Assembly (NCBI GenBank): GCA_002783405.1
Contig: PFGG01000066.1
Location: forward strand, 1 to 64,000
From: a bacterium (Candidatus Blackallbacteria) CG13_big_fil_rev_8_21_14_2_50_49_14
GTDB taxonomy: Bacteria > Cyanobacteriota > Sericytochromatia > UBA7694
DNA length: 64,000 nucleotides
Reading direction: 5' to 3'
Below the pieces are notes generated by a model. The model searched no databases and was not told where the DNA came from. It was given only the letters and a program-made list of their open reading frames with translations. Made by a program: the position numbers and the translations under genes. Positions 1 to 64,000 of the stretch are shown here, in pieces; position 1 is the first letter of the stretch; the number at the start of each line of letters is the position of its first letter.

Positions 1-1573
1 TTTTCAGGTACTTTCAGCCCCCCAGCCGATCAATTGCCCTTCAGATTATCAATACTATGGCTATGCCTGTGCACAAACGGGTCTGGTTACAGCTTTAAAT
101 GCTTCTCTGGGCTTCTTTCCTGTGCCCCCCCCCACACCTGCAGGAGATTCTGTTTCTTTGACTTCTTCGGGTCTCTATTCACGAATTGTTGAAGGCCAGT
201 CAGGCTATTACTATGGTGTAAATGTGCTCGAAACAGGGCTCAATGCCCAGAATCAACCCATTGCAACCCGGCTGATTCTCAGTACAGGAGTGAATGCCTG
301 GGATCTGGGCTCGCTTAATGGGGGTTTCAGTCGAAATGTTTCCAGTTCCATCGAACTGGTCAGCAGCGATGGCTTGAATTTTACGCTGGATACCAGTCGT
401 TCCTGGCCAGCAGGGTTTGGCTTTAATTACCAATCAGACACAAACAAGCTGACCGATGGTGGTGAGGTTTGTGTTGAAGGTTCCTGGGGCACAAGCAATA
501 ACAGTATGTGGGTTAACTCTGCCAGCGGGGTTTGGAACCCGACTGAATCCAAAGCACAGTTTCAACTGAGTATCTCAGGCACGGCTCAAGGGGGAGCCTC
601 TGTTTTTGCTGTCAATTCTGAGGGAACGAGTTTCTGTTCAAACTATGGGGTGGGAGGGCCTTCTACCGCAAGTATTTCACTTGAAGTTTATTTGCCTCCC
701 CAGCCAGATCCCCAGCCTACGCCCACTCCTACGCCAAGTGAATCAAATCCACCTGACTCAGCCGCTGAAATTAGTTTGGAAGAATGCAGCAAAATTAACG
801 CCTATTGTCCAGTTGTACCTCGTTCTGGTGACTTTCAAATTCTGGCAAAAAAGAGAACACCCTTAGAATATCTCATCGCTTTACAAAAAGAATTGAGTTC
901 AGAACTCGCCAAAACAACAGCATTAATCTGGTATCAAAACGAAATTAATCGTTTACAAACACAAAATACAATACTTCGTGAAGAATTAAGACAAAGTATC
1001 CAAGCCTATCGTAATTCAAGTTCAAATTCCAAAAAACTTGTCGATGCCACAATCGATAAAATGCAAATGCTTATGAATACCAGAAAAATAATGGAGCGTT
1101 ACTATGCAGCAATTATCTATCTCAACAATGCCTCTGCGATGTTCCCTTGTGAATCTTGTGTAAAAAAAGCGCTACAAATTGTTGGCAAACAGGATAAAGG
1201 AGATCTGTTTGAACGCGAAATTTTGGAGATTTATCGCAATACGGTCGCGTCAAATCCCCTCAGTATGAAAACAAATCTTACCTATCAATTGCCAGGAAGA
1301 TCAGATACCTATGAGCTTGATTTTGAATCCAGTGATCGTGTTGGAGAAATCTCAAATCAATTAAGACGGTTTAAAGGAGGAAAGGATGATCAAATTGAAC
1401 GCCACCTTGAGTATGCCCACACTCAGGGGGGAGGAAAGCCAGTCGAATTGGTCTATGGTTATAATACGAAAGAACAGGAACTCAATAAAATCCGTACAGA
1501 TTTTGCCTCACAAATTCGAGCTGGAAATCTGATCTTAACCGACTGGAGAGATGTGGTTCTGCCCCCTCTATGA
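1..1573 (+). CDS. Large secreted/surface protein with possible toxin C-terminus (5' truncated by window edge)
   Basis: The frame (codons from base 2) is open to the window edge, so the true start lies outside; the GTG at 122 is not a credible start. The visible ~520 residues have a Ser/Gly/Asn-rich, probably extracellular beta-rich part up to about base 690, a Pro/Thr/Gln linker at about 694-745, then a different C-terminal part. This holds a Cys pair (ECSKINAYC), a predicted coiled coil at about 860-1060, a CESC motif, and a final charged block with FKGGKDDQIERHLEYA. The layout (long exported stalk, linker, variable AT-richer tip, overlapping downstream gene) is that of polymorphic toxins. 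The final block is loosely reminiscent of restriction-endonuclease-fold toxins, but I cannot name a family. The stop overlaps the next gene as ATGA. Function inferred; gene structure solid. Confidence 0.7.
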   Translation, partial: FQVLSAPQPINCPSDYQYYGYACAQTGLVTALNASLGFFPVPPPTPAGDSVSLTSSGLYSRIVEGQSGYYYGVNVLETGLNAQNQPIATRLILSTGVNAWDLGSLNGGFSRNVSSSIELVSSDGLNFTLDTSRSWPAGFGFNYQSDTNKLTDGGEVCVEGSWGTSNNSMWVNSASGVWNPTESKAQFQLSISGTAQGGASVFAVNSEGTSFCSNYGVGGPSTASISLEVYLPPQPDPQPTPTPTPSESNPPDSAAEISLEECSKINAYCPVVPRSGDFQILAKKRTPLEYLIALQKELSSELAKTTALIWYQNEINRLQTQNTILREELRQSIQAYRNSSSNSKKLVDATIDKMQMLMNTRKIMERYYAAIIYLNNASAMFPCESCVKKALQIVGKQDKGDLFEREILEIYRNTVASNPLSMKTNLTYQLPGRSDTYELDFESSDRVGEISNQLRRFKGGKDDQIERHLEYAHTQGGGKPVELVYGYNTKEQELNKIRTDFASQIRAGNLILTDWRDVVLPPL

Positions 1574-2646
1574 GAAACGAGCCTGTAGAATTTACTTTTT
1601 TTGGATTTCAAAAAAAATATCTGGATACATTTTTAGATCAGTGGTTTCTCTTTGATGAGAAAAATTATGTGCGAGAACATCGATATGATTCAAAAATAAA
1701 ACCCTTTGGTTATGAGTATGCCTCAAGATTTCAGCGAAAATTCTGGAATTATTCAGAATTCATAGCTTACTGTAAAAGCCAAGCTGAAGTAAATCTGGGT
1801 ATTTTTGGAAAACTTAGGCTTGAAGGCACAAATATTGGCCAGGGAATGTCGTGTGAAATTTTCACCTCTGGCCCCATGCCCCGTCTGGAATTTTGTTTTA
1901 ATGAATTTGCCATCAGAGAAGCTGAAGATGAAGAGCTTGAAATGATGTACGACTATGTCAAACGCATGGCTGAAACATTTGAAATTCCCTATGTGGTCTT
2001 TTGTGAGGTATCAACAAGTCCAGAAGAATTTAGATTTGATGGCAAGAGCCTGGAAATAGATCTCATTCTTTTAAATCAAAGCATGGACGATGATGAGTTT
2101 ATTGATCGCATCTGGGTTCACAAGGGTTGGCCCGCTCCAGATAATTATCCCGTGATCTATGTTCAAACCTATCCTGGTAGCTACCAGGAATATCAAAGTA
2201 TTCGCTTTGATGGAAAAACACAAGATCTCTATGATCAAAGAAGAGAGGAGCGAGCAAGGGAGAAAGATCCGCTAACAGGTCAAGCTATTGCGCAAGAAAT
2301 CCATTCTGAAGAAAAAAAGCAGACCTTTTCTTGGGATGGTTCTTACCATACCGTTCCCTACGAACCAGCCAGCAACTATCCTCTCAGTGTGCCTCAAAAA
2401 AACAAAATGAAATTTGATTTACTGGCTTTAATCGATAATCTTATCAACAACCGAATTTCATATGCCATTTTTTCTGATGAATTTTCAGATCTACTCTATA
2501 AGGTTCCTCATTTCTGCATGTTTAAGACAGATCTCTCTTTCTTTGAGGAAATAGATCGTCTCACATATTTGTCTTTAAATGAAAACGAAATAAAAATGGA
2601 AATAGAGAAACGCTACAAGCAGTATTCAAAAAGCAACAGAGATTGA
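1570..2646 (+). CDS. Putative immunity protein for the upstream toxin-like gene
   Basis: 358 residues, no signal peptide or membrane segment, acidic and rich in Phe/Tyr. It starts at an ATG overlapping the upstream stop (ATGA), so translation is probably coupled. The first ~240 residues match nothing I recognise. The last ~80 residues (from MKFDLLALIDNL to the end) have the helical pattern of the colicin-D-type 'self-protective immunity' family (Pfam Colicin_immun): a short helix, an Ile-Ser turn, an F-x3-F helix, then an 'EEIDRLTYLSLNENEIK' segment. That resemblance is by eye. The gene is clearly more AT-rich than the housekeeping genes, which suggests recent acquisition with the toxin tip. 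It could instead be an unrelated cytosolic protein of the same operon. Confidence 0.65.
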   Translation: MRNEPVEFTFFGFQKKYLDTFLDQWFLFDEKNYVREHRYDSKIKPFGYEYASRFQRKFWNYSEFIAYCKSQAEVNLGIFGKLRLEGTNIGQGMSCEIFTSGPMPRLEFCFNEFAIREAEDEELEMMYDYVKRMAETFEIPYVVFCEVSTSPEEFRFDGKSLEIDLILLNQSMDDDEFIDRIWVHKGWPAPDNYPVIYVQTYPGSYQEYQSIRFDGKTQDLYDQRREERAREKDPLTGQAIAQEIHSEEKKQTFSWDGSYHTVPYEPASNYPLSVPQKNKMKFDLLALIDNLINNRISYAIFSDEFSDLLYKVPHFCMFKTDLSFFEEIDRLTYLSLNENEIKMEIEKRYKQYSKSNRD

Positions 2647-2950
2647 TCGAGACTCTTAGCCAACCCAATCGGCCCTAGAAAAACCAGCCTTCACCAACCT
2701 GAAAAGCCCCACTCCGAACAGAGTGACAACAAGCTTCAGGTATCAAACACAAAACAAGCCAAAATACCCGCAGATCTAGAGATCCAAGCAAAATTTTGCT
2801 ATAGTAAAAGAAAGGTCTGATTAAGGACTGAACAGATCATTAAGTGATCTTTAAGTTTCTTCTAAGTTTATAGAAGCCTTCACAAGATCCTGACAGCCTT
2901 TTGCGACAATACCTGTGTGAAGTTTGCCAAAACCCGGAGGAACCCGAACC
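2647..2950 (+). promoter_or_regulatory. Intergenic leader with TGn-extended -10
   Basis: No gene seen. A TGC-TATAGT extended -10 lies at 2797-2805 with no good -35, giving a leader of about 140 nt to the ATG at 2951. A short inverted repeat AGATCA/TGATCT sits at 2834-2839/2845-2850 inside the leader. A GGAGGA ribosome-binding site is at 2936-2941. Confidence 0.5.
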
Positions 2951-3625
2951 ATGCCGAACCTGAGACCCCTCAACGAAATTATGCCCGCTCAACAGTATCA
3001 GCCTCAACAGCCTGTACAACCTCAGCCTCAACCCGCTGAGCAATACCAACCCCAACCTGCCATGCCTGGCAACCTGCGTGTCGAACAACTGACCAACTCT
3101 GCTCAAATGCAGAGTTTTCAGAACAACGGCCGTGTTGAAGTTGTCATTCAGGATCGCACCCGGGGTCACTTCGTTATTTCTGCAGATCAGCTGAATATCT
3201 CCATGGTGGATCAACAGACCGGCGGCATCGGTCTGGGTAACGAACTTCGCATGTTTGACGCCAATGGTGATGGCTGGCTGGTAGAACAAGAACTTCAAAC
3301 TGCAATTGGTTCCGCTCCCGTTGGCGAAGGCACTTCCAAATTTGAACACGTTGCATCCACCACCCTGGGTGGCGGTATGTTCGGTGCAGCGGTTGGCGGA
3401 ATCGCCGCAAAAATGGGTCTGGATATCGGCAGCAAGCTCGGTGGCAAATTTGCAGGAACCAAAGGCTGGATGATCGGTGCTGGCGCTGGCGCAGCTGTCG
3501 GTCTGGTCGCAGGTTTTATCACCCACAAAGGCAACAAGGCCAATGACTCAGCCCCTGCCAATGTCAATGGCTACCGTGCTGAAACTCAGTGGAACGAAAG
3601 CCGTTTGGCCAAGACCGTTCTCTAA
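2951..3625 (+). CDS. Gln/Pro-rich protein with EF-hand and glycine-zipper segment
   Basis: Start set to the ATG at 2951, which has GGAGGA nine bases upstream; the frame also opens at a TTG at 2924 without such support. 224 residues. Residues ~10-45 are Gln/Pro/Tyr-rich repeats (QPQQPVQPQPQ). A canonical EF-hand loop spans D103-E114 (DANGDGWLVEQE) with Asp/Asn/Asp at positions 1, 3 and 5 and Glu at 12, so calcium binding is plausible. Residues ~138-200 are Gly/Ala-rich (GGGMFGAAVGGIAAKMG and GAGAGAAVGLVAGF), like glycine-zipper membrane segments. There is no signal peptide. The low-complexity N-terminus resembles those of the tandem paralogues at 40453-42369. Monocistronic, closed by a strong terminator. 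Function unknown; domain features are directly visible. Confidence 0.8.
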   Translation: MPNLRPLNEIMPAQQYQPQQPVQPQPQPAEQYQPQPAMPGNLRVEQLTNSAQMQSFQNNGRVEVVIQDRTRGHFVISADQLNISMVDQQTGGIGLGNELRMFDANGDGWLVEQELQTAIGSAPVGEGTSKFEHVASTTLGGGMFGAAVGGIAAKMGLDIGSKLGGKFAGTKGWMIGAGAGAAVGLVAGFITHKGNKANDSAPANVNGYRAETQWNESRLAKTVL

Positions 3626-3641
3626 ACAAACTTCACAACCA

Positions 3642-3667
3642 AGCCCCGGAAATTCCGGGGCTTTTTT
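3642..3667 (+). terminator. Rho-independent terminator
   Basis: Stem AGCCCCGG/CCGGGGCT around AAATT, followed by six T. It lies 17 bases after the stop of the EF-hand gene. Confidence 0.9.
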
Positions 3668-3934
3668 CATGGGAAGATTTTGGGGCTGACTTCTGTTGAG
3701 AACCTCCAGGCAGTTCCCACGTGCCAGCGTTTAGAGCATTAAGCAACGCAGACGACTTCAGCGAAACTTCGTATGAACCCTCAAGAGAAACGCTCAGAGC
3801 GGATCCGTCTCTCGCGCCCAAAGTCTATTCAGGCAGGCCAACCCCAAAATCAGGGCTGAATGCTCAGGTAAAAGCCATACGAGAGCTTGAGTCGTTCAAG
3901 CTTTGTATCTGCACGGGTTGGTTTCTGGAAGTGA
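3668..3934. other. Intergenic stretch, possible repeat or degraded sequence
   Basis: About 270 bases between two convergent transcription units. Short open frames exist on both strands but have no ribosome-binding site or recognisable protein. The GC content is like coding DNA, so it may be a dispersed repeat or a gene remnant; this cannot be decided from one copy. Confidence 0.3.
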
Positions 3935-3974
3935 AAATCTAGCCCAGCAGAGACAAGAAAATCCCTGCTGGGCT
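3935..3974 (-). terminator. Terminator-like hairpin after nuoN
   Basis: Perfect 10-bp inverted repeat AGCCCAGCAG (3941-3950) / CTGCTGGGCT (3965-3974). On the minus strand it is followed by AGATTTTC, a weak T-tract. It is 11 bases past the nuoN stop. Confidence 0.6.
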
Positions 3975-3985
3975 TCAAGTGTGAA

Positions 3986-5479
3986 TTATAAAAAGCTGGT
4001 GCCCTGTAGCCACTGCAAAAGGGGAACCAAGCCAGGAAAAACATTGAGGAAATTCACCGGGGCAAAGCCGGCCCAAAGCACAGCAAAACCACTGCAGCCC
4101 AAAACAGCGCCCAAGGCGATCGGACGCACACGGGGCGCTTCGAGATGGGGGGCGGTGGGCTCCATATAAAGGGTCATGATCACCTTCAGATAATAGACAA
4201 TTGAAAGTATGCTGCCCAAAATAGCCACAGCGACAACCGCTGTCTGCTGCGCTTGAATCGCCGTTAAAAACAGATAGTATTTGGCAAAGAAACCACCCAG
4301 GGGGGGAACGCCAATAAAAGAGAAAAACAAAATACTCAGCCCCAAAGCCGTCAGTGGATAGCGCTTGCCCAAACCTGCAAGATCTGAAATCTGAACAAAT
4401 TCTTCGTTTTGCGAACTGAGCCAGGTCAGGGCTGTAAAAATGCCCAAAGAACTGAGCACATAGATCAAAAGATAATAGAGCAGCGCGGGAATGGCTTCAT
4501 TCCCAGCGTGCAGGGCCAGAGCGGTCAGCCCGGTAAGCAGATAGCCCGTATGCGCGATACTGGAATAGGCAAGCATGCGTTTGATATTGCGCTGGGTATA
4601 AGCCAGAATATTCCCACCGAGAATGGTTAGAATCGCGAGCACGCCCACAACTTCCACCCAATAGGACTTCAGCGAGATAAAACCCTCTCCTAAAACGCGG
4701 ATCATCAATGCGAAAAAAGCAGCTTTCACAGCCGTGGCCATAAACCCCGTCACGGGCATTGAAGCCCCTTCGTAGGCATCGGGAGACCAGGTATGAAAGG
4801 GAACCGCTGCCACCTTAAAGGCCATGCCAATCAGCACCAGCATCAGGCCCATGCCCGCCAAAGGCTCAAGAGGATGGGTTGAGAAATAGGTGTGTAAAGC
4901 GTAAAGACGGGTAGACGCAACCGAGCCATAGAGCATGGCAATGCCATAGAGCAGCAGGGCTGAGGCCAGAGAGCCCAAAAGAAAATATTTAAAGGCCCCT
5001 TCATTGGCGCGAATATTGTTGCGGGCATAGCCCACCAAGACATAGATCGCTACCGAGACCACTTCCAGGGCAATATACAAAGTAATCAGATCACGGCTGG
5101 AACTCAAGAGCAACATGCCACTCAAAGCGAAGAAGAGCAGGGCATAGAATTCGGCCTGCACCAATCCCTCACGCTCAAGATAATAGGAAGCATTCAAAAC
5201 CGTCACAAAGGTAGCAACCGTCAATAAAAGATGGAAAAAGAGTGCATAGGGATCCACCATCAGGTAACCGCCCATGATTTCGGCATTGGGCCAGTCAATA
5301 TACGCTTTGATCGAGGCAGCACCCACACAGCCCAGCCCCACTATTGAGAGATAAAAGAGCAAGGAGCCCTGTTTACGGGAGGGAACAAAGACCCCGATCA
5401 AGAGCAGTACAAGCCCCCAGAAAACAGGCAGAGCGACGGGTAAAAAAACAGACCATTTATCCATGGAAAGAGGCATCAC
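3986..5479 (-). CDS. nuoN: NADH-quinone oxidoreductase subunit N
   Basis: Antiporter-like subunit of the Complex I membrane arm; translocates protons while electrons pass from NADH to quinone. 497 residues with about 14 hydrophobic helices, the usual size. The family's central segment is clear: FKVAAVPFHTWSPDAYEG, followed by a Lys-containing helix (ATAVKAAFFALMIRV). The start at 5479 overlaps the end of nuoM by 23 bases; an alternative ATG at 5464 (MDKWS) would nearly remove the overlap. Last gene of the nuoJKLMN unit, followed by a hairpin at 3941-3974. Confidence 0.96.
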   Translation of the reverse strand: MMPLSMDKWSVFLPVALPVFWGLVLLLIGVFVPSRKQGSLLFYLSIVGLGCVGAASIKAYIDWPNAEIMGGYLMVDPYALFFHLLLTVATFVTVLNASYYLEREGLVQAEFYALLFFALSGMLLLSSSRDLITLYIALEVVSVAIYVLVGYARNNIRANEGAFKYFLLGSLASALLLYGIAMLYGSVASTRLYALHTYFSTHPLEPLAGMGLMLVLIGMAFKVAAVPFHTWSPDAYEGASMPVTGFMATAVKAAFFALMIRVLGEGFISLKSYWVEVVGVLAILTILGGNILAYTQRNIKRMLAYSSIAHTGYLLTGLTALALHAGNEAIPALLYYLLIYVLSSLGIFTALTWLSSQNEEFVQISDLAGLGKRYPLTALGLSILFFSFIGVPPLGGFFAKYYLFLTAIQAQQTAVVAVAILGSILSIVYYLKVIMTLYMEPTAPHLEAPRVRPIALGAVLGCSGFAVLWAGFAPVNFLNVFPGLVPLLQWLQGTSFL

Positions 5480-6980
5480 TTTCGGGCGAGATCACCTGCT
5501 GGGGAAAATTGCGAAACTGTAGATACTGCTGAACAGAAGACTTTGTACGCTCCAGAACAGGCGCGGTATAAAGCCCCATCAAAACTACAGCCAGCACCAG
5601 CGGGACAAAAACAGCCTGACACAAGGGGGCCAGGGTAAGAGAAGTCTCTCGTTGCGGGGCATGAAAGGCTCCAAAAAGAAAACGTTGGTTTAACCAGAGC
5701 ATATACGCGGCAGAAAGGATCAGGGTCAGAGCGGCTCCGGCTCCCAAGAGGGGAGAATGGGTGGTCACACCCAAAAGAATCAAAAACTCACCGACAAAGC
5801 CATTCAGACCCGGCACGCCAATCGAGGCAAAACTAAACAGTGAAAAAAGCACGGCGAAAAGAGGTGCTGGCTTGGCCAAGCCACCCAACTCAGCAATCTC
5901 GGTGGTGCCATAATGCTCTTCAATCAAGCTGACCAATAAAAAGAGTGCGCCAGTGGCCACCGCGTGGTTAATGATGTGATAGAGGGTTCCCTGCAAACTG
6001 CTCTGATTCCAGCTAAAGACTCCCAAAGCCAGCAAAGACATATGGCTGAACGAAGAATAGGCAAGTAAACGCTTGAGATTGGTCTGGCCCAAGGCCGCAA
6101 AAGCCCCGTACACAACCCCCAAGACCGCCAGCCCAGACAGGTAAGGGGCCCATTGGGTCATCGACTCAGGAAAAAGCGGAACCACTATCCGAATCAGGCC
6201 ATAGATTCCCATTTTGGCCATCAGACCTGACAAAAGAAAAGTCACCAGCGAAGGGGCTTCTTGATAGGTATCCGGCAACCAAGTATGCAAAGGGAAAAGC
6301 GGAACCTTGATCAAAAACGCCAGGGCAAAGCCAAAGAAGAGCAGATCGACCAAAGGCGTCAAGGGCAGATGCAGTTGATACAGAACCGGCAGCGAAAAAC
6401 TCCAGTCCCCTGTTTTAGCGTGGTACTGAACTCCCAGATAGAGAATGCTGAACAAAAGCACCAGCGAACCCACCATGGTATAAATCACGAATTTTAAAAC
6501 CGCTTGTTTGCGTTTGGGGCCGCCCCAAAGGCCGATCATAAAAAAGGCAGGAATCAACATGAGTTCCCAAAACAGGTAAAAGAGGAAGAGATTCAAAGCC
6601 AAAACGGTTCCCAAAAGACCCGCCTCAAAGAGCAAAAGCAGCGCAAAGAAAGAACCCGGATAGGCTTTTTTCGAAGCATAGGCCATCAGCATGGCAATCA
6701 GGATAAAAACAGGAATCAGCAAAACCAAAAAGAGGCTGATGCCATCCACCGCCAGATGGTACTCAATCCCAAAGCGTGGAATCCAGTTCAGTTTTTCTTC
6801 CATCTGAAATAGATTCTGGGGTTGAAAACGCAGCAGTACAGCAGCCGCTAAAAGCAGATCAAGCAAAGCAATCACAATCGCGCTGGGTTTCACCAGATGC
6901 TCGGCTTTACGCGCAAGCGCAAGAAGAGCCAGACCACCCACAAAGGGAAGAAAAATAAGCAGACTTAAGAGATGGTTCAT
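5457..6980 (-). CDS. nuoM: NADH-quinone oxidoreductase subunit M
   Basis: Second antiporter-like proton channel of Complex I, in the cytoplasmic membrane. 507 residues, highly hydrophobic. Family signatures seen: LFWELMLIPAFFMIGLWGG (helix 5 with the essential Glu), FLIKVPLFPLHTWLPDTYQE (helix 7 Lys and broken helix), and a late LIEEHYGTTEIAELGGLAK. Overlaps nuoL by 4 bases (ATGA-type) and nuoN by 23, so translation is coupled through the operon. Confidence 0.97.
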   Translation of the reverse strand: MNHLLSLLIFLPFVGGLALLALARKAEHLVKPSAIVIALLDLLLAAAVLLRFQPQNLFQMEEKLNWIPRFGIEYHLAVDGISLFLVLLIPVFILIAMLMAYASKKAYPGSFFALLLLFEAGLLGTVLALNLFLFYLFWELMLIPAFFMIGLWGGPKRKQAVLKFVIYTMVGSLVLLFSILYLGVQYHAKTGDWSFSLPVLYQLHLPLTPLVDLLFFGFALAFLIKVPLFPLHTWLPDTYQEAPSLVTFLLSGLMAKMGIYGLIRIVVPLFPESMTQWAPYLSGLAVLGVVYGAFAALGQTNLKRLLAYSSFSHMSLLALGVFSWNQSSLQGTLYHIINHAVATGALFLLVSLIEEHYGTTEIAELGGLAKPAPLFAVLFSLFSFASIGVPGLNGFVGEFLILLGVTTHSPLLGAGAALTLILSAAYMLWLNQRFLFGAFHAPQRETSLTLAPLCQAVFVPLVLAVVLMGLYTAPVLERTKSSVQQYLQFRNFPQQVISPESDASFHG

Positions 6981-8947
6981 AGCTCAAAAACTCCGGGTAA
7001 GTGCAAAAGAAGATAAAGGTAGACCAGAATAAACAGGCCAAAAAGCATATATTGGGCATAGGTTCTGACATGGCCTGTCTGTAAAGTGCGTAAAGAAAGG
7101 GAAAACACATAATAGGCCCAGGTTCCAGCCCGAATCACGCCATCAATCATAATCGGTTCAGCGACCTGGCGGCAGAACTGGCCCAAAGCCAACCAGGGTT
7201 TGACAATTCCTTTTTGGTAAAGCAGATCAAAACCAAATTTAGCATCCAAAAGCTGGGTAAAGGCATTGACCGGAATAGCAGGCACAGTGTCTGTAATTTT
7301 GCCAAAGCGTTTCAAGGCAAAGCCAATCCCAGCGGCAGCAGCCAAAACCGAAAGCGCCATCAGCATCAGAGAAACCCCCTGAACAGAAGCTGCGGCGACA
7401 GGGTGCTCGCCATACAGGGGCGAAAGCCAGTGAACAAACCAATTGGGCAAGCCCAATGTTGCTGGCATCCCTAAGAAACCCACGCTGACTGCGCCCAGGC
7501 CCAAAAGCGCCAAAGGCAATTTCATCAACAAAGGCTCAGATTGAGGCGCGTGGTCTCCACGGTAAGTGCCCCCAAAGGCCAAAAAGTAAAGGCGGAACAT
7601 ATAAAAAGCGGTGAGCGCAGCGGTTACAAGCCCCACGCCCCAAAACAGATAGTGCTGTTTTTCCCAGAGCGACCAGAGAATTTCATCTTTGCTGAAAAAA
7701 CCCGCGAAGGGGGGAATACCGGCGATGGCCAGGCAGGAGACCAGCATCGCGGCATGGGTCACAGGCAAGTATTTACGCAACCCGCCCATTTTACGCAGGT
7801 CTTGCTCATGGTGAAGGGCATGAATAATCGCACCAGCGCCTAAAAACAGAGCGGCCTTGAAAAAGGCATGGGTAAAGACATGAAACATCCCTGCGGCATA
7901 AGCGCCACTGCCAACGCCCATGAACATATAGCCCAGCTGGCTGACGGTTGAATAGGCCAAGACCTTTTTAATATCATGCTGAACCAAGGCGATCAAGGCG
8001 GCCATCAAGGCCGTCAGAGAACCAATCAAAACAATCAGCCAGGCCACAGCGGGCGTTGCGGTATAAATAAAGTGCAGACGCGCCACCATATACACTCCCG
8101 CTGTCACCATCGTCGCAGCGTGAATCAGTGCACTGACCGGTGTTGGGCCCGCCATGGCATCGGGCAACCAAACATGCAGCGGAATCTGGGCTGACTTGCC
8201 CAAGGCACCGATCAAAAGCAAAAAGGCAATCACAGGCAGAATATAAAAATCAGAGGCTCCTATTTTGGCCTGAATCGTTGCAAAATCAAAGGCCCCGGTT
8301 TCTCTGAAAAGCAGAAAAATACCCAAGATAAAGCCGAAGTCACCGACCCGGTTGACCAAAAAGGCTTTGGTTCCGGCGCCCGCTTTTGCTGAATCTTCAA
8401 ACCAGAAACCAATCAAGAGATAAGAGCAGAGCCCAACCCCTTCCCAGCCCATAAACAAGCCGATGATATTATCGGAGAGAATCAGCAGCAACATGGCCCC
8501 TAAAAAGAGATTGAGCCAGGCAAAATAACGGGCAAAGCCCCGATCGCCATGCATATAGCTGAGCGAAAAGAGATGAATCAGGGTGCCTATAAACGTAATC
8601 ATCAGCACCATAATCGCGGAGAGATGATCCATGCTCAGACCCAGTTTGATTTGAAAACTGCCGGTATCGAGCCAGTTGAGCAAGGTGCTCTGCCAAACCG
8701 CAGCGGAATCACCCAGCATGGGCAAAAACAACAAGAGCGCAATCAAGGTGGCCAGCGCAGGTCCTGAACAGGCAATCGCTCCAACGACTTTTTCAGAAAG
8801 CCCCTGTTGCTGACGGGCATTGAATAAACTGCCCAAGCCCAAAACCAAGGCTCCCGCCAGAGGCAGCAGAACAATCAGATTTAAAAGCGGATTCAGCTGT
8901 AAAGCTGCCGTGGGCAGTGAAGTGTGTGCAGCAGAGTGAAGCAACAT
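6977..8947 (-). CDS. nuoL: NADH-quinone oxidoreductase subunit L
   Basis: Distal antiporter-like subunit of Complex I carrying the long lateral helix at its C-terminus. 656 residues. Visible signatures: FMGWEGVGLCSYLLIGFW, GKSAQIPLHVWLPDAM followed by AGPTPVSALIHAATMV, and FTHAFFKAALFLGAGAIIHA. The C-terminal ~110 residues have the expected amphipathic stretch and a final membrane anchor (YAQYMLFGLFILVYLYLLL). Five bases separate it from nuoK. Confidence 0.97.
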   Translation of the reverse strand: MLLHSAAHTSLPTAALQLNPLLNLIVLLPLAGALVLGLGSLFNARQQQGLSEKVVGAIACSGPALATLIALLLFLPMLGDSAAVWQSTLLNWLDTGSFQIKLGLSMDHLSAIMVLMITFIGTLIHLFSLSYMHGDRGFARYFAWLNLFLGAMLLLILSDNIIGLFMGWEGVGLCSYLLIGFWFEDSAKAGAGTKAFLVNRVGDFGFILGIFLLFRETGAFDFATIQAKIGASDFYILPVIAFLLLIGALGKSAQIPLHVWLPDAMAGPTPVSALIHAATMVTAGVYMVARLHFIYTATPAVAWLIVLIGSLTALMAALIALVQHDIKKVLAYSTVSQLGYMFMGVGSGAYAAGMFHVFTHAFFKAALFLGAGAIIHALHHEQDLRKMGGLRKYLPVTHAAMLVSCLAIAGIPPFAGFFSKDEILWSLWEKQHYLFWGVGLVTAALTAFYMFRLYFLAFGGTYRGDHAPQSEPLLMKLPLALLGLGAVSVGFLGMPATLGLPNWFVHWLSPLYGEHPVAAASVQGVSLMLMALSVLAAAAGIGFALKRFGKITDTVPAIPVNAFTQLLDAKFGFDLLYQKGIVKPWLALGQFCRQVAEPIMIDGVIRAGTWAYYVFSLSLRTLQTGHVRTYAQYMLFGLFILVYLYLLLHLPGVFEL

Positions 8948-8952
8948 CGCAA

Positions 8953-9255
8953 TCAGCCTTTCAGAGTGTCGAAATCATCGACATTGAGCGTCTGTCGGTT
9001 TTTAAAGATCAGAATCACCAGCGCCAGACTGATCGCCGCTTCAGCGGCGGCCACGGCAATCACAAAGAAAACATAGATATGGCCATCCAGGTGATTAAAG
9101 AAGCGCGAAAAGGCCACAAAGCTGAGATTAATGCCATTGAGCATCAACTCCAAAGAAAGGAACAGAATAAAAATGTTTTTACGGCTGATAAAACCTGCAA
9201 GGCCCAGAAAAAAAAGCAGGGCGCTCACGGTAAGATAGTGTAAAGGTCCAATCAT
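8953..9255 (-). CDS. nuoK: NADH-quinone oxidoreductase subunit K
   Basis: Small three-helix Complex I membrane subunit; 100 residues, the family's normal length. Conserved membrane Glu residues are visible in FLSLELMLNGINLSFVAFSR and VIAVAAAEAAISLALVI, which form part of the proton path. Overlaps the end of nuoJ by one base, so it is tightly coupled. Confidence 0.97.
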   Translation of the reverse strand: MIGPLHYLTVSALLFFLGLAGFISRKNIFILFLSLELMLNGINLSFVAFSRFFNHLDGHIYVFFVIAVAAAEAAISLALVILIFKNRQTLNVDDFDTLKG

Positions 9256-9758
9256 CAGGCTCTCCGTTTCGCCAGGGCCACGACCCCCACCAGGGCCACC
9301 AGCAAAAGAATTGAAATCACTTCAAAGGGAAACACATGGTTGCGGTAAAGGGCCAGCCCAACCGCTTGGATCGAGCCAAAGTCCGATGAAACGGTAGGAA
9401 AAACCGCATTTCCAAACTGGGCAATCATTGCACGCTGAACCAAAAAGAAAAAGGGAGCCAAGGCCAAGAGCGCAAGAAAAACCCGTGAGGCAATATTTTT
9501 TTCAGGGGGAAGATGGTCTATGCGCACATTCAAAAGCATGATCACAAAGACCATCAAGGCCATAATCGCGCCTGCATAAACCAAAATTTGAATCACGAAG
9601 AGAAAATCAGCTGACAATAAAGCGTATAAGCCAGCCAAGGCAATCAAGGTCATGACCAGAGAAAGAGTTGCAGACAGAGGGTGCCTGCGGGTAATGGTCA
9701 TCAGACCACCGGTCACCGCAATGATTGATAGTATTGTGAAGTAGGCCGTTGTTTCCAT
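9255..9758 (-). CDS. nuoJ: NADH-quinone oxidoreductase subunit J
   Basis: Five-helix Complex I membrane subunit between the quinone-site module and the antiporters. 167 residues. The typical FVIQILVYAGAIMALMVFVI helix, with the conserved Tyr-Ala-Gly-Ala, is present. First gene of the unit; its own promoter lies at 9807-9835. The remaining Complex I genes (nuoA-I) are not in the window and must lie elsewhere, because transcription of this group begins here. Confidence 0.96.
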   Translation of the reverse strand: METTAYFTILSIIAVTGGLMTITRRHPLSATLSLVMTLIALAGLYALLSADFLFVIQILVYAGAIMALMVFVIMLLNVRIDHLPPEKNIASRVFLALLALAPFFFLVQRAMIAQFGNAVFPTVSSDFGSIQAVGLALYRNHVFPFEVISILLLVALVGVVALAKRRA

Positions 9759-9806
9759 GATTTCTGCTTCGTTATTGAGTGCCTTTCAGGTGCAAGAGGC
9801 TAAACC

Positions 9807-9835
9807 ATTATAACGGATCCCCCATCAGCCCCCAA
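9807..9835 (-). promoter_or_regulatory. Promoter of nuoJKLMN
   Basis: Minus-strand -35 TTGGGG (9835-9830), 17-base spacer, -10 TATAAT (9812-9807). About 40 bases upstream of nuoJ and divergent from the cheY promoter. Confidence 0.65.
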
Positions 9836-9909
9836 TATGTTCTGGTGATTTAGACGTGAAAAGAGGCTTTTGAGGATCGCTTCAGGGGTGTGTCATCCTG
9901 CAAAAATGG

Positions 9910-9918
9910 TGGTATACT
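9910..9918 (+). promoter_or_regulatory. Extended -10 upstream of cheY
   Basis: TGG-TATACT, 42 bases before the cheY ATG, without a good -35. A strong GGAGGA ribosome-binding site follows at 9946-9951. Confidence 0.5.
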
Positions 9919-9960
9919 CGATTAACTTGCCCACAGAGCGCAGACGGAGGAAAAAAGCGA

Positions 9961-10362
9961 ATGGCTTCTATCATGATTGTCGATGACTCCAGTGTTACCC
10001 GGAAAGTCATCAAAAAACATATTGGCAGCGGCCCCTATGCCGGCCTGAACCTGATTGAGGCGGCAGACGGTGAGCAGGCGCTTGAAACCTTCAAAGGTGG
10101 CGCGCGTCCAGACGTGGTTTTAAGCGACTGGAATATGCCCAAAATGAACGGTTTAGAGTTTGTCAAAAAACTCAGAGAATACGAGAGTTCTATTGGCACT
10201 GAAGCGGATAAAAAAGTCAAAATCATCATGATCACGACAGAAGGTACCATTGACAAGGTCACCGAAGCAATGGAGTCAGGTGTGAATGAGTATATTGTCA
10301 AACCCTTTACAGCTGATACCCTCAACAAAACCCTGAAAAAGGTTTTGCCGCTGCACGTCTGA
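9961..10362 (+). CDS. cheY: CheY-type single-domain response regulator
   Basis: Receives phosphate from CheA and acts on a motor or other output. 133 residues, a lone receiver domain. Phosphorylation pocket: Asp8/Asp9 (VDDSS), phosphoacceptor Asp56 (LSDWNMP), Thr92/93 (MITTEG), Lys114 (VKPF). The motif WNMPKMNGLEFVK is typical of chemotaxis CheY rather than transcriptional receivers. First gene of a cheY-cheX-cheW-mcp unit. The start has GGAGGA 9 bases upstream. No cheA is in the window. Confidence 0.93.
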   Translation: MASIMIVDDSSVTRKVIKKHIGSGPYAGLNLIEAADGEQALETFKGGARPDVVLSDWNMPKMNGLEFVKKLREYESSIGTEADKKVKIIMITTEGTIDKVTEAMESGVNEYIVKPFTADTLNKTLKKVLPLHV

Positions 10363-10377
10363 GCTGGCGCAAGACAC

Positions 10378-10878
10378 ATGGCTTTAGAAAAGCATTTTAT
10401 CCGCGCTGTCAACAGCGCGGTTTCAAACCTTTTGAGCACCATGATTCCGATGGACTTTAAACTTTCAGAGGAGTCCGCTCAGAACCCGGCAAATACCCAG
10501 GGGTTTTCCAGGGAGCTGGTGGGAACCATCGATATCCGTGGGGGACTCAGCGGCAGTATTTCTGTCATGCTTTCCTATCCCCTGGCCATTTCCATGGCCT
10601 CGCTTCTGCTTGAAGAGGAATTGGATGAGGTCAATGAAGATGTCTATGAAGCCGTTGCCGAAATTACCAATATGATTGCTGGCGGAGTCAAAACCAGTCT
10701 TTCTCAGCATGGCAGCTCCTTCGTGATTGGCCTGCCCCAGGTTTTTGATCTGGGCGGAGACAAGATCTCAGCCTTTCCCGAAGCTGGCAAAGGTCAATTC
10801 CCCATTAATGTTCCTGTAGAAACCCTTCAAGGTGCTTTTTGCGTGGCATCTTTGCTGCAGGAAGAGGCTTTTGCTTGA
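10378..10878 (+). CDS. cheX: CheX-like CheY-P phosphatase
   Basis: Chemotaxis phosphatase of the CheC/CheX family, expected to remove phosphate from CheY-P. 166 residues. The family's catalytic E-x2-N motif is present once, as Glu95-Ile-Thr-Asn98 within EAVAEITNMIAGG; a single motif fits CheX rather than CheC, which has two. Gene order directly after cheY supports the role. The stop overlaps the probable cheW start. Some CheX-like proteins serve non-flagellar systems, so the physiological target is open. Confidence 0.85.
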   Translation: MALEKHFIRAVNSAVSNLLSTMIPMDFKLSEESAQNPANTQGFSRELVGTIDIRGGLSGSISVMLSYPLAISMASLLLEEELDEVNEDVYEAVAEITNMIAGGVKTSLSQHGSSFVIGLPQVFDLGGDKISAFPEAGKGQFPINVPVETLQGAFCVASLLQEEAFA

Positions 10879-11360
10879 GTGTTTCAACGGCCATGACCGA
10901 ACTGCTTACAGAAACTCTGCAGGTTGTTTCTTTCAGGCTTGAAAACGAGATTTATTCTTTGGATATTCTCTGTGTACAAGAGATTATTAAGGTTTTACCT
11001 GTCACGCAGGTTCCCCTCACGCCCCCCTGGATGGCGGGCGTGATTAATTTGCGCGGTCAGATTTTACCCTTGATTCATTTGGCCTCGCGTTTGGGCCTCA
11101 AAAAAACGCCTTACCAACGCAATACCCGCTTTGTGATTGTGCGTGGCAGAGAACAGAATGTCGGACTGGTCGTCGATGAAGTACAGGAAGTACTGCGTCT
11201 GCCGGTTTCTCAACTGGAACCCCCTCCCGCCACATCGATTGAAAAAGACTATATTCAGGCGGTCTGCAAACATGACAACAGGCTGGTGATTGTGCTGGAT
11301 TTGCCAAAAGTACTCTATGATTACAAGCCCCGCCCCGAAACAGTACAGGAGGTTGTATGA
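10875..11360 (+). CDS. cheW: CheW-type chemotaxis coupling protein
   Basis: Scaffold linking chemoreceptors to CheA. CheW domain starts at [17 protein letters not shown], with the conserved [19 protein letters not shown] and [11 protein letters not shown]. Start choice: TTG at 10875 overlaps the cheX stop and has AGGAAGAGG eight bases upstream; the ATG at 10893 has no such site but would also give a full domain. The frame is also open back to 10839, inside cheX. Overlaps the mcp start by 4 bases (ATGA). About 161 residues from the TTG. Confidence 0.92.
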
Positions 11361-13213
11361 AAATTTTTGCCAAACTACTGGTCAGCTTTGGGATTACCTG
11401 CGTATCCCTGCTGCTGGTGCTGATGATCAGCCTGGCTGGTCTGGATCAGCTCAACCAAAAGCTCGATCAGGTCTACGATACGATTGATACCAAAACAGAA
11501 CGCGTGGTTCAAACCTACCAAGAAAGCCAGCGTATCCAACACCAGGCGACCTTTCAATTGGTCTTTGTTTTTATTGGGGGCCTGGTTTTCTCATTGGTGA
11601 TTGCCGTCTGGCAAGTACGCCAGATTACCCGTTCCCTCAAGGAGGTCAATCAGGTAGCCACCTCGATTGCGGGAGGAAACCTCAACAGGGTAGCGGTGGT
11701 CAAAACACAGGATGAATTCGCAGAACTGGCCTATACCTTTAATGAGATGACCCATAATCTCAATGAAAAATTTGCACGCATTCTCGAAACCTCCAATAAA
11801 ACAGCGCAATCCTCCAGCGAGATTCAGTCTCTGTCGCGGGAAACGGCGGCAGGTGCAGCCAAACAAGCCTCTGCCATCACTGAAATTTCTGGTTTTATGG
11901 AAGAAGTCAGCCGTTCCGTCAAAGGCATTGATAACCAGGCCGAAGCCCTGGCTTCCCGCTCCAGCGAAACCATGGGCCAGATTGAACAGGTGGCTCACAA
12001 TCTGAGTCAGTCCACGCAAAGCATTACCCGTCTTTCCGAGGCCAGTGACCAGGTCTCTGACGTGGTCAGCCAAAACTTCAGAGCCTTTGCTGAAATCAAA
12101 GAAAGTGCAGAGTATATCAGCCGGGGCACGGGAGATACCTCTGCCGCAATCAATGAGCTGTCTGCCAGTTTCAATGAAGTCTCTACCAGCCTGCAGGAAG
12201 GGGCAAAACTGGCCCTTGATATGCAGGAAGCAGCCTTTGAGGGCAGTGCTGCCGTTCAGGAAACCATCAACGGCATCAACCATCTCAAAGAAGTGGTTTT
12301 GGAAGCATCGAAGGTCATTGAACACCTGGGTTCCAGCACCCAAAAAATCGGCGAGATCATCAATGTAATTGACGATATCTCTGATCAGACCAACCTGCTG
12401 GCACTGAATGCGGCGATTGAAGCTGCCCGTGCCGGTGAGCATGGCAAAGGCTTCGCGGTAGTCGCCGATGAGGTCAGAAAACTGGCCGAGCGCTCCAGCC
12501 GGGCCACCAAAGAGATCTCGGATCTGATCCGGGGTATTCAGGTCGAAGCCGATGGGGCTGTCAAAACCGTTCAGGGGGGAGTGACCCAGGCTGAACAGGG
12601 AGCCCGTCTGGCCGCTGAAACCGGAGGCAAGATCAACCAGGTTATCAAAGGGGTCGAAACCACGGTCACCCTGATTGAACAGATCAAAAACGGAGCGGAA
12701 GAACAGGCACGTGCTGCAGAGCATATTGCCCACCGCGCTGAAGAGATGAATCATCAGGTCACCAAGGTCACCGAGGCTGTAAAAGCCCAGGCCTTCAATA
12801 CCGAAAACATCGTGCAGACGATTGAACAGGTACGCCAGATGATCAAGCAGATCGTACAGGCCACGCAAAACCAGGAAGACAGCAATCAACAGATTGTTGC
12901 TGCCGCCACCAAAATCAACGAAGCCTCTCAGGCCATCCGCAACGATACAGCCCGTCAGGTCACTTCGATTGAACGGATTACCTCTGCGATTACAGAAGTG
13001 GAAAAAATCGCCGATGGCAATGAGCATATTGCCCATCGCACGATGGAATCGGCCCAAGCTGTGGCCGAGTATGGCGAAGAATTACGTGAGATGGTCCAGG
13101 AGTTTCACCTGGCCCCTGTCAACAGTGCTTCACGTAAGAAATACATTACCCAATTCAAAGGCGGCGGAGATGTCAAAACCGCGCGCTTGGGAATGCTTGA
13201 AAGCGGCAGTTAA
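11357..13213 (+). CDS. Methyl-accepting chemotaxis protein with very small sensory loop
   Basis: 618 residues. Membrane helix 1 at ~7-30 and helix 2 at ~58-82 enclose only about 30 residues, so there is no room for a usual periplasmic ligand domain. A HAMP domain follows ([20 protein letters not shown]), then a long coiled-coil signalling domain. Its hairpin tip is the near-invariant [19 protein letters not shown] at about residue 345, with [16 protein letters not shown] after it. No CheR-tethering pentapeptide at the C-terminus. Sensing is likely through the membrane, the HAMP or a partner protein. Last gene of the che unit, followed by a terminator. Confidence 0.94.
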
Positions 13214-13235
13214 AGCCACTTAAACAAAATTAGAT

Positions 13236-13270
13236 GAGGTCGGAAAATTCCGGCCTCTTTCTATTTTTTT
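13236..13270 (+). terminator. Rho-independent terminator after mcp
   Basis: Ten-pair stem GAGGTCGGAA/TTCCGGCCTC with one G-T pair, then TTTCTATTTTTTT. Confidence 0.88.
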
Positions 13271-13433
13271 GAAATCGATAAGGGGTCCTTTGCCTGCCCT
13301 GAGAAACAAAGCACACAAATCTCAAACCTCATCACCTGCGACGTGCCTCTCTGATCAGAGCCAGAGTCCCTCATTCCCCTTGGCTTAAATTGAAAAATAT
13401 CAGCGACTCTGCAAGGGAATAAGCGCTTCCTAC

Positions 13434-13462
13434 TTAATTTTCAGCCTCGTTTGCGGTATAAT
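13434..13462 (+). promoter_or_regulatory. gyrA promoter
   Basis: Consensus -10 TATAAT at 13457-13462 with a weak -35 TTAATT at 13434-13439, spacer 17. The -10 covers the ATG at 13461, which therefore cannot be the gyrA start. Confidence 0.7.
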
Positions 13463-13493
13463 GATTCAGTTTTACCAGGAGAAATATCCACCC

Positions 13494-16055
13494 ATGACCA
13501 CTGATCAAGCGCCGCCTGCGGAGCAGGAATCCAGCCCCTTTGTAACGATCCAAGACGAAATGAAGCAGTCCTTCATGGACTACGCCATGTCCGTCATCGT
13601 CTCACGGGCCCTGCCTGATGTCCGCGATGGCCTGAAACCCGTGCACAGACGCATTCTCTATGCCATGCACGAAATGGGCATGACCCCGGATAAACCTTTT
13701 AAGAAATCGGCCCGTATCGTCGGGGAAGTTTTGGGTAAATACCACCCCCACGGAGACAGCGCGGTTTACGATACGATGGTGCGTATGGCCCAGCCCTTCT
13801 CCCTGCGCCATATGATGGTCGACGGCCAAGGTAACTTCGGCTCGATTGACGGGGATTCCGCAGCAGCCATGCGTTATACCGAAGCCCGCCTGTCTAAATT
13901 CGCCATGGAAATGCTGGCGGATCTCGATTGCAATACTGTCGGTTTTACCCCCAACTTTGACGGTTCTCTCGAAGAACCGATTGTCATGCCCAGCAAAGCC
14001 CCCAACCTGTTGATCAATGGCGTCACCGGGATTGCCGTCGGGATGGCCACCGAAGTCGCCCCCCACAATCTCAAAGAGGTCTGCGAAGGCCTGGTTTACT
14101 TGATTGACAACCCCGATGCCAGCATTCTCGACCTGATGGATTTTATCAAAGGCCCAGATTTCCCCACCGGCGGCATTATCCTCGGCAACCGGGGCATTCG
14201 TGAAGCCTTTGAAACCGGACGTGGCAAAGTTACCATGCGTGCCGTGATTGATTTTGAAGAAGGCCATGGCCGCGAGCGCGACCGCCTGATCGTCAAAGAA
14301 ATCCCCTTCCAGCTCAACAAAACCACCCTGGTTGAACATATCGCCGATCTGGTACAGACTGGCAAACTCGAAGGCATTGCCGATCTGCGTGACGAATCCG
14401 ATCGTAACGGCATGCGCATCTGTATTGAATTGAAACGCGACGCCAATTCCCAGGTCGTGCTGAACAATCTCTACCAGCAGACCCGTCTGCAATCCAATTA
14501 CAACTACAATATGGTGGCCCTGGTCAATAACCAACCCCGTCTGCTGAGCCTGAAAGACATTCTCCAGGAGTTTTTAAAGCACCGGATTGAAGTCATTCGT
14601 CGCCGCACCCAGTTTTTCCTGGATCGTGCCGAAGGCCGTGCTCACCTCGTAACAGGCTTTCTCAAAGTGCTGGATAACCTCGATGCGGTGATTGAGACCA
14701 TCCGCGCTTCAAATGGCACCCAAGAGGCCCAGGCCGCTTTGATTGAACGCTTTGAACTGAGTGAGCGCCAAGCCACCGCCGTTCTGGAAATGCAATTGCG
14801 CCGCCTGAATGGCCTCGAACAGAAAAAACTTGAAACCGAACACTCTGAACTCTTGCTGCAAATCACTGATTTTCAGCATATTCTGGCAACACCCGAACGG
14901 GTAGCCACCCTGATTCGTGAAGAACTCGAAAAATTGGCAGCCAATTTTGAAGATGGCCGTCGCTCTCGTTTAGAAGCTGATCCTGGTGATTTTACCTATG
15001 AAGATTTGATTCCCGATGAGCCCATGGTAGTCTTCATGACCCGCCAAGGCTATATCAAACGCAGCCATCTCGACAGCTTCGAACAGCAAAAACGCGGTGG
15101 CCGGGGTGTTTCAGGGATTCAAACCCGTGATGAAGACTATATCGCCCAATTTGCAGTGACCAACAGCCATGATTCCCTGCTGTTTTTCACCAACCAGGGC
15201 ATTGTCTATAATCTCAAAGCCTATGAAATTCCAGAAACCAGCCGCCAATCCAAGGGCAATAGCGTGGCCAACCTCCTTCAGTTCCGTGAGGACGAAGAAG
15301 TCACCGCCATGATTCCTGTGCGCGAATTTGACGCGGACAAAAACCTCGTCATGCTCACCCGCCAGGGCATTATCAAAAAAACCCCCTTGAATGCCTATCG
15401 CAATATCCGTCGGGCAGGCCTGATTACCGTCAACCTCGATGAGGGAGACGTGCTCGGCTGGGTCGCCCTGACCGATGGCCAACAACAGATTCTGATCGGC
15501 ACAGCCAACGGCATGGCGATTAAGTTCAAAGAAGAAGATGTTCGCCCGACAGGCCGTACCTCACGCGGTGTCAAAGCCATTCAACTGAAAAACGATGACG
15601 TCGTGGTCGGCATGGCCACCCCGCAAGCGGGTCAGACCATTTTGACCGTTACCAACAATGGCTATGGCAAACGCACAGAGATCGAAGAATACCGCCTGCA
15701 AAGCCGTGCCGGTTCAGGCATTATCAATATCAAACTGCGCAAAGATGGCAAAGTCGCCAGTCTGCAGGCGGTGGATGGCACTGAGGAACTGATTGTGGTC
15801 ACCTCACAGGGCATCGTCATTCGCCAGCATGTGCGCGATATCAGCGTTTACAGCCGTTCCACCAAGGGCGTGATGGTGCAAAGATTGGGCGAAGGCGATA
15901 AAATCGTCGCAATTGGCCTGATCCAGGAACAACCCGAGGCTCCCGAATCAGAAGCAAACACAACGGAAGGCGAAGCCGCCCCAGCGAGCGAAACCCCTGC
16001 CGTGGTGGCAGCAGCTGAGCCCAGCGAAGTAAGCAGCGAAAACAGCGAAAACTAG
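13494..16055 (+). CDS. gyrA: DNA gyrase subunit A
   Basis: Breakage-rejoining subunit of the type IIA topoisomerase that introduces negative supercoils. 853 residues from the ATG at 13494 (AGGAGA 11 bases upstream). The catalytic Tyr is Tyr128 in [12 protein letters not shown]. The quinolone region reads HGDSAVYD with Ser89 and Asp93 as in susceptible enzymes. A GyrA box QKRGGRG at 532-538 separates it from ParC and implies true wrapping and supercoiling. The last ~40 residues are an acidic Glu/Ala/Ser/Pro tail. lepA follows after 12 bases. Confidence 0.97.
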
Positions 16056-16067
16056 AAACAACCTCTC

Positions 16068-17870
16068 ATGAGTTATATTGAATCGATCCGTAACTTTTCG
16101 ATTATTGCCCATATTGACCATGGCAAATCGACCCTGGCCGATCGCCTGATTGAATTTACAGGCGCTCTGTCACAACGTGAAATGATGGAACAGGTGCTCG
16201 ACAGCCTGGATATTGAGCGCGAACGCGGGATCACGATTAAATCCCAGTCCGCCCGTCTGAACTATACAGCTTCAGACGGCAAACCCTATATCCTCAATCT
16301 AATCGACACCCCTGGCCACGTGGATTTTACCTACGAAGTTTCACGCAGTCTGGCAGCCTGTGAAGGTGCCCTGCTGATCATCGACGCCACCCAGGGGGTA
16401 GAGGCCCAAACGATTGCCAACCTCTACCTGGCCCTTGAACACGATCTTGAAATTATCCCCGTGATCAATAAAATTGATCTGCCCAGTGCCGACGTGGATC
16501 GGGTCAAAGAGCAGATCGCGGATTTGGGGCTCGACCCCGATGAGGTGGTACTGTGCAGCGCCAAAGAAGGCATTGGCATCAAAGACCTACTCGAAGCGAT
16601 CGTTTTTCATGTGCCGCCCCCCAAAGGCGACCCCGAAAAACCCCTGCAGGCCCTGATTTTTGACTCGGTCTATGATACCTATCGGGGCACAGTGGTGTAT
16701 TTCCGTATTTTTGAAGGCACCCTGCGCACCCGCGACAAAATTCGCTTCATGGCCTCGGGCAAAAACTACGATGTCACGGAGTTGGGCGTGCTTTTGCCCC
16801 ACCGCAAACCCGTTGAAGAACTCAAAGCCGGTGAAACCGGTTTTCTTTCAGCTGAAATCAAAGACGTGCAGCATGCCCGTGTCGGCGACACGGTCACACA
16901 CAGCGAAAAACCCGCCAAAGAACCCTTGGCTGGTTATCGTCCAGCCATTCCCATGGTTTTTTGTGGGCTTTACCCCGTAGATTCTGATGATTACGAAGAA
17001 CTGAAAGAGGCCTTGGGCAAACTTCAGCTCAATGACGCAGCCTTGGGATTTGAACCTGAAACCTCCAATGCCTTGGGCTTTGGCTTCCGCTGTGGATTTT
17101 TGGGACTGCTGCATATGGAAATTATTCAGGAACGTCTGGAACGGGAGTATGATCTTGCGCTGATCGCTACGGCCCCCAGTGTGGTCTACGAAGTGACCAC
17201 CACCCAAGGCGAAGTGCTGATGATCGACAACCCCCAGAAAATGCCTTTGCCTCAGCATACCGAATCCATGAAAGAACCCTATGTAAAGGTCACGATCATC
17301 GCGCCCAAAGACTATGTGGGCCCCATGATGGATCTGGCCCAGAGTCGCCGGGGCCTTTTTATCAGCATGGATTACCCCACTCCCGATCGGGTCGTGATGA
17401 TCTATGAAATGCCCCTCAATGAAATGATGGCAGACTTCTTTGATCAGCTCAAATCCCGCAGCAGTGGCTACGCCTCGCTCGATTACGAAATGATCGGTGT
17501 GCGTGAAGCCGATCTGGTCAAACTGGATATTTTGCTCAATGGTGAAATTGTCGATGCCCTTTCGGTGATTGTGCCCCGCGAAAAAGCGCCCATGATGGGC
17601 CGTCTTTTAACCGCTAAACTGCGTGAAATTATTCCCCGCCAGATGTTTGAAATTCCCATCCAAGCAGCGATTGGCAGCCGGGTGGTCAGCCGCGAAACCG
17701 TCAAAGCCATGCGCAAAAACGTACTTGCCAAATGCTACGGGGGCGATATTTCGCGTAAACGTAAACTGTTGGAAAAACAAAAAGCAGGTAAAAAGCGCAT
17801 GAAGCAGGTCGGACGGGTTGAAATTCCGCAAGATGCCTTCATGGCGGTTTTACGCATTGGTCAAGAATAA
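16068..17870 (+). CDS. lepA: Elongation factor 4 (ribosomal back-translocase)
   Basis: Translational GTPase that back-translocates stalled ribosomes. 600 residues, the normal length. G1 AHIDHGKST, the switch region [12 protein letters not shown]3 DTPGHVDF and G4 NKIDL are intact. The LepA-specific C-terminal domain is recognisable ([20 protein letters not shown], then [20 protein letters not shown]). Twelve bases downstream of gyrA with no terminator between, so probably co-transcribed. Confidence 0.97.
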
Positions 17871-17896
17871 GCGAAAAGTGCAAGGAGAGAGAAAAA

Positions 17897-18568
17897 ATGG
17901 AAGACTATAAAGCCCCTCTGGCTGAAACCCCCGTCAGCGCGGGAGATGAATTGACCCTGGCCGATCTCGAACGCCTGCATGGACTGGAAGCAGCAGAAGC
18001 AATTGCTTCTGCTGGTTATGAAAGTAATCTTGAAGATTTGCAGGACAGCACGCTTGAACTCAGTGAAGACCTGCAGGGCAGTGATCCTGATGATCTTGAA
18101 CTGGCAATTGAACACCAACGGATTGAAATTCCAAGCATGACAACAGCTCCCCCTGCTGAAGCCAGCGAAACACCTGTCGAATCACCTGCACCCGCTGCAC
18201 AGCCAGGACTGATGATCCAAGTCGGTTCAGAAACTTTGGATTTGAGTAAAAAAGATGATATCTCCTGGTTTGAACAGGAATTTCAAGCCCTCTTCAGCCA
18301 AAATCTTTACCCCTATCTGCAACGCATGTCACGCACCTGGAATTCAGAAACTGAAGTCAGTGCCATGTACCAGAAACTTGAAGAACTCTCGCGCAACCGC
18401 GGTCCCGTTGAAGAAATCATGGATGTGGCCCAGCAGGTCAGCGTTTACCGTGAAATGACGGAAAAAGAACGCCTGAACGCTGAAGAAATTCAAGCCACTC
18501 TGACCCGCATTGAAACCCTTCAAGGGATTCTCGGTCATTACCAAGGGCTTTTCTCAAGCCTGCGCTAA
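17897..18568 (+). CDS. Unrecognised acidic protein downstream of lepA
   Basis: 223 residues; I do not recognise the family. No signal peptide or membrane helix. Residues 1-75 are strongly acidic (TLELSEDLQGSDPDDLELA), residues ~85-105 a Pro/Ala/Thr-rich linker, and ~115-223 a helical domain (ISWFEQEFQALFSQNLYPYL to the C-terminal TRIETLQGILGHYQGLFSSL). AAGGAGAGAG about 10 bases upstream of the ATG is a good ribosome-binding site. It lies 26 bases after lepA and ends the gyrA-lepA transcription unit at a strong terminator. Confidence 0.75.
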   Translation: MEDYKAPLAETPVSAGDELTLADLERLHGLEAAEAIASAGYESNLEDLQDSTLELSEDLQGSDPDDLELAIEHQRIEIPSMTTAPPAEASETPVESPAPAAQPGLMIQVGSETLDLSKKDDISWFEQEFQALFSQNLYPYLQRMSRTWNSETEVSAMYQKLEELSRNRGPVEEIMDVAQQVSVYREMTEKERLNAEEIQATLTRIETLQGILGHYQGLFSSLR

Positions 18569-18570
18569 AC

Positions 18571-18586
18571 AGCTTGATATCAAGCT
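18571..18586. repeat. Perfect 16-bp palindrome
   Basis: AGCTTGATATCAAGCT begins two bases after the stop of the preceding gene and three bases before the terminator stem. In RNA it would form a first small hairpin in front of the terminator. Confidence 0.7.
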
Positions 18587-18588
18587 TT

Positions 18589-18620
18589 CAGCCCTGCCTT
18601 AAGGCAGGGCTGTTGTTAAT
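18589..18620 (+). terminator. Rho-independent terminator
   Basis: Perfect self-complementary stem CAGCCCTGCC/GGCAGGGCTG around TTAA, followed by TTGTTAATTTTT. Confidence 0.88.
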
Positions 18621-18709
18621 TTTTCGTTAAATTCGTTCAATTGGGTCTTTTATTTTCATATATTCTATGTTAGATACATGTAGATCTTCAGAGAGAGAGG
18701 AATTTAAAG

Positions 18710-18916
18710 ATGGGTCTCGATGGCATTTATAATGTGCCTGAGTTTCGCTACCAACAAAAGGTGGAAAAGCATGCGGGCAACACTGAAGAGCGCAAGCAGC
18801 AGCAGGAACAGGGCAAAAAAAAGAAAAAACAAGATGACAAGGCTGAAAGTCTTTTCGAAAGTCTGGCCGATAGTTTGGGCCAGTACAGTGACGAACCCTT
18901 TCAGTTTTCGGGTTAA
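18710..18916 (+). CDS. Small highly charged protein
   Basis: 68 residues with a clear AGAGAGGAA ribosome-binding site upstream of the ATG and its own terminator directly after. The middle is a polar Gln/Lys/Glu run (RKQQQEQGKKKKKQDDKAE), the C-terminal third a short amphipathic stretch (SLFESLADSLGQYSDEPF). Overlapping frames on both strands lack ribosome-binding sites. Family and function unknown; it could be a nucleic-acid- or protein-binding small factor, but nothing proves this. Confidence 0.65.
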   Translation: MGLDGIYNVPEFRYQQKVEKHAGNTEERKQQQEQGKKKKKQDDKAESLFESLADSLGQYSDEPFQFSG

Positions 18917-18929
18917 GGATTTGTTCACG

Positions 18930-18963
18930 AAAAAAAGGGGAGCTTTTTCAAGCTCCCCTTTTT
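18930..18963. terminator. Bidirectional terminator
   Basis: AAAAAGGGGAGCTT / AAGCTCCCCTTTTT stem with flanking A and T runs on either side, between the convergent small gene and the carboxypeptidase gene. Confidence 0.88.
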
Positions 18964-18979
18964 AATTGGGTGACGATTC

Positions 18980-20290
18980 TTAGAGTTTGCCAGCAGTATC
19001 GATCAGATACAGTGCTGCATCACGGTTCTCATTCCAGAACTGAGCCACACGGGAGTAGGGGGGATCAAAGCCATCGCCCCAGCTGCCAATTTCAGTGGTG
19101 AAGGACATCAAGCCCTTTTCACCAAAGGTGAAGTCATCGGTAATTCCGGAAGCAACATACAGATCAGAGGCCTGTTCAGGAACATAGCCTGTCATTTTAC
19201 CAAGTTTCTGACCCATTTCAACCAGTTTGGGACTGTTCACGCGCTGCTTGGTATAACCCCAGGGCCAGAGGATCAAATTGCTGAAGCTGTGATAGCTCAT
19301 CATGATCTTGAGATTGGAATGCGCAGAAACGAAATTACGAACAGCCTGGGTTTCGGGCTCAGAGAAAGGAGCCTTCCCCATAAAGGTATCACTGCTGGGA
19401 GAGGAGGAAGAACCGCCTGAATTCCAGTGATGGCCATAGTTGCGGTTCAAATCAACACCGCGATAGCGATTACCATCGTTGGCATTCATGTTTTTACGCC
19501 AATTGTCGCCTTTTTCAGCTTGCAGGTGACCGTCTGGATTGACCATGGGAACAATCCAGATATCGCGGGTATTGACCAGCTCAGTAATCTGGGGGTCTTT
19601 GCCGTAATTTTCGAGCAGAAGGTGAATCAGGTGCAGGGGAATTTCAACGGTCACCAATTCACGTGCGTGGTGGTTGCCAAAGAAAACGATGCCAGGTTTC
19701 TGACTGCCTTCACCTGGGCCGGTGATATGCAGGGCCCACAGATCACGGTTGCCTTCTCCATGCACTTTCTGCCAGGTATCACCGATATCGTGCAGGCTGG
19801 AGATCTGGGGATATTGCTGAGCAACCTGTTTCAGTTCTGCCAGCATTTCATCATAGGTATGGTATTGCGGGTCAAACGTATTTTGGGCGCTCATGCCGCG
19901 CTCGGGGCTGATCAGGCTGAAGTTCAAACGGCTGAGTTGCAGACGCTGAAAAACTGCATCATTGACTTGACCCAAAACATATTTGGGGGTGACCATCCAG
20001 ATATCCATGCCCAATTCAGCCAATTGACTGACCTGCGCATTGTTCTGGTAAGAAACTTTGACAACCGTATTGCCAGTGCGGGCCATGGGGCGCGCCGTCA
20101 TGAAAGAATTCTGGAATGAGGGTTCAAAATTAGCGCTCAGGACTTGCTGCTTGGGATTAACCGCATTGGCGCGCAGAGCGGGATTGCCTGTATTGTTCAG
20201 TGGCAAAAGACCGGTCTGGGCACTACAGCCCACCATCAGGGCAACAGAAGCCAGGGCCATACGAAAAGAAGTGCGAAATTGCTTTGACAT
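18980..20290 (-). CDS. M14-family zinc carboxypeptidase, probable lipoprotein
   Basis: Exported metallocarboxypeptidase. 436 residues from the ATG at 20290; a TTG at 20302 in frame sits too close to the GAGG at 20304-20307. The N-terminus is lipoprotein-like, with Cys22 after LMVG (Met at -3 is unusual). Zinc ligands His208 and Glu211 (HHARE), third ligand His334 (MMSYHS), substrate-binding GVDLNRNYGHHW and catalytic Glu400 (FTTEIGSWGDGF) are all present, so the enzyme should be active. About 125 residues precede the catalytic domain, possibly a propeptide. Likely scavenges or trims peptides outside the cytoplasm. Confidence 0.93.
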   Translation of the reverse strand: MSKQFRTSFRMALASVALMVGCSAQTGLLPLNNTGNPALRANAVNPKQQVLSANFEPSFQNSFMTARPMARTGNTVVKVSYQNNAQVSQLAELGMDIWMVTPKYVLGQVNDAVFQRLQLSRLNFSLISPERGMSAQNTFDPQYHTYDEMLAELKQVAQQYPQISSLHDIGDTWQKVHGEGNRDLWALHITGPGEGSQKPGIVFFGNHHARELVTVEIPLHLIHLLLENYGKDPQITELVNTRDIWIVPMVNPDGHLQAEKGDNWRKNMNANDGNRYRGVDLNRNYGHHWNSGGSSSSPSSDTFMGKAPFSEPETQAVRNFVSAHSNLKIMMSYHSFSNLILWPWGYTKQRVNSPKLVEMGQKLGKMTGYVPEQASDLYVASGITDDFTFGEKGLMSFTTEIGSWGDGFDPPYSRVAQFWNENRDAALYLIDTAGKL

Positions 20291-20302
20291 CGGGATAACC
20301 AA

Positions 20303-20641
20303 ACCTCGATTGAAAATTAAGTAAATCTTATCACAAATTTAAAGACATTTACAGGGGGTGGATCCCCAAAGGCAATAAATCATAGCAAATAATTTCAGTT
20401 GCTCGCATGAGAATTTGCTGAGAACCTCAAAAAAGATCGCAAAGCGCAAATAAAAAACAATTCAAAAAGCTAGCCTGATGCATTTTTCAGACAGAGAAAA
20501 GGCAGGTAGACGCGAGAGAATTTAGAAGCATGAATTGAAACTACTGTGCAAGTCAAAAAAGGGTATGCTAGTATAGTGTCTGCGTTGCTCAAAAAGGAAC
20601 GCAATTACCCCCCGGCCACAAGCCGGTCACATCGTTACAAT
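20303..20641. promoter_or_regulatory. Intergenic region with promoter elements for the tRNA-Pro unit
   Basis: No gene seen. The most likely tRNA promoter element is TATAGT at 20572-20577, with no good -35 at normal spacing. Between it and the tRNA are two small hairpins: GCGTT/AACGC and CCGGC/GCCGG around CACAA. Confidence 0.4.
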
Positions 20642-20715
20642 CGGGGCGTAGCGCAGCTTGGTAGCGCACCACTTTGGGGTAGTGGGGGTCGCTGGTTCAA
20701 ATCCAGTCGCTCCGA
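20642..20715 (+). tRNA. tRNA-Pro (anticodon GGG)
   Basis: Full cloverleaf: acceptor CGGGGCG/CGCTCCG (one G-T pair) plus discriminator A; D arm GCGC AGCTTGGTA GCGC; anticodon arm CCACT-TTGGGGT-AGTGG giving anticodon GGG; T arm GCTGG-TTCAAAT-CCAGT (one G-T pair). The 3' CCA is not encoded. T-rich sequence (TTTTTGTCTTTTTTT) follows at once and may terminate it. Confidence 0.96.
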
Positions 20716-20744
20716 TTTTTGTCTTTTTTTGGGGATTAAAACCT

Positions 20745-21740
20745 TTGAAACGCCGTTTTCTGTTATTTCTACTGGTTTTAGTAATCCTGGCAGGTTGCTC
20801 ACACTTGCTCGAGCGACCTTCGCTGGAAACCTACCGTGCTTATTTTACAGATCCCCAGGCAGCCCCCCCTGCCTGGAAAGCCGGTCAGGTCAAAGCGACC
20901 TTTTTAGGCACGACCTCCCTGGTCTTTTCCGATGGCGAAACAAATCTCTTGATTGATGGTTTTTTCACCCGCCCCGGCCCCGCCACAGAATTGCCTTTCC
21001 GCAAAATTGAAACCAACCGGGATCTGGTACGCAAATACCTTAAACGCCTGGAACTCGATCGGCTGAGTGCGATCTTTGTTTATCATTCCCACTATGATCA
21101 CGCCATGGATTCAGCTTATATCGCCCTGCAAACCGGGGCCCAGGTCGTGGGTTCAGAATCTACAGCGATGATCTCGCGTGGCGAGGGTTTGAGCTCAAAC
21201 CAAATTGTGGTTTTAGAACCCTTTAAACCCATGCACTACGGCAAATTTACAGTCACCATGGTTCCTTCCATGCATGTAGATTTGCCCTGGGTCGCCAATC
21301 TGACCGGCATGATGGGCACGATTGAAGCTCCTTTTTCTCAACCCGTTTCAATGTTTGATTACCGAGAAGGCGGCACCTTTACGATTCATATTGCCCATCC
21401 CCAGGGAACCGCCATGCTGCATGGCGGACAGTACAAAGCCGATGAACTCAAAGGCTTAAAAGCCGATGCGCTCTTTCTCTGTACCCCCGGCCTGGATCGT
21501 CTGGGAGAAAACAAAGACCGGTTTTACGATGAATTGGTAACGCAAACAGGGGTCAAAACCATTTATCCCGTGCATTGGGACGATTTCTCCATCTCGCTCG
21601 ATAAGCCCCTCGAACCCCTGCCCCGAGGCGCAGAAAATCTCGATGCGGCCATGACCTATCTGCTGGAAAAAACCAAACCACACCCAGAAGTCAAAATCCA
21701 TTTCCTGCAGGGCTGGGAACAGACAACACTCTACCAATAA
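20745..21740 (+). CDS. MBL-fold metallohydrolase, lipoprotein
   Basis: Metallo-beta-lactamase-fold hydrolase anchored by lipid. The frame opens at 20658 inside the tRNA, which is impossible; the TTG at 20745 gives a textbook lipoprotein signal, KRR then a hydrophobic run to ILAGC with Cys18. 331 residues. Metal site HSHYDH at His114-His119; preceding VKATFLGTTSLVFSDGETNLLIDG is the usual first strand pair. Resembles the UlaG-like/NAPE-PLD-like branch by eye; the substrate is unknown. Located 30 bases after the tRNA and perhaps partly read through from it. Confidence 0.88.
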   Translation: MKRRFLLFLLVLVILAGCSHLLERPSLETYRAYFTDPQAAPPAWKAGQVKATFLGTTSLVFSDGETNLLIDGFFTRPGPATELPFRKIETNRDLVRKYLKRLELDRLSAIFVYHSHYDHAMDSAYIALQTGAQVVGSESTAMISRGEGLSSNQIVVLEPFKPMHYGKFTVTMVPSMHVDLPWVANLTGMMGTIEAPFSQPVSMFDYREGGTFTIHIAHPQGTAMLHGGQYKADELKGLKADALFLCTPGLDRLGENKDRFYDELVTQTGVKTIYPVHWDDFSISLDKPLEPLPRGAENLDAAMTYLLEKTKPHPEVKIHFLQGWEQTTLYQ

Positions 21741-21779
21741 AGGGCAAAATCCAGGCCATGCCCTGCCCTTTTCCCCCTG

Positions 21780-21788
21780 TGCTAAGAT
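21780..21788 (+). promoter_or_regulatory. Extended -10 of murE
   Basis: TGC-TAAGAT, 35 bases before the murE ATG; AGAAGAAAG ribosome-binding site follows. Confidence 0.45.
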
Positions 21789-21823
21789 AGAATGTACTTT
21801 CAGTCAGAAGAAAGTCCAAAGCC

Positions 21824-23293
21824 ATGAAACTCGACACGCTGCTGCAAGCGCTGCCCGCTCTGAAAAGCGCTGAATTAAATCCTGAAATTACAGGGCTGTG
21901 CTATGACTCCCGCCAGGCAAAGGCCGGAAGCCTCTATGCCTGCTTGCCCGGTACGCGTGCCGATGGCCATCAGTTTATTCCCCAAGCCCTGGCCCAGGGA
22001 GCCGTCGCCGTACTCTGTCAAAACGATTGGCTGCAGCAACAATCTGACCTAAGCCCTGAAATCGCTTGGATCGGCGTTGAAGAAACCCGTGTGGCCCTGG
22101 CCCAGCTGGCAGCTGCCTTTTATGATTTCCCCAGCCGCAAACTGGCACTGGTAGGGGTCACAGGAACCAATGGCAAAACCACCACCACCCATCTGATTCG
22201 CTCACTGCTTGAAAAGGCGGGTCAGGCCACGGGCCTGATCGGCACCCTGGGCTGCTTCTTTGGCGCCAGCGAAATTCCCACAGGTTTTACCACGCCCTTT
22301 GCACCTGAGCTTCAGCAAATTCTGGCGCAAATGCAGCAGGAAGGGGCCCAGACCGTCACCATGGAATGCTCCTCACACGCCCTGGAACAACACCGTCTCG
22401 ACGCCCTTGAATTTGAATGCGCCATTTTTACCAATCTGACCCAGGATCACCTCGATTACCACAAAACAATGGAAGCTTACGCCAGCGCCAAACAAATTCT
22501 TTTCAAGCACCTGCTCAAAGCTCAGGGAACGGCCCTGCTGAACAGCGATGACCCCTACGCTGAAAGTTTTGCCCAAAGCTGTTCAGGTAAAATTCTGCGC
22601 TATGGTTTTGGCAGCGAGGCCGATCTGCGCGCCAGTGACCCTGTTTATGGTCTGGCTGGTGTGAGCTATCTTCTGCACTGGCAAGGCAAAATCTGGCCTG
22701 TGCGTCTGGCCTTGCCCGGACATTATAATATTCTCAATTCGCTGGCGGCCCTGGGAGCCGGGCTGGTCTTGGGCCAAGATCTGCCCAGCCTGATTGAAAA
22801 TCTGGCTCAGATTCCTGGGGTGCCAGGTCGCCTGGAAGTGGTCAGCCCAGCAAACCACCCCTTTACTGTGGCGGTGGATTACGCCCATACTCCCGACAGC
22901 CTGGAAAATGTTTTAAAAACAGCCCGCCAGTTTACCCCCGGCCGACTGCTCTGCGTCTTTGGCTGCGGGGGCGATCGGGATGCCAGCAAACGCCCCCTGA
23001 TGGGAAAAGCGGCCTCTGAATTGGCGGATCATGCCTGGCTGACCTCAGACAATCCCCGCTCAGAAGATCCTGAAGCCATTCTCAACGACATTCTGGCAGG
23101 CATTGATCAGCCCGAAAAAGTCACCCGCGAAGTGGATCGGCAGACGGCGATTGAATCTGCCCTGCAGGCTGCCCAACCTGGGGATGTGTTGATCATTGCC
23201 GGCAAAGGCCATGAAACCTATCAAATATTTAAAGATCGCACGGTTCATTTTGATGATCGTGAAGTGGCCCGCCAGTGGCTTGAAAGGAATTAG
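21824..23293 (+). CDS. murE: UDP-MurNAc-tripeptide synthetase (meso-DAP adding)
   Basis: Adds the third amino acid to UDP-MurNAc-L-Ala-D-Glu in peptidoglycan synthesis. 489 residues. N-terminal UDP-binding part (YDSRQAKAGSLYACLPG), P-loop GTNGKTTT at ~114-121, central CSSHALEQHR, and C-terminal DNPRSEDP with DNPR at 409-412. DNPR is the motif associated with meso-diaminopimelate rather than lysine, so the wall is of Gram-negative type. Not in an mra/mur cluster here; the following unknown gene starts 4 bases after its stop. Confidence 0.96.
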   Translation: MKLDTLLQALPALKSAELNPEITGLCYDSRQAKAGSLYACLPGTRADGHQFIPQALAQGAVAVLCQNDWLQQQSDLSPEIAWIGVEETRVALAQLAAAFYDFPSRKLALVGVTGTNGKTTTTHLIRSLLEKAGQATGLIGTLGCFFGASEIPTGFTTPFAPELQQILAQMQQEGAQTVTMECSSHALEQHRLDALEFECAIFTNLTQDHLDYHKTMEAYASAKQILFKHLLKAQGTALLNSDDPYAESFAQSCSGKILRYGFGSEADLRASDPVYGLAGVSYLLHWQGKIWPVRLALPGHYNILNSLAALGAGLVLGQDLPSLIENLAQIPGVPGRLEVVSPANHPFTVAVDYAHTPDSLENVLKTARQFTPGRLLCVFGCGGDRDASKRPLMGKAASELADHAWLTSDNPRSEDPEAILNDILAGIDQPEKVTREVDRQTAIESALQAAQPGDVLIIAGKGHETYQIFKDRTVHFDDREVARQWLERN

Positions 23294-23297
23294 AAAA

Positions 23298-24473
23298 ATG
23301 CCGGTTTCACTCGTACACAGAGCCATGCAACTGCGCCAGAAACTGGTCGATTATGGCCGTGAAAACTTTTCAGAACTTTATGCCCAAACCCTTGAACAGC
23401 TTTTTCCGGGGCGCAATCAAGAACTGAATGACGATGAACGCCTCGCCTTTGATACCTGGTTTGTGCTCGAATATCTATTGCCCGATCATCGCACTATCCT
23501 CTCGCATTTTCTTAAAAACTGGGAAGACGGGGCCGATCTGGTGCTGGCCGAGCAATGGCATATGGTCATACAAGGCATTTTTCAAGTTCGGCAGCTCTTA
23601 CCCGGCAACCACTTTGAACTGTTTAACCTGGTCAATGAAGTCAGCTATACCGTGGCCGGCAACCCGGATGCGCCCCTGCCCCTGGAAAAGGGTGAGTATA
23701 TTGCTGCCAAAATTATTCCTTTTCAGGACTACCACCTGTTTACAGGCGTGATTGACCGCTTGCCCACGCGCAAAAAAAATGAGCTTTATGAATTGGTCGC
23801 CGAAATTCAATTGCACAACCCCCGCATGGCGTTTATCGACAACAAAGAGCGCATCGCTCAGGCCTACCGGATTCAGGCTGAAGAATACCAGGATTTTGTT
23901 TCGTTTTTTGGCAGTGCCGAGGTCATTCTCAATGGCCGTGAACTGCCTGAAAAAATGCGAGAATTTTACCATTACCGCTATTTTCAGAAACGCAGCCAGG
24001 AAACCGGTGCCACCATCGCCCGCGCTTTTCAGGAAAAATACCATCAATTGCCCCCCTCTCCCAGTTTCGACTTTTTACCCGATCTTGAAGCCCAGGAAAA
24101 CCTGGGGATTATTTATGATAAAACCGAAGGCATGGTCTTTTTGCTGGAGTACGGCAAATTCAAAGAAATCTTTTCACGTAAGGATTTCAAACGGATCAAA
24201 AACTGGCGGCAAGTCATACAGGGCTATCTTGAAGACCCGATGATTTCTTCTTTGCCCTTTAAGCTGATGGCCCAAGCCTATCCTGAAAATACCCAGGCAG
24301 TCTTCAAAGCCCTTCTGAAAGTGAAACAATTCTCACTGGATGAAGATTTTGCTGACTTGATCAAAGAACACAAACCCATGGAAATGATGACCCATCTCAC
24401 GCCTGCCATTATTCCTTCCTTGGTCAAAAGCAAAACCTTTTTAAAATCCCTTAAATCTGGCAGCAAGTGGTAA
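23298..24473 (+). CDS. Unrecognised cytosolic protein between murE and an esterase
   Basis: 391 residues from the ATG at 23298, which has AAAGGAAT before it; an earlier in-frame start at 23196 would lie inside murE. No signal peptide, membrane helix or metal motif. The protein is mostly helical, with a well-kept aromatic/acidic block (LAFDTWFVLEYLLPDHRTIL) and an IDR-x-PTRKKNELYELVAE stretch near the middle. The last ~40 residues are basic (SLVKSKTFLKSLKSGSKW). I do not recognise the family. Close spacing to murE (4 bases) and the next gene indicates an operon. Confidence 0.8.
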   Translation: MPVSLVHRAMQLRQKLVDYGRENFSELYAQTLEQLFPGRNQELNDDERLAFDTWFVLEYLLPDHRTILSHFLKNWEDGADLVLAEQWHMVIQGIFQVRQLLPGNHFELFNLVNEVSYTVAGNPDAPLPLEKGEYIAAKIIPFQDYHLFTGVIDRLPTRKKNELYELVAEIQLHNPRMAFIDNKERIAQAYRIQAEEYQDFVSFFGSAEVILNGRELPEKMREFYHYRYFQKRSQETGATIARAFQEKYHQLPPSPSFDFLPDLEAQENLGIIYDKTEGMVFLLEYGKFKEIFSRKDFKRIKNWRQVIQGYLEDPMISSLPFKLMAQAYPENTQAVFKALLKVKQFSLDEDFADLIKEHKPMEMMTHLTPAIIPSLVKSKTFLKSLKSGSKW

Positions 24474-24478
24474 GCCCT

Positions 24479-25477
24479 ATGGATCTTGAAATCTGTTTTA
24501 AAAACACGCTTAGTAAACGTATTCTGCGTCTGACACGTTTTATCTGCCGCCACCGGGGCGTGCATTATCTTGATGAGGAGTCCATGCCGCGCCGCATGGA
24601 GCACAGTGTAGAAACTGTGGGTTTCAAATTTTTGCAACCCGCCCCCGAGCAAACCCACCTGGCCGGCAATATCCGCCTTCACCGCCAGTTTTTCTCTCGC
24701 TACCTCGAATTTGAACGCAGTATTATTGTCTATCTGCCCCCCAGCTACAAGGACAACCCCTACAAACGCTACCCTGTGCTGTATATGCATGACGGCAACA
24801 ATGTCTTTGATCCACGCACCTCCTTTGCCGGAGTCTCCTGGGAAGTCAATGACACGGTTGAAAAACTCGTTACCCAAAATAAACTCGAAGAAATCATCGT
24901 GGTGGGTATTTACAATACGCCCGCCCGACTCTATGAATACACTTGGACCCCCATGACCCTCGACAACGAAATGATGCAGGGAGGCCATGGCAAAAAATAC
25001 GCCCGCTTTATGGTGCAGGAACTCAAGCAGTTTATCGACAAAGAATACCGTACCCTGGCGGATCGACAGAATACAGCCGTGATGGGTTCCTCCCTGGGCG
25101 GCCTGATTAATTTCTATTTGGGTCGCCATTATTCAGATATTTTTGGAAAAATCGCAATTATGTCGCCATCTTTTTGGTGGGGAAATGGCATTGCCTATAA
25201 ACACGCCCAGAATTACCCCCGTGATCTGCGGATCTGGATGGATATCGGCGTCTATGAATGTGGCTCGCATCAACCCAAGGCCAATGACTATGTAATTCGC
25301 CAAACCCGCATGATGCGCGAAGCTTTGCTGCAAAATGGCTATGAAGAAAATGTGAATTTTCGCTATTTTGAGGATCCTCACGGTCACCACAATGAGTATT
25401 CCTGGAGCAAAAGGGTGCATCGCCCCCTGCTCTTCTTTTTTGGCAAAGAGCAGCAACAAAAACCATTTTCTGCCTGA
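24479..25477 (+). CDS. Esterase of the enterochelin-esterase/esterase D type
   Basis: Alpha/beta-hydrolase of the putative esterase family. 332 residues from the ATG at 24479; a GTG at 24467 overlapping the previous stop is an alternative. Seen: FERSIIVYLPPSYKDNPYKR and YPVLYMHDGNNVFDP (oxyanion-side strands), the nucleophile elbow GSSLGG with Ser205, and a late HGHHNEYSWSKR bearing the likely catalytic His. No signal peptide, so cytosolic. The natural ester is unknown; siderophore genes are absent nearby, so a ferric-enterobactin role should not be assumed. Confidence 0.88.
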   Translation: MDLEICFKNTLSKRILRLTRFICRHRGVHYLDEESMPRRMEHSVETVGFKFLQPAPEQTHLAGNIRLHRQFFSRYLEFERSIIVYLPPSYKDNPYKRYPVLYMHDGNNVFDPRTSFAGVSWEVNDTVEKLVTQNKLEEIIVVGIYNTPARLYEYTWTPMTLDNEMMQGGHGKKYARFMVQELKQFIDKEYRTLADRQNTAVMGSSLGGLINFYLGRHYSDIFGKIAIMSPSFWWGNGIAYKHAQNYPRDLRIWMDIGVYECGSHQPKANDYVIRQTRMMREALLQNGYEENVNFRYFEDPHGHHNEYSWSKRVHRPLLFFFGKEQQQKPFSA

Positions 25478-25596
25478 AAATCTGTTTTTCTGAGCACAGA
25501 TCGAATTAACATTCGCACCAATAACAGGTAAACTGAGTCAAGGATACGCAATCTCAGCTTATGGGTGTTCACCTGTGAGGGTCGTTTGCGTTGGCG

Positions 25597-25626
25597 TTGA
25601 ATGCGTAACTTGGGCAGTGCTATACT
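25597..25626 (+). promoter_or_regulatory. rpsB operon promoter
   Basis: -35 TTGAAT (25597-25602), 18-base spacer ending in an extended TGC, -10 TATACT (25621-25626). Predicts a leader of about 127 nt before rpsB, long enough for ribosomal-protein feedback control, although no known structure was recognised. Confidence 0.7.
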
Positions 25627-25759
25627 GCATCTCACACGTACTCAGATTGTATCCCGCACAACAGCAACTATCCTGAAACCTGCCATTATGGCACTGTTGC
25701 CATCTGGTTTCTACCCGTAAGCGGAATCCAAGAACTGGTGAAAAGAAAGGAATGATGAC

Positions 25760-26641
25760 ATGAGCGTCGTCTCAATGAAACAACTTCTGGAGGCTGGTGT
25801 CCACTTTGGCCACCAAACACGCCGCTGGAACCCCAAAATGAAACGGTTTATCTTTGATGAGCGCAATGGTATTTATATCATTGACCTTCAAAAAACCATG
25901 CACCAACTGAATGAAGTCTATGATGAAGTGAAACGTCGGGCCCAAGAAGGTCAACGGATTCTCTTCATTGGCACCAAGAAACAAGCCAAAGAATCCATTC
26001 AGGAAGAAGCCCTGCGTTGCGGCATGCCTTCTGTCAGCCACCGTTGGCTGGGCGGCATGTTGACCAATTTCAGCACCATTCAGAAACGCGTAAGCTATCT
26101 GAAAGATCTGAAAAAACAGGAAGCTGAAGGCGAATTCGAAATGCGCACCAAAAAAGAAGCGCTGAACCTTCGCCGCAAAATGGAAAAACTGGACCGGGTA
26201 CTCGGTGGTATTCTTGAAATGAATGAACTGCCCGATGCAGTTTATATCGTCGATCCCAAGAAAGAATATATCGCTGTTGAAGAAGCCCGCAAACTGGGTA
26301 TTCCCATTATCGGGATTGTAGACACCAACTGTGATCCTGACGTGATCGATTATCCTATTCCTGCCAATGACGACGCTATCAAAGCCGTTCGTCTGATCTC
26401 CTCCCTGATGGCCAACGCTGTTCTGGAAGGCCGGAGCATGGCCAAGGATGTGGAAGACGCAATGATGGCTCAAGCTGCTTTGGCTGAACAGGAAGCTGCT
26501 GCCCCTGCTGAAGAAGCAAGCGCTGAAGCTGCTGCTCCTGCCGAAGAGGCAAGTGCTGAAGCTGCCGCTCCTGCTGAAGAAGCAAGTGCTGAAGAAGCCA
26601 CTGGCGTGGAAGCAGATGCCGCTGTCGTTGGACAGGTCTAG
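25760..26641 (+). CDS. rpsB: 30S ribosomal protein S2 with Ala/Glu repeat tail
   Basis: Ribosomal small-subunit protein. Residues 1-~235 are a normal S2 ([20 protein letters not shown], then [45 protein letters not shown]). Beyond that, an unusual acidic tail of about 50 residues contains three copies of [11 protein letters not shown] encoded by 33-bp repeats, giving 293 residues in all. AAAGGA precedes the ATG. First gene of rpsB-tsf-pyrH-frr-cdsA, the common bacterial order. Confidence 0.97.
26492..26590 (+). repeat. Three tandem 33-bp repeats in rpsB
   Basis: Units 26492-26524, 26525-26557 and 26558-26590 each encode [11 protein letters not shown], differing by a few synonymous bases. The count may vary among strains. 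Confidence 0.9.
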
Positions 26642-26673
26642 GAATCTGCGAAGGATTTGAGAAAGGATTAATC

Positions 26674-27273
26674 ATGACAACGATTTCTGCTGATTTAGTC
26701 AAAACCCTGCGTGAAAAAACCGGGGTTGGGATGATGGAATGTAAAAAAGCCCTGGTGGAAACCAGTGGAGATATTGAAAAAGCTCAGGAATTTCTGCGCA
26801 AGAAAGGTCTGGCCGACGCTGCAAAACGCGGAGACCGCACCACTGCTGAAGGAATGATTGAGTCTTATATCCACATGGGTGGCCAAATTGGGGTCATACT
26901 GGAACTCAATTGCGAAACCGACTTCGTCGCTCGCAATGAGAACTTCAAAACCCTGGCCAAAGATATTGCTATGCATATCGCAGCCAGTGCTCCCCAGTAT
27001 GTATCCAAAGAAGAAGTGCCTGCTGATCTGGTCAATAAGGAAAAAGATATCCTGATGGCCCAGCCTGACATGGCTTCTAAACCTGAAAATGTACGCGAAA
27101 AGATCATCGAAGGCCGTATTGAAAAATTCTACGAGCAAATCTGCTTGATGAATCAACCCTTCGTCAAAGATCCTTCCGTCAAAATTGCGGATCTGGTCAA
27201 TAAGTCCATTTCTACCATTGGCGAAAAGATCCTGGTCAAACGTTTCGTACGTTTTTCTGTCGGCGAAAGCTAA
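26674..27273 (+). CDS. tsf: Elongation factor Ts (short form)
   Basis: Nucleotide-exchange factor for EF-Tu. 199 residues against about 280 in E. coli, so it is a short form with a single core subdomain, as in Thermus and some other phyla. The N-terminal UBA-like module ([19 protein letters not shown]) and the EF-Tu-contact motif ([20 protein letters not shown]) are intact, and the C-terminus ends normally at [15 protein letters not shown], so it is not truncated by mutation. GAAAGGA precedes the ATG. Confidence 0.96.
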
Positions 27274-27278
27274 AATTC

Positions 27279-28046
27279 ATGCCTACTTCGTCTGAATTGA
27301 CAGAAGATCTGAAGACCCAAGCCCAAGGCCCCGTCTTCAAACGGATTCTGATCAAATTGAGTGGCGAAGCCCTGATGGGAAACCGGGGCTACGGAATTGA
27401 CCCTGCTGTGGTACATTCCGTAGCCTTGCAAATCAAGGCCGTTGTCTCTCATGGCGTAGGCGTTTCAATTGTCGTCGGCGGGGGAAATATCTTCCGCGGA
27501 CTGGCAGGAAGCGCAGCAGGCATGGATCGCACCACCGCCGATACGGTCGGCATGCTGGCAACCGTTATGAATGCTCTGACCCTTCAGGATGCGCTCGAAA
27601 AAGAAGGGGTCATTACCCGCGTACAAACCGCCATTGAAATGAGCAAGGTCGCCGAACCCTTTATTCGTCGCCGGGCGATTCGCCACCTTGAAAAAGGGCG
27701 GGTCGTTATTTTTGCAGCAGGAACCGGCAACCCCTATTTTTCAACAGATACAGGCGCAGCTTTGCGGGCCGCAGAAATCAACGCAGACGTGATTTTTAAA
27801 GCCACCAAGGTAGACGGTGTCTATACCAGTGACCCGGTCAAAAATCCGGATGCTACGCGGTATAACCAGATTTCATATATGGACGTGATCAAACAGGAAA
27901 TCAAGGTCATGGATACCACGGCCATTTCTCTGTGCATGGAAAATTGTATTCCGATCCTGGTTTTCAAATTGGAAGATGAAAATATGGAACGTGCCGTCAT
28001 GGGAGAAACCGTCGGCACACTGGTAGGAGGCAAGAAACATGAGTGA
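27279..28046 (+). CDS. pyrH: Uridylate kinase
   Basis: Phosphorylates UMP to UDP. 255 residues. Amino-acid-kinase fold: [64 protein letters not shown]. Five bases after tsf; the 3' end overlaps frr by eight bases. The N-terminal ~15 residues before [10 protein letters not shown] are a short extension, and the ATG at 27279 has no strong ribosome-binding site, so coupling to tsf is likely. Confidence 0.97.
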
Positions 28047-28617
28047 AGATCTTCAGGAAGAAGTACTGACTATTCAAATGGAAGCCGAAGAAAAAATGGA
28101 GAAATCTCTCCAAAGTATTCGGATTGAATTTCAATCGATTCGTACAGGACGTGCCAATCCGGCGATTTTGAACCGGATCCATGTGGAGTATTACGGAGAG
28201 CCCACTCCCTTGCAGCAATTGGCCTCTGTTTCTGTTCCTGAACCACGGATGCTGGTGATTCAGCCCTATGATAAAAGTGCCCTGCAAGAAATTGATCGGG
28301 CGATTCAAAAATCAGATTTGGGCATTTCACCTTCCAATGACGGCAAGGTGATTCGTCTGAACATTCCGCCCCTGACCGAAGAACGCCGCCGCGAATTTGT
28401 CAAACTGGCAAAAAAAATTGCCGAAGATGGCAAAGTGGCTGTGCGCAACGTGCGCAGGGATGCCATTGAGCATATCAAGAAGCTGGAAAAAGACAAACAT
28501 TTGCCCCAGGATCAATCCAAGGATCATCAGGAAGAAGTTCAAAAATTGACAGATCGCTTTATTGACGCACTGGATAAAGCTGCGGCAGATAAAGAAGTCG
28601 AGATCATGGAACACTGA
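28039..28617 (+). CDS. frr: Ribosome recycling factor
   Basis: Works with EF-G to split post-termination ribosomes. 192 residues. Seen: [20 protein letters not shown], then [20 protein letters not shown] and [20 protein letters not shown], all standard. The ATG lies eight bases before the pyrH stop with GGAGG upstream. The C-terminus is slightly longer than usual and acidic. Confidence 0.97.
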
Positions 28618-28621
28618 TCCC

Positions 28622-29473
28622 TTGTTATTGACCAAAATTTTAAGCGGTGTCGTCGTCGGCGCCGCTATTATTCTATCTGTCTTATTTTTTAAGCTGGCCT
28701 GGCTGCTGATGGTGATCTTTTTATCGGTCACAGGCACCCACGAATTGCACCGCATGTTGCAGGTTAAAGGCTACCGGGTTCAATTCGTCCTGCCTGCACT
28801 GATCAATGTCATACTGCTGAGCGTTGTCTATTTTTTAGTCGACTCCGATTTTTCTAAAATCGTGGACAATTGGAGCGTGGGCCATGCCCCCGTAATCTCC
28901 CTGTTGAATATGCTGATGATTTTTTCCAGCTTGATCTTGATCACGCGTTGCCTATTTTTATTGCCCCGCGCCACCATTCCTGAGCTTGTTTCACCCCTGT
29001 TTCAAATCGCCTATCTGGGGTGGTTTCCCTGCTTTTTTATTCTCTTGCGCTCCATTCCCCAGGGTGAATATTTTTTGATCTGGTGCCTGACCAGCGTGGC
29101 TTTTTCAGATATTGGCGCCTATTTTGCAGGTAAATATTTGGGTAAACGTCCTTATTTTCAGCATCTCAGCCCCAATAAAACCCGTGAGGGTGCGATTGGC
29201 GGAATTGCCGCCAGTGTCGGCATGGCTTTTTTACTGGCGGCGCTCTTTGGCAAATGGCTGCCCATGCCCTGGTACCATACCCTGATTCTTGCGGTTGGAG
29301 CGGCCTGTTTGGGACAGGTCGGTGATTTGATCGAATCACTGATCAAACGCGATGCCAATGTCAAAGACTCAGGCACCTTTATTCCTGGGCACGGCGGCAT
29401 GCTCGACCGCATCGACAGTTACCTCTTGCTGGCCCCTTTTCTCTATTACTACCTGGTCAATTTTGTACTGTAA
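28622..29473 (+). CDS. cdsA: Phosphatidate cytidylyltransferase
   Basis: Makes CDP-diacylglycerol from phosphatidate and CTP at the membrane. Start taken as TTG at 28622, four bases after the frr stop (TTG at 28628 also possible); the frame opens further upstream inside frr but that is unlikely. About 283 residues with some eight membrane helices. The CDS signature is present near the end: SDIGAYFAGKYLGKRPYF, SPNKTREG, and KDSGTFIPGHGGMLDRIDS. The usual uppS between frr and cdsA is missing here. The 3' end overlaps the convergent GT2 gene by 25 bases. Confidence 0.94.
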   Translation: MLLTKILSGVVVGAAIILSVLFFKLAWLLMVIFLSVTGTHELHRMLQVKGYRVQFVLPALINVILLSVVYFLVDSDFSKIVDNWSVGHAPVISLLNMLMIFSSLILITRCLFLLPRATIPELVSPLFQIAYLGWFPCFFILLRSIPQGEYFLIWCLTSVAFSDIGAYFAGKYLGKRPYFQHLSPNKTREGAIGGIAASVGMAFLLAALFGKWLPMPWYHTLILAVGAACLGQVGDLIESLIKRDANVKDSGTFIPGHGGMLDRIDSYLLLAPFLYYYLVNFVL

Positions 29474-30459
29474 TCCGAGAGCTTTTTCCCAAGCAAGAAG
29501 CTGAAAAGCGCCCCAAGAAATCCCACGCCATAGGCAAGGTGCAAAGTCGGAAAAATCAACAACAAAGCCGGAAAATAGCGGAATTGCGTCCATGCTTGCC
29601 GAGCTGAGAAGTAAAGATCAGCAAGACAATAAGCCCCTCCAATAGCGCCCAGTAAAAAACAGCCCCAAAAACTGAAAATACTGAGCAACAATGCGCCTGC
29701 CAGACTTAAAACAAAACAGGCAGGTATCAAATGACGCAATTGAAGGCTTCCCGGATGCTCACGCAAAACAATAATCTTCCAATAGCCATACTGGTAGTAT
29801 TGTTTCCAGAGGGTGGGCAAAGATCCCCGGGTATAGTAAGTGGATTGAATACGTGGATCCAACCAGATCCGATACCCTGCAGCACGTACGCGGTAATTGT
29901 ATTCATCGTCCTGATTGCGCGTCAGGGCCTCATTAAAAAGGCCTACTTTTTCAAGCACTTCACGGCGATAGGCGCCAAACGCCAGGGTATCGACTTCACA
30001 GGCCGTCTGTGTATAACGAAAAAGCGCATTGCCAACCCCAAAGGGAGAACTCATCCCCATGGCAATGGCACGGGCCCAAGCGGTTTCCCCCACATTATTC
30101 AAACGCCCCCCGACACAACCCGCGCCTGTTTCTTCAAGCACCTGCAAACACAGGGCAAGATAATCGGGGGCGATTTCACAGTGTCCGTCGACACGTACCC
30201 AAATATCTCCCGTAGCATGCCTGAGTCCAATATTCATGGCATAGGGAGCAGTCTGCGCAGGGTTTTCCAAAACTTGAATCCGTGGTTCTTCAGCCTGCAA
30301 ACGGCTGAGAATCTGAGGAGTCAAATCAGTCGACAAACCGTCAATTACTAAAATTTCAATCGCTTCAGCAGGCAGCGTCTGATTGAGAATACTGTGCAGA
30401 CAGCGCTCAATATACTGCGCTTCATTGCGGATCGGAACCAGCACGCTGATCCGCTTCAT
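29449..30459 (-). CDS. Family 2 glycosyltransferase, membrane-anchored
   Basis: Inverting GT-A glycosyltransferase. 336 residues: catalytic domain 1-~230 with ISVLVPIRNEAQYIERCL, the nucleotide-sugar Asp in VIDGLSTD, and the metal-binding region VRVDGHCEIAPDYL. LTRNQDDEYNYRVRAAGYRI is the acceptor-side ED motif. Residues ~240-325 form about three membrane helices, so it probably acts on lipid-linked or membrane glycans. Overlaps the upstream CgeB-like gene by four bases. Resembles enzymes of exopolysaccharide or succinoglycan synthesis; the substrate is unknown. Confidence 0.9.
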   Translation of the reverse strand: MKRISVLVPIRNEAQYIERCLHSILNQTLPAEAIEILVIDGLSTDLTPQILSRLQAEEPRIQVLENPAQTAPYAMNIGLRHATGDIWVRVDGHCEIAPDYLALCLQVLEETGAGCVGGRLNNVGETAWARAIAMGMSSPFGVGNALFRYTQTACEVDTLAFGAYRREVLEKVGLFNEALTRNQDDEYNYRVRAAGYRIWLDPRIQSTYYTRGSLPTLWKQYYQYGYWKIIVLREHPGSLQLRHLIPACFVLSLAGALLLSIFSFWGCFLLGAIGGAYCLADLYFSARQAWTQFRYFPALLLIFPTLHLAYGVGFLGALFSFLLGKKLSDYSTKLTR

Positions 30460-31325
30460 TGAGAGGCAAGCCCTTTCAGACTTTTAAAAATCTGATCGTA
30501 TTCACGAATCCGCGCCAACCAGGTATGTTCAGGCGCAAGCGCATTGGCCTGGGCAACCAGTGCCTGGCGCTGTTCTGGATTTTTCAACAATAACTCTGTT
30601 TTTTCAAGTAAGTCCTTGAGATCTTTCCAGCTGACATACCCCGGCTTCAATTCAGGAACCTCATTCTGGCCCAAGTCCTCGGTTAAAAAGCAGCCCTGGG
30701 TAGGCAAAACCTCAAAAAAGCGGGTGGGTAAATAGGTCTCCTCTTGGGCATGAATATGTAAAACCAATCGGGACTGATTATAAATTTGATTGACTTCGGC
30801 GGGTTTCCAAGAGGTCGCAACTTTCACCTTAAAATGTTTCTGCAACGCCTCTAAAAGAGCCAGCCTGCGGGGAGTCATGCCTCCAATAAAACAGAGATCA
30901 TAGAGATAGGGAATCTCCAAACGTTTGTAAAAATGGGGATTGTAGGCATGGTGAATGCGCCGTGTCGGAATCTGGTGGTGCTGACACCATTCAAAAACCT
31001 GTTCACTGTGGGCCAAAACAAAATCAGGGGGACGCTTAGACTGCAAAAGATGAATTTGAGATTGCAGGCTGAATTCAGACGCCAGATAAGCCACGGGGCA
31101 GTCAAACTGCTGCATCATGTCCACGGGAAAAGGAATGCCATTCTGAATAAAAACCAAATCAGTACGGGCTTTGTTTTTCTTCCAATCCGCCGAAATTCTC
31201 CAGGGCAGGCGGCTGCGAAAATTTGAAAGCCAAAGCTGATATCCCAAAGTTTCAAAAGCCTCTTTGATGGGGTATTCAGAGCGCCAGCGGCGTCCATCAA
31301 AGACCCCGTAATAGAGCATGCGCAT
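30456..31325 (-). CDS. CgeB-like glycosyltransferase
   Basis: 289 residues. The C-terminal half has the GT-B pattern of the CgeB/Glyco_trans_1_2 group: YLYDLCFIGGMTPRRLALLEAL, then LVLHIHAQEETYLPTRFFEVLPTQG where the Glu is the likely retaining-enzyme contact, and YVSWKDLKDLLEKTELLL. The N-terminus carries the expected DLVFIQNGIPFP strand. No membrane helix. First gene of a two-gene minus-strand unit with the GT2 enzyme; its promoter must lie in the short divergent region before 31422. Family assigned by eye; sugar unknown. Confidence 0.78.
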   Translation of the reverse strand: MRMLYYGVFDGRRWRSEYPIKEAFETLGYQLWLSNFRSRLPWRISADWKKNKARTDLVFIQNGIPFPVDMMQQFDCPVAYLASEFSLQSQIHLLQSKRPPDFVLAHSEQVFEWCQHHQIPTRRIHHAYNPHFYKRLEIPYLYDLCFIGGMTPRRLALLEALQKHFKVKVATSWKPAEVNQIYNQSRLVLHIHAQEETYLPTRFFEVLPTQGCFLTEDLGQNEVPELKPGYVSWKDLKDLLEKTELLLKNPEQRQALVAQANALAPEHTWLARIREYDQIFKSLKGLASQ

Positions 31326-31421
31326 GGGTAAGCTATCCTGTCAGATCTTTTCAATTGAAGCGCAAAAACGTGATTGGAGTGTAACATAATTTGGGGGCTC
31401 GCTTCGTGTAAGATAAGAGAT

Positions 31422-32504
31422 ATGCGCATTCTCGTACTGGTTCAAGCCTACCCCTCAAAGGCCAAACCTTATAACCAAGCCTATGTTCACGCCAGGGTAC
31501 TCACCTACCTGCGTCAGGGCTGGCATGTGGACATTCTCTCCTTTGCCTGTCAGGAAAGCTATCTGCATGAGGGTGTCAGAGTCTTGCCTGAATCAGCGTT
31601 GAAATCAGTGTCTCAAGTCTATGACGTCTGGGTTTCCCATGCCCCCAATCTGCGCAATCATCTCAGGCTGATTCTCAGTTGCCCTCAAAAATGGAAAAAA
31701 TTGGTATGGGTCATTCATGGCCATGAAGTCCTGATCAAACAAAACTATTACCCCGCCCCCTATCCCTGGTTGCCTCAGCCCTCTGGATTGAAACGTCTGT
31801 CAGATCGCCTCTATGATGAATTCAAAGTCTGGTTTTTAGCGCGTTGCCTTCGGCATTGGATTCCACGAAACAAAATCAAGCTGATTTTTGTCAGCGCTTG
31901 GATGAAACAGGCCTTTCTGGAATCTGTCCCGCTGCCTGCAGAAATGCTAAAGGGGGTATCTGTGATTATCCCCAATCCTGCCCATCCTATTTTTTTAAAC
32001 ACCGAATGGTCAGAACCCACACCCCCCCAAGCTGACTTTGTGACCCTTCGCCCCTTGGATGAGCCCAAATACGCAGTCGATCAGGTCTATCAATTGGCAA
32101 AGAACTATCCCGAACTGAAATTCGATCTCTATGGACAGGGACGTTTCTTTGAGTTTCACCCCCCCTTGCCCAATCTGCGCTGGTTTAACCGCTATTGTAC
32201 CCAGGAAGAAATACCGGGCATCCTCGCCCAGTATCGGGCCGCCCTGATGCCCACCCGTCTGGATGCCCAAGGTGTGATGGTCTGCGAAATGGCAAGCTGG
32301 GGCATGCCTGTATTGACCTCAGATCTGCCGATTTGCCGAGAAATGCTGAAAGACTTTCCCCGTGTGAGCTTTTTCGCCACACCAGACAACTGTGACCTGC
32401 CAGGATTTCTGAACAGAGAGCTTCCCCCACGCGGCAATGCCCTGCGCTTTGCACCAGAAGAAACCATTCTCCAAGAAATAGCTTGGATTGCCCGTAATAA
32501 CTGA
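31422..32504 (+). CDS. Family 4-like glycosyltransferase
   Basis: 360 residues from the ATG at 31422 (AAGAGA upstream); an in-frame ATG at 31374 is less likely because it would sit in the promoter region. N-terminal Rossmann half begins MRILVLVQAYPSKAKPYNQAYV, typical of GT4 donors that move along a polysaccharide. The C-terminal half has IPGILAQYRAALMPTRLDAQG-like spacing (PTRLDAQGVMVCEMASWGMP), with the Glu of the E-x7-E type replaced by a CEMASWGMPVLT context. Thus a GT-B retaining enzyme. Located 44 bases before the TPR-GT41 gene but with a promoter element between. Confidence 0.85.
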   Translation: MRILVLVQAYPSKAKPYNQAYVHARVLTYLRQGWHVDILSFACQESYLHEGVRVLPESALKSVSQVYDVWVSHAPNLRNHLRLILSCPQKWKKLVWVIHGHEVLIKQNYYPAPYPWLPQPSGLKRLSDRLYDEFKVWFLARCLRHWIPRNKIKLIFVSAWMKQAFLESVPLPAEMLKGVSVIIPNPAHPIFLNTEWSEPTPPQADFVTLRPLDEPKYAVDQVYQLAKNYPELKFDLYGQGRFFEFHPPLPNLRWFNRYCTQEEIPGILAQYRAALMPTRLDAQGVMVCEMASWGMPVLTSDLPICREMLKDFPRVSFFATPDNCDLPGFLNRELPPRGNALRFAPEETILQEIAWIARNN

Positions 32505-32509
32505 ATCTC

Positions 32510-32518
32510 TGCTATAAT
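32510..32518 (+). promoter_or_regulatory. Extended -10 before the first TPR-GT41 gene
   Basis: TGC-TATAAT starting six bases after the stop of the GT4-like gene; no good -35. Start codon at 32549. Confidence 0.55.
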
Positions 32519-32548
32519 TTCAGCGAGACTTCTGCACGGATAAAATGC

Positions 32549-34762
32549 ATGCAAAGCCCTTCCCTCTACCAATTGGCCGAAGCCTACGCCCAAAATAAAA
32601 AATGGCCAGAAGCCCTTGCCGCCTATGCACAATATTATCGGGAGCACCCCCATGAAGGGGTGGCTCCACTCTGTGCTATGGCACGAATACACAGGTATCA
32701 GGACCAATTGGAGCAAGCCCATGAACTGCTGACCCAGGCCCTTGAGGAGGCACCCGAAGACAGCACCTGCCATTTGGAACTGGGCCATCTTTTTTTCAAG
32801 ACCGGTCAATTAGAACACGCCGTACGCTATTTTCAGCAGGCCCTGAAGCTTGATCCACTTTGTGCAGAAGGCTATTATTGGCTGGGCCGGATCTTTCAAC
32901 AGGAAGGCCACCAGACCCAAGCCCTGCGTTTTTATCAACAAGCCGTTGAGATTCGGCAAGATTATCCTGAGGCGCTCAATGCCTGGGGCGTGATTGCCCT
33001 GGCCACTGACGATCTGGAAAACGCCGCCAAGGTCTTGAAACAAGCCGTTCAATTGCGTCCTCTGAATTATGAATACCACAAGCACTTGGGCCTCAGTCTG
33101 TTTTGGCTTAAACAGGAACCTGAAGCCATCGAACATCTGCAAAAAGCAATCGCGCTCTATCCACGACTGGCCGAAGAATATCTGAATCTGGGCCAATTTT
33201 TTCTGAAGGAACATCAACGTCTCGCCGCCAGTTTCTTTTTCAAACTGGCTTTAAAAGGCAAAGGCGTCAGCCGTTCCTATCTCTATACCCGGCTGGGTGA
33301 ATGCGCTGAACAGGCCTCCGATCCCGAAGAAGCGCTGTATTTCTACCAACAGGCCCAAAAGCTAAAACCCGAAGACCCCTGGCTCGAAGTACGTGCCGCC
33401 ACGCTTCTGCCCTGGATTTATCAGAGCACAGAAGAAATTCAAGCCTGGAATCAACGCTATTCGCGTAATCTGGATTATCTTCTGCACAAATTCAACAAAC
33501 CATCAGCCCCTGAAAACACACGCATATCAGGCTTTACACAAAATTTTCTGCTGGCCTATCAGGGCTTGGACAACCATTCCCTGGCTGAAAAGCTAGCTGC
33601 CTTCTGGAAATCCCAACTACCGCATCCCCCGGCGCTCAAACCCCGCCCAGCCAAGCGCAACAGAATTCGGATCGGGTTTGTCTCTGCTCATTTTTATCAA
33701 CACTCGATCATGAGCTGTTTTGGTCAACTTATGCCCTATCTTCAAGCCAATGGTTTTGATGTCTATTGTTTTCAAATTGCACAACCCTTTCAGGATCAGA
33801 TCACCGCAAATCTCAAAGAACAGGTTCACTCCTTTGTGGATCTTTCCAAACAGACAGCCCTTGAAAAGCTGAGCGAAACCCTGCTGAAAGCCAACCTGGA
33901 TATCCTGATTTACCCAGAAATCGGTCTTGAAAATCTGACCCATCTTCTCAGCCTGCAACGCCTGGCTCCTCTGCAATGCCTACTGGCCGGGCACCCCGTC
34001 AGCAGTGGCAGTCCAACCCTTGATTATTTTATCTCCTGTCACCTATTTGAGCCTCCTGGAGCGCCCAATCATTACACTGAAAAGCTTTTCTGCACGCAGA
34101 ATCCGATTTTCTCAATCCCTTGCCCACAGCTCCCCTCAAAATTGCTGTCACGCAGTGAATTGGGATACCCCCAGGATCAACGCGTTTATCTTTTACCTGA
34201 AAGCCTGTTCAAAATGCATCCAGACATGGATCCGCTGCTAAAAGGAATCCTGGAGCAAGATCCCCAGGCCGTGGTGGTCATGATTTGTGCCCGCTACCAT
34301 GATTGGCATGAAAAACTCGCCACACGCGTTACCCATAGCCTGCCCGATCTGCACGGGCGCATCCGCTTTCTGCCCTGGAGCGATCAGGAGACCTTTTTCA
34401 TGCGTCTGCTCCAAGCCGATGTCATTTTAGACAGCCTGCATTTTGGGGCTGGCACCGTGGCTTATCAGGCTTTGGGGCTGGGATTGCCGATCGTGACCTG
34501 GCCAGGCCCCCTGATGCGGGCCCGGATTGTGTCAGGGCTTTACCAGCAAATGGGGCTCAAGGAGTGTCTTGCAGACTCTGGCGAAAAATATATTGAAATT
34601 GCCTGCCGTTTGGGGCAGGACAGGGTCTGGCGCAAAGAAATCGCTGAAAAAATTAAGGCCCATAACGCGATCATTTTTGATCCGAACCCAGGCTATGCTG
34701 AACTTTCTGCATTTTTCAGACGCATGGTCTTGTCACAACGCGCGCCCGAAAACCAGGCTTAG
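32549..34762 (+). CDS. TPR protein with GT41 (O-GlcNAc transferase-like) domain, copy 1
   Basis: 737 residues. About nine tetratricopeptide repeats fill residues 1-~290 (e.g. CHLELGHLFFKTGQLEHAVR, AEGYYWLGRIFQQEGHQTQA). A GT41 domain follows: RIGFVSAHFYQHSIM with the His equivalent to the OGT active-site region, LAGHPVSSGSPTLDYFIS (OGT: GYPGTSG..MDY), LFKMHPDM with the UDP-phosphate Lys, LDSLHFGAGTVAYQALG and GLPIVTWPG. Such enzymes sugar Ser/Thr of proteins; here targets are unknown. Two paralogues lie at 46666-50952; this copy is the most divergent. Its stop overlaps the convergent M19 gene by four bases. Confidence 0.92.
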   Translation: MQSPSLYQLAEAYAQNKKWPEALAAYAQYYREHPHEGVAPLCAMARIHRYQDQLEQAHELLTQALEEAPEDSTCHLELGHLFFKTGQLEHAVRYFQQALKLDPLCAEGYYWLGRIFQQEGHQTQALRFYQQAVEIRQDYPEALNAWGVIALATDDLENAAKVLKQAVQLRPLNYEYHKHLGLSLFWLKQEPEAIEHLQKAIALYPRLAEEYLNLGQFFLKEHQRLAASFFFKLALKGKGVSRSYLYTRLGECAEQASDPEEALYFYQQAQKLKPEDPWLEVRAATLLPWIYQSTEEIQAWNQRYSRNLDYLLHKFNKPSAPENTRISGFTQNFLLAYQGLDNHSLAEKLAAFWKSQLPHPPALKPRPAKRNRIRIGFVSAHFYQHSIMSCFGQLMPYLQANGFDVYCFQIAQPFQDQITANLKEQVHSFVDLSKQTALEKLSETLLKANLDILIYPEIGLENLTHLLSLQRLAPLQCLLAGHPVSSGSPTLDYFISCHLFEPPGAPNHYTEKLFCTQNPIFSIPCPQLPSKLLSRSELGYPQDQRVYLLPESLFKMHPDMDPLLKGILEQDPQAVVVMICARYHDWHEKLATRVTHSLPDLHGRIRFLPWSDQETFFMRLLQADVILDSLHFGAGTVAYQALGLGLPIVTWPGPLMRARIVSGLYQQMGLKECLADSGEKYIEIACRLGQDRVWRKEIAEKIKAHNAIIFDPNPGYAELSAFFRRMVLSQRAPENQA

Positions 34763-36135
34763 CGCAGTACCTGCTCAAAGACACGCATAAAACTGCCCCC
34801 CAAAACCTGCTGGATTTGCGTATCTGAGTATCCCCGCTTACGCAATTCAGCCGTAATTGCAGGAAATTTGGCAGCATTTTCAAGCCCAACGGGAGGAGGC
34901 GCATCCAGCCCATCAAAGTCTGAACCCAAGCCGACATGACTGGCTCCCACCAATTTGACAGCGGCGTCGATATGATCGACGACCTTGGCCAGATTCGAGC
35001 TGCGGCGCACATCAATAAAGGGAGGATAAAAATAAATTCCTACGGTTCCCCCCTTGTCGGCCAATAATTTAAGCATCTCATTGCTGAGATTGCGGGCATG
35101 CATTCTCACCGAACGAATACCCGAATGAGAGGCAATCACGGGCTGAGTGGAGGTCTTGAGCACATCATAAAAAGCAGCATCTGAGATATGTGAAACATCT
35201 ACCAGCATGCCTAACTTGTTCATGCGTTGAATTACTTCTTTGCCAAACTTGCTCAAGCCCTTCCAACGGGGCCGCTGGCTGGCACTGTCGCCCAAAAGGG
35301 TATGGGTGCTCCAGGTCGGACTCAGATAGCGCACCCCCTGTTTATAAAAATAATCCACATTGTCAAGCGAACTGCCCAGGGGGTCGCCCCCCTCCATGCC
35401 CATCAGCCCTGCAATTTTGCCTTGCGCGACAATCCGCTGAATATCGGGATAGCTATAGGCCAGCTCAATTTTATCGGGGTGCGCAGCCACCTGCTGTTTG
35501 ATCGTTTTAATAATAAAATCAGCCTGACTTTTGGCAAGTTTGCGGTAGCGCCAGGGATTCACGAATACCGAAAAGAAAACCACATCGACGCCGCCCTCTT
35601 TCAAGCGCTGTAAATCCACTTGGCCACGGGGATTTTTATCCAGTTTGGTACGCGTCTCTGTCAACAAAAGCGGGGTTTCAACATGGGTATCAACCACAAC
35701 CGCTTGCGCATGCAAGGTTTTTAAATCCAAAGGCCCTGAAGGAGAGGGCATGGGGCTGGCCGCAACACTGGCCGATGCGCTGGGAGAAGCAGAGGGTCTG
35801 TGATCCAGCAGCATAATCGGAGTCGGGGTTCCAGCGGGGCCAGGACTGCCAGAAGCACTGGGGTTCCCAGAAGCCTCTGAAGAGGGAGCAGAAGAGGGAT
35901 TGGCCGAAGCCACCGCCTGGCGAACCCGGGCTCGCCATTCAGCATCAGCAGAGACAGTGGGTAGAGCTGAAGGTCGTATCGGCTCGGCACTGGCTTGACT
36001 GGTTTTTTGAGCTTGCAACCCTGCCACAGATACTTCACTGACAGGCACCGGGCTTTCCACGGAATAGCGAACCATGGCAGCGCCCCCCATCATGATCAGG
36101 GAAGCTCCCAAAAGAATGACCGCTTTGCTACTCAT
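34759..36135 (-). CDS. Membrane dipeptidase (M19, renal dipeptidase family)
   Basis: Zinc dipeptidase. 458 residues. An N-terminal membrane anchor (~5-22) is followed by ~110 residues of Ser/Ala/Pro low complexity, placing the catalytic domain outside the cytoplasm. Catalytic landmarks: VVVDTHVETP (usually D-x-H-x-D), MGMEGGDPLG, LVDVSHISDAAFYDVL, IASHSGIRSV and GLGSDFDG. The second metal ligand Asp of HxD is replaced by Glu, which may alter metal binding. In some bacteria M19 enzymes cleave D- or L-dipeptides from peptidoglycan turnover. The ATGA overlap with the upstream GT-methyltransferase gene indicates co-transcription. Confidence 0.92.
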   Translation of the reverse strand: MSSKAVILLGASLIMMGGAAMVRYSVESPVPVSEVSVAGLQAQKTSQASAEPIRPSALPTVSADAEWRARVRQAVASANPSSAPSSEASGNPSASGSPGPAGTPTPIMLLDHRPSASPSASASVAASPMPSPSGPLDLKTLHAQAVVVDTHVETPLLLTETRTKLDKNPRGQVDLQRLKEGGVDVVFFSVFVNPWRYRKLAKSQADFIIKTIKQQVAAHPDKIELAYSYPDIQRIVAQGKIAGLMGMEGGDPLGSSLDNVDYFYKQGVRYLSPTWSTHTLLGDSASQRPRWKGLSKFGKEVIQRMNKLGMLVDVSHISDAAFYDVLKTSTQPVIASHSGIRSVRMHARNLSNEMLKLLADKGGTVGIYFYPPFIDVRRSSNLAKVVDHIDAAVKLVGASHVGLGSDFDGLDAPPPVGLENAAKFPAITAELRKRGYSDTQIQQVLGGSFMRVFEQVLR

Positions 36136-37748
36136 GCTTTTTCTCCAGACAAAGGCTTTCGCCCCACAATAAAGGTATCGTTCCAGCCAAACTCTTCAAA
36201 ACCAGCTGCCGTCACTTCAAAACCGGCGTCTTTGAGCACTTGTTGTAAAAGTGGCAGCGGATAAGGACGAATATGTGTAATATCCAACCAAAAACCCTCA
36301 TGACGCACCATTTGATTGCGCCAATTGGGGGTGCGGATCAGCAAAAGCCCACCAGGGGCCAGTGCCGCTAATGCATTTTCAACCATGGCAATCGCCCGCT
36401 GCCCATCGATATGTTCAATGATATGACTGGCATGAATTCCGCCCAGACTGTTCTCGACACAATCAGCCAAAACCCGTTCATCACCCGCCAGCGCCTGCAG
36501 GCCCAACTCCTGGCAAACGTCCACCATATCAGGATCGGGGTCAATGCCAAAGGCCGGAATCTGCATCTCTTTGAGAATTTCAAGAAAAATCCCGGAACCA
36601 CAGCCAATATCCAGCACATCCGCCCTGACAGCCTTAAAATATTCAGCATAGCGGGCATGCCAGGCCCGCCGGGATTGCATTTCATCGGCCTGATAATCTG
36701 AGTGAAACAGACTGTATTTTTGTTTACGGCCCTCGCGTTCAGCAGCTGCCCGGTTCAAACGCTCAGCCTTCGCCTTTTCACGGCGGGTAGGCAAATCAAT
36801 CAGCGCAGGTAAACGGTTCAAGCGTTCCTGCAGCTCGGGGCCGACAAGCTCAACAGAAAAAGCAGCGAGGTCAGACAAAGCCGAGGTGGTCAGCTCCAAA
36901 GCCTGACGCAGCACCTGGCGATTGGCTTCTGAATCGTCTTCCCAGAGCAAGACCCCTGTTTGCGTTGTCAGCAGGCCCACAGGCGCCAGCACCGTCTTGC
37001 CCAGCGCTCTGGCTGCCAAAACCAGAAGCGGCTCAGCGGGATTAAGCAGAACCGCCGTGCGCTGGAGCAGCCCCAACCAGGCTTCGGGGGCCAGGGGACC
37101 AATCAGGGTATGAATATTTAATTGTTCCATCTCAGCAATGCCATGCTCTTCGCACAAGGCAGCAATCTGCTCCATCAGCCCATCTTCAAAATCATCCGAG
37201 ACAGCATCGATCTGCAAAAGCAAGACCACATCAGGAGCCTTCAAAGCATCCGGAATAAAAGCCTTTAAAACCGCTTCCATCCCATCGGAGGTTGGGCTTT
37301 GCCAAAGCAGCAAACGCTGTTCAGGCTCAAGCTCAAGTTCAGCAGGAAGCGGAGCATCTGTCTGCCAATGGCTGAGTTCCAGGCAAGGGGGAAGATAGTG
37401 CACGGGTTTTTCAGGATAGCGTTTTTTGAGCTCTTCAGCCCCACCAGGGGTCATGCTCCAGAGTTCATCGATCTGCAGCAGCCATTCATGCGCAGGCAAA
37501 GCGCCTCCTGACCACCAAAAAAGATTGGCACAGGCTGGATCGGGCTGAAAAGCAAGCCCTGTATGCAGACAAAGCTCTGATTGTAAGAGTGGGCGTGAAA
37601 AAAAGCCATAGAGTTCAGGAGCCGAAAGCAAAGGCCCTGCGCTTTCAAGTTTTAAATCAAAATGCCCCGCCAACCAGGGTGCCAGGGAACGGGCCAGAGC
37701 AATCTGTAAAAAAGAGCTTGTTTCAAAACGATATCTTAATTTGAGCAT
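36132..37748 (-). CDS. GT-B-like domain fused to SAM-dependent methyltransferase
   Basis: 538 residues from the ATG at 37748; the frame opens at 37835 but that would overlap the divergent gene at 37803. Residues ~1-330 look like a retaining glycosyltransferase remnant or domain (ELWSMTPGGAEELKKRYPEK, VHYLPPCLELSHW, then a Rossmann half with GPLAPEAWLGLLQRTAVLLNPAEP). A charged linker (RREKAKAERLNRAAAEREGR) leads to a class I methyltransferase with ADVLDIGCGSGIFLEIL, IDPDPDMVDVC, HASHIIEHIDG and APGGLLLIRTPNW. Probably makes and methylates, or caps, a glycan. First gene of a pair with the M19 dipeptidase. Confidence 0.82.
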   Translation of the reverse strand: MLKLRYRFETSSFLQIALARSLAPWLAGHFDLKLESAGPLLSAPELYGFFSRPLLQSELCLHTGLAFQPDPACANLFWWSGGALPAHEWLLQIDELWSMTPGGAEELKKRYPEKPVHYLPPCLELSHWQTDAPLPAELELEPEQRLLLWQSPTSDGMEAVLKAFIPDALKAPDVVLLLQIDAVSDDFEDGLMEQIAALCEEHGIAEMEQLNIHTLIGPLAPEAWLGLLQRTAVLLNPAEPLLVLAARALGKTVLAPVGLLTTQTGVLLWEDDSEANRQVLRQALELTTSALSDLAAFSVELVGPELQERLNRLPALIDLPTRREKAKAERLNRAAAEREGRKQKYSLFHSDYQADEMQSRRAWHARYAEYFKAVRADVLDIGCGSGIFLEILKEMQIPAFGIDPDPDMVDVCQELGLQALAGDERVLADCVENSLGGIHASHIIEHIDGQRAIAMVENALAALAPGGLLLIRTPNWRNQMVRHEGFWLDITHIRPYPLPLLQQVLKDAGFEVTAAGFEEFGWNDTFIVGRKPLSGEKA

Positions 37749-37802
37749 GTATAGTAATTTAACATGATTGACGTATACTGAAAAAAAAAGGCGGGTTTTT
37801 AC

Positions 37803-38585
37803 ATGACGCTGATCTTGGCCATTCCCACAACACAAGGCATTGTTCTGGCCTCAGACACCCAGTATACCAGCGGTGAAGTACGCACCACGGGCCCCAAAAT
37901 TTACCCCTTGAACAATCAGTGTGCCTGGGCCGGCGCCGGCGAAATTGCTCTGATTCAGCGCGTTCAAGAAGCAATAGAATCGGCTCCCAACCGACATTCT
38001 CTGAATGAACTGCGCGATACCCTGGCACGGATGGTACAGCAGTCTGTACGCACCTTACTGGATTTGGATGTGCTCACAGAATTCGTTCAGGCTGACCCTT
38101 CTTTGCTGCTTTCACTCCACCCCGGAGATTTTATCTTTGCCGAGTACCATCAGGGAGAGCCGCGCATGCTGCATATCACCAGCAGTGGCACCCCCGAATG
38201 GATTTCCAGCCTTTTTGCCAGTGGCAATGGCGCGAATTTTGCCTATGCCCTGATGCAAAAATACCAAAACACCTCCCTCAGCCTTGAAAGCGCCAGTCTT
38301 CTGGCCTATAAGGTCATTGATGAAACCATTCAGGTGGGAGCTTATGGACTGGATTATCCGATTGATATCTGGCTGATTCGTGAACAAGGCTTGGGACGCC
38401 TGGAAGAAACCGAAATGCTCCTTTTGGCAGAAATGACAGAAACCCTGCGTCAGAAAGAGGTGCGTCTGCTGCACCATGTGCCTTTCAGTTTTACCGGTTC
38501 AGAAAAAGCCACAAAGCCCAAAGCTCCTGCGAAAAAAAGAAGTGCGGGCCCTGTCAAAAAAAATAAAACCGAAAAACCAGCTTAG
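37803..38585 (+). CDS. Proteasome/HslV-type Ntn hydrolase
   Basis: 260 residues. Removing Met1 exposes Thr as N-terminal nucleophile, as in HslV. Numbering from that Thr: Asp17 (GIVLASDTQYTSG), Lys31 (GPKIYPL, matching Lys33 of HslV/proteasome beta) and the CAWAGAGEIALIQRVQEAIE segment that follows in the family (usually GxxxD/A). The core runs to ~residue 215 and is followed by a Lys/Pro/Ala tail (KATKPKAPAKKRSAGPVKKN). It lacks a propeptide. No hslU or other AAA ATPase is adjacent. It may be a self-compartmentalising peptidase or a BPH/Anbu-like relative. Family by motif; activity and assembly are inference. Confidence 0.72.
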   Translation: MTLILAIPTTQGIVLASDTQYTSGEVRTTGPKIYPLNNQCAWAGAGEIALIQRVQEAIESAPNRHSLNELRDTLARMVQQSVRTLLDLDVLTEFVQADPSLLLSLHPGDFIFAEYHQGEPRMLHITSSGTPEWISSLFASGNGANFAYALMQKYQNTSLSLESASLLAYKVIDETIQVGAYGLDYPIDIWLIREQGLGRLEETEMLLLAEMTETLRQKEVRLLHHVPFSFTGSEKATKPKAPAKKRSAGPVKKNKTEKPA

Positions 38586-38603
38586 GGCTTTGTACTCAAA
38601 AAC

Positions 38604-39194
38604 TTATTCTTTGGCAGCAGAGGACCCTGTTTTCTGAGATTTCAAGCCCTCCAATTCCTGTTTCAAAGCTGCAATCTGCTGTTCCAAAGAGGAAATTCGA
38701 TCTGCTTTGCTCTGATCAGAAGTATCTTCGGCTTCTCCCTCAGCTTTTTCACTGGGATTTGAAACCTTGTCCATGACCTTGTGAATATTCTCTGAGCCTT
38801 TTTCAAGCATTTCTTTAATAAAACGGGCACGCTGGTCTTCGGCCAGTTCCCCGCGTTTAATCAATTCGTTCACAATTTCTTCAAGTTTTTCATGGGTCAG
38901 AGAGGCCAAGCCAATGCCGCCCAAAAGAAATTTCTTGATCACCGACTCAATATTCTGACCTTCCTGAATCAGGCCCTGCAGCACAAATTTATTCAGAAAA
39001 AGCTGCTTGGTTTCAAGGTTCTCCTGAAGAAAGATTTGCCCCAGAATTTTAGGGGTAATATCATGTCCCTGGCTATCGACCACCTGAATATCATCGCCCT
39101 GGCGGATCATATCGGCGATCTCGCCAAGATTCACAGTTTTACTGGTTTGGGTATCGTAAAGTTTACGATTGTCGTATCGTTTAATGACTCGCAC
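38604..39194 (-). CDS. phaR: PhaR-type regulator with PHB/PHA accumulation DNA-binding domain
   Basis: 196 residues from GTG 39194, which has GGAGA seven bases upstream and begins VRVIKRYDNRKLYDTQTS, exactly where the PHB_acc_N domain starts; earlier starts up to 39326 run through the promoter. The conserved core includes VNLGEIADMIRQGDDIQVVD and DITPKILGQIFLQE. The rest is helical with a C-terminal coiled coil (ISSLEQQIAALKQELEGL). PhaR represses phasin and storage-granule genes in PHA producers and binds PHA; no pha genes lie in the window, so the target is unknown. Symbol provisional. Confidence 0.82.
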   Translation of the reverse strand: MRVIKRYDNRKLYDTQTSKTVNLGEIADMIRQGDDIQVVDSQGHDITPKILGQIFLQENLETKQLFLNKFVLQGLIQEGQNIESVIKKFLLGGIGLASLTHEKLEEIVNELIKRGELAEDQRARFIKEMLEKGSENIHKVMDKVSNPSEKAEGEAEDTSDQSKADRISSLEQQIAALKQELEGLKSQKTGSSAAKE

Positions 39195-39233
39195 GGTCTG
39201 TTCTCCATCTTTGGCCTGTAGCAGAATGGTACT

Positions 39234-39263
39234 ATCGTATGCGATCCGCACGGGGAACGTCAA
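39234..39263 (-). promoter_or_regulatory. Promoter of the phaR-like gene
   Basis: Minus-strand -35 TTGACG (39263-39258), 18-base spacer, -10 TACGAT (39239-39234). Its position fixes the gene start downstream, at 39194. Confidence 0.65.
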
Positions 39264-39275
39264 ACAATAGCGCAA

Positions 39276-39305
39276 TTGCCAAAAGCCTGGATCAGGCCCT
39301 ATGAT
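39276..39305 (+). promoter_or_regulatory. Promoter of the CFA-synthase-like gene, nearly leaderless
   Basis: -35 TTGCCA (39276-39281), 18-base spacer, -10 TATGAT (39300-39305), each five of six to consensus. Transcription would start at about 39312, three bases before the ATG. Confidence 0.6.
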
Positions 39306-39314
39306 GGTGAGATC

Positions 39315-40346
39315 ATGTGGTATCAAAATCTACTCAAACAAAATAGAATTCCAGATTCGCTGATCCGAACTGGCATTCGCTTTTATAATCGTCAGCACCT
39401 GCGCCGCCTGAACCAGCCCGGCAAAGAAACCCTGCGCAAAAATTTGCTGCAACGGCTGGAAAGCTTTCCCGTTGCAGCAGTGCCCGAAAAAGCAAACGAG
39501 CAGCACTACGAAGTACCTGCCGCTTTTTTTGAAAAAGTACTGGGTCCCCATTTAAAATACAGCTGTGGCTTTTGGCCGACAGGTCAAGAAACACTGGCGG
39601 AAGCTGAAGCAAAAATGCTAGCCCTGAGTTGTGAACGGGCCCAACTCAGCAACGGTCAGGCCATTCTGGAATTGGGGTGTGGCTGGGGCTCCCTCAGCCT
39701 GTATATGGCCGAGCAGTATCCTCAAAGCCAGATTACAGCGGTCTCAAATTCCCACAGCCAACGCCAGTTTATTGAAGCACGGGCCCAGGCCAGAGGGCTT
39801 GAAAATTTAAACATTATCACGGCTGATATCAACGATTTTGCTCCCGAGCAGAAATTTGACAGAATCGTCTCCGTTGAAATGTTTGAACATCTGCGCAATT
39901 ACCCTGAGATTTTTAAACGGATGAATACCTGGCTCTATCCCAACGCCAAAGTTTTTATCCATATTTTTGGTCACCGTGAGCATCTCTACCTGTTTGAAGT
40001 TGAGCATCCCCGCGACTGGATGGCCAAGTATTTTTTCAGTGGCGGCACCATGCCCAGTCAGGATCTGCTTTTGAATTGCTGTGACCCACTTGAACCGATT
40101 CAATTTTGGGTTGTGAATGGGCAACATTATCAAAAGACCAGTGAAGCCTGGCTGGCCCGTATGGATCAACACAAACAAGATCTGCTGCCGCTATTTGCCG
40201 AAACCTATGGCAAAGAAAATACCACACGCTGGTGGGCCTATTGGCGCATCTTTTTCATGGCCTGTGCCGAACTTTTCGGGCACAGCCAAGGCCAGGAATG
40301 GCAGGTTTACCATTATTTATTTGAGAAACGCGCTCAGGATGCTTGA
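39315..40346 (+). CDS. Cyclopropane-fatty-acid-synthase-like methyltransferase
   Basis: 343 residues from the ATG at 39315; the frame opens at a TTG at 39276 that coincides with the -35 box. SAM site AILELGCGWGSLSLYMAEQY with ITAVSNSHSQRQFI, then FDRIVSVEMFEHLRNYPEIF, all typical of the CFA synthase superfamily. The preceding NEQHYEVPAAFFEKVLGPHL/KYSCGFWP block is the family's substrate-side signature. Full CFA synthases carry an extra N-terminal domain and are ~380-420 long; this shorter form resembles coclaurine-N-methyltransferase-like proteins common in bacteria. Acceptor unknown. Divergent from phaR. Confidence 0.88.
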   Translation: MWYQNLLKQNRIPDSLIRTGIRFYNRQHLRRLNQPGKETLRKNLLQRLESFPVAAVPEKANEQHYEVPAAFFEKVLGPHLKYSCGFWPTGQETLAEAEAKMLALSCERAQLSNGQAILELGCGWGSLSLYMAEQYPQSQITAVSNSHSQRQFIEARAQARGLENLNIITADINDFAPEQKFDRIVSVEMFEHLRNYPEIFKRMNTWLYPNAKVFIHIFGHREHLYLFEVEHPRDWMAKYFFSGGTMPSQDLLLNCCDPLEPIQFWVVNGQHYQKTSEAWLARMDQHKQDLLPLFAETYGKENTTRWWAYWRIFFMACAELFGHSQGQEWQVYHYLFEKRAQDA

Positions 40347-40402
40347 TTGATGGCTGCTTGAATCGCCCTCAGCACAACACAAAACCAGGCGGATCGAGAC
40401 GC

Positions 40403-40436
40403 AAAAAACGAAAACGCCCCAGGAATAACCTGGGGC
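40403..40436 (-). terminator. Terminator of the tandem helical-paralogue operon
   Basis: Stem GCCCCAGG/CCTGGGGC around four-five bases; on the minus strand followed by GTTTTCGTTTTTTG. Seventeen bases past the stop at 40453. Confidence 0.85.
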
Positions 40437-40452
40437 TGAAATTCAGGCCGCA

Positions 40453-41355
40453 TCAATTCAGTTGGCTGAGAACCGAATTCATACGGTGCAAATGACTGGC
40501 AACTTCAGCAGAGGTTTCGTCAATAATCGTCATAATGCCTTTGGCTTGAACCATCTGACCTTGCCATTCCTTTTGGAAGGAACCATTCCAACGGCTCCAG
40601 GCATCATCCAGTTCAGCTTTGATCTGCTGGCGATCCTCTGGGCTGATGGTTTCAATAAAAGGACCTTGCGTTGTAAAGAATTGGTTATAAAGCAGATTGG
40701 CTTTTAAGGCTTCGTTATAGGTGGTAATCCCGTGCTTCTTGGCTTCATTGAGTAAACCCACAGCCTGATCACGGTATTCGGTAACACGTGCCATTAAAAC
40801 CTGCTTCTGCTGAGGATCCAATTGTTTCCACTGGGAATGAATCTGTTCAGCAGCTTCAGCTGCCTGGGTGGCATAATAACGGGCACCCCAGGTAATCCGG
40901 TTAGAGGTTTCACGGGCCTGCTTAGAGGCATCACTGTGAGCAGCAATCAACTGTACAGCCTGTTGTGGCGATTGCACCTGCTGGGCCTCCTGTTGCATGA
41001 GTTGCTCAATATTGGCCATGGCAGGCCCTTCGGGAATATCCTTGGGCAAGGTAAACACAATTTTAGCGGGTTCAGCTGGCTGGTTGGGTTTTCCAGGTGC
41101 CGTGGCAGGCTGTTCCAAGAAATCAACCGGTTTGCCATCAGGCCGGTGAAAAGGCGAAAGCTGAGATTGTTTATCGTGCAAAAGGTTAATATTGGGCTGA
41201 ATACCCCTTGCCATGGGCTGGGTTTGTACACTGTCGGCATTGAACCCCCCTGGAGCACCCGTTTCACCGTTGCGTGCAAAAGGAGAAACAGGTGAACGAC
41301 CGGGCGTTGCTCCGGGAATTGGCGTATTATATGCGGGTTGTTGTACAGAAGGCAT
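40453..41355 (-). CDS. Unrecognised Pro-rich/helical protein, paralogue B
   Basis: 300 residues. The first ~110 are Pro/Gly/Asn/Gln-rich and disordered. The remainder is all-helical and clearly homologous to the C-terminal part of the next gene upstream: shared landmarks are QVQ-P-x2-A (VQSPQQA vs VQDPGTA), a His with small residues (AAHSDASKQAR vs DLHAKKALDNR), TYNEALKANL versus TYDEALYANL, and an aromatic DAW-x2-W. No membrane helix or signal. SD AGAGGTAAG lies at the end of the upstream gene six bases away, so the two form an operon. Function unknown. Confidence 0.82.
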   Translation of the reverse strand: MPSVQQPAYNTPIPGATPGRSPVSPFARNGETGAPGGFNADSVQTQPMARGIQPNINLLHDKQSQLSPFHRPDGKPVDFLEQPATAPGKPNQPAEPAKIVFTLPKDIPEGPAMANIEQLMQQEAQQVQSPQQAVQLIAAHSDASKQARETSNRITWGARYYATQAAEAAEQIHSQWKQLDPQQKQVLMARVTEYRDQAVGLLNEAKKHGITTYNEALKANLLYNQFFTTQGPFIETISPEDRQQIKAELDDAWSRWNGSFQKEWQGQMVQAKGIMTIIDETSAEVASHLHRMNSVLSQLN

Positions 41356-41361
41356 CTTGAC

Positions 41362-42369
41362 TTACCTCTGGATGACAACCCGGCCGAGGATCTGGTCTAC
41401 CTGATTGAGATAGGCCGTCACGGTCCCCACCGAGCGTGTAAAGACTTCAGGTGCAGCCGGTAATTTCTTGGTAAAGAAAAGATACTGGCTTTCTTCAACG
41501 CCTGTGGTCCAGGCTTTCCAGGCATCCTGAACCGTGCGATTGGCATCCTGTGCCAAAGCGGGAACCTGTGGGAAACGAGGCAGAAGCTCATCCATGGCCA
41601 GATTGGCGTAAAGCGCTTCATCATAGGTCGCCTTGGTATACTCTTCAGCACGTTTTAAAGACTCAAGTGCCTGGCTCTTTTTGGACTCCAATTCACTCAG
41701 GGTCTGATTTAGCTGTTGAGGAGGCATACGGCCCTGGCTCTGTTCGATTCGCTGTGCCAAAACAGAAGCCTCTTGGGCCAGTGATTCAGCATGGCGGGCT
41801 TCTTCTTCAGCCTGACGGCGGTTATCCAAAGCTTTTTTAGCGTGAAGATCAATATGGCGGAAAGCCGTTCCGGGATCTTGTACCTGTTGCAAATCACCGG
41901 CAACAACCTGACGGGCCTGATTGATATCGGTTCCGGGAGGTGCCTGGGGCATGGAGCCTCCAGGAGGCATCATTCCAGGCTGCGCACCTCCGGGCATAGG
42001 AGGTTGGCCCTGTTGAGGCTGCTGTTGCTTTTGTTTGTCTTTGCCAATGCCAAAGAAACCAAGAATACCTTTAATGACTTTTACAACCAGGCTGACAATG
42101 GTATTCAAGATCTTGGCAATAATACTGGTCAGAGAGGTAAAAATATTGCCAATCCCACTGGCGGCACTGCTGATCGAGCTGGAGGCACCATAGGCTGCGG
42201 AAGCACCTTGAACATAACCTGTCTGGTAAGGACCTGTGGGGCGATAGACATCATTGGCATAGCCAGGAGAGCCATAGGGCACCTGACCAGAGGGGACATA
42301 GGGGCCGTTGGGGTTTCCATAGGTAGGAACAGGGGCTCCGTAGGCCGGATATTGGGGCGAAATATTCAC
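41362..42369 (-). CDS. Unrecognised Tyr/Pro/Gly-rich protein with amphipathic segment, paralogue A
   Basis: 335 residues, GTG start with GGAGG eight bases upstream. Order: Tyr/Pro/Gly-rich N-terminus (1-~60), a hydrophobic/amphipathic stretch at ~68-110 (IFTSLTSIIAKILNTIVSLV, then VKVIKGILGFFGIGK) that could insert in a membrane or wrap a surface, a Gln/Pro/Met-rich linker (~112-145), then the same helical domain as paralogue B with TYDEALYANL. The domain contains a coiled-coil-like run (NRRQAEEEARHAESLAQEA). Function unknown; perhaps a structural or surface-associated pair. Confidence 0.82.
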   Translation of the reverse strand: MNISPQYPAYGAPVPTYGNPNGPYVPSGQVPYGSPGYANDVYRPTGPYQTGYVQGASAAYGASSSISSAASGIGNIFTSLTSIIAKILNTIVSLVVKVIKGILGFFGIGKDKQKQQQPQQGQPPMPGGAQPGMMPPGGSMPQAPPGTDINQARQVVAGDLQQVQDPGTAFRHIDLHAKKALDNRRQAEEEARHAESLAQEASVLAQRIEQSQGRMPPQQLNQTLSELESKKSQALESLKRAEEYTKATYDEALYANLAMDELLPRFPQVPALAQDANRTVQDAWKAWTTGVEESQYLFFTKKLPAAPEVFTRSVGTVTAYLNQVDQILGRVVIQR

Positions 42370-42440
42370 TTGAGAAACCTCCGCGTGATCGTGCTCTCTG
42401 ATCTGACTGATCTATTCATAGCCACCTGTGCCTGTTTTCT

Positions 42441-42455
42441 TGTTTATCTTAAACA
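42441..42455. repeat. Short inverted repeat upstream of the tandem-paralogue operon
   Basis: TGTTTA-TCT-TAAACA, a 6-bp perfect inverted repeat in the promoter region of the gene at 42369; possible operator. Confidence 0.4.
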
Positions 42456-42471
42456 AAAATTATCATTTTCT

Positions 42472-43020
42472 TTAGGCCCGCTTACGCTTTTTTGCGCCGC
42501 GTCGGGCAAATTTTCGACGCTTGATCCGCTTGAGCAGAGACACAAACTCATCTGCCAAGGTATGACTAAACCCCCCTAGCCACAAGCCCGCCAGCCCCAT
42601 TACCGCATAGACAGGATGGGTCATCATCCCGGCAAAAACTTCTGCCAAGCCCACCCCTTGTTCCACCAGCCGATTTTGGTTGAAAGCCAAAGCCAAACGG
42701 GTTAGGCTGAAAAACAAGAGCATCACCCAAAGGCTCAGATAAACCAAGCGGGTTAAAACCCCCAAAACAGGTCCATGTGAAAAAGGGGAACGGTGAGGAA
42801 CCAGTTTACGATAGGGGATCCAAATCCACCGAAACCAGCCCCAACGCTTATATTGTACACTTTTTGTATCGAGATCTCCACTGAACATCAAACCGGCAAA
42901 AAGAAAAGCACCGCCCAGGCAGGCAAGCGCGCGCAGATCCTGGGTAATAAACCACCCTCCGCCCATCACGGGCAAGGCTGTCAGCCAGGTAATCCGGTCA
43001 TGGGTTTTCCCGCTTGGCAC
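42472..43020 (-). CDS. DUF2227 putative metal-binding membrane protein
   Basis: 182 residues. The family block MPSGKTHDRITW at the start, LFAGLMFSGDLDTKSVQYKR, WGWFRWIWIPYRKLVPHRSP and FSHGP are all present. The His/Asp residues (HD, GDLD, HR, SHGP, SHTLAD) form the presumed metal site, and there are about four membrane segments. This type is well known in cyanobacteria as 'metal-binding protein'. The tail is very basic (KRIKRRKFARRGAKKRKRA). It lies three bases from the kinase gene upstream and is probably co-transcribed. Biochemical role unknown. Confidence 0.88.
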   Translation of the reverse strand: MPSGKTHDRITWLTALPVMGGGWFITQDLRALACLGGAFLFAGLMFSGDLDTKSVQYKRWGWFRWIWIPYRKLVPHRSPFSHGPVLGVLTRLVYLSLWVMLLFFSLTRLALAFNQNRLVEQGVGLAEVFAGMMTHPVYAVMGLAGLWLGGFSHTLADEFVSLLKRIKRRKFARRGAKKRKRA

Positions 43021-43023
43021 TGC

Positions 43024-44487
43024 TTACTCCTGATTCGGGCGTTGGCGATCCAGGAAGAGATAATGGCGATCTTCCAGTTCACGTAAACCCCAAATCACAG
43101 AAAGACGGTCATGGGGCATATGGGCAAAAATCTGTCCCAAACAGCGCTGACCATCTACCCAGCCCAACAAAGCCAAGGCCGGAGCCGAGAATTGGTCCCC
43201 CCGCGCAGGTTCCATAATAATCTCAGGAATGTCCATGTCCTGATAATTGCTCCAAAAACCTTCAACATCCTTTAAATAGGCATGGGCATCTGCCAAAAGC
43301 ACTTTCTGTTCAAGCTCCATATGTTGCCCCGAACCCAAAGCCTCAAGCCCGGGGATAAAACAGAAATTCCCACTTTCCCAGGCCAAAATATCCATCAAGA
43401 GCAAATCGCCACCCAAATGTTTGTTTTTAATATCCACATAGCGAATCAGCCCCTGGGTAAAGCCAATCGAGGCTTGCTGCCAGGCATTCCAGACCAAACA
43501 CTGCCCATCGACCTTGGCCTCAATCAAACGCTCAATCGCCTGAATCAGTCGGAACTGCTCAAACATACGAATTCTGGGCAAAACAGCAGGACTGCTCACC
43601 GAAGGCGGCTTCTGGCCTTCGGCATAGGCCTGTTGTAAAACCACCTGAAGCATTTGACTGAACTGACGGCAGGAAGCAAAACGGTGCTGGGGAAATTTTT
43701 GCATGCAGGTTAGAATCAATTGATTGAGATCAGGGCCAATACGCGGATTCAGTTTCATGGGGGGAACGGCATCCCGGCTAAAAATTTCAAGCACAGCCGT
43801 ACCTGGATTGGTGGCATTGAAAGGCATTTGACCTGTAAAAACCTCATACATCAGCACACCCACAGAATAGATATCACTTTGAGCGGTAATCAAACGGCTG
43901 TTTTGAATCTGCTCAGGCGACATATAGGCCAAGGTTCCCAACATGCTGCCATCGGTGGTGAGCTGGTTCTGGCCTTCAATTTTGGCAATGCCAAAATCCA
44001 GCAGTTTTACCTGTTTGCCCATGATGATCATCAAATTATCGGGTTTGATATCCCGGTGAATAATATGTTTGGAATGAGAATACTCCAGCGCATCGAGCAA
44101 TTGATCAATCCAAAGCAGAATTTCACGTTGACTGGGGCTGTGCCGTTCAACATATTCTTTCAAACTCAAACCCTGCAGATATTCCACCACCATGAAATAA
44201 TCATTTTCAATTTCAAGATAATCGTAAACGCTCATAATATGGGGATGATTGAGCAATTGCATGGTCAAAGCCTCATTGCGAAAACGCAGAATACGCATTT
44301 CGTAATCAGCAGGCGCCATACTCGGCAAAAGCGTCAGGTGTTTAATCGCGAGGATCCGTCCGGTCTCTATTTCCATGGCGCGGAAAACGGTAGCTGTAGC
44401 CCCTTGGCCAACCTCTTCAATCAGCACATAACGTCCGGCAATTTCAAAACCGGGAGAAAGACGTGCAATATGCAAAGAATCGGTCAT
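43024..44487 (-). CDS. Ser/Thr protein kinase with PATAN/DUF4388-like C-terminus
   Basis: 487 residues. Kinase domain ~20-290: Gly loop GQGATATVF, Lys49 (LAIKHL), catalytic HRDIKPDN (Asp146), DFG at 164-166, activation segment GTLAYMSPEQ; all key residues present, so active. No membrane helix, unlike many bacterial PknB-type kinases. The C-terminal ~190 residues contain a region (AIERLIEAKVDGQCLVWNAW, GLIRYVDIKNKHLGGDLLLM, DILAWESGNFCFIPG) with the pattern of PATAN/DUF4388 domains, which mediate protein contacts in gliding and regulatory systems. Upstream of the DUF2227 gene. Substrates unknown. Confidence 0.92.
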   Translation of the reverse strand: MTDSLHIARLSPGFEIAGRYVLIEEVGQGATATVFRAMEIETGRILAIKHLTLLPSMAPADYEMRILRFRNEALTMQLLNHPHIMSVYDYLEIENDYFMVVEYLQGLSLKEYVERHSPSQREILLWIDQLLDALEYSHSKHIIHRDIKPDNLMIIMGKQVKLLDFGIAKIEGQNQLTTDGSMLGTLAYMSPEQIQNSRLITAQSDIYSVGVLMYEVFTGQMPFNATNPGTAVLEIFSRDAVPPMKLNPRIGPDLNQLILTCMQKFPQHRFASCRQFSQMLQVVLQQAYAEGQKPPSVSSPAVLPRIRMFEQFRLIQAIERLIEAKVDGQCLVWNAWQQASIGFTQGLIRYVDIKNKHLGGDLLLMDILAWESGNFCFIPGLEALGSGQHMELEQKVLLADAHAYLKDVEGFWSNYQDMDIPEIIMEPARGDQFSAPALALLGWVDGQRCLGQIFAHMPHDRLSVIWGLRELEDRHYLFLDRQRPNQE

Positions 44488-44677
44488 AGGTCAGGTTCTG
44501 AGCAAAAGGATGTATGAAAAAAGGAAAACGAAATAAAACTGCGTGTATTTTTCCGCAGAAAAGAGCATACATCAGAATAAAAACCGCTGAGAGAAAGGCC
44601 TAACATAGTGTTTATTGTACAGGATGAAGACCTGCTTTTAACAGATTGAAGCTGCTTTGAAATTCAAAGAATTCGGT

Positions 44678-45076
44678 TTACATGGCGTTTTCTCGTGATT
44701 CAGTAAACATACGCTCCATTTCGGCCAACATAAAAAGATCGTCAATCGGTTTGATCCAGGTTGCCAGTGGCTGAATCTCAACCAAACGCTCCTCACGAAA
44801 CAAAATATCTGAGTTCCCAGTCAAAAAAATAACAGGAACCTGGTATTTCTGACGCAAAATCAAAGCCACCTCAACCCCGTTGAGTTTTCCTGACAAACCA
44901 ATATCCATCAAGACACAGTCAGGTTTTTGAGCTTCAATGGCCTTCAGAACCGACTCACCCGAACTGAGCAGATCCAAAACAGGGTAACCGGCCTCTTTGA
45001 GTACGGTTTCCAAAAAAAGGCTGATAATAAAATCATCTTCGGCAATCATCAGTCTGGGCTCTGATTTTTGACTCAC
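44678..45076 (-). CDS. Stand-alone response regulator receiver
   Basis: 132 residues, a receiver domain only. Acidic pair Glu13-Asp14-Asp15 (IAEDD), phosphoacceptor Asp58 (VLMDIGLSGKLNGVE), Thr86 (FLTGNSD), Lys109 (WIKPI). The MDIGL-x-G-x-x-NGVEVA block is the version found in receivers paired with HisKA_2 kinases. Overlaps the histidine kinase gene by four bases, so the two form a two-component pair. No output domain, so the signal must go to a third protein. Confidence 0.93.
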   Translation of the reverse strand: MSQKSEPRLMIAEDDFIISLFLETVLKEAGYPVLDLLSSGESVLKAIEAQKPDCVLMDIGLSGKLNGVEVALILRQKYQVPVIFLTGNSDILFREERLVEIQPLATWIKPIDDLFMLAEMERMFTESRENAM

Positions 45077-46551
45077 GCCCCTCCCCCCTCTTCAAAACAA
45101 ATCTGGAAACAGGTTCCCCGCCCCTGGGGAATAATCTCCAATTCACCCTGCAACTGCCTGACCAAATTCAGAATCAAACGCAACCCCAGCGAAGAGAGCG
45201 TATCAATCTGCAAATCTTTGGGAAGCCCTGAACCATTGTCACAAAAATGCAATTTAAATTTTCGCGGGGCCAGCTCAGAGAGCGAAACCTGAATTTCCGG
45301 TTGAAACGTATCGGCAAAGGCGTGCTTGAGCGCATTGGTGGTCAGTTCATTTAAAATCAGCCCGAGGGGAATGGCCGTGTCCATTTTAAGTGAAATATCC
45401 TCTAGCTCAAGTTTCAGCGCAATCGGCGTAGCGCCATCTGACATGCCCCGCAGCGACTGAGTTAAAAGCCGCTCAATATACTCCCGATAGGGAATCTGGC
45501 TGAAATTTTCAGATTCGTAGAGCATTTCATGAATCATGGCAATTGCGGCAATTCTGCGTTGGGTACAGCGCAAACTTTCTTCTGACTCCAGATTCTGCAA
45601 AAGCTTGATTTGCAGGGTAATCAAAGACACCACCAATTGCAAATTGTTTTTGACCCGGTGGTGGATCTCCTGCAATAGGATTTTCTTTTCCTGCAGCGAA
45701 GCGCGAATCAGTTCTTCACTCAATTTACGATTAAAAAAGAGAGGCGTTGATGATTTTTCCTGAACGCCAGCCTGCGAAAGCTCTGCTTGGAGATAGAGGT
45801 GAATTTTATCGGGGGGGGCCATAATAAAACTACAGGCAGCATCCCCACGGGCCCGGCAGCTGATTTCAACCGCTGTCAGCGGCAGCCCAAAACTGGCCTC
45901 GCACCACCCCGAGGAATAGGCGGCATTCATAATACAGACCGTATCCTGAGAACGCTGCCCACGGGAAATCCAGGAATCGGCCTCAAAGGAATACGGATGG
46001 TTGTATTTCAAAAAGAAATGCTCATTGGGAACCGGGCGACTTTCCGGCAGAATTTCAACAAAGCCCCAACCCGCATAGGCAAAATGTACGGGGCCCGCAG
46101 AAAGTTTTTCAATCGGGTCCTGCAGGTGCATGCGTGCATGAAAAGATTTTGCATCCTCAATGCCCAGCACATGCCCAATATCAAAGAGAAAATCCTGCCC
46201 GGTTTGAAAGGCCGTCTCCAGATCGCGATCACTGTAAAGATAGCTGAGATAATTGAAAAAATCACAGGAAAGAGAAGAGGCCCGAATCAGAACATAACGT
46301 TCGTTGTCGACTTCAATCATGCCCTGTTCTGGCCTGAATTCAAGATTCTGAAAATAACGCTGTACATTGTTCTGAGCCCGCTCAAAAATGGGCGCAAGCG
46401 CTTCTGGAACGGAGACCGTCGCTCCGCACGCTTTTGGGGGCAGCACGGAACCGCACAGGCGCACGTTTTCAGACTCCAGTTCAGCAATCCGAGCTAACAA
46501 ATCCTCACGCGAAAAATCTGTGTAATTGCCCATGCGTCCTCTGTGACTCAA
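45073..46551 (-). CDS. Cytosolic histidine kinase: XylR_N/V4R sensor with HisKA_2
   Basis: 492 residues, no membrane helix. Residues ~75-250 match the XylR_N plus V4R sensor of aromatic-responsive regulators: YNHPYSFEADSWI, NAAYSSGWCEASFGLPLTAV, EISCRARGDAACSFIMAPP with the Cys residues (217, 232, 240) of the V4R metal/ligand site. HisKA_2 at ~280-370 with EIHHRVKNNLQLV (His297/298), then an HATPase_c domain with LGLILNELTTNALKHAF and DNGSGLPKDL. This predicts direct binding of a small hydrophobic ligand in the cytosol. MSHRGRM start at 46551, alternative Met7. Confidence 0.92.
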   Translation of the reverse strand: MSHRGRMGNYTDFSREDLLARIAELESENVRLCGSVLPPKACGATVSVPEALAPIFERAQNNVQRYFQNLEFRPEQGMIEVDNERYVLIRASSLSCDFFNYLSYLYSDRDLETAFQTGQDFLFDIGHVLGIEDAKSFHARMHLQDPIEKLSAGPVHFAYAGWGFVEILPESRPVPNEHFFLKYNHPYSFEADSWISRGQRSQDTVCIMNAAYSSGWCEASFGLPLTAVEISCRARGDAACSFIMAPPDKIHLYLQAELSQAGVQEKSSTPLFFNRKLSEELIRASLQEKKILLQEIHHRVKNNLQLVVSLITLQIKLLQNLESEESLRCTQRRIAAIAMIHEMLYESENFSQIPYREYIERLLTQSLRGMSDGATPIALKLELEDISLKMDTAIPLGLILNELTTNALKHAFADTFQPEIQVSLSELAPRKFKLHFCDNGSGLPKDLQIDTLSSLGLRLILNLVRQLQGELEIIPQGRGTCFQICFEEGGGA

Positions 46552-46607
46552 ATATCATGCAGATGGTATTGCCCTTTATTACGACATATTTTGCAGCAAA
46601 TTGCAAT

Positions 46608-46637
46608 TCACGGGCAAAAAAAGAATTCGGGTATAAT
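46608..46637 (+). promoter_or_regulatory. Promoter before TPR-GT41 copy 2
   Basis: -10 TATAAT at 46632-46637 with a weak -35 TTCACG at 46608-46613, spacer 18; divergent from the histidine kinase gene. Confidence 0.5.
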
Positions 46638-46665
46638 CTAAGGACAGACAAAGAAAGCCCACGTC

Positions 46666-48684
46666 ATGATTTCCAACGAAGCGCAAAGGTATTATCAGCA
46701 AGGTTGTGATCTGCAGCTGGCAGGCCAGCAAACTGCGGCGCTTGACGCTTTTCTGCGTGCCCTGGAACTGGATCCAGGCTTGAGTCTCGCCCATCTCCAA
46801 GTCGGCCAACTCTATCTCGAAGCTCAAAACGATCTTGATTTGGCCCAAGCCGCTTTTGAGAAGGCCCTCAAGTTCAACCCCCAATGCGCCCCTGCCTATT
46901 ATCATCTGGGTCAGGTTCAATACCAACAGGGAAAACCTGTTTCAGCCCTGCAAAACTGGCAACGCTATCTGCAGTTTCAACCTGAAGACAGCAAAGTTCA
47001 ACTTGAAATCGGAGATCTGCTGGCTGAACTTGGAAAAAAGCAACAGGCCAATAACCGCTATCTCAAAGCAAGCAGTCTGGCCCCTCAAAACCAGGAGGCT
47101 TTGGATCGCCAGGTTCAAGCCGAGATCAGTCAAAATCCGCTCCAGTTTTACCAACTCATGCAAGTCTCAGAACAAACCTTTCCCAACGAAAGTTTAGAGT
47201 TGGCACGCAATCTGGCTTTTCTGCTTGAAAACAAAGGGTTTCTCAAAGAAGCCCGCGAGTGCTACGGCAAAGTTCTGGCAAGCCCCCAACTCCCTGATCG
47301 GCTGGCCTGGGAACTCAAACAGGATCTTTTGGTGCCTGTTTTTCCCAGCTCTCAGGCCCAGCAATTGCACTATCTTGAAAAGACCCGTCAAAGTTTAATC
47401 GCCTGGGAAAACCGTCAACTGCCAGCAGCTCCCCCCATTCAAACCAATCTCAGCAATCTTGGGCTCTATCTGCTCAATTGGGTGCCCCTCGAAAACATGG
47501 CCTATAGCGCTTATAACCCCGCCCAGGAGCGTCGTCGCCTGGGACAGGTGCTGCACAAACTCCTGCCCCCCCAAGCCCCGCTGCGCCACGCTACCCTGCG
47601 CAAGCAAAAACGGCGCATCGGTTTTGTTCTGAGTGCTTCGGGGGCCGTTTTAAAATTCATGGTGGGCCTGCTGCAACGCCTGCCTACGAACATTTTTGAG
47701 ATTTATATCCTGCATACCGATAAGGTCAGTGCCGCCTATTTCTCAGCAGAGCGGCTGCAGCCCCAGTTTCAGTACCATTTATTGCAGGAATCGCCTCGGG
47801 CAGTCGTTCAGCAAATTCGTGATCTGGAACTGGATATTCTTTACCTGACCGAGCCCAATGCCCAACAGGGCATGCAAAGCCTTTTGGCAAGTTTCAGGCT
47901 GGCCCCGGTTCAGGTCACCTCCTGGCTCAGTTCAGGCACCACCGGCCAACCCCATCTTGACTATTTTCTTTCCAGTGAATTGGTTGAGCCCCCTGAAAAC
48001 CCCGCGCAATACTATACAGAACGCTTGGTTTTACAGAAAACCCTGCCCACCTATTTTTTTCGCCCCCCTCGGGTTCGCAAATATCAGCGCAGTGATTATG
48101 GGCTGCCCGAAACAGGGCAACTCTATCTCTGCCCCCATCTGATGCATAAAATTCAACCTGATTTTGAAACCCTGATGGCCGAGATCCTGCGCGCAGATCC
48201 CGAAGGCCACCTGGTTTTACTGACCAACCCCAATAATGAGGAATTGCGGGGCCTTCTGTTGCAACGCTTTGAGCAAAATATCCCCGAGCTCATGTCGCGG
48301 ATTTGGTTTTTGCCTTACCTCAAATCTGAAGAATATCTGAATCTGCTTGAAATCGGGGATGTCAGTCTGGATCCGCTCTATTTCGGGGGGGGAACCACCA
48401 GTTATGAAGCCCTGGGAAGTGGAATTCCCATGATCACCCTGCCCGACCCTGAGCGCCTGCATGGGCGCGTGACCCTGGGATGCTACCGCAAAATGGGCCT
48501 GGAAGCCTGCATTGCCAAAGATCGCCAGGATTACGTACAAAAAGCCCTTGCCATTGCCTCGGATAAAAAACGCAATGCCGAGATTCGCGCTGAAATTCTG
48601 GCCCAGGCCGATCAACTGTTTGAAGATCAGGCAGCTGTCAGCGAACTCTGCGAATTCTTAAGTTCGGTCAGTCTGCGGGCCTGA
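46666..48684 (+). CDS. TPR protein with GT41 (O-GlcNAc transferase-like) domain, copy 2
   Basis: 672 residues. About four tetratricopeptide repeats in ~1-135 (AQRYYQQGCDLQLAGQQTAA, APAYYHLGQVQYQQGKPVSA), a helical linker to ~300, then GT41: RIGFVLSASGAVLKFMVGLL, SWLSSGTTGQPHLDYFLSSE, HLMHKIQPDFETLM with the UDP-binding Lys, RIWFLPYLKSEEYLNLL, LDPLYFGGGTTSYEALGSG and GCYRKMGLEACIA. Where OGT and copy 1 have His near HSIM/HPT, this copy has SGAVLKF, so the active-site region differs. Closest to copy 3 directly downstream. Substrate unknown. Confidence 0.92.
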   Translation: MISNEAQRYYQQGCDLQLAGQQTAALDAFLRALELDPGLSLAHLQVGQLYLEAQNDLDLAQAAFEKALKFNPQCAPAYYHLGQVQYQQGKPVSALQNWQRYLQFQPEDSKVQLEIGDLLAELGKKQQANNRYLKASSLAPQNQEALDRQVQAEISQNPLQFYQLMQVSEQTFPNESLELARNLAFLLENKGFLKEARECYGKVLASPQLPDRLAWELKQDLLVPVFPSSQAQQLHYLEKTRQSLIAWENRQLPAAPPIQTNLSNLGLYLLNWVPLENMAYSAYNPAQERRRLGQVLHKLLPPQAPLRHATLRKQKRRIGFVLSASGAVLKFMVGLLQRLPTNIFEIYILHTDKVSAAYFSAERLQPQFQYHLLQESPRAVVQQIRDLELDILYLTEPNAQQGMQSLLASFRLAPVQVTSWLSSGTTGQPHLDYFLSSELVEPPENPAQYYTERLVLQKTLPTYFFRPPRVRKYQRSDYGLPETGQLYLCPHLMHKIQPDFETLMAEILRADPEGHLVLLTNPNNEELRGLLLQRFEQNIPELMSRIWFLPYLKSEEYLNLLEIGDVSLDPLYFGGGTTSYEALGSGIPMITLPDPERLHGRVTLGCYRKMGLEACIAKDRQDYVQKALAIASDKKRNAEIRAEILAQADQLFEDQAAVSELCEFLSSVSLRA

Positions 48685-48803
48685 ATCCAAATCCCCGCAG
48701 CCCGAAAAAAACACTCTGGAAATAGCCATTCCGGGACAGGGTGCCCACAGGAGCACATTGCCCAAATAGGCCTTGGGAGTATCACAGCGTTTGCAGCCAG
48801 CCC

Positions 48804-48812
48804 TGTTATAAT
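48804..48812 (+). promoter_or_regulatory. Extended -10 before TPR-GT41 copy 3
   Basis: TGT-TATAAT, about 31 bases before the GTG start, so copy 3 can be expressed apart from copy 2. Confidence 0.55.
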
Positions 48813-48843
48813 TATTGAGAAAGCCAGGGGAAGCAGAAAACGC

Positions 48844-50952
48844 GTGCAAGAAGAACTCGAACATTTTGAAGAAGCCCAGCAGCTCCATGCCGAAGGGCAA
48901 TGGGGGCTGGCTGCACTGCACTACCAAATGGCACTGGAATTGGCTCCCGATTTCAGTGAGGCCCGTTATCAACTGGGGTTGCTTCATAAAGCCCAACATG
49001 AACCTGAACAAGCCATTCTCTGCTTCAAAGAAGTGCTTGACCACAATCCCCTGTTTGCTGCCGCCTATTTTCAACTGGGGCAAATTTACCAAAGCTATTA
49101 TGGTGCCTTTGAAGAAGCCCTGCACTATTATCGCAAAACACAACAATTGGATATGCAATATGCCGAGGCCTATTACTGTGCAGGCATGCTGCAAAAAGAA
49201 CTGGGACAATTTGCCCAGGCTTCGCAGAGTTTTCTGAAATTTGTTCAGTTTCAGCCCGACCGTGCCGATGTTTATACCCAATTGGGTGAATTGATGACCT
49301 ATTTGCAACAGCCCCTCAAGGCCAGCCAATACTACTCAAAAGCACTTGAAATTGACCCCGAAAACACCCAGGCCCTGATGCCCTGGCTGCACCTGAAGAT
49401 TGGGCAAGACCCCCATAAAATGATGGCCTTTCTGATCGAGATCGCAACGAGCTATCCCCATTTGCGCAGCCAGATCGCCTGTCAGGTGGGGCGTCTGATG
49501 GAGGGCATTGACGATACTGACGAAGCACAAAAATGCTACCAGATGGCCCTTGAAGATCCTGAGCTGCCCGACCGGGAAGCCTGGCAACTGAAAGAGGCCC
49601 TACTGCTGTCCCTCTTTCCCAAAGACAAGGCCAGCCAGGAAGCCCAGATCGAAAAACTCAAGCACAGCCTGCAGACCTTTGAAGCCGATCCCCACTTTTT
49701 AGCCGAAAACAAAATTCACGAAGATTTCAGCAATGCCGAAAGCTATTTTCTGAGCTGGCATGCCCTGCTACAACTGGCCTATACGGCGCATGACCCCCGT
49801 GTGCCTCGAGAGCAATTGGCGCGTTTATTGCAAAAATGCCTGCCCCCCCTTCCAGGCCAGCCCCGCCAAAGCCTGCGCCCAGACAAACGCCGGGTAGGCT
49901 TTGTCTTATACGAATCAGGCGCTGTGCATAAATTTTTAATCGGCATTCTGCAACGCCTCTCCGACCCCGAGCTTGAGATCTTTATTTTCATGAGCGAATA
50001 TGGCTCTGCCTATTTCTCCCCCATGCTGCAAACACGCGACTTTGAACAAATTCTGCTCTCCAATCAGGTGCCTGAAGCCCTTCAGCAAATTCTGGAGGCC
50101 GATCTGGATATTCTCTTTTTCTCAGAGCCCAATACCACGCATATGAACCAGACCCTTCTGGCCGCCTATCGGCTGGCCCCCATTCAGGTCACTTCCTGGC
50201 TCAGTTCGGGCACCACGGGCCAACCGCATATGGACTATTTTCTTTCCAGTCATCTGCTGGAAAGAGCCGAAAACCCACAGGATTTGTATTCCGAACAACT
50301 GGTGCTGAATCAAACCATCCCCACCTTTTTCGCACGCCCCGAAAAGCCCACCCCTTGGCCACGCTCTGACTATGGCCTGCCAGCAGAAGGGCGCCTCTAC
50401 CTCTGCCCCCATGTCATGAGCAAACTGCAACCTGATTTTGACGCCATTTTGGCAGGCATTCTCAAACAGGATCCTGAAGGACAGCTGGTGCTGGTAACCA
50501 ACCCCGATCTGCCTGCCAATCGCGATGCGCTTTTGCTCAGGTTTGAAGCCGAAATGCCCGAACAGCTTCCTCGGATCTGGTTTTTGCCCAAACTCAATCC
50601 CGCCGATTTTCTCAGCCTGCTGTTGCTTGGAGAGGTAATGCTCGATCCACTCTACTTTGGGGGCGGCACCACCAGCTATGAAGCCCTGGCTTTGGGCTTG
50701 CCTGTGGTGACCTTGCCAGGTGAAAGACTCCACGGGCGCATCACCCAGGCCTGTTATCTCAAGATGGGCATCACAGAGTGCATCGTTTCAAGCCCCGAAG
50801 CGTATATTGCAACGGCGGTCAAAATTGCTACAGATGCTGAATACAATCAAGCCTTACGTGAAAAAATTCTGCAAAAATCGGGGCTGATCTTTGAAGAAGC
50901 CTTGGCAGTTCGGGAAATGGAAAACTTTCTACGCACGGTACAGATACGATGA
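48844..50952 (+). CDS. TPR protein with GT41 (O-GlcNAc transferase-like) domain, copy 3
   Basis: 702 residues, GTG start with AGGGGAAG upstream. Six or so tetratricopeptide repeats (~1-230), then GT41 much like copy 2: RVGFVLYESGAVHKFLIGIL (a His returns where copy 2 has Leu), SWLSSGTTGQPHMDYFLSSH, HVMSKLQPDFDAIL, RIWFLPKLNPADFLSLL, LDPLYFGGGTTSYEALALG. The long identical blocks show that copies 2 and 3 arose by a tandem duplication, later diverged. The stop overlaps the phosphatase gene by four bases (ATGA), giving a coupled pair. Protein target unknown. Confidence 0.92.
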   Translation: MQEELEHFEEAQQLHAEGQWGLAALHYQMALELAPDFSEARYQLGLLHKAQHEPEQAILCFKEVLDHNPLFAAAYFQLGQIYQSYYGAFEEALHYYRKTQQLDMQYAEAYYCAGMLQKELGQFAQASQSFLKFVQFQPDRADVYTQLGELMTYLQQPLKASQYYSKALEIDPENTQALMPWLHLKIGQDPHKMMAFLIEIATSYPHLRSQIACQVGRLMEGIDDTDEAQKCYQMALEDPELPDREAWQLKEALLLSLFPKDKASQEAQIEKLKHSLQTFEADPHFLAENKIHEDFSNAESYFLSWHALLQLAYTAHDPRVPREQLARLLQKCLPPLPGQPRQSLRPDKRRVGFVLYESGAVHKFLIGILQRLSDPELEIFIFMSEYGSAYFSPMLQTRDFEQILLSNQVPEALQQILEADLDILFFSEPNTTHMNQTLLAAYRLAPIQVTSWLSSGTTGQPHMDYFLSSHLLERAENPQDLYSEQLVLNQTIPTFFARPEKPTPWPRSDYGLPAEGRLYLCPHVMSKLQPDFDAILAGILKQDPEGQLVLVTNPDLPANRDALLLRFEAEMPEQLPRIWFLPKLNPADFLSLLLLGEVMLDPLYFGGGTTSYEALALGLPVVTLPGERLHGRITQACYLKMGITECIVSSPEAYIATAVKIATDAEYNQALREKILQKSGLIFEEALAVREMENFLRTVQIR

Positions 50953-51809
50953 GCAAAAAACCACAAGCCACCTATCTGGTGGGGGATATCCATGGCTGTT
51001 ACCAGGAATGGCTCAGCCTGGAAGAAAAGATTTACAAACAGGCTGCCCACCGCGGGCAAAGCCCCTTGATTGTTTCGGTCGGAGACCTGATTGATCGTGG
51101 CCCCGACTCGGCCAAGGTTGTTGCCCATTTTGGGGCGGGTGTCCGGGCGGGCACCCATGCCGTGGTCATGGGCAACCATGAGCTGATGATGCTGGAATGC
51201 CTGTGGGAATGGGCTCCCTGGAATTTTGACAGCACAGGTTGGCCGGCCTGGTTGAACAATTACCGCAAAACCTGGGAAGCCAAGGAGGGCTTCAGCCGTT
51301 GGTTGCCCTGGGAAGACTACCGCGTGTTTGCCCGCAGCCTCTGGCTCAGCCAGGGAGGCTACCAAACCCTCAGCAGTTATGGCTGCGACCCTCACCAACC
51401 CGGTACCTGGCTGATTCCCCCTGAAACCCTGCAGTTTTTACTGCATTTGCCCTATGTTTGGGAAAACGAAGAGGTGATTGTGACCCACGCCTTGGCCCGC
51501 CCCCAGGATCTCAAACTGATTCAGGAACTGGGCCCTCTTCGCGATAAACACGCTGGCGCCGCCCAAGCCTTTTTACAGCACAGCCATTCGCTGATCTGGA
51601 ACCGCACGCCACCCCGTGTCTCCCCCGATAGCAAAAACCGTTTGCATGTTTCAGGGCATACCCCCGTCTCGCGTCTGAAACGCTGGAAACAGGCCCAATG
51701 CCTGCAAATCGATACGGCCTGTGTTTATGGCAGTCGGCTCAGCACCTGGTGTGTAGAAAGCCAGGAACGTTTGAGTGTCAAAGCAGCACGGAACTATTTG
51801 CATCCTTAA
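50949..51809 (+). CDS. PPP-family metallophosphatase (ApaH/Ser-Thr phosphatase type)
   Basis: 286 residues. Metal-site motifs GDIHGC, GDLIDRGPDS and GNHE near the N-terminus, later HALARP and SGHTPV, are those of the phosphoprotein-phosphatase/ApaH superfamily. Could act on Ap4A-type nucleotides or on phosphoproteins; the sequence does not separate the two. ATGA overlap with TPR-GT41 copy 3 suggests linked function, perhaps paired removal of phosphate and addition of sugar, and a Ser/Thr kinase is encoded 6 kb away. No membrane helix. Confidence 0.9.
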   Translation: MSKKPQATYLVGDIHGCYQEWLSLEEKIYKQAAHRGQSPLIVSVGDLIDRGPDSAKVVAHFGAGVRAGTHAVVMGNHELMMLECLWEWAPWNFDSTGWPAWLNNYRKTWEAKEGFSRWLPWEDYRVFARSLWLSQGGYQTLSSYGCDPHQPGTWLIPPETLQFLLHLPYVWENEEVIVTHALARPQDLKLIQELGPLRDKHAGAAQAFLQHSHSLIWNRTPPRVSPDSKNRLHVSGHTPVSRLKRWKQAQCLQIDTACVYGSRLSTWCVESQERLSVKAARNYLHP

Positions 51810-51884
51810 AAACCCTGAAAAGACGCAAGCAAACGGGTTTGAAACAGCTCCGTAGCACAGGGGTGAATCTGCTAAAATACAGCC

Positions 51885-52733
51885 ATGACAGACACCAAAG
51901 CCGAACATATTCCCTGGGATGACGCATTCAAACAATTGATGCGTGAAACTCTGGGTACGCTTGGGTTGGAAGTAATTGAAGATCCCAAGCTGGGCAAGCT
52001 CCCCCTCAAGGCGGACTTGGTGATCATCTCCCCTCAGGATCAGCAGGGAGAATGGCAAACTCACCCCCTCTGGAAATATTTAACCGATCAGAATCTGCTT
52101 GAATTCAAATCAATTGCAGACCCACTGAAACCTGGAGATTTTGAAGTCCTTTTGGCCTATACCCTGCTTTATCGGGTCAAATTCAAAATTGGCTACGAGG
52201 CCCATCTCAGCTCTTGGTTAGTAGTTCCGAGTTTAACCCCCACGCTTGAACAGGCTTTGGCCCATTACCAGATAGCCATCACCGAAATTCTACCCGGATT
52301 CTGGCAGGCCAAAACGCTTTTCCCCCTCTATCTGGTGGCGTATAATCGCTTACCATTAGAGTTACCATATAGTCAGCTCAAACTGTTTATTAAATCGGGT
52401 GAACCTTTACAGCAAATCTTTCAGGCCGTGTTAGAATCAGAACAGAGACAAAGCTGGCTGGAAGCCATGCTCACCATCATGGAACTGATTCACCCTTTGG
52501 ATTCTCAGGAGGTACTTAAAAAGATGGGATTGGCTGCAGAACGTCAGGAACTGAGAAAAACCATGCTGGAGTTGGTCAAACCCGATCTTGAGCAGGAGCT
52601 GGCTGAACGGAAACAACAAGGCAAACTTGAAGGTAAACTTGAAACTGCCCGCCAGATGAAAGCTGATGGAATGCCTGTGGCCAGTATCTGCAAGTACACG
52701 GGGTTAAGCGAAGCAGAGGTCGCAGCCCTTTAA
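51885..52733 (+). CDS. Rpn-like PD-(D/E)XK nuclease family protein
   Basis: 282 residues. Nuclease core with Asp44 (KADLVI) and Glu73-Phe-Lys75 (LLEFKSIADPL), the D...ExK pattern. The C-terminus has a charged coiled coil (QELAERKQQGKLEGKLETAR) and a small helix-turn-helix-like end (MKADGMPVASICKYTGLSEA), the arrangement of the Rpn/YhgA-type recombination-promoting nucleases and related cyanobacterial DUF4351-like proteins. Such genes are often many-copy and mobile. Intact. Convergent with the ankyrin-like gene two bases away. Confidence 0.82.
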   Translation: MTDTKAEHIPWDDAFKQLMRETLGTLGLEVIEDPKLGKLPLKADLVIISPQDQQGEWQTHPLWKYLTDQNLLEFKSIADPLKPGDFEVLLAYTLLYRVKFKIGYEAHLSSWLVVPSLTPTLEQALAHYQIAITEILPGFWQAKTLFPLYLVAYNRLPLELPYSQLKLFIKSGEPLQQIFQAVLESEQRQSWLEAMLTIMELIHPLDSQEVLKKMGLAAERQELRKTMLELVKPDLEQELAERKQQGKLEGKLETARQMKADGMPVASICKYTGLSEAEVAAL

Positions 52734-52734
52734 A

Positions 52735-53517
52735 CTATCCCGCAAAGGGAATGCCCTGTGCTGTGGCTGGGTCAAAGGGCAGGGGGCAGTACAACTGCTC
52801 TTGCATGAGCTCTGCCACGGTCTTGGCCCCAGCCTCAAGCAAGGCCGTGACGATGGGTTCAAACTCAATTTCACGGGCGAAATCCAAAACTGTGCCTGTT
52901 CCTGTTTTTCTAAAATAACTGGTTGAAGAATCATAATAATTTAATTCAGCACCAGCCTTAATCGTATAGAGTACACTCTCTTTCCGCGGAGATAAAAAAC
53001 CACAATGATAGTCATCATCACAAAAGCGATCATATTCACGCATAAATAATTCCCAAAGTAAACGAGGCCATCTCTTCACATTTGTTCCATGATTGATCAG
53101 TCCATCTGCAATTTCAAAATGATTAAAGAGAATAGCATAGTATATTGGATCAAAATATACCTTATGCCATTGAGAGTTTAGACAAAAATATTCTTGTAAA
53201 AGTTTACTGTCATTTTCATCACATGCTTTATCAAGAAGACAGAAGTCAGAAAAATTATAGAAAAATTTATAAGAATAAACTTTAGTTTTGGGATCTGACT
53301 CAGGAAATCGGCTAGAAAAAAAAGAAGCTAACCAATCACCAATTGGGGTTTGACGGTGAATCTTTGATATATAGAGAGGCGGAAATACAAGCTTTTTCCA
53401 ATCAATCCCCTGCTTATCTAAATTCACAATCTCAGCAATATTTCCCTCAAGCAGGGCCTGATACACCTGCTGATCAAGTGAATTCTCCAAATGCACTTCG
53501 GGGGGCCAAGTCATCAT
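52735..53517 (-). CDS. Ankyrin-like protein, AT-rich
   Basis: 260 residues, no signal or membrane helix. The N-terminal QALLEGNIAEIVNLDKQGID and the C-terminal EPIVTALLEAGAKTVAELMQ have ankyrin-repeat character (x-LLE-x-G-x-x-x); the middle (CLLDKACDENDSKLLQEYFC, PIYYAILFNHFEIADGLINH) reads as degenerate repeats. Base composition between about 52900 and 53520 is distinctly AT-richer than the neighbours and the codon use differs, as in the candidate immunity gene at 1570-2646. Ankyrin proteins are frequent as immunity proteins in polymorphic toxin loci, but no toxin is next to it. Function unproven. Confidence 0.72.
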   Translation of the reverse strand: MMTWPPEVHLENSLDQQVYQALLEGNIAEIVNLDKQGIDWKKLVFPPLYISKIHRQTPIGDWLASFFSSRFPESDPKTKVYSYKFFYNFSDFCLLDKACDENDSKLLQEYFCLNSQWHKVYFDPIYYAILFNHFEIADGLINHGTNVKRWPRLLWELFMREYDRFCDDDYHCGFLSPRKESVLYTIKAGAELNYYDSSTSYFRKTGTGTVLDFAREIEFEPIVTALLEAGAKTVAELMQEQLYCPLPFDPATAQGIPFAG

Positions 53518-53582
53518 TCATCCTCGCTAAAATACACAGAACCATTTTATGACCGCTATTTTGTCACGGGTCACAATATCAT

Positions 53583-53831
53583 TCAGGAATAAGTCACAAC
53601 CAATTGCCCCTGTTCAAACAAGTGCTGAGTCAAAGCCTGAAGCGAAAGAAATGTAATCAGCCATTTGCTTTTGCCCAGTCCATACTTGAATGGGTCGATT
53701 GATACATCTGCATATAGCATAAAGGAAATTCCATTAGAAGATCTTTCAAGTTCAGAATCCAATGAAAAGTAACAACGCCTGAGCTTGAAAGCAAATCGAA
53801 ACGATCTACACCCTTGAAGTTTATTAAAAAC
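53583..53831 (-). pseudogene. Possible coding remnant upstream of the ankyrin-like gene
   Basis: A minus-strand frame of 82 codons opens after a stop just beyond 53831 and ends with TGA at 53585-53583. It has no ATG until 53720 (45 residues left), though TTG is available earlier. The translation is protein-like and free of low complexity (e.g. SNGISFMLYADVSIDPFKYG, then SKWLITFLSLQALTQHLFEQ). Same strand as the ankyrin-like gene, 65 bases upstream of it. It may be a broken small gene, or a short one with an unusual start. I do not recognise it. Confidence 0.35.
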
Positions 53832-53911
53832 TTAATGCTTATATAACCTTGTTTGGTGCTTTGAGCGGCGATAAGAAAACTATCTAATTTGCGTAGGAGA
53901 GCTCTCTGTCT

Positions 53912-54280
53912 ATGAAATTTTTAACACCCTTTTTAGCCCTATTGACCCTAACCGCCTGCAATACGGCCCCCCTCCAGCAGGCCTTGGCTCCCACTCCCCT
54001 GAGACAGATGAGTGCCGCCCAAACTACACCGTCAGGCTTTCAGTTCACTTCCATTCAAAATTTGAATATCCAATATACCGGCAGCCAACCCTATATGCGT
54101 ATCAGTGTGGATTACCAGCTCTTGCGCGGCGAAAAAGCCTTCAAACGACAGGTTCGCTTCAACTATCTGATCAGCAGCAAATCCGTCTCAGAGATCGTCG
54201 TTATCACAGGCGATCGTGGCACACCTGAAGAACTCCAACAGGAATGTATGGCGATTATGCGGCTGCAAATCAAGCAATAA
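53912..54280 (+). CDS. Small lipoprotein
   Basis: 122 residues. MKFLTPFLALLTLTAC is a lipoprotein signal with Cys16 in LTAC. The mature part, after ~25 flexible residues, is a small beta-type domain (FQFTSIQNLNIQYTGSQPYM, RISVDYQLLRGEKAFKRQVR, then IVVITGDRGTPEELQQECMA). The family is not recognised. AGGAGAG at 53894-53900 supports the ATG. Convergent with the DUF4336 gene two bases away. Confidence 0.8.
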   Translation: MKFLTPFLALLTLTACNTAPLQQALAPTPLRQMSAAQTTPSGFQFTSIQNLNIQYTGSQPYMRISVDYQLLRGEKAFKRQVRFNYLISSKSVSEIVVITGDRGTPEELQQECMAIMRLQIKQ

Positions 54281-54282
54281 GC

Positions 54283-55002
54283 TCAGCTCTTTAAGATTTC
54301 CAAGCGCGAAAACGCATCTTGCATCCGTTTTTTCGCCTGGTTTTGCACCAATTCTCCGTGGGCCATCACAATCGTTTCAAAATCCCATTGTAAAACCTGC
54401 TCCAGAGACTGCCCCAGTGCGACGGGATCTTTGAGTGCCATTTTTCGCAACATCCGACTGGGGCCAAATTTGCCGTAAGCATCATTCAAACGAAGAAACA
54501 AACGGCTCCAGGCATGCTCACTGTGCTGCAAATTAAAGGCCAAATCTGTCAGGATCAAGGTTTTGCTGGAGACATGAAAAAAGACGGTTTCCTGCAAAAA
54601 ACTGAGCCCTTCCAAACGCAGTTGCTGAATATCTTCAGCCCAAAGTGCCGGTGCTTCTGGCTGCAAACTTTCAATCGCCAAGCTGGGCTGTTTGCGTTTT
54701 AAACCTGTCGGCCCATAGACTTTGGCTTCAGGAAAGAGCCGGGCCGCCTCCGGTAAAAACAAATGGTGCATGGTATTGGGAGCCACCAAGGCTTCGACGG
54801 GCCCCAAAGCTTCTAATTCCGCTTGAAGTGCTCCCAAGCCTGAGCCTGGCGAGAGCAGCCAAAGCCCGCCATTGCTTAAACGCACCACGGTGGTGCGGGT
54901 TCCCATTTTGACCTTCATCACTTCAAAAGGATGTTCAATCACCCAGATATTTTCAGCAATGGGATTCAGTTTCATGCCTAACCAGACCTTTCGCTTGCTC
55001 AT
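54283..55002 (-). CDS. DUF4336-type protein, MBL-related fold
   Basis: 239 residues, or 230 from the ATG at 54975, which may be the better start because KLNPIAENIWVIEHPF is where the family begins. Typical blocks: VVRLSNGGLWLLSPG, PVEALVAPNTMHHLFLPEAA, FPEAKVYGPTGL, and a TLILTDLAFN strand. The fold is related to metallo-beta-lactamases but without a complete HxHxDH, so metal use is doubtful. Divergent from marR with operator repeats in between, so it is probably a MarR-controlled gene. Confidence 0.82.
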   Translation of the reverse strand: MSKRKVWLGMKLNPIAENIWVIEHPFEVMKVKMGTRTTVVRLSNGGLWLLSPGSGLGALQAELEALGPVEALVAPNTMHHLFLPEAARLFPEAKVYGPTGLKRKQPSLAIESLQPEAPALWAEDIQQLRLEGLSFLQETVFFHVSSKTLILTDLAFNLQHSEHAWSRLFLRLNDAYGKFGPSRMLRKMALKDPVALGQSLEQVLQWDFETIVMAHGELVQNQAKKRMQDAFSRLEILKS

Positions 55003-55066
55003 TTAGTCAAGTAAGTTTACTATTTATTTTGCAAGAAAAAGATAAATTAGTCAAGAAAGTTTACTA
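55003..55066. promoter_or_regulatory. Twin operator repeats between the DUF4336 gene and marR
   Basis: Two 20-bp copies differing at one base, TTAGTCAAG(T/A)AAGTTTACTA, at 55003-55022 and 55047-55066, 44 bases apart start to start. Each is an imperfect palindrome (TAGT...ACTA ends). They abut both start codons and overlap promoter-like elements (minus-strand -35 TTGACT at 55054-55049, -10 CAAAAT at 55031-55026). Expected MarR sites. Confidence 0.8.
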
Positions 55067-55067
55067 A

Positions 55068-55535
55068 ATGATAGCCGATGAATTTGCCTTGGTGCTTGAA
55101 AAGGCGAAAAGTGAAAGTGTCGCCCAATTGCTGTTTAAATCCGCCCGGCTCTGGAATACCCTGGCACTGACTCAAATTCAAACACAGCAAGCCCCCCTCC
55201 TGCGCGAAGCCCATACCCGCCTCTTGCCCTATCTTGATCTGGAAGGAACCCGCATCACCGATCTGGCGCAGCGTCTGGGAAGCAGCAAGCAAGCGGTGAG
55301 TCAATTGGTGCATGAAATGGAAAGTCTGGGTATGGTTGAACTGCAAGCCGATCCCCATGATCGGCGCGCAAAGCGGGTCTGCTTCAGCCCACAGGGCAAA
55401 AAATCATTGCTGCATGGGCTGAAAATTTTAAAAACAATGGAAGCCCAATTGGCGCTTCAAATGGGAGAAGCCGAAATGCAAAATCTGCTGAGCGGATTGC
55501 AAAAGCTCAGCAGAATCTTAGAAACCCAGATGTGA
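55068..55535 (+). CDS. MarR-family transcriptional regulator
   Basis: 155 residues. Winged helix: RITDLAQRLGSSKQAVSQLV is the helix-turn-helix and DPHDRRAKRVCFSPQGK is the wing with the conserved D-x-R-D/R-A-K. Dimerising helices at both ends (LLFKSARLWNTLALTQIQTQ; LKTMEAQLALQMGEAEMQNL). The ATG lies one base after the second operator copy with no ribosome-binding site, so the mRNA may be nearly leaderless. Likely represses itself and the divergent DUF4336 gene. Effector unknown. Confidence 0.92.
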   Translation: MIADEFALVLEKAKSESVAQLLFKSARLWNTLALTQIQTQQAPLLREAHTRLLPYLDLEGTRITDLAQRLGSSKQAVSQLVHEMESLGMVELQADPHDRRAKRVCFSPQGKKSLLHGLKILKTMEAQLALQMGEAEMQNLLSGLQKLSRILETQM

Positions 55536-55620
55536 TACTCTCTATTCCGATACAGGCAGAGGGTTCTCCAGGGGATGGAAATTCACAGAACATGCTCTCA
55601 GACGTTCTTTAAAAACCAAC

Positions 55621-55649
55621 CAAAAGAAAACCGGGGGCTTTGCCCCCGG
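55621..55649 (-). terminator. recA terminator
   Basis: Stem CCGGGGGC/GCCCCCGG around TTT (plus strand); minus strand continues TTTTCTTTTGG. It lies 44 bases after the recA stop. Confidence 0.88.
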
Positions 55650-55692
55650 AGACGATGGATTCACAAAAACAAATCAGAACAGAGTGCTGAGA

Positions 55693-56802
55693 TTAGGCCT
55701 TGACCAACTCTTCAGCAGCCTCTTTGGCTCCCTCTTTGGCGCCCTTCGCAGGAGCGGCAGGTGCAGGAGGCGCGCCCAAAGCCTTATCCACACGGGAAGG
55801 CAAATTGTGGTGGATACGTACCTTGTTTTCAATCTCAAGCGCCGTATGGGGGTGTTCCATCAGATATTCTTTGGCGCGTTCACGGCCTTGGCCAATTTTT
55901 TCGCCTTGATAGGAATACCAGGAACCACTCTTTTGGATAATATCCAGCTGTTCGGCCAAATCCAGAACACATCCTTCACGGGAAATACCTTTGCCATAGA
56001 CCATATCCACTTCAGCAGTTTTAAAGGGCGGAGCCACTTTGTTTTTCACTACTTTGATCTTGACGTTATTGCCCACCATTTCGCCTTCACGCTTCACAGA
56101 TTCAGCACGACGAACCTCTAAACGCAGAGAAGAATAGAAGCGCAGGGCACGGCCACCCGGCGTGGTTTCAGGATTTCCAAACATCACGCCGACTTTTTCA
56201 CGCAATTGATTCACAAAAACCACGACAGTATTGGAACGGGCCGTAACCGGGGTCAGTTTACGCAAAGCTTGGGACATCAAACGGGCTTGCAGACCCACAT
56301 GGGCATCGCCCATTTCGCCTTCAATTTCACTTTTGGGAACCAGAGCGGCGACTGAATCCACCACGATAATATCGACTGCGCCACTGCGGATCAATTGTTC
56401 TGTAATTTCAAGTGCTTCTTCACCGGTACTGGGCTGAGAAACCAGCAGGGCATCAATATCCACACCAATCGCCTTGGCGTATTCAGGGTCAAGCGCATGT
56501 TCTACGTCAATAAAAGCAGCAATCCCGCCTTGGCGTTGGGCTTCCGCAACCGCATGCAGGGCAATCGTCGTTTTACCGCCTGATTCCTGGCCAAAAACCT
56601 CAACCACACGGCCACGGGGCAGGCCCCCGACACCCAGTGCCACATCCAAAGCCAGGGCTCCGGTTGAAATAGCATCTACACGGGTATTGGGTTTTTCACC
56701 CAAACGCATAATCGAACCCTTGCCATAGGATTTTTCAATATTGGAGAGGGCCAGATCAAGGGCTTTGCGTTTTTCATCAGAGACAGTTAATTTTTGACTC
56801 AT
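55693..56802 (-). CDS. recA: Recombinase A
   Basis: Strand-exchange ATPase and LexA co-protease. 369 residues. Walker [10 protein letters not shown], Walker [14 protein letters not shown]1/L2 region [21 protein letters not shown]-type helix and [20 protein letters not shown], and the C-terminal [16 protein letters not shown]. The tail is Ala/Pro/Glu-rich and acidic ([16 protein letters not shown]). Good GGAACC-type spacing upstream of the ATG. Single gene with its own promoter and a candidate operator at 56961-56985. Confidence 0.98.
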
Positions 56803-56960
56803 GTTTTCAGGTTCCTTTTTAGTTTCAGATTTAAAAGCAGTATAGGAGGCTGCCCAGCGCTTGTCGATTAACGCCCTGTTAACATTCAGGTGTGATCTGA
56901 GATGTATTTTTGCCCTTCAAATCAGGCTATCAAATCCACTGAATGCACAAACCAGAGGGT

Positions 56961-57008
56961 TATACAAACCGTATACACAATTATAGCATTTGTATGCTCG
57001 CGTATAAA
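56961..57008 (-). promoter_or_regulatory. recA promoter with candidate SOS-type operator
   Basis: Minus-strand -35 TTTATA (57008-57003), 17-base spacer ending in an extended TGC, -10 TATAAT (56985-56980). Just downstream, across the start site, an inverted repeat TATAC-N5-GTATA (56961-56975) is placed where a repressor would block transcription. Confidence 0.55.
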
Positions 57009-57036
57009 GAGGGCTGGGAAATTTTTTAAAAAATTT

Positions 57037-58845
57037 TTAGAAAAGCAGCTGCAACTGGGCCTGCCAACCCACCCCATAGGGAAGCGCAAACATCAATCCG
57101 CCCTGTGTTTCCAAGCCAAAATTCCGGCTAAAAGCATAGCCCGCTCCAGCGAGAATTTTTAAACCAAAGGCCTCTGGCAGGGTATTGCGTTCTGAACCTG
57201 AAGTGTCACTGGATGCATCCGAAGAACTGTTTTCATTCTTTTGACTGCTGATCACCAGCATGGGGGCCACCCCCCAACTGTAATGCCATTGCCTTTCATA
57301 TTTACGCCAAAGCAAACCGGCATGCAGATCAAAAAATATTTTTTGACTCACTCCGTAGGTTTTAAAATCCAAGGGCAGAGTTACCCCGCCAAAATAATCC
57401 CAATCCCATGCCAAGCTCTCTTCTAGCGCCAGATCCCGTTCAGACTTTTCTGGATGAAGGGCCAGCTTCTCCTGAATTCTTTGCTGAAATTGGAAGGGCG
57501 TCAGTGTGCCTGTTGCCCAGCTTAAATCCAGATTTAAACTCGCTCCTGATAATTGCCCTGGAAAGCTATAATAGCCCCCCGCAAAATTGATCTGCCAATT
57601 TTTAGAAGGATATTCGTCCAGCCGATCTCCCAATTCCAGATCCCGCGCCAAGAACATGGGCTGAACCAGAAAATCATCCTGATAAAACCCCCTGATGCGC
57701 ACCAGACCCAAACTTTTTTTCGATCGGTATCCCTGCTCTTCAACCCACTCGACCTGTTCCAGCCAATCTCGGGTTTTCACCCCCAGTGAAGCAGCCGATT
57801 CCTTTTCACCAAAACTGGCTTGAGCACGGTCCTGAGGTTTAAACAGTTCAACCACTTCAGATTTTAACTTAAAGGCCTCATCCTGTTTCAAAACCGAACT
57901 CAAAGCCCCAAACCAAGCATTTGAAAAACGCAGTTCACGCACGGCCTGATCCATATAGCGATCGGCAGGCACCACTTCCAGCATGGCCTGAAAACGACGG
58001 ATTTTAAGCAGATAATTTTGATCTGAACTCAACTCCGGGTCAAACTGACGGGGTTTGGGAGCCAATTTACGGGCCGCAGCCATATCCTCGCGGGTAACCA
58101 CATAGTTATTGCCAATATACCAACCATTTGACCACTGCAGATACTGCTCAGGTTCTGTGGCCAATCTGAAAATCCGCAGCAAGAAAGAAAGATCAGTACC
58201 GGCTCCTACTTCCCAATAGAGAAACTCACGGACCTCAATGTCTTCTTCTTTTTTTGTTTTTTGATTGTATTTTTTCTTTTTGACTGTCCGAATTCGGGTA
58301 TAGGCATCCGCTGGTAAATCGGGGTGCTTAAATTCACCCTTTTCATTTTCTTGAATCACATGCATGGTCGGCCCTTTGAGGTAAACCGGGGAGAAATCCC
58401 AGTGGGTTCCAAACACAAAAGCAGCTTGGGCAATCTGTTGGGTTTCAGACCAGGTCACGACCTTCTCACCCAATCTCAATTCTCCCTGCTCTGGAGAACT
58501 GAACTGCTTTCGATTTGAAGCGGCAAGCTCACCAGCCTTTTCGCGCTGGTGACGCTGCACCTGGCTTAAAAAGCGCAGCAAATCGCCTCCCACCTGAGAA
58601 CTGATCAAATGGTAATCAAAGCGAATCATTTGCGCTCTGAACTTATCCACAACCACCTGATTCAAAGGAAAATCAGGTTCTTCAAGAAAAAAAGAAATAT
58701 GCTTGCGGGTATAATGCTCTGTTTCAGGCAGTGGGTTCGGTGTTTGGGCAAGAGCAGAAAAGGGCATCAACGCCACCCAACCAGCCAAGAGTATCGTCGA
58801 AAAGACAAGAAAAGGTCTCTCTGCCTGTTGATTGTACTTTCTCAC
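57037..58845 (-). CDS. Probable outer-membrane barrel protein
   Basis: 602 residues. Signal peptide 1-~34, ending MPFSALAQ. A mostly helical/charged periplasmic-like part (~40-380, including a Lys-rich VKKKKYNQKTKKEEDIEVRE loop) is followed by ~200 residues of alternating beta strands (INFAGGYYSFPGQLSGASLN, KIFFDLHAGLLWRKYERQWH, LKILAGAGYAFSRNFGLETQ) ending in ...WQAQLQLLF. A terminal Phe on the last strand is the outer-membrane assembly signal. The family is not recognised. Could be a transporter or assembly factor; strong support only for outer-membrane location. Confidence 0.8.
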   Translation of the reverse strand: MRKYNQQAERPFLVFSTILLAGWVALMPFSALAQTPNPLPETEHYTRKHISFFLEEPDFPLNQVVVDKFRAQMIRFDYHLISSQVGGDLLRFLSQVQRHQREKAGELAASNRKQFSSPEQGELRLGEKVVTWSETQQIAQAAFVFGTHWDFSPVYLKGPTMHVIQENEKGEFKHPDLPADAYTRIRTVKKKKYNQKTKKEEDIEVREFLYWEVGAGTDLSFLLRIFRLATEPEQYLQWSNGWYIGNNYVVTREDMAAARKLAPKPRQFDPELSSDQNYLLKIRRFQAMLEVVPADRYMDQAVRELRFSNAWFGALSSVLKQDEAFKLKSEVVELFKPQDRAQASFGEKESAASLGVKTRDWLEQVEWVEEQGYRSKKSLGLVRIRGFYQDDFLVQPMFLARDLELGDRLDEYPSKNWQINFAGGYYSFPGQLSGASLNLDLSWATGTLTPFQFQQRIQEKLALHPEKSERDLALEESLAWDWDYFGGVTLPLDFKTYGVSQKIFFDLHAGLLWRKYERQWHYSWGVAPMLVISSQKNENSSSDASSDTSGSERNTLPEAFGLKILAGAGYAFSRNFGLETQGGLMFALPYGVGWQAQLQLLF

Positions 58846-59124
58846 AAGAATACCCCCACCACGTAATGATTCTGTCTGTAAAGCTCAAAAAAGAAAAGCA
58901 AATCTGCCTTACCCTCGAAGGGCTCAAAAGCAGTTTAGCGTAACTTTTATGCTAATACGATAAAACCAACAAAACCTTGATTTACAAGCCAAATTGCCTT
59001 GATATCTGTCAAGAAATTTTCACCACAATCCTGCGGGTAAACTTGAAAATGGAACAGCCCAACAGCACAGACGCGCATCCCGAGAGGAACGCTCTGGGTT
59101 ACAATAGGTTCAGGGAAAAAGGCC
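58846..59124. other. Divergent intergenic region
   Basis: Must hold promoters for both flanking genes. TACAAT at 59100-59105 is a possible -10 for the rightward gene; no convincing -35. No gene or repeat seen. Confidence 0.4.
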
Positions 59125-60552
59125 ATGAGTGAGCAAAACGAAAAAACAGCCCTGGAAAAACTTCCTGTCAATATTCGAGAGATCAGCCAGACCCAGCATA
59201 TTATTTTGCGTCTGGAACAGCTTCAGCGCATGGTGATAAAAGAGCCCAAACGCTTTCATGAGCTTGACAGTGATCGCAGCCTGAATCATATCCGCTCTGA
59301 GGTCAAAGAACTGCAATCGCGACTGCGCATCACTGCCGTTCAAGAAGTCATGTTTGAACTAAAAGTGCTCAATGAAGCAACTGATCTGCTCAGCAACTGG
59401 GAAGAAGAAAAAGAGCTGGCCGATGTTTTAATCGCTGACCGCCACACCCGCGAGATGCTGATGCTGCGTAACCGCGATGAATTGGATTATCCGGGTCTCT
59501 TGCAATTGGCAGATGACGTGCGCCAGGTTCGCCTGAAAATGTTCAATAAATACAAGGGGTATTTTTCCAGCCTGCTTCAGGACAATGAAGAAAAACGCAA
59601 ACTGGTGGAACGTCAGCTCCAACAGACCCATCCCAAAATCATTGAATACCAGGAAAAATCTGAGCAGATTCAAAAAATACATGGCCTGGTCTTGGGTTAT
59701 CATCAAGCGGCCATGAATGCGCTGGTCGGCGGGCTGGGCATTTTAACGGCGATGAGCTTTGGTGCCTGGTGGTTCTGGAAATGGTGGGGGCTGTTTCCGG
59801 GTCTATTCTTTGGCTATATCGCTTTTTCAAATATTTCCCATCACCACGCCTATGTCACAGGCAAAAGCATGGAGCATCTCTACGAATTTCTCAAAGAGCG
59901 CTATGAAATGAAAAATGTACGTCCTTTTTTCAAATATGAAGACGAAAAAGAGAAAGACAAACCCACCCATTTTGACTGTTCCCGAGGAGAATCTCTGGGC
60001 CGTTTTCTGCACAAGGATCTCTTAATTTACCAACAAGCCTTCAATGTTCAGGAACGGCGCAAAGAAGAATTTGTGAATTATTTGACCTATCTCGATGGGC
60101 GTACCAGTTGGGTGCGAGAACAGCATGATCGCATGGAGCGCCTTGAAAAACTTCGCAAGGGCGATAAACTGCCTGAGCGCAACACCAAAAATCTGCCCCC
60201 GGCTCCCCCTCCCCTGCCGCCTGTCGCAGAACCCGAAACGCCCAATCTGGCAACCGCTCTGGGCCTGCGCTCGCTTTCTACAGAACAGGAAACAAAGGCT
60301 TCGGATTCTGAGGTTCTAGAAAACGCACCTGGGGCCTTGCCTGATTTTCCTGAAGAAGAATTTCTGCCCATTCCAACTCCCAAGCCCGAACAATTTGCGC
60401 AGATCCCCCCTCCGCCAGCTGAAAAAGTCGAAAAACCAAACCCAAAAGCAGAAAAGGCCAAACCCAAGTTTCAACCCAAGCCGATTAAGGTACTGCGCAA
60501 GGCTTCGAAAACGCCAAGCGTCGAAAGCCCACCCCCTCCAGAGGAAGTTTAA
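59125..60552 (+). CDS. Coiled-coil membrane protein with Pro-rich tail
   Basis: 475 residues; unrecognised. Residues ~1-185 are charged helices and coiled coil (NHIRSEVKELQSRLRITAVQ, VRLKMFNKYKGYFSSLLQDN, VERQLQQTHPKIIEYQEKSE). About 196-235 is a membrane hairpin rich in Trp/Gly (AMNALVGGLGILTAMSFGAW, WFWKWWGLFPGLFFGYIAFS). Another helical part runs to ~355, then a Pro/Glu/Lys-rich disordered tail to the end. No signal peptide. The phosphoesterase gene starts two bases later, so co-expressed. Perhaps a membrane scaffold; nothing more can be claimed. Confidence 0.78.
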   Translation: MSEQNEKTALEKLPVNIREISQTQHIILRLEQLQRMVIKEPKRFHELDSDRSLNHIRSEVKELQSRLRITAVQEVMFELKVLNEATDLLSNWEEEKELADVLIADRHTREMLMLRNRDELDYPGLLQLADDVRQVRLKMFNKYKGYFSSLLQDNEEKRKLVERQLQQTHPKIIEYQEKSEQIQKIHGLVLGYHQAAMNALVGGLGILTAMSFGAWWFWKWWGLFPGLFFGYIAFSNISHHHAYVTGKSMEHLYEFLKERYEMKNVRPFFKYEDEKEKDKPTHFDCSRGESLGRFLHKDLLIYQQAFNVQERRKEEFVNYLTYLDGRTSWVREQHDRMERLEKLRKGDKLPERNTKNLPPAPPPLPPVAEPETPNLATALGLRSLSTEQETKASDSEVLENAPGALPDFPEEEFLPIPTPKPEQFAQIPPPPAEKVEKPNPKAEKAKPKFQPKPIKVLRKASKTPSVESPPPPEEV

Positions 60553-60554
60553 AC

Positions 60555-61202
60555 ATGCGTCTGGTCTGCATTTCAGACACCCATGGCCGCCATGCAGAAC
60601 TCACAATTCCAGAAGGTGATCTGTTATTGCATGCAGGAGATTTTTCAAAACGAGGCAAACCCTCTGAAATCGAAGACTTCAACGCCTGGCTCAAGACGCT
60701 GCCCCACCCACATAAAATTGTGATCGCCGGAAACCATGATTTTCTCTTTGAACAGGCTCCCGAACAAGCCCGCAAGTTACTCAATGCCGCCCTGTATCTC
60801 GAAGACAGTGGTGTAGAAATAGACGGGCTCAAAATCTGGGGCAGCCCAGTCTCTCCCCGTTTTTTTGACTGGGCCTTTAACCGTTCGCGCGGCGAAGAAA
60901 TTCGCAGGCATTGGCAGCAAATTCCACACGCTACAGATCTCGTGCTGGTGCATGGCCCGCCTGCTGGTATTCTGGATAAAACCTGGCTCGGACAATCGGT
61001 AGGCTGCAAGGATTTAAATCAGGCTTTGGCGCAGATTCGCCCCAAAGCTGTGGTCTTTGGCCATATTCATGAGAGCTATGGGGTTCTGAAACACGCTGAA
61101 ACACTGTATATCAATGCTTCGTCCCTGGATCGGCATTATCGCCCCCAACACCCTCCTGTGGTCTTGGAATGGTCAAACCACAACCTGCATCCGATCTTTT
61201 AA
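60555..61202 (+). CDS. Calcineurin-like metallophosphoesterase (UPF0046/MPPED-type)
   Basis: 215 residues. Motifs in order: CISDTHGRH, LLLHAGDFSKRG, IVIAGNHDFLFE, LVLVHGPPAGILD, VVFGHIHESYG; all metal ligands of the family are present, so it should be active. The short form with HGPPxGILD is the UPF0046/MPPED1 subgroup, for which nucleotide diesterase activity is known in some members. Two bases after the coiled-coil gene; overlaps the convergent lipoprotein gene by four bases. Confidence 0.92.
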   Translation: MRLVCISDTHGRHAELTIPEGDLLLHAGDFSKRGKPSEIEDFNAWLKTLPHPHKIVIAGNHDFLFEQAPEQARKLLNAALYLEDSGVEIDGLKIWGSPVSPRFFDWAFNRSRGEEIRRHWQQIPHATDLVLVHGPPAGILDKTWLGQSVGCKDLNQALAQIRPKAVVFGHIHESYGVLKHAETLYINASSLDRHYRPQHPPVVLEWSNHNLHPIF

Positions 61203-61669
61203 GAACAGGTTTTGCCCAGCCACTCCCAGCCTTGGCGATTGCCCTCGTTCCAGCCCCCCGGTACAGGAGCTGCGGCTTCAAACACAATCTGATAGGGAAA
61301 GGTTTCAAAGCGGGTCTCAGCTTTCTCAACAGTGCCATCAGAACGGACGAGTTCTACTTGCTGGGCCTTGATTTTTAAACGGGCCTCTTGATCTGCCCCA
61401 GATTCCACCTCATATTCATTCTCTGAAAGCTTACGCAGCATGAAGCCAGGCCCAGGCCCTCCCTGGGGAGGAAAGATCTGGCGCGCTTGCCAGCAGCCAC
61501 TGAGGTCAGCGGAATTAAAACTGGATTTGGCCATACTTTCCTTTTGATCCGCCTGGATCTGCTCCTGAGAGCGCAGGGACATGACCGGTGGTTCAGAGAG
61601 CGAGGGGCTACAAGCAGCCAAGAAAAAAACTGAGCAGAGGCTAAAAACACAGGCTGAAAGTCGTTTCAT
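61199..61669 (-). CDS. Small lipoprotein, unrecognised
   Basis: 156 residues from the ATG at 61669; the in-frame ATG at 61702 would add a non-signal start. Signal MKRLSACVFSLCSVFFLAAC with lipobox LAAC (Cys20). The mature region has ~40 polar residues, then a compact domain with two Cys (SGCWQARQIFPPQ, WEWLGKTCS at the end), perhaps a disulfide. I recognise no family. The AGGAG-type site (plus strand AGCTCCTG) lies just upstream. Confidence 0.78.
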   Translation of the reverse strand: MKRLSACVFSLCSVFFLAACSPSLSEPPVMSLRSQEQIQADQKESMAKSSFNSADLSGCWQARQIFPPQGGPGPGFMLRKLSENEYEVESGADQEARLKIKAQQVELVRSDGTVEKAETRFETFPYQIVFEAAAPVPGGWNEGNRQGWEWLGKTCS

Positions 61670-61731
61670 AAAAAGCTCCTGATGGAAGATCAGAAGCAGC
61701 ATAGCACTATTTTACAAAAAAGTAAAATAAT

Positions 61732-62397
61732 TTAAATCAAAGTATCGCGCTCCATCACCTCAGCCCCGATCACAGGCAATCCTTCTACCGCCAAAGGCGT
61801 TTCCACTACCTGATCGCCATATTCCAGGCGTTGCACCCGACTGTGCAGATCATAGAGCAGTTTTTTATACAGTTTTTCACGCTCCTGCAATTCAGTCCAT
61901 TCATCGGGCGAAGGCAGAATTTTAAGCTGGGCACGCAAACGGCTGTTGATTTCCTCAAGAGCACGGGCCTGCTCTGTCATTTGCCCAATCGTATAACTGG
62001 CCTGCGCAAATTTTTCAGCCAAATCATTCAAATTCCCAATCTGCCCCATGAGCTGCTCCCATTTCTGATCCAGGCAGCGCTCCACGGTCTCGCCAATCAA
62101 TTTTTCAAGGGCCTGGGCAGAGGGCAATCCTGAAGCAGGAGGGCCGTCCCAAACAGCGGGATGCGTCACTTCTATTTTTTGACGAATGGTATCAAAGCCA
62201 CGATTACAATCTTTCAAATTCTTAATTGTTTTGAGTACATCGAACGCTTCTTGCTCAAAATTGCGGCTGACTCCCCGCTGTTGAAAGGGAATCCGAAACT
62301 CCTCAGCCCAAGACTCAACAGCCTGCTGAGGAACGCCAATCTGACTGGCAATCATATCACTGGAGTATTCTTTCATGAAAACCTTCTCCACATTCAT
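61732..62397 (-). CDS. MerR-like helix-turn-helix protein with coiled coil
   Basis: 221 residues. Residues ~8-75 have a MerR-type winged-helix pattern: EYSSDMIASQIGVPQQAVES, SRNFEQEAFDVLKTIKNLKD, RGFDTIRQKIEV. Residues ~95-195 are a long coiled coil (FAQASYTIGQMTEQARALEE, REKLYKKLLYDLHSRVQRLE). No metal-binding Cys typical of MerR effector domains. The MerR-HTH plus coiled-coil layout also occurs in plasmid/phage factors and in sporulation RacA. A long palindrome 41 bases upstream may be its operator. Role unproven. Confidence 0.78.
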   Translation of the reverse strand: MNVEKVFMKEYSSDMIASQIGVPQQAVESWAEEFRIPFQQRGVSRNFEQEAFDVLKTIKNLKDCNRGFDTIRQKIEVTHPAVWDGPPASGLPSAQALEKLIGETVERCLDQKWEQLMGQIGNLNDLAEKFAQASYTIGQMTEQARALEEINSRLRAQLKILPSPDEWTELQEREKLYKKLLYDLHSRVQRLEYGDQVVETPLAVEGLPVIGAEVMERDTLI

Positions 62398-62437
62398 AGC
62401 GATCAGGATCCACTCTAACGATCTGCAAGCCTGTTTT

Positions 62438-62464
62438 CAGTGATAGAATTCCCTTCTATCACTG
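62438..62464. repeat. Perfect 11-bp inverted repeat between the MerR-like gene and xth
   Basis: CAGTGATAGAA (62438-62448), five bases, TTCTATCACTG (62454-62464). Lies 40 bases from the MerR-like start and 6 bases before the first xth ATG. Either an operator dyad, with MerR-like spacing between arms, or a hairpin in the xth leader. Confidence 0.85.
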
Positions 62465-62470
62465 TATGCA

Positions 62471-63253
62471 ATGGAAAACAAAGCAATGTATCTGATCTCA
62501 TGGAATGTCAATGGAATCCGCTCTGTCGAACGCAAAGGATTTTTAGAGTGGTTAGAAACCGCCCAACCTGATCTGCTCTGTTTACAGGAAACCAAAGCCT
62601 GGCCCGACCAACTCTCTGAGGAGTTGCTGAGCGGACACGGCTACCATACCTACTGGGCCAAGGCAGAGAAAAAAGGCTACAGTGGCGTCGCCACCTTTGC
62701 CCGAAAAGAACCCAAAGCTGTCAAAATGGGCTTGGGAATTGAACGTTTTGATCGTGAAGGCAGAGTCGTGGTCAGCGATCATGAGGATTTTTTACTCTAT
62801 AATATTTATTTTCCAAACGGACAACGCGATCATGGCCGGGTGCGCTATAAACTTGATTTTTATGAAGCCCTCTTGGAAGAGCTGAATCGCGAAGTTGCAC
62901 AGGGTAGAAAAGTGATTATTACGGGGGATTGGAATACCGCCCACCAGGAAATCGACCTCAAAAATCCAAAAACCAACCAGGATACCTCAGGATTTTTACC
63001 AGAAGAAAGGGCCATGCTGGATCGTTATATTGAGGAGGGGTATGTGGATACTTTTCGCCAGTTAAACCCTGATGCCCGAGATCGCTACAGTTGGTGGTCT
63101 TACAGGGTCAATGCCCGCGAACGGAATATCGGTTGGAGAATTGATTATTTTTTTGTCAGTCAAAATCTGCTGCCCTGGGTTTCAAAAGCCGAGATTCTCG
63201 ATCAAGTTCCCGGTTCAGATCACTGTCCTGTGACATTGACTTTAAAGCTCTAA
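62471..63253 (+). CDS. xth: Exodeoxyribonuclease III
   Basis: AP endonuclease/3'-5' exonuclease in base-excision repair. 260 residues, or 255 from the ATG at 62486 (MYLISWNVNG), which is the usual family start. Motifs: SWNVNGIRSV, LLCLQETKAW, GYSGVATFAR, GDWNTAHQEIDLKNPKTN, RYSWWSYRVNARERNIGWRI (shortened here), DYFFVS and PGSDHCPV, all catalytic residues intact. Divergent from the MerR-like gene with a palindrome in its leader. Followed by a hairpin at 63275-63290. Confidence 0.96.
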   Translation: MENKAMYLISWNVNGIRSVERKGFLEWLETAQPDLLCLQETKAWPDQLSEELLSGHGYHTYWAKAEKKGYSGVATFARKEPKAVKMGLGIERFDREGRVVVSDHEDFLLYNIYFPNGQRDHGRVRYKLDFYEALLEELNREVAQGRKVIITGDWNTAHQEIDLKNPKTNQDTSGFLPEERAMLDRYIEEGYVDTFRQLNPDARDRYSWWSYRVNARERNIGWRIDYFFVSQNLLPWVSKAEILDQVPGSDHCPVTLTLKL

Positions 63254-63254
63254 C

Positions 63255-63290
63255 TAAAAAACAAAAAACAAAAAAGCCCTTTGCAGGGCT
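63255..63290 (-). terminator. Terminator hairpin with minus-strand T-tract
   Basis: AGCCCT-TTGC-AGGGCT; on the minus strand it is followed by TTTTTTGTTTTTTGTTTTTTAG, an excellent T-tract. Best read as the end of the minus-strand dioxygenase-like gene; on the plus strand it lacks T's. Confidence 0.75.
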
Positions 63291-63419
63291 GCTAAGCTAG
63301 AGTTTTGATGGGCTCACCAGTGAACCGTAAACGGCTTTCTGATGTAATTACTACAATAACATAGTTATTTTACAAAATTATTTCTTTTATTTGTCACTTA
63401 AAATACATAAAAACTTTTT

Positions 63420-63962
63420 TCAGGCCTCTACACGCTTGATTTGACCGGCTTCTGGATCAAACTGATGGTAGCCCCGAATCGGGTTGCCATAGATATGAAT
63501 ACTGATCGCATAATCGGGTCCAGGATTTGAGATATGGTGAATTTCATCCTGAGGCGAGAGAAGATAAGAAATGGCTCCCCGACCCGCGCGGTAATGCGCT
63601 TTTTGCCGTAAATCAAAGCTTCCGACCTGGGCTGTGGGCACCAAATCATACTCCCGAATTTCCAATTGCTGGGCGTAAATCCCCATCACCCCCCAGGTCT
63701 CGTGGTCATGGATCGGCGTTTCAACCCCAACGGGCCAGCCAAAAACCTGCACGACAAAATCCAGGTTCGGGCTGTGATAAACCTGCCCATCGGTTTGCCC
63801 CAACTGCAGAGACTGAATAAACTCAGAGCTCAGCAAATGCTCATTGCTGAGCAATTTCTGCATGGCCCCCGCGACAATCTGAACAGACTGCTCCTGGCGA
63901 TGAGCGGCTGGCAAATGTGCTTCCAATTCGCGGACAAAATGATTGAAATCATAGTGAGACAT
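63420..63962 (-). CDS. Cysteine dioxygenase-type cupin
   Basis: 180 residues. Cupin iron site His85, His87 (PIHDHETWGVMG) and His142/143 (EIHHISNPG), the pattern of the cysteine-dioxygenase (CDO/thiol dioxygenase) family. The Cys that forms the Cys-Tyr crosslink in animal CDO is absent, as in most bacterial members. Some of these act on 3-mercaptopropionate rather than cysteine, so the substrate is not certain. The gene starts at 63962; its promoter lies at the window edge. Ends 130 bases before a strong minus-strand terminator. Confidence 0.88.
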   Translation of the reverse strand: MSHYDFNHFVRELEAHLPAAHRQEQSVQIVAGAMQKLLSNEHLLSSEFIQSLQLGQTDGQVYHSPNLDFVVQVFGWPVGVETPIHDHETWGVMGIYAQQLEIREYDLVPTAQVGSFDLRQKAHYRAGRGAISYLLSPQDEIHHISNPGPDYAISIHIYGNPIRGYHQFDPEAGQIKRVEA

Positions 63963-64000
63963 GGTTCAAAACCTTTCTGTGGTTAATGCAACGAAGGGCG

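Follow-up and report, generated by a model that had tools for sequence, protein, structure and literature searches.

A predicted lone proteasome-type Ntn hydrolase with a narrow distribution in the cyanobacterial class Sericytochromatia

The window analysed is a stretch of 64,000 nucleotides from a bacterial genome of the class Sericytochromatia. At positions 37,803 to 38,585 of its plus strand lies a gene for a protein of 260 residues, which starts with MTLILAIPTTQGIVLASDTQYTSGEVRTTGPKIYPL and which, judging from its sequence and a structural model, is an Ntn hydrolase of the proteasome type. The features of the gene are as follows.

37803..38585, plus strand: coding sequence of the proteasome-like Ntn hydrolase, 260 aa (open reading frame, Pfam, orthologues, model)
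37806..37808, plus strand: codon of Thr2 (Thr1 once Met is removed), predicted N-terminal nucleophile (invariant in 3/3 orthologues; model superposition)
37854..37856, plus strand: codon of Asp18 (Asp17), invariant in the orthologues and the aligned Anbu sequences
37896..37898, plus strand: codon of Lys32 (proteasome Lys33), invariant in the orthologues and the aligned Anbu sequences; KIY motif of archaeal beta subunits
37932..37934, plus strand: codon of Gly44 (oxyanion-hole Gly47), invariant in the orthologues; alignment with archaeal beta subunits
38064..38126, plus strand: short helical insertion between H2 and S5, residues 88-108, at the pore-loop position (two short helices, pLDDT about 56-71)
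38403..38474, plus strand: C-terminal helix H5, residues 201-224 (helix 202-224 in the model)
38487..38582, plus strand: basic C-terminal tail, residues 229-260 (absent from the G003 orthologue; dN compared with dS)

PF00227 (Proteasome) was the single Pfam family matched by the hydrolase, and the match was far above chance level (52.8 bits, E 5.2e-14, cut-off 22.4). With NCBIfam models and a limit of E 1, the hits were confined to archaeal proteasome beta (E 3e-10) and alpha (E 0.025), both far below their cut-offs, and no HslV model matched. In profile comparisons against a small set of sequences, E was about 1e-4 with the Anbu HMM, 0.006-0.05 with the HslV HMM and about 1e-5 with the phage-set HMM. 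By sequence, the hydrolase appears to lie at much the same distance from Anbu as from the HslV/phage homologues. The protein carries the marks of the PF00227 family, namely a score above the curated cut-off, a predicted S1-S11 sandwich with helices H1-H4, and the Thr, Asp17, Lys33 and Gly47 positions.

When numbering starts from the Thr left after Met removal, Thr2, Asp18, Lys32 and Gly44 of the open reading frame become Thr1, Asp17, Lys31 and Gly43. All four are unchanged across the three orthologues found. Lys31 lies in a KIY motif, which falls on the Lys33 region (kkiyqi) in the alignment with archaeal beta subunits, and Gly43 aligns with the oxyanion Gly47. The original prediction had lined up the N-terminal Thr, Asp17 and Lys31 with HslV and proteasome beta; the residues were found at these positions, and the conservation of Thr2 on which that reading depended was seen in the orthologues. 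No ATG, GTG or TTG occurs ahead of the ATG in this genome's open frame and, thus, the hydrolase has no propeptide. In the HMMER alignment, Asn142, Gly179 and Gly182 stand where the proteasome has Ser129, Asp166 and Ser169; these three secondary active-site residues appear to be replaced, which counts against a fully standard active site.

AlphaFold prediction with the three orthologues gave a poor model (pLDDT 43.7), for which Foldseek placed Anbu at the top, followed by proteasome chains, with low TM. A second alignment was made with 23 cyanobacterial Anbu rows added and the tail trimmed. Strands S5-S7 were misplaced in the alignment with Anbu fragments, which was corrected by the trimming of the tail. 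The resulting model was confident (pLDDT 84.7, pTM 0.84; Foldseek E 1e-12). With VIA-align, it matched the Mycobacterium tuberculosis 20S beta subunit at Z 23.4 (2.5 A over 210 residues, 18% identity), with residue 2 superposed on residue 301, which is Thr1 of that subunit. The Z scores with the Thermoplasma acidophilum beta subunit and with Anbu were 21.8 and 21.0, respectively. The 23 Anbu rows may tilt this model toward the Anbu/proteasome fold. The low-confidence model built without them gave the same top folds, and the Pfam match is likewise independent of these rows. An Ntn-type fold, which the original prediction stood or fell by, is what was predicted.

In the confident model, H1 spans residues 48-60 and H2 spans residues 67-87, the loop between S3 and S4 is short, and a C-terminal helix (H5) is present in the monomer. 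Conservation of this helix is lower than elsewhere in the core. Within the pore-loop insertion (residues 88-108), 16 of 21 residues are invariant; this does not stand out in the core, where 62 of 204 sliding windows are equally conserved.

The host lineage, which has been little studied, is sister to the photosynthetic cyanobacteria. Among 18 genomes sampled from the class, 3 carry the gene (this genome and two others); in a search of 386 phylum genomes, no further genome had it. The two further orthologues come from a species of the same genus (83% identity) and from another genus of the same family (64% identity). Other phyla were covered by a one-pattern scan of GTDB contigs, which may miss distant relatives and in which the copy from the same genus was the sole match. 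The protein had no hit in phage and plasmid collections with E limited to 1, and the orthologue profile had none in IMG/VR. Within the genus, the core showed a dN of 0.09 with saturated dS, and between genera dN/dS was about 0.1; by these rates, the core is under purifying selection. The hydrolase is a new member, restricted to its lineage, of a family already known, rather than a new kind of machine. A second lone proteasome-like open reading frame, of non-Anbu type, was seen in an Anbu-bearing cyanobacterial genome (L045:821-1558, minus strand; weak PF00227 match, E 0.011).

The last 30 residues of the hydrolase contain 10 K/R and 2 D/E, so the basic tail noted in the original prediction is real in this protein. 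It is missing in the third orthologue (G003), and its dN was 0.70 versus a dS of 0.56 (G000 and G001 compared over few sites). For these two reasons, the tail is not a family feature, and its sequence is evolving with no visible constraint.

The hydrolase gene is the sole PF00227 gene of a genome estimated to be 96% complete. Neither HslV nor a second PF00227 subunit was found there and, with one such gene only, the separate alpha and beta subunits of a 20S proteasome were not seen. No hslU or ring ATPase gene lies near the hydrolase gene, which agrees with its original description as a lone gene. Of the two unfoldases that had been named for a search of the genome, ClpX was found and HslU was not: the best match to Escherichia coli HslU is ClpX by NCBIfam, scoring 666 bits (over the clpX cut-off) and 211 bits with the hslU model (under its cut-off of 362). 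No gene matched the Mpa/ARC ATPase of Pup-type proteasomes above the family cut-off, and a PADLOC scan for defence systems gave no match.

A divergent methyltransferase gene lies 54 bases from the hydrolase gene, when its first ATG is taken as the start, and a PhaR-like gene is convergent with the hydrolase gene. This neighbourhood is common within the genus and wholly different in the second genus and, therefore, the hydrolase gene is considered solitary. The PhaR-like and cyclopropane-synthase neighbours were not taken to be partners because a species of the same genus has their block and the second genus does not. The PhaR-like protein (38604-39326, minus strand) joins a PhaR-like DNA-binding domain (PF07879) and then a phasin-related stretch in one chain, and beside its gene is that of a cyclopropane-fatty-acid-synthase-like methyltransferase (39276-40346, plus strand). 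A family M19 membrane dipeptidase, whose N terminus resembles a signal sequence and which has a Ser/Pro-rich linker, is encoded at 34759-36135 (minus strand), two genes from the hydrolase gene; this arrangement is kept in the same genus and not in the second. Two adjacent proteins without a Pfam match (40453-41355 and 41362-42369, both minus strand) are 78-85% identical in a species of the same genus. Three TPR proteins within 19 kb contain an OGT-like glycosyltransferase family 41 domain (32549-34762, 46666-48684 and 48844-50952, all plus strand). Elsewhere in the genome, a TPR-AAA protein of 455 residues (L080:3528-4895, minus strand) combines TPR repeats with a single CDC48/PAN-like AAA domain. 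Five further genomes of the class encode it at 56-80% identity, and it scores above the cut-off of no NCBIfam ATPase model.

Proteins of this family assemble as closed rings (HslV, BPH), as an open split ring (Anbu) or remain monomeric (connectase). Our analysis favors, as the most likely reading, that the protein is probably a homo-oligomeric N-terminal-threonine hydrolase working without a dedicated unfoldase. Methionine aminopeptidase would remove Met1 and expose Thr1, which would act as the N-terminal nucleophile together with Asp17, Lys31 (the Lys33 equivalent) and Gly43 as the oxyanion hole. Using H1-H4 and H5, subunits would self-assemble as a full or partial homo-oligomeric ring whose active sites face inward; such self-compartmentalization, as suggested in the original prediction, cannot be inferred from the monomer model. 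The substrates would be a limited range of peptides or unfolded proteins, hydrolyzed without a dedicated AAA+ unfoldase, and the pore-loop insertion may restrict access. In favor of this reading stand the Pfam and NCBIfam matches, the confident model with its structural matches, the four invariant residues, the purifying selection on the core, and the single PF00227 gene in a genome without HslU. The mechanism is drawn after Anbu (PMC5666114) and BPH (PMC5777263), which bind epoxomicin at a Thr1 that is exposed without or after processing and which have no known unfoldase. Anbu was inactive on standard peptide substrates (PMC5666114) and, thus, a proteasome-like fold is no guarantee of proteolysis.

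The original prediction had also allowed for an ATPase encoded elsewhere, in which case the hydrolase would be the peptidase of an ATP-dependent protease and would dock to a housekeeping or orphan AAA+ unfoldase such as ClpX, an FtsH-like protein or the TPR-AAA protein. ClpX and FtsH-like genes do exist in the genome, and the single-domain, CDC48/PAN-related TPR-AAA protein, whose top NCBIfam hit is CDC48 at a score under the cut-off, is shared by the three genomes that have the hydrolase. However, the latter was also found in three genomes without the hydrolase (G002, G004 and G016), which ruled it out as a co-inherited partner, and its C terminus is EYLKL rather than an HbYX motif. No ATPase adjoins the hydrolase gene in either conserved context, and neither the 22 families described by Fuchs, Alva and Lupas (2021) nor BPH has a known AAA+ partner. 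Since HslU is absent and the TPR-AAA gene is shared with relatives that have no hydrolase, no ATPase is tied to the hydrolase, and docking to such a partner is unlikely.

Another explanation that we regard as improbable is that the hydrolase is a strongly diverged Anbu with the same peptide pathway. The two proteins can be aligned end to end (about 20% identity to cyanobacterial Anbu), give weak reciprocal HMM matches (E about 1e-4), share the C-terminal helix and the ID-x-T and P-I-D motifs, and superpose at the Z of 21.0 given above. Yet the hydrolase reads DTQYTSG where nearly all fetched Anbu sequences have SRTNAG, phage homologues score it at least as high as Anbu does, and the best structural matches of the model are 20S beta subunits. 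The Anbu genomic association (Alpha-E, ATP-grasp and transglutaminase), judged on Alpha-E (PF04168) alone, was not seen: none of the three genomes with the hydrolase (G000, G001 and G003) has this operon partner, but an Anbu-bearing cyanobacterium (G084) does. A specialized Ntn enzyme other than a protease, for example a ligase like connectase or a hydrolase of small amides, is less probable still. Monomeric ligases do exist in the family, as connectase illustrates (PMC8665760), and the apparent loss of the Ser129, Asp166 and Ser169 equivalents would suit such a change of function. The loss of H1-H2 and the two-helix insertion between S3 and S4 that mark connectase were not found in the model, where H1 and H2 are present and the insertion is at the pore-loop site.

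The hydrolase brings a proteasome-like enzyme to a class of the cyanobacterial phylum that showed no PF00227 gene besides it, and it offers a further lone beta-type subunit for asking how such proteins act without an unfoldase. It is possible, and we suggest it tentatively, that it represents an undescribed proteasome-like subfamily of one Sericytochromatia family, lying between Anbu, 20S beta and HslV/phage proteins, with a helical pore-loop insertion and an assembly of its own.

Among known systems, the best structural match was to 20S beta subunits (M. tuberculosis 7PXA and 5LZP; T. acidophilum 1PMA), at Z 21.8-23.4 with Thr1 on residue 2. Unlike these, the hydrolase has no propeptide, no alpha subunit gene and no Mpa/ARC ATPase above the family cut-off. 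Anbu (PDB 5NYW, 5NYG and 5LOY) shares the fold, the Met-Thr N terminus without a propeptide, the C-terminal helix and the lack of an AAA+ gene, but the segment from H2 to S5 is longer in the hydrolase, in addition to the differences in SRTNAG and Alpha-E. HslV and BPH resemble it as lone homomeric beta-like subunits with Thr1; BPH, a tetradecamer compared here through its described features, resembles it further in lacking an unfoldase and in its long pore loop, which in BPH is acidic. HslV differs in its HslU partner and in the NCBIfam HslV model, which the hydrolase does not match, and both HslV and BPH lack the C-terminal helix H5. Fuchs, Alva and Lupas (2021) described 22 further uncharacterized proteasome-like families, delimited as CLANS clusters at P 1e-10, for which no AAA+ partners were found (PMC8665760). 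These precede our protein, so that "new," offered as a possibility in the original prediction, is too strong a word and "under-described" fits; lone proteasome homologues were already known in bacteria to be common and uncharacterized, and this picture is unchanged. By that paper's description, its lone families (WPH, PHI, PMI, CPH and others) resemble the hydrolase in fold, in the Thr/Asp/Lys triad and oxyanion Gly, in having neither a propeptide nor an AAA+ partner, and in their narrow distribution, whereas the insertion of the hydrolase, at only about 20 residues, is unlike theirs. WPH and PHI, both placed close to the proteasome, have a C-terminal coiled-coil helix and a helical pore-loop insertion, respectively (PMC8665760), and these two elements, compared through the text of the paper, resemble the C-terminal helix and the pore-loop insertion of the hydrolase.
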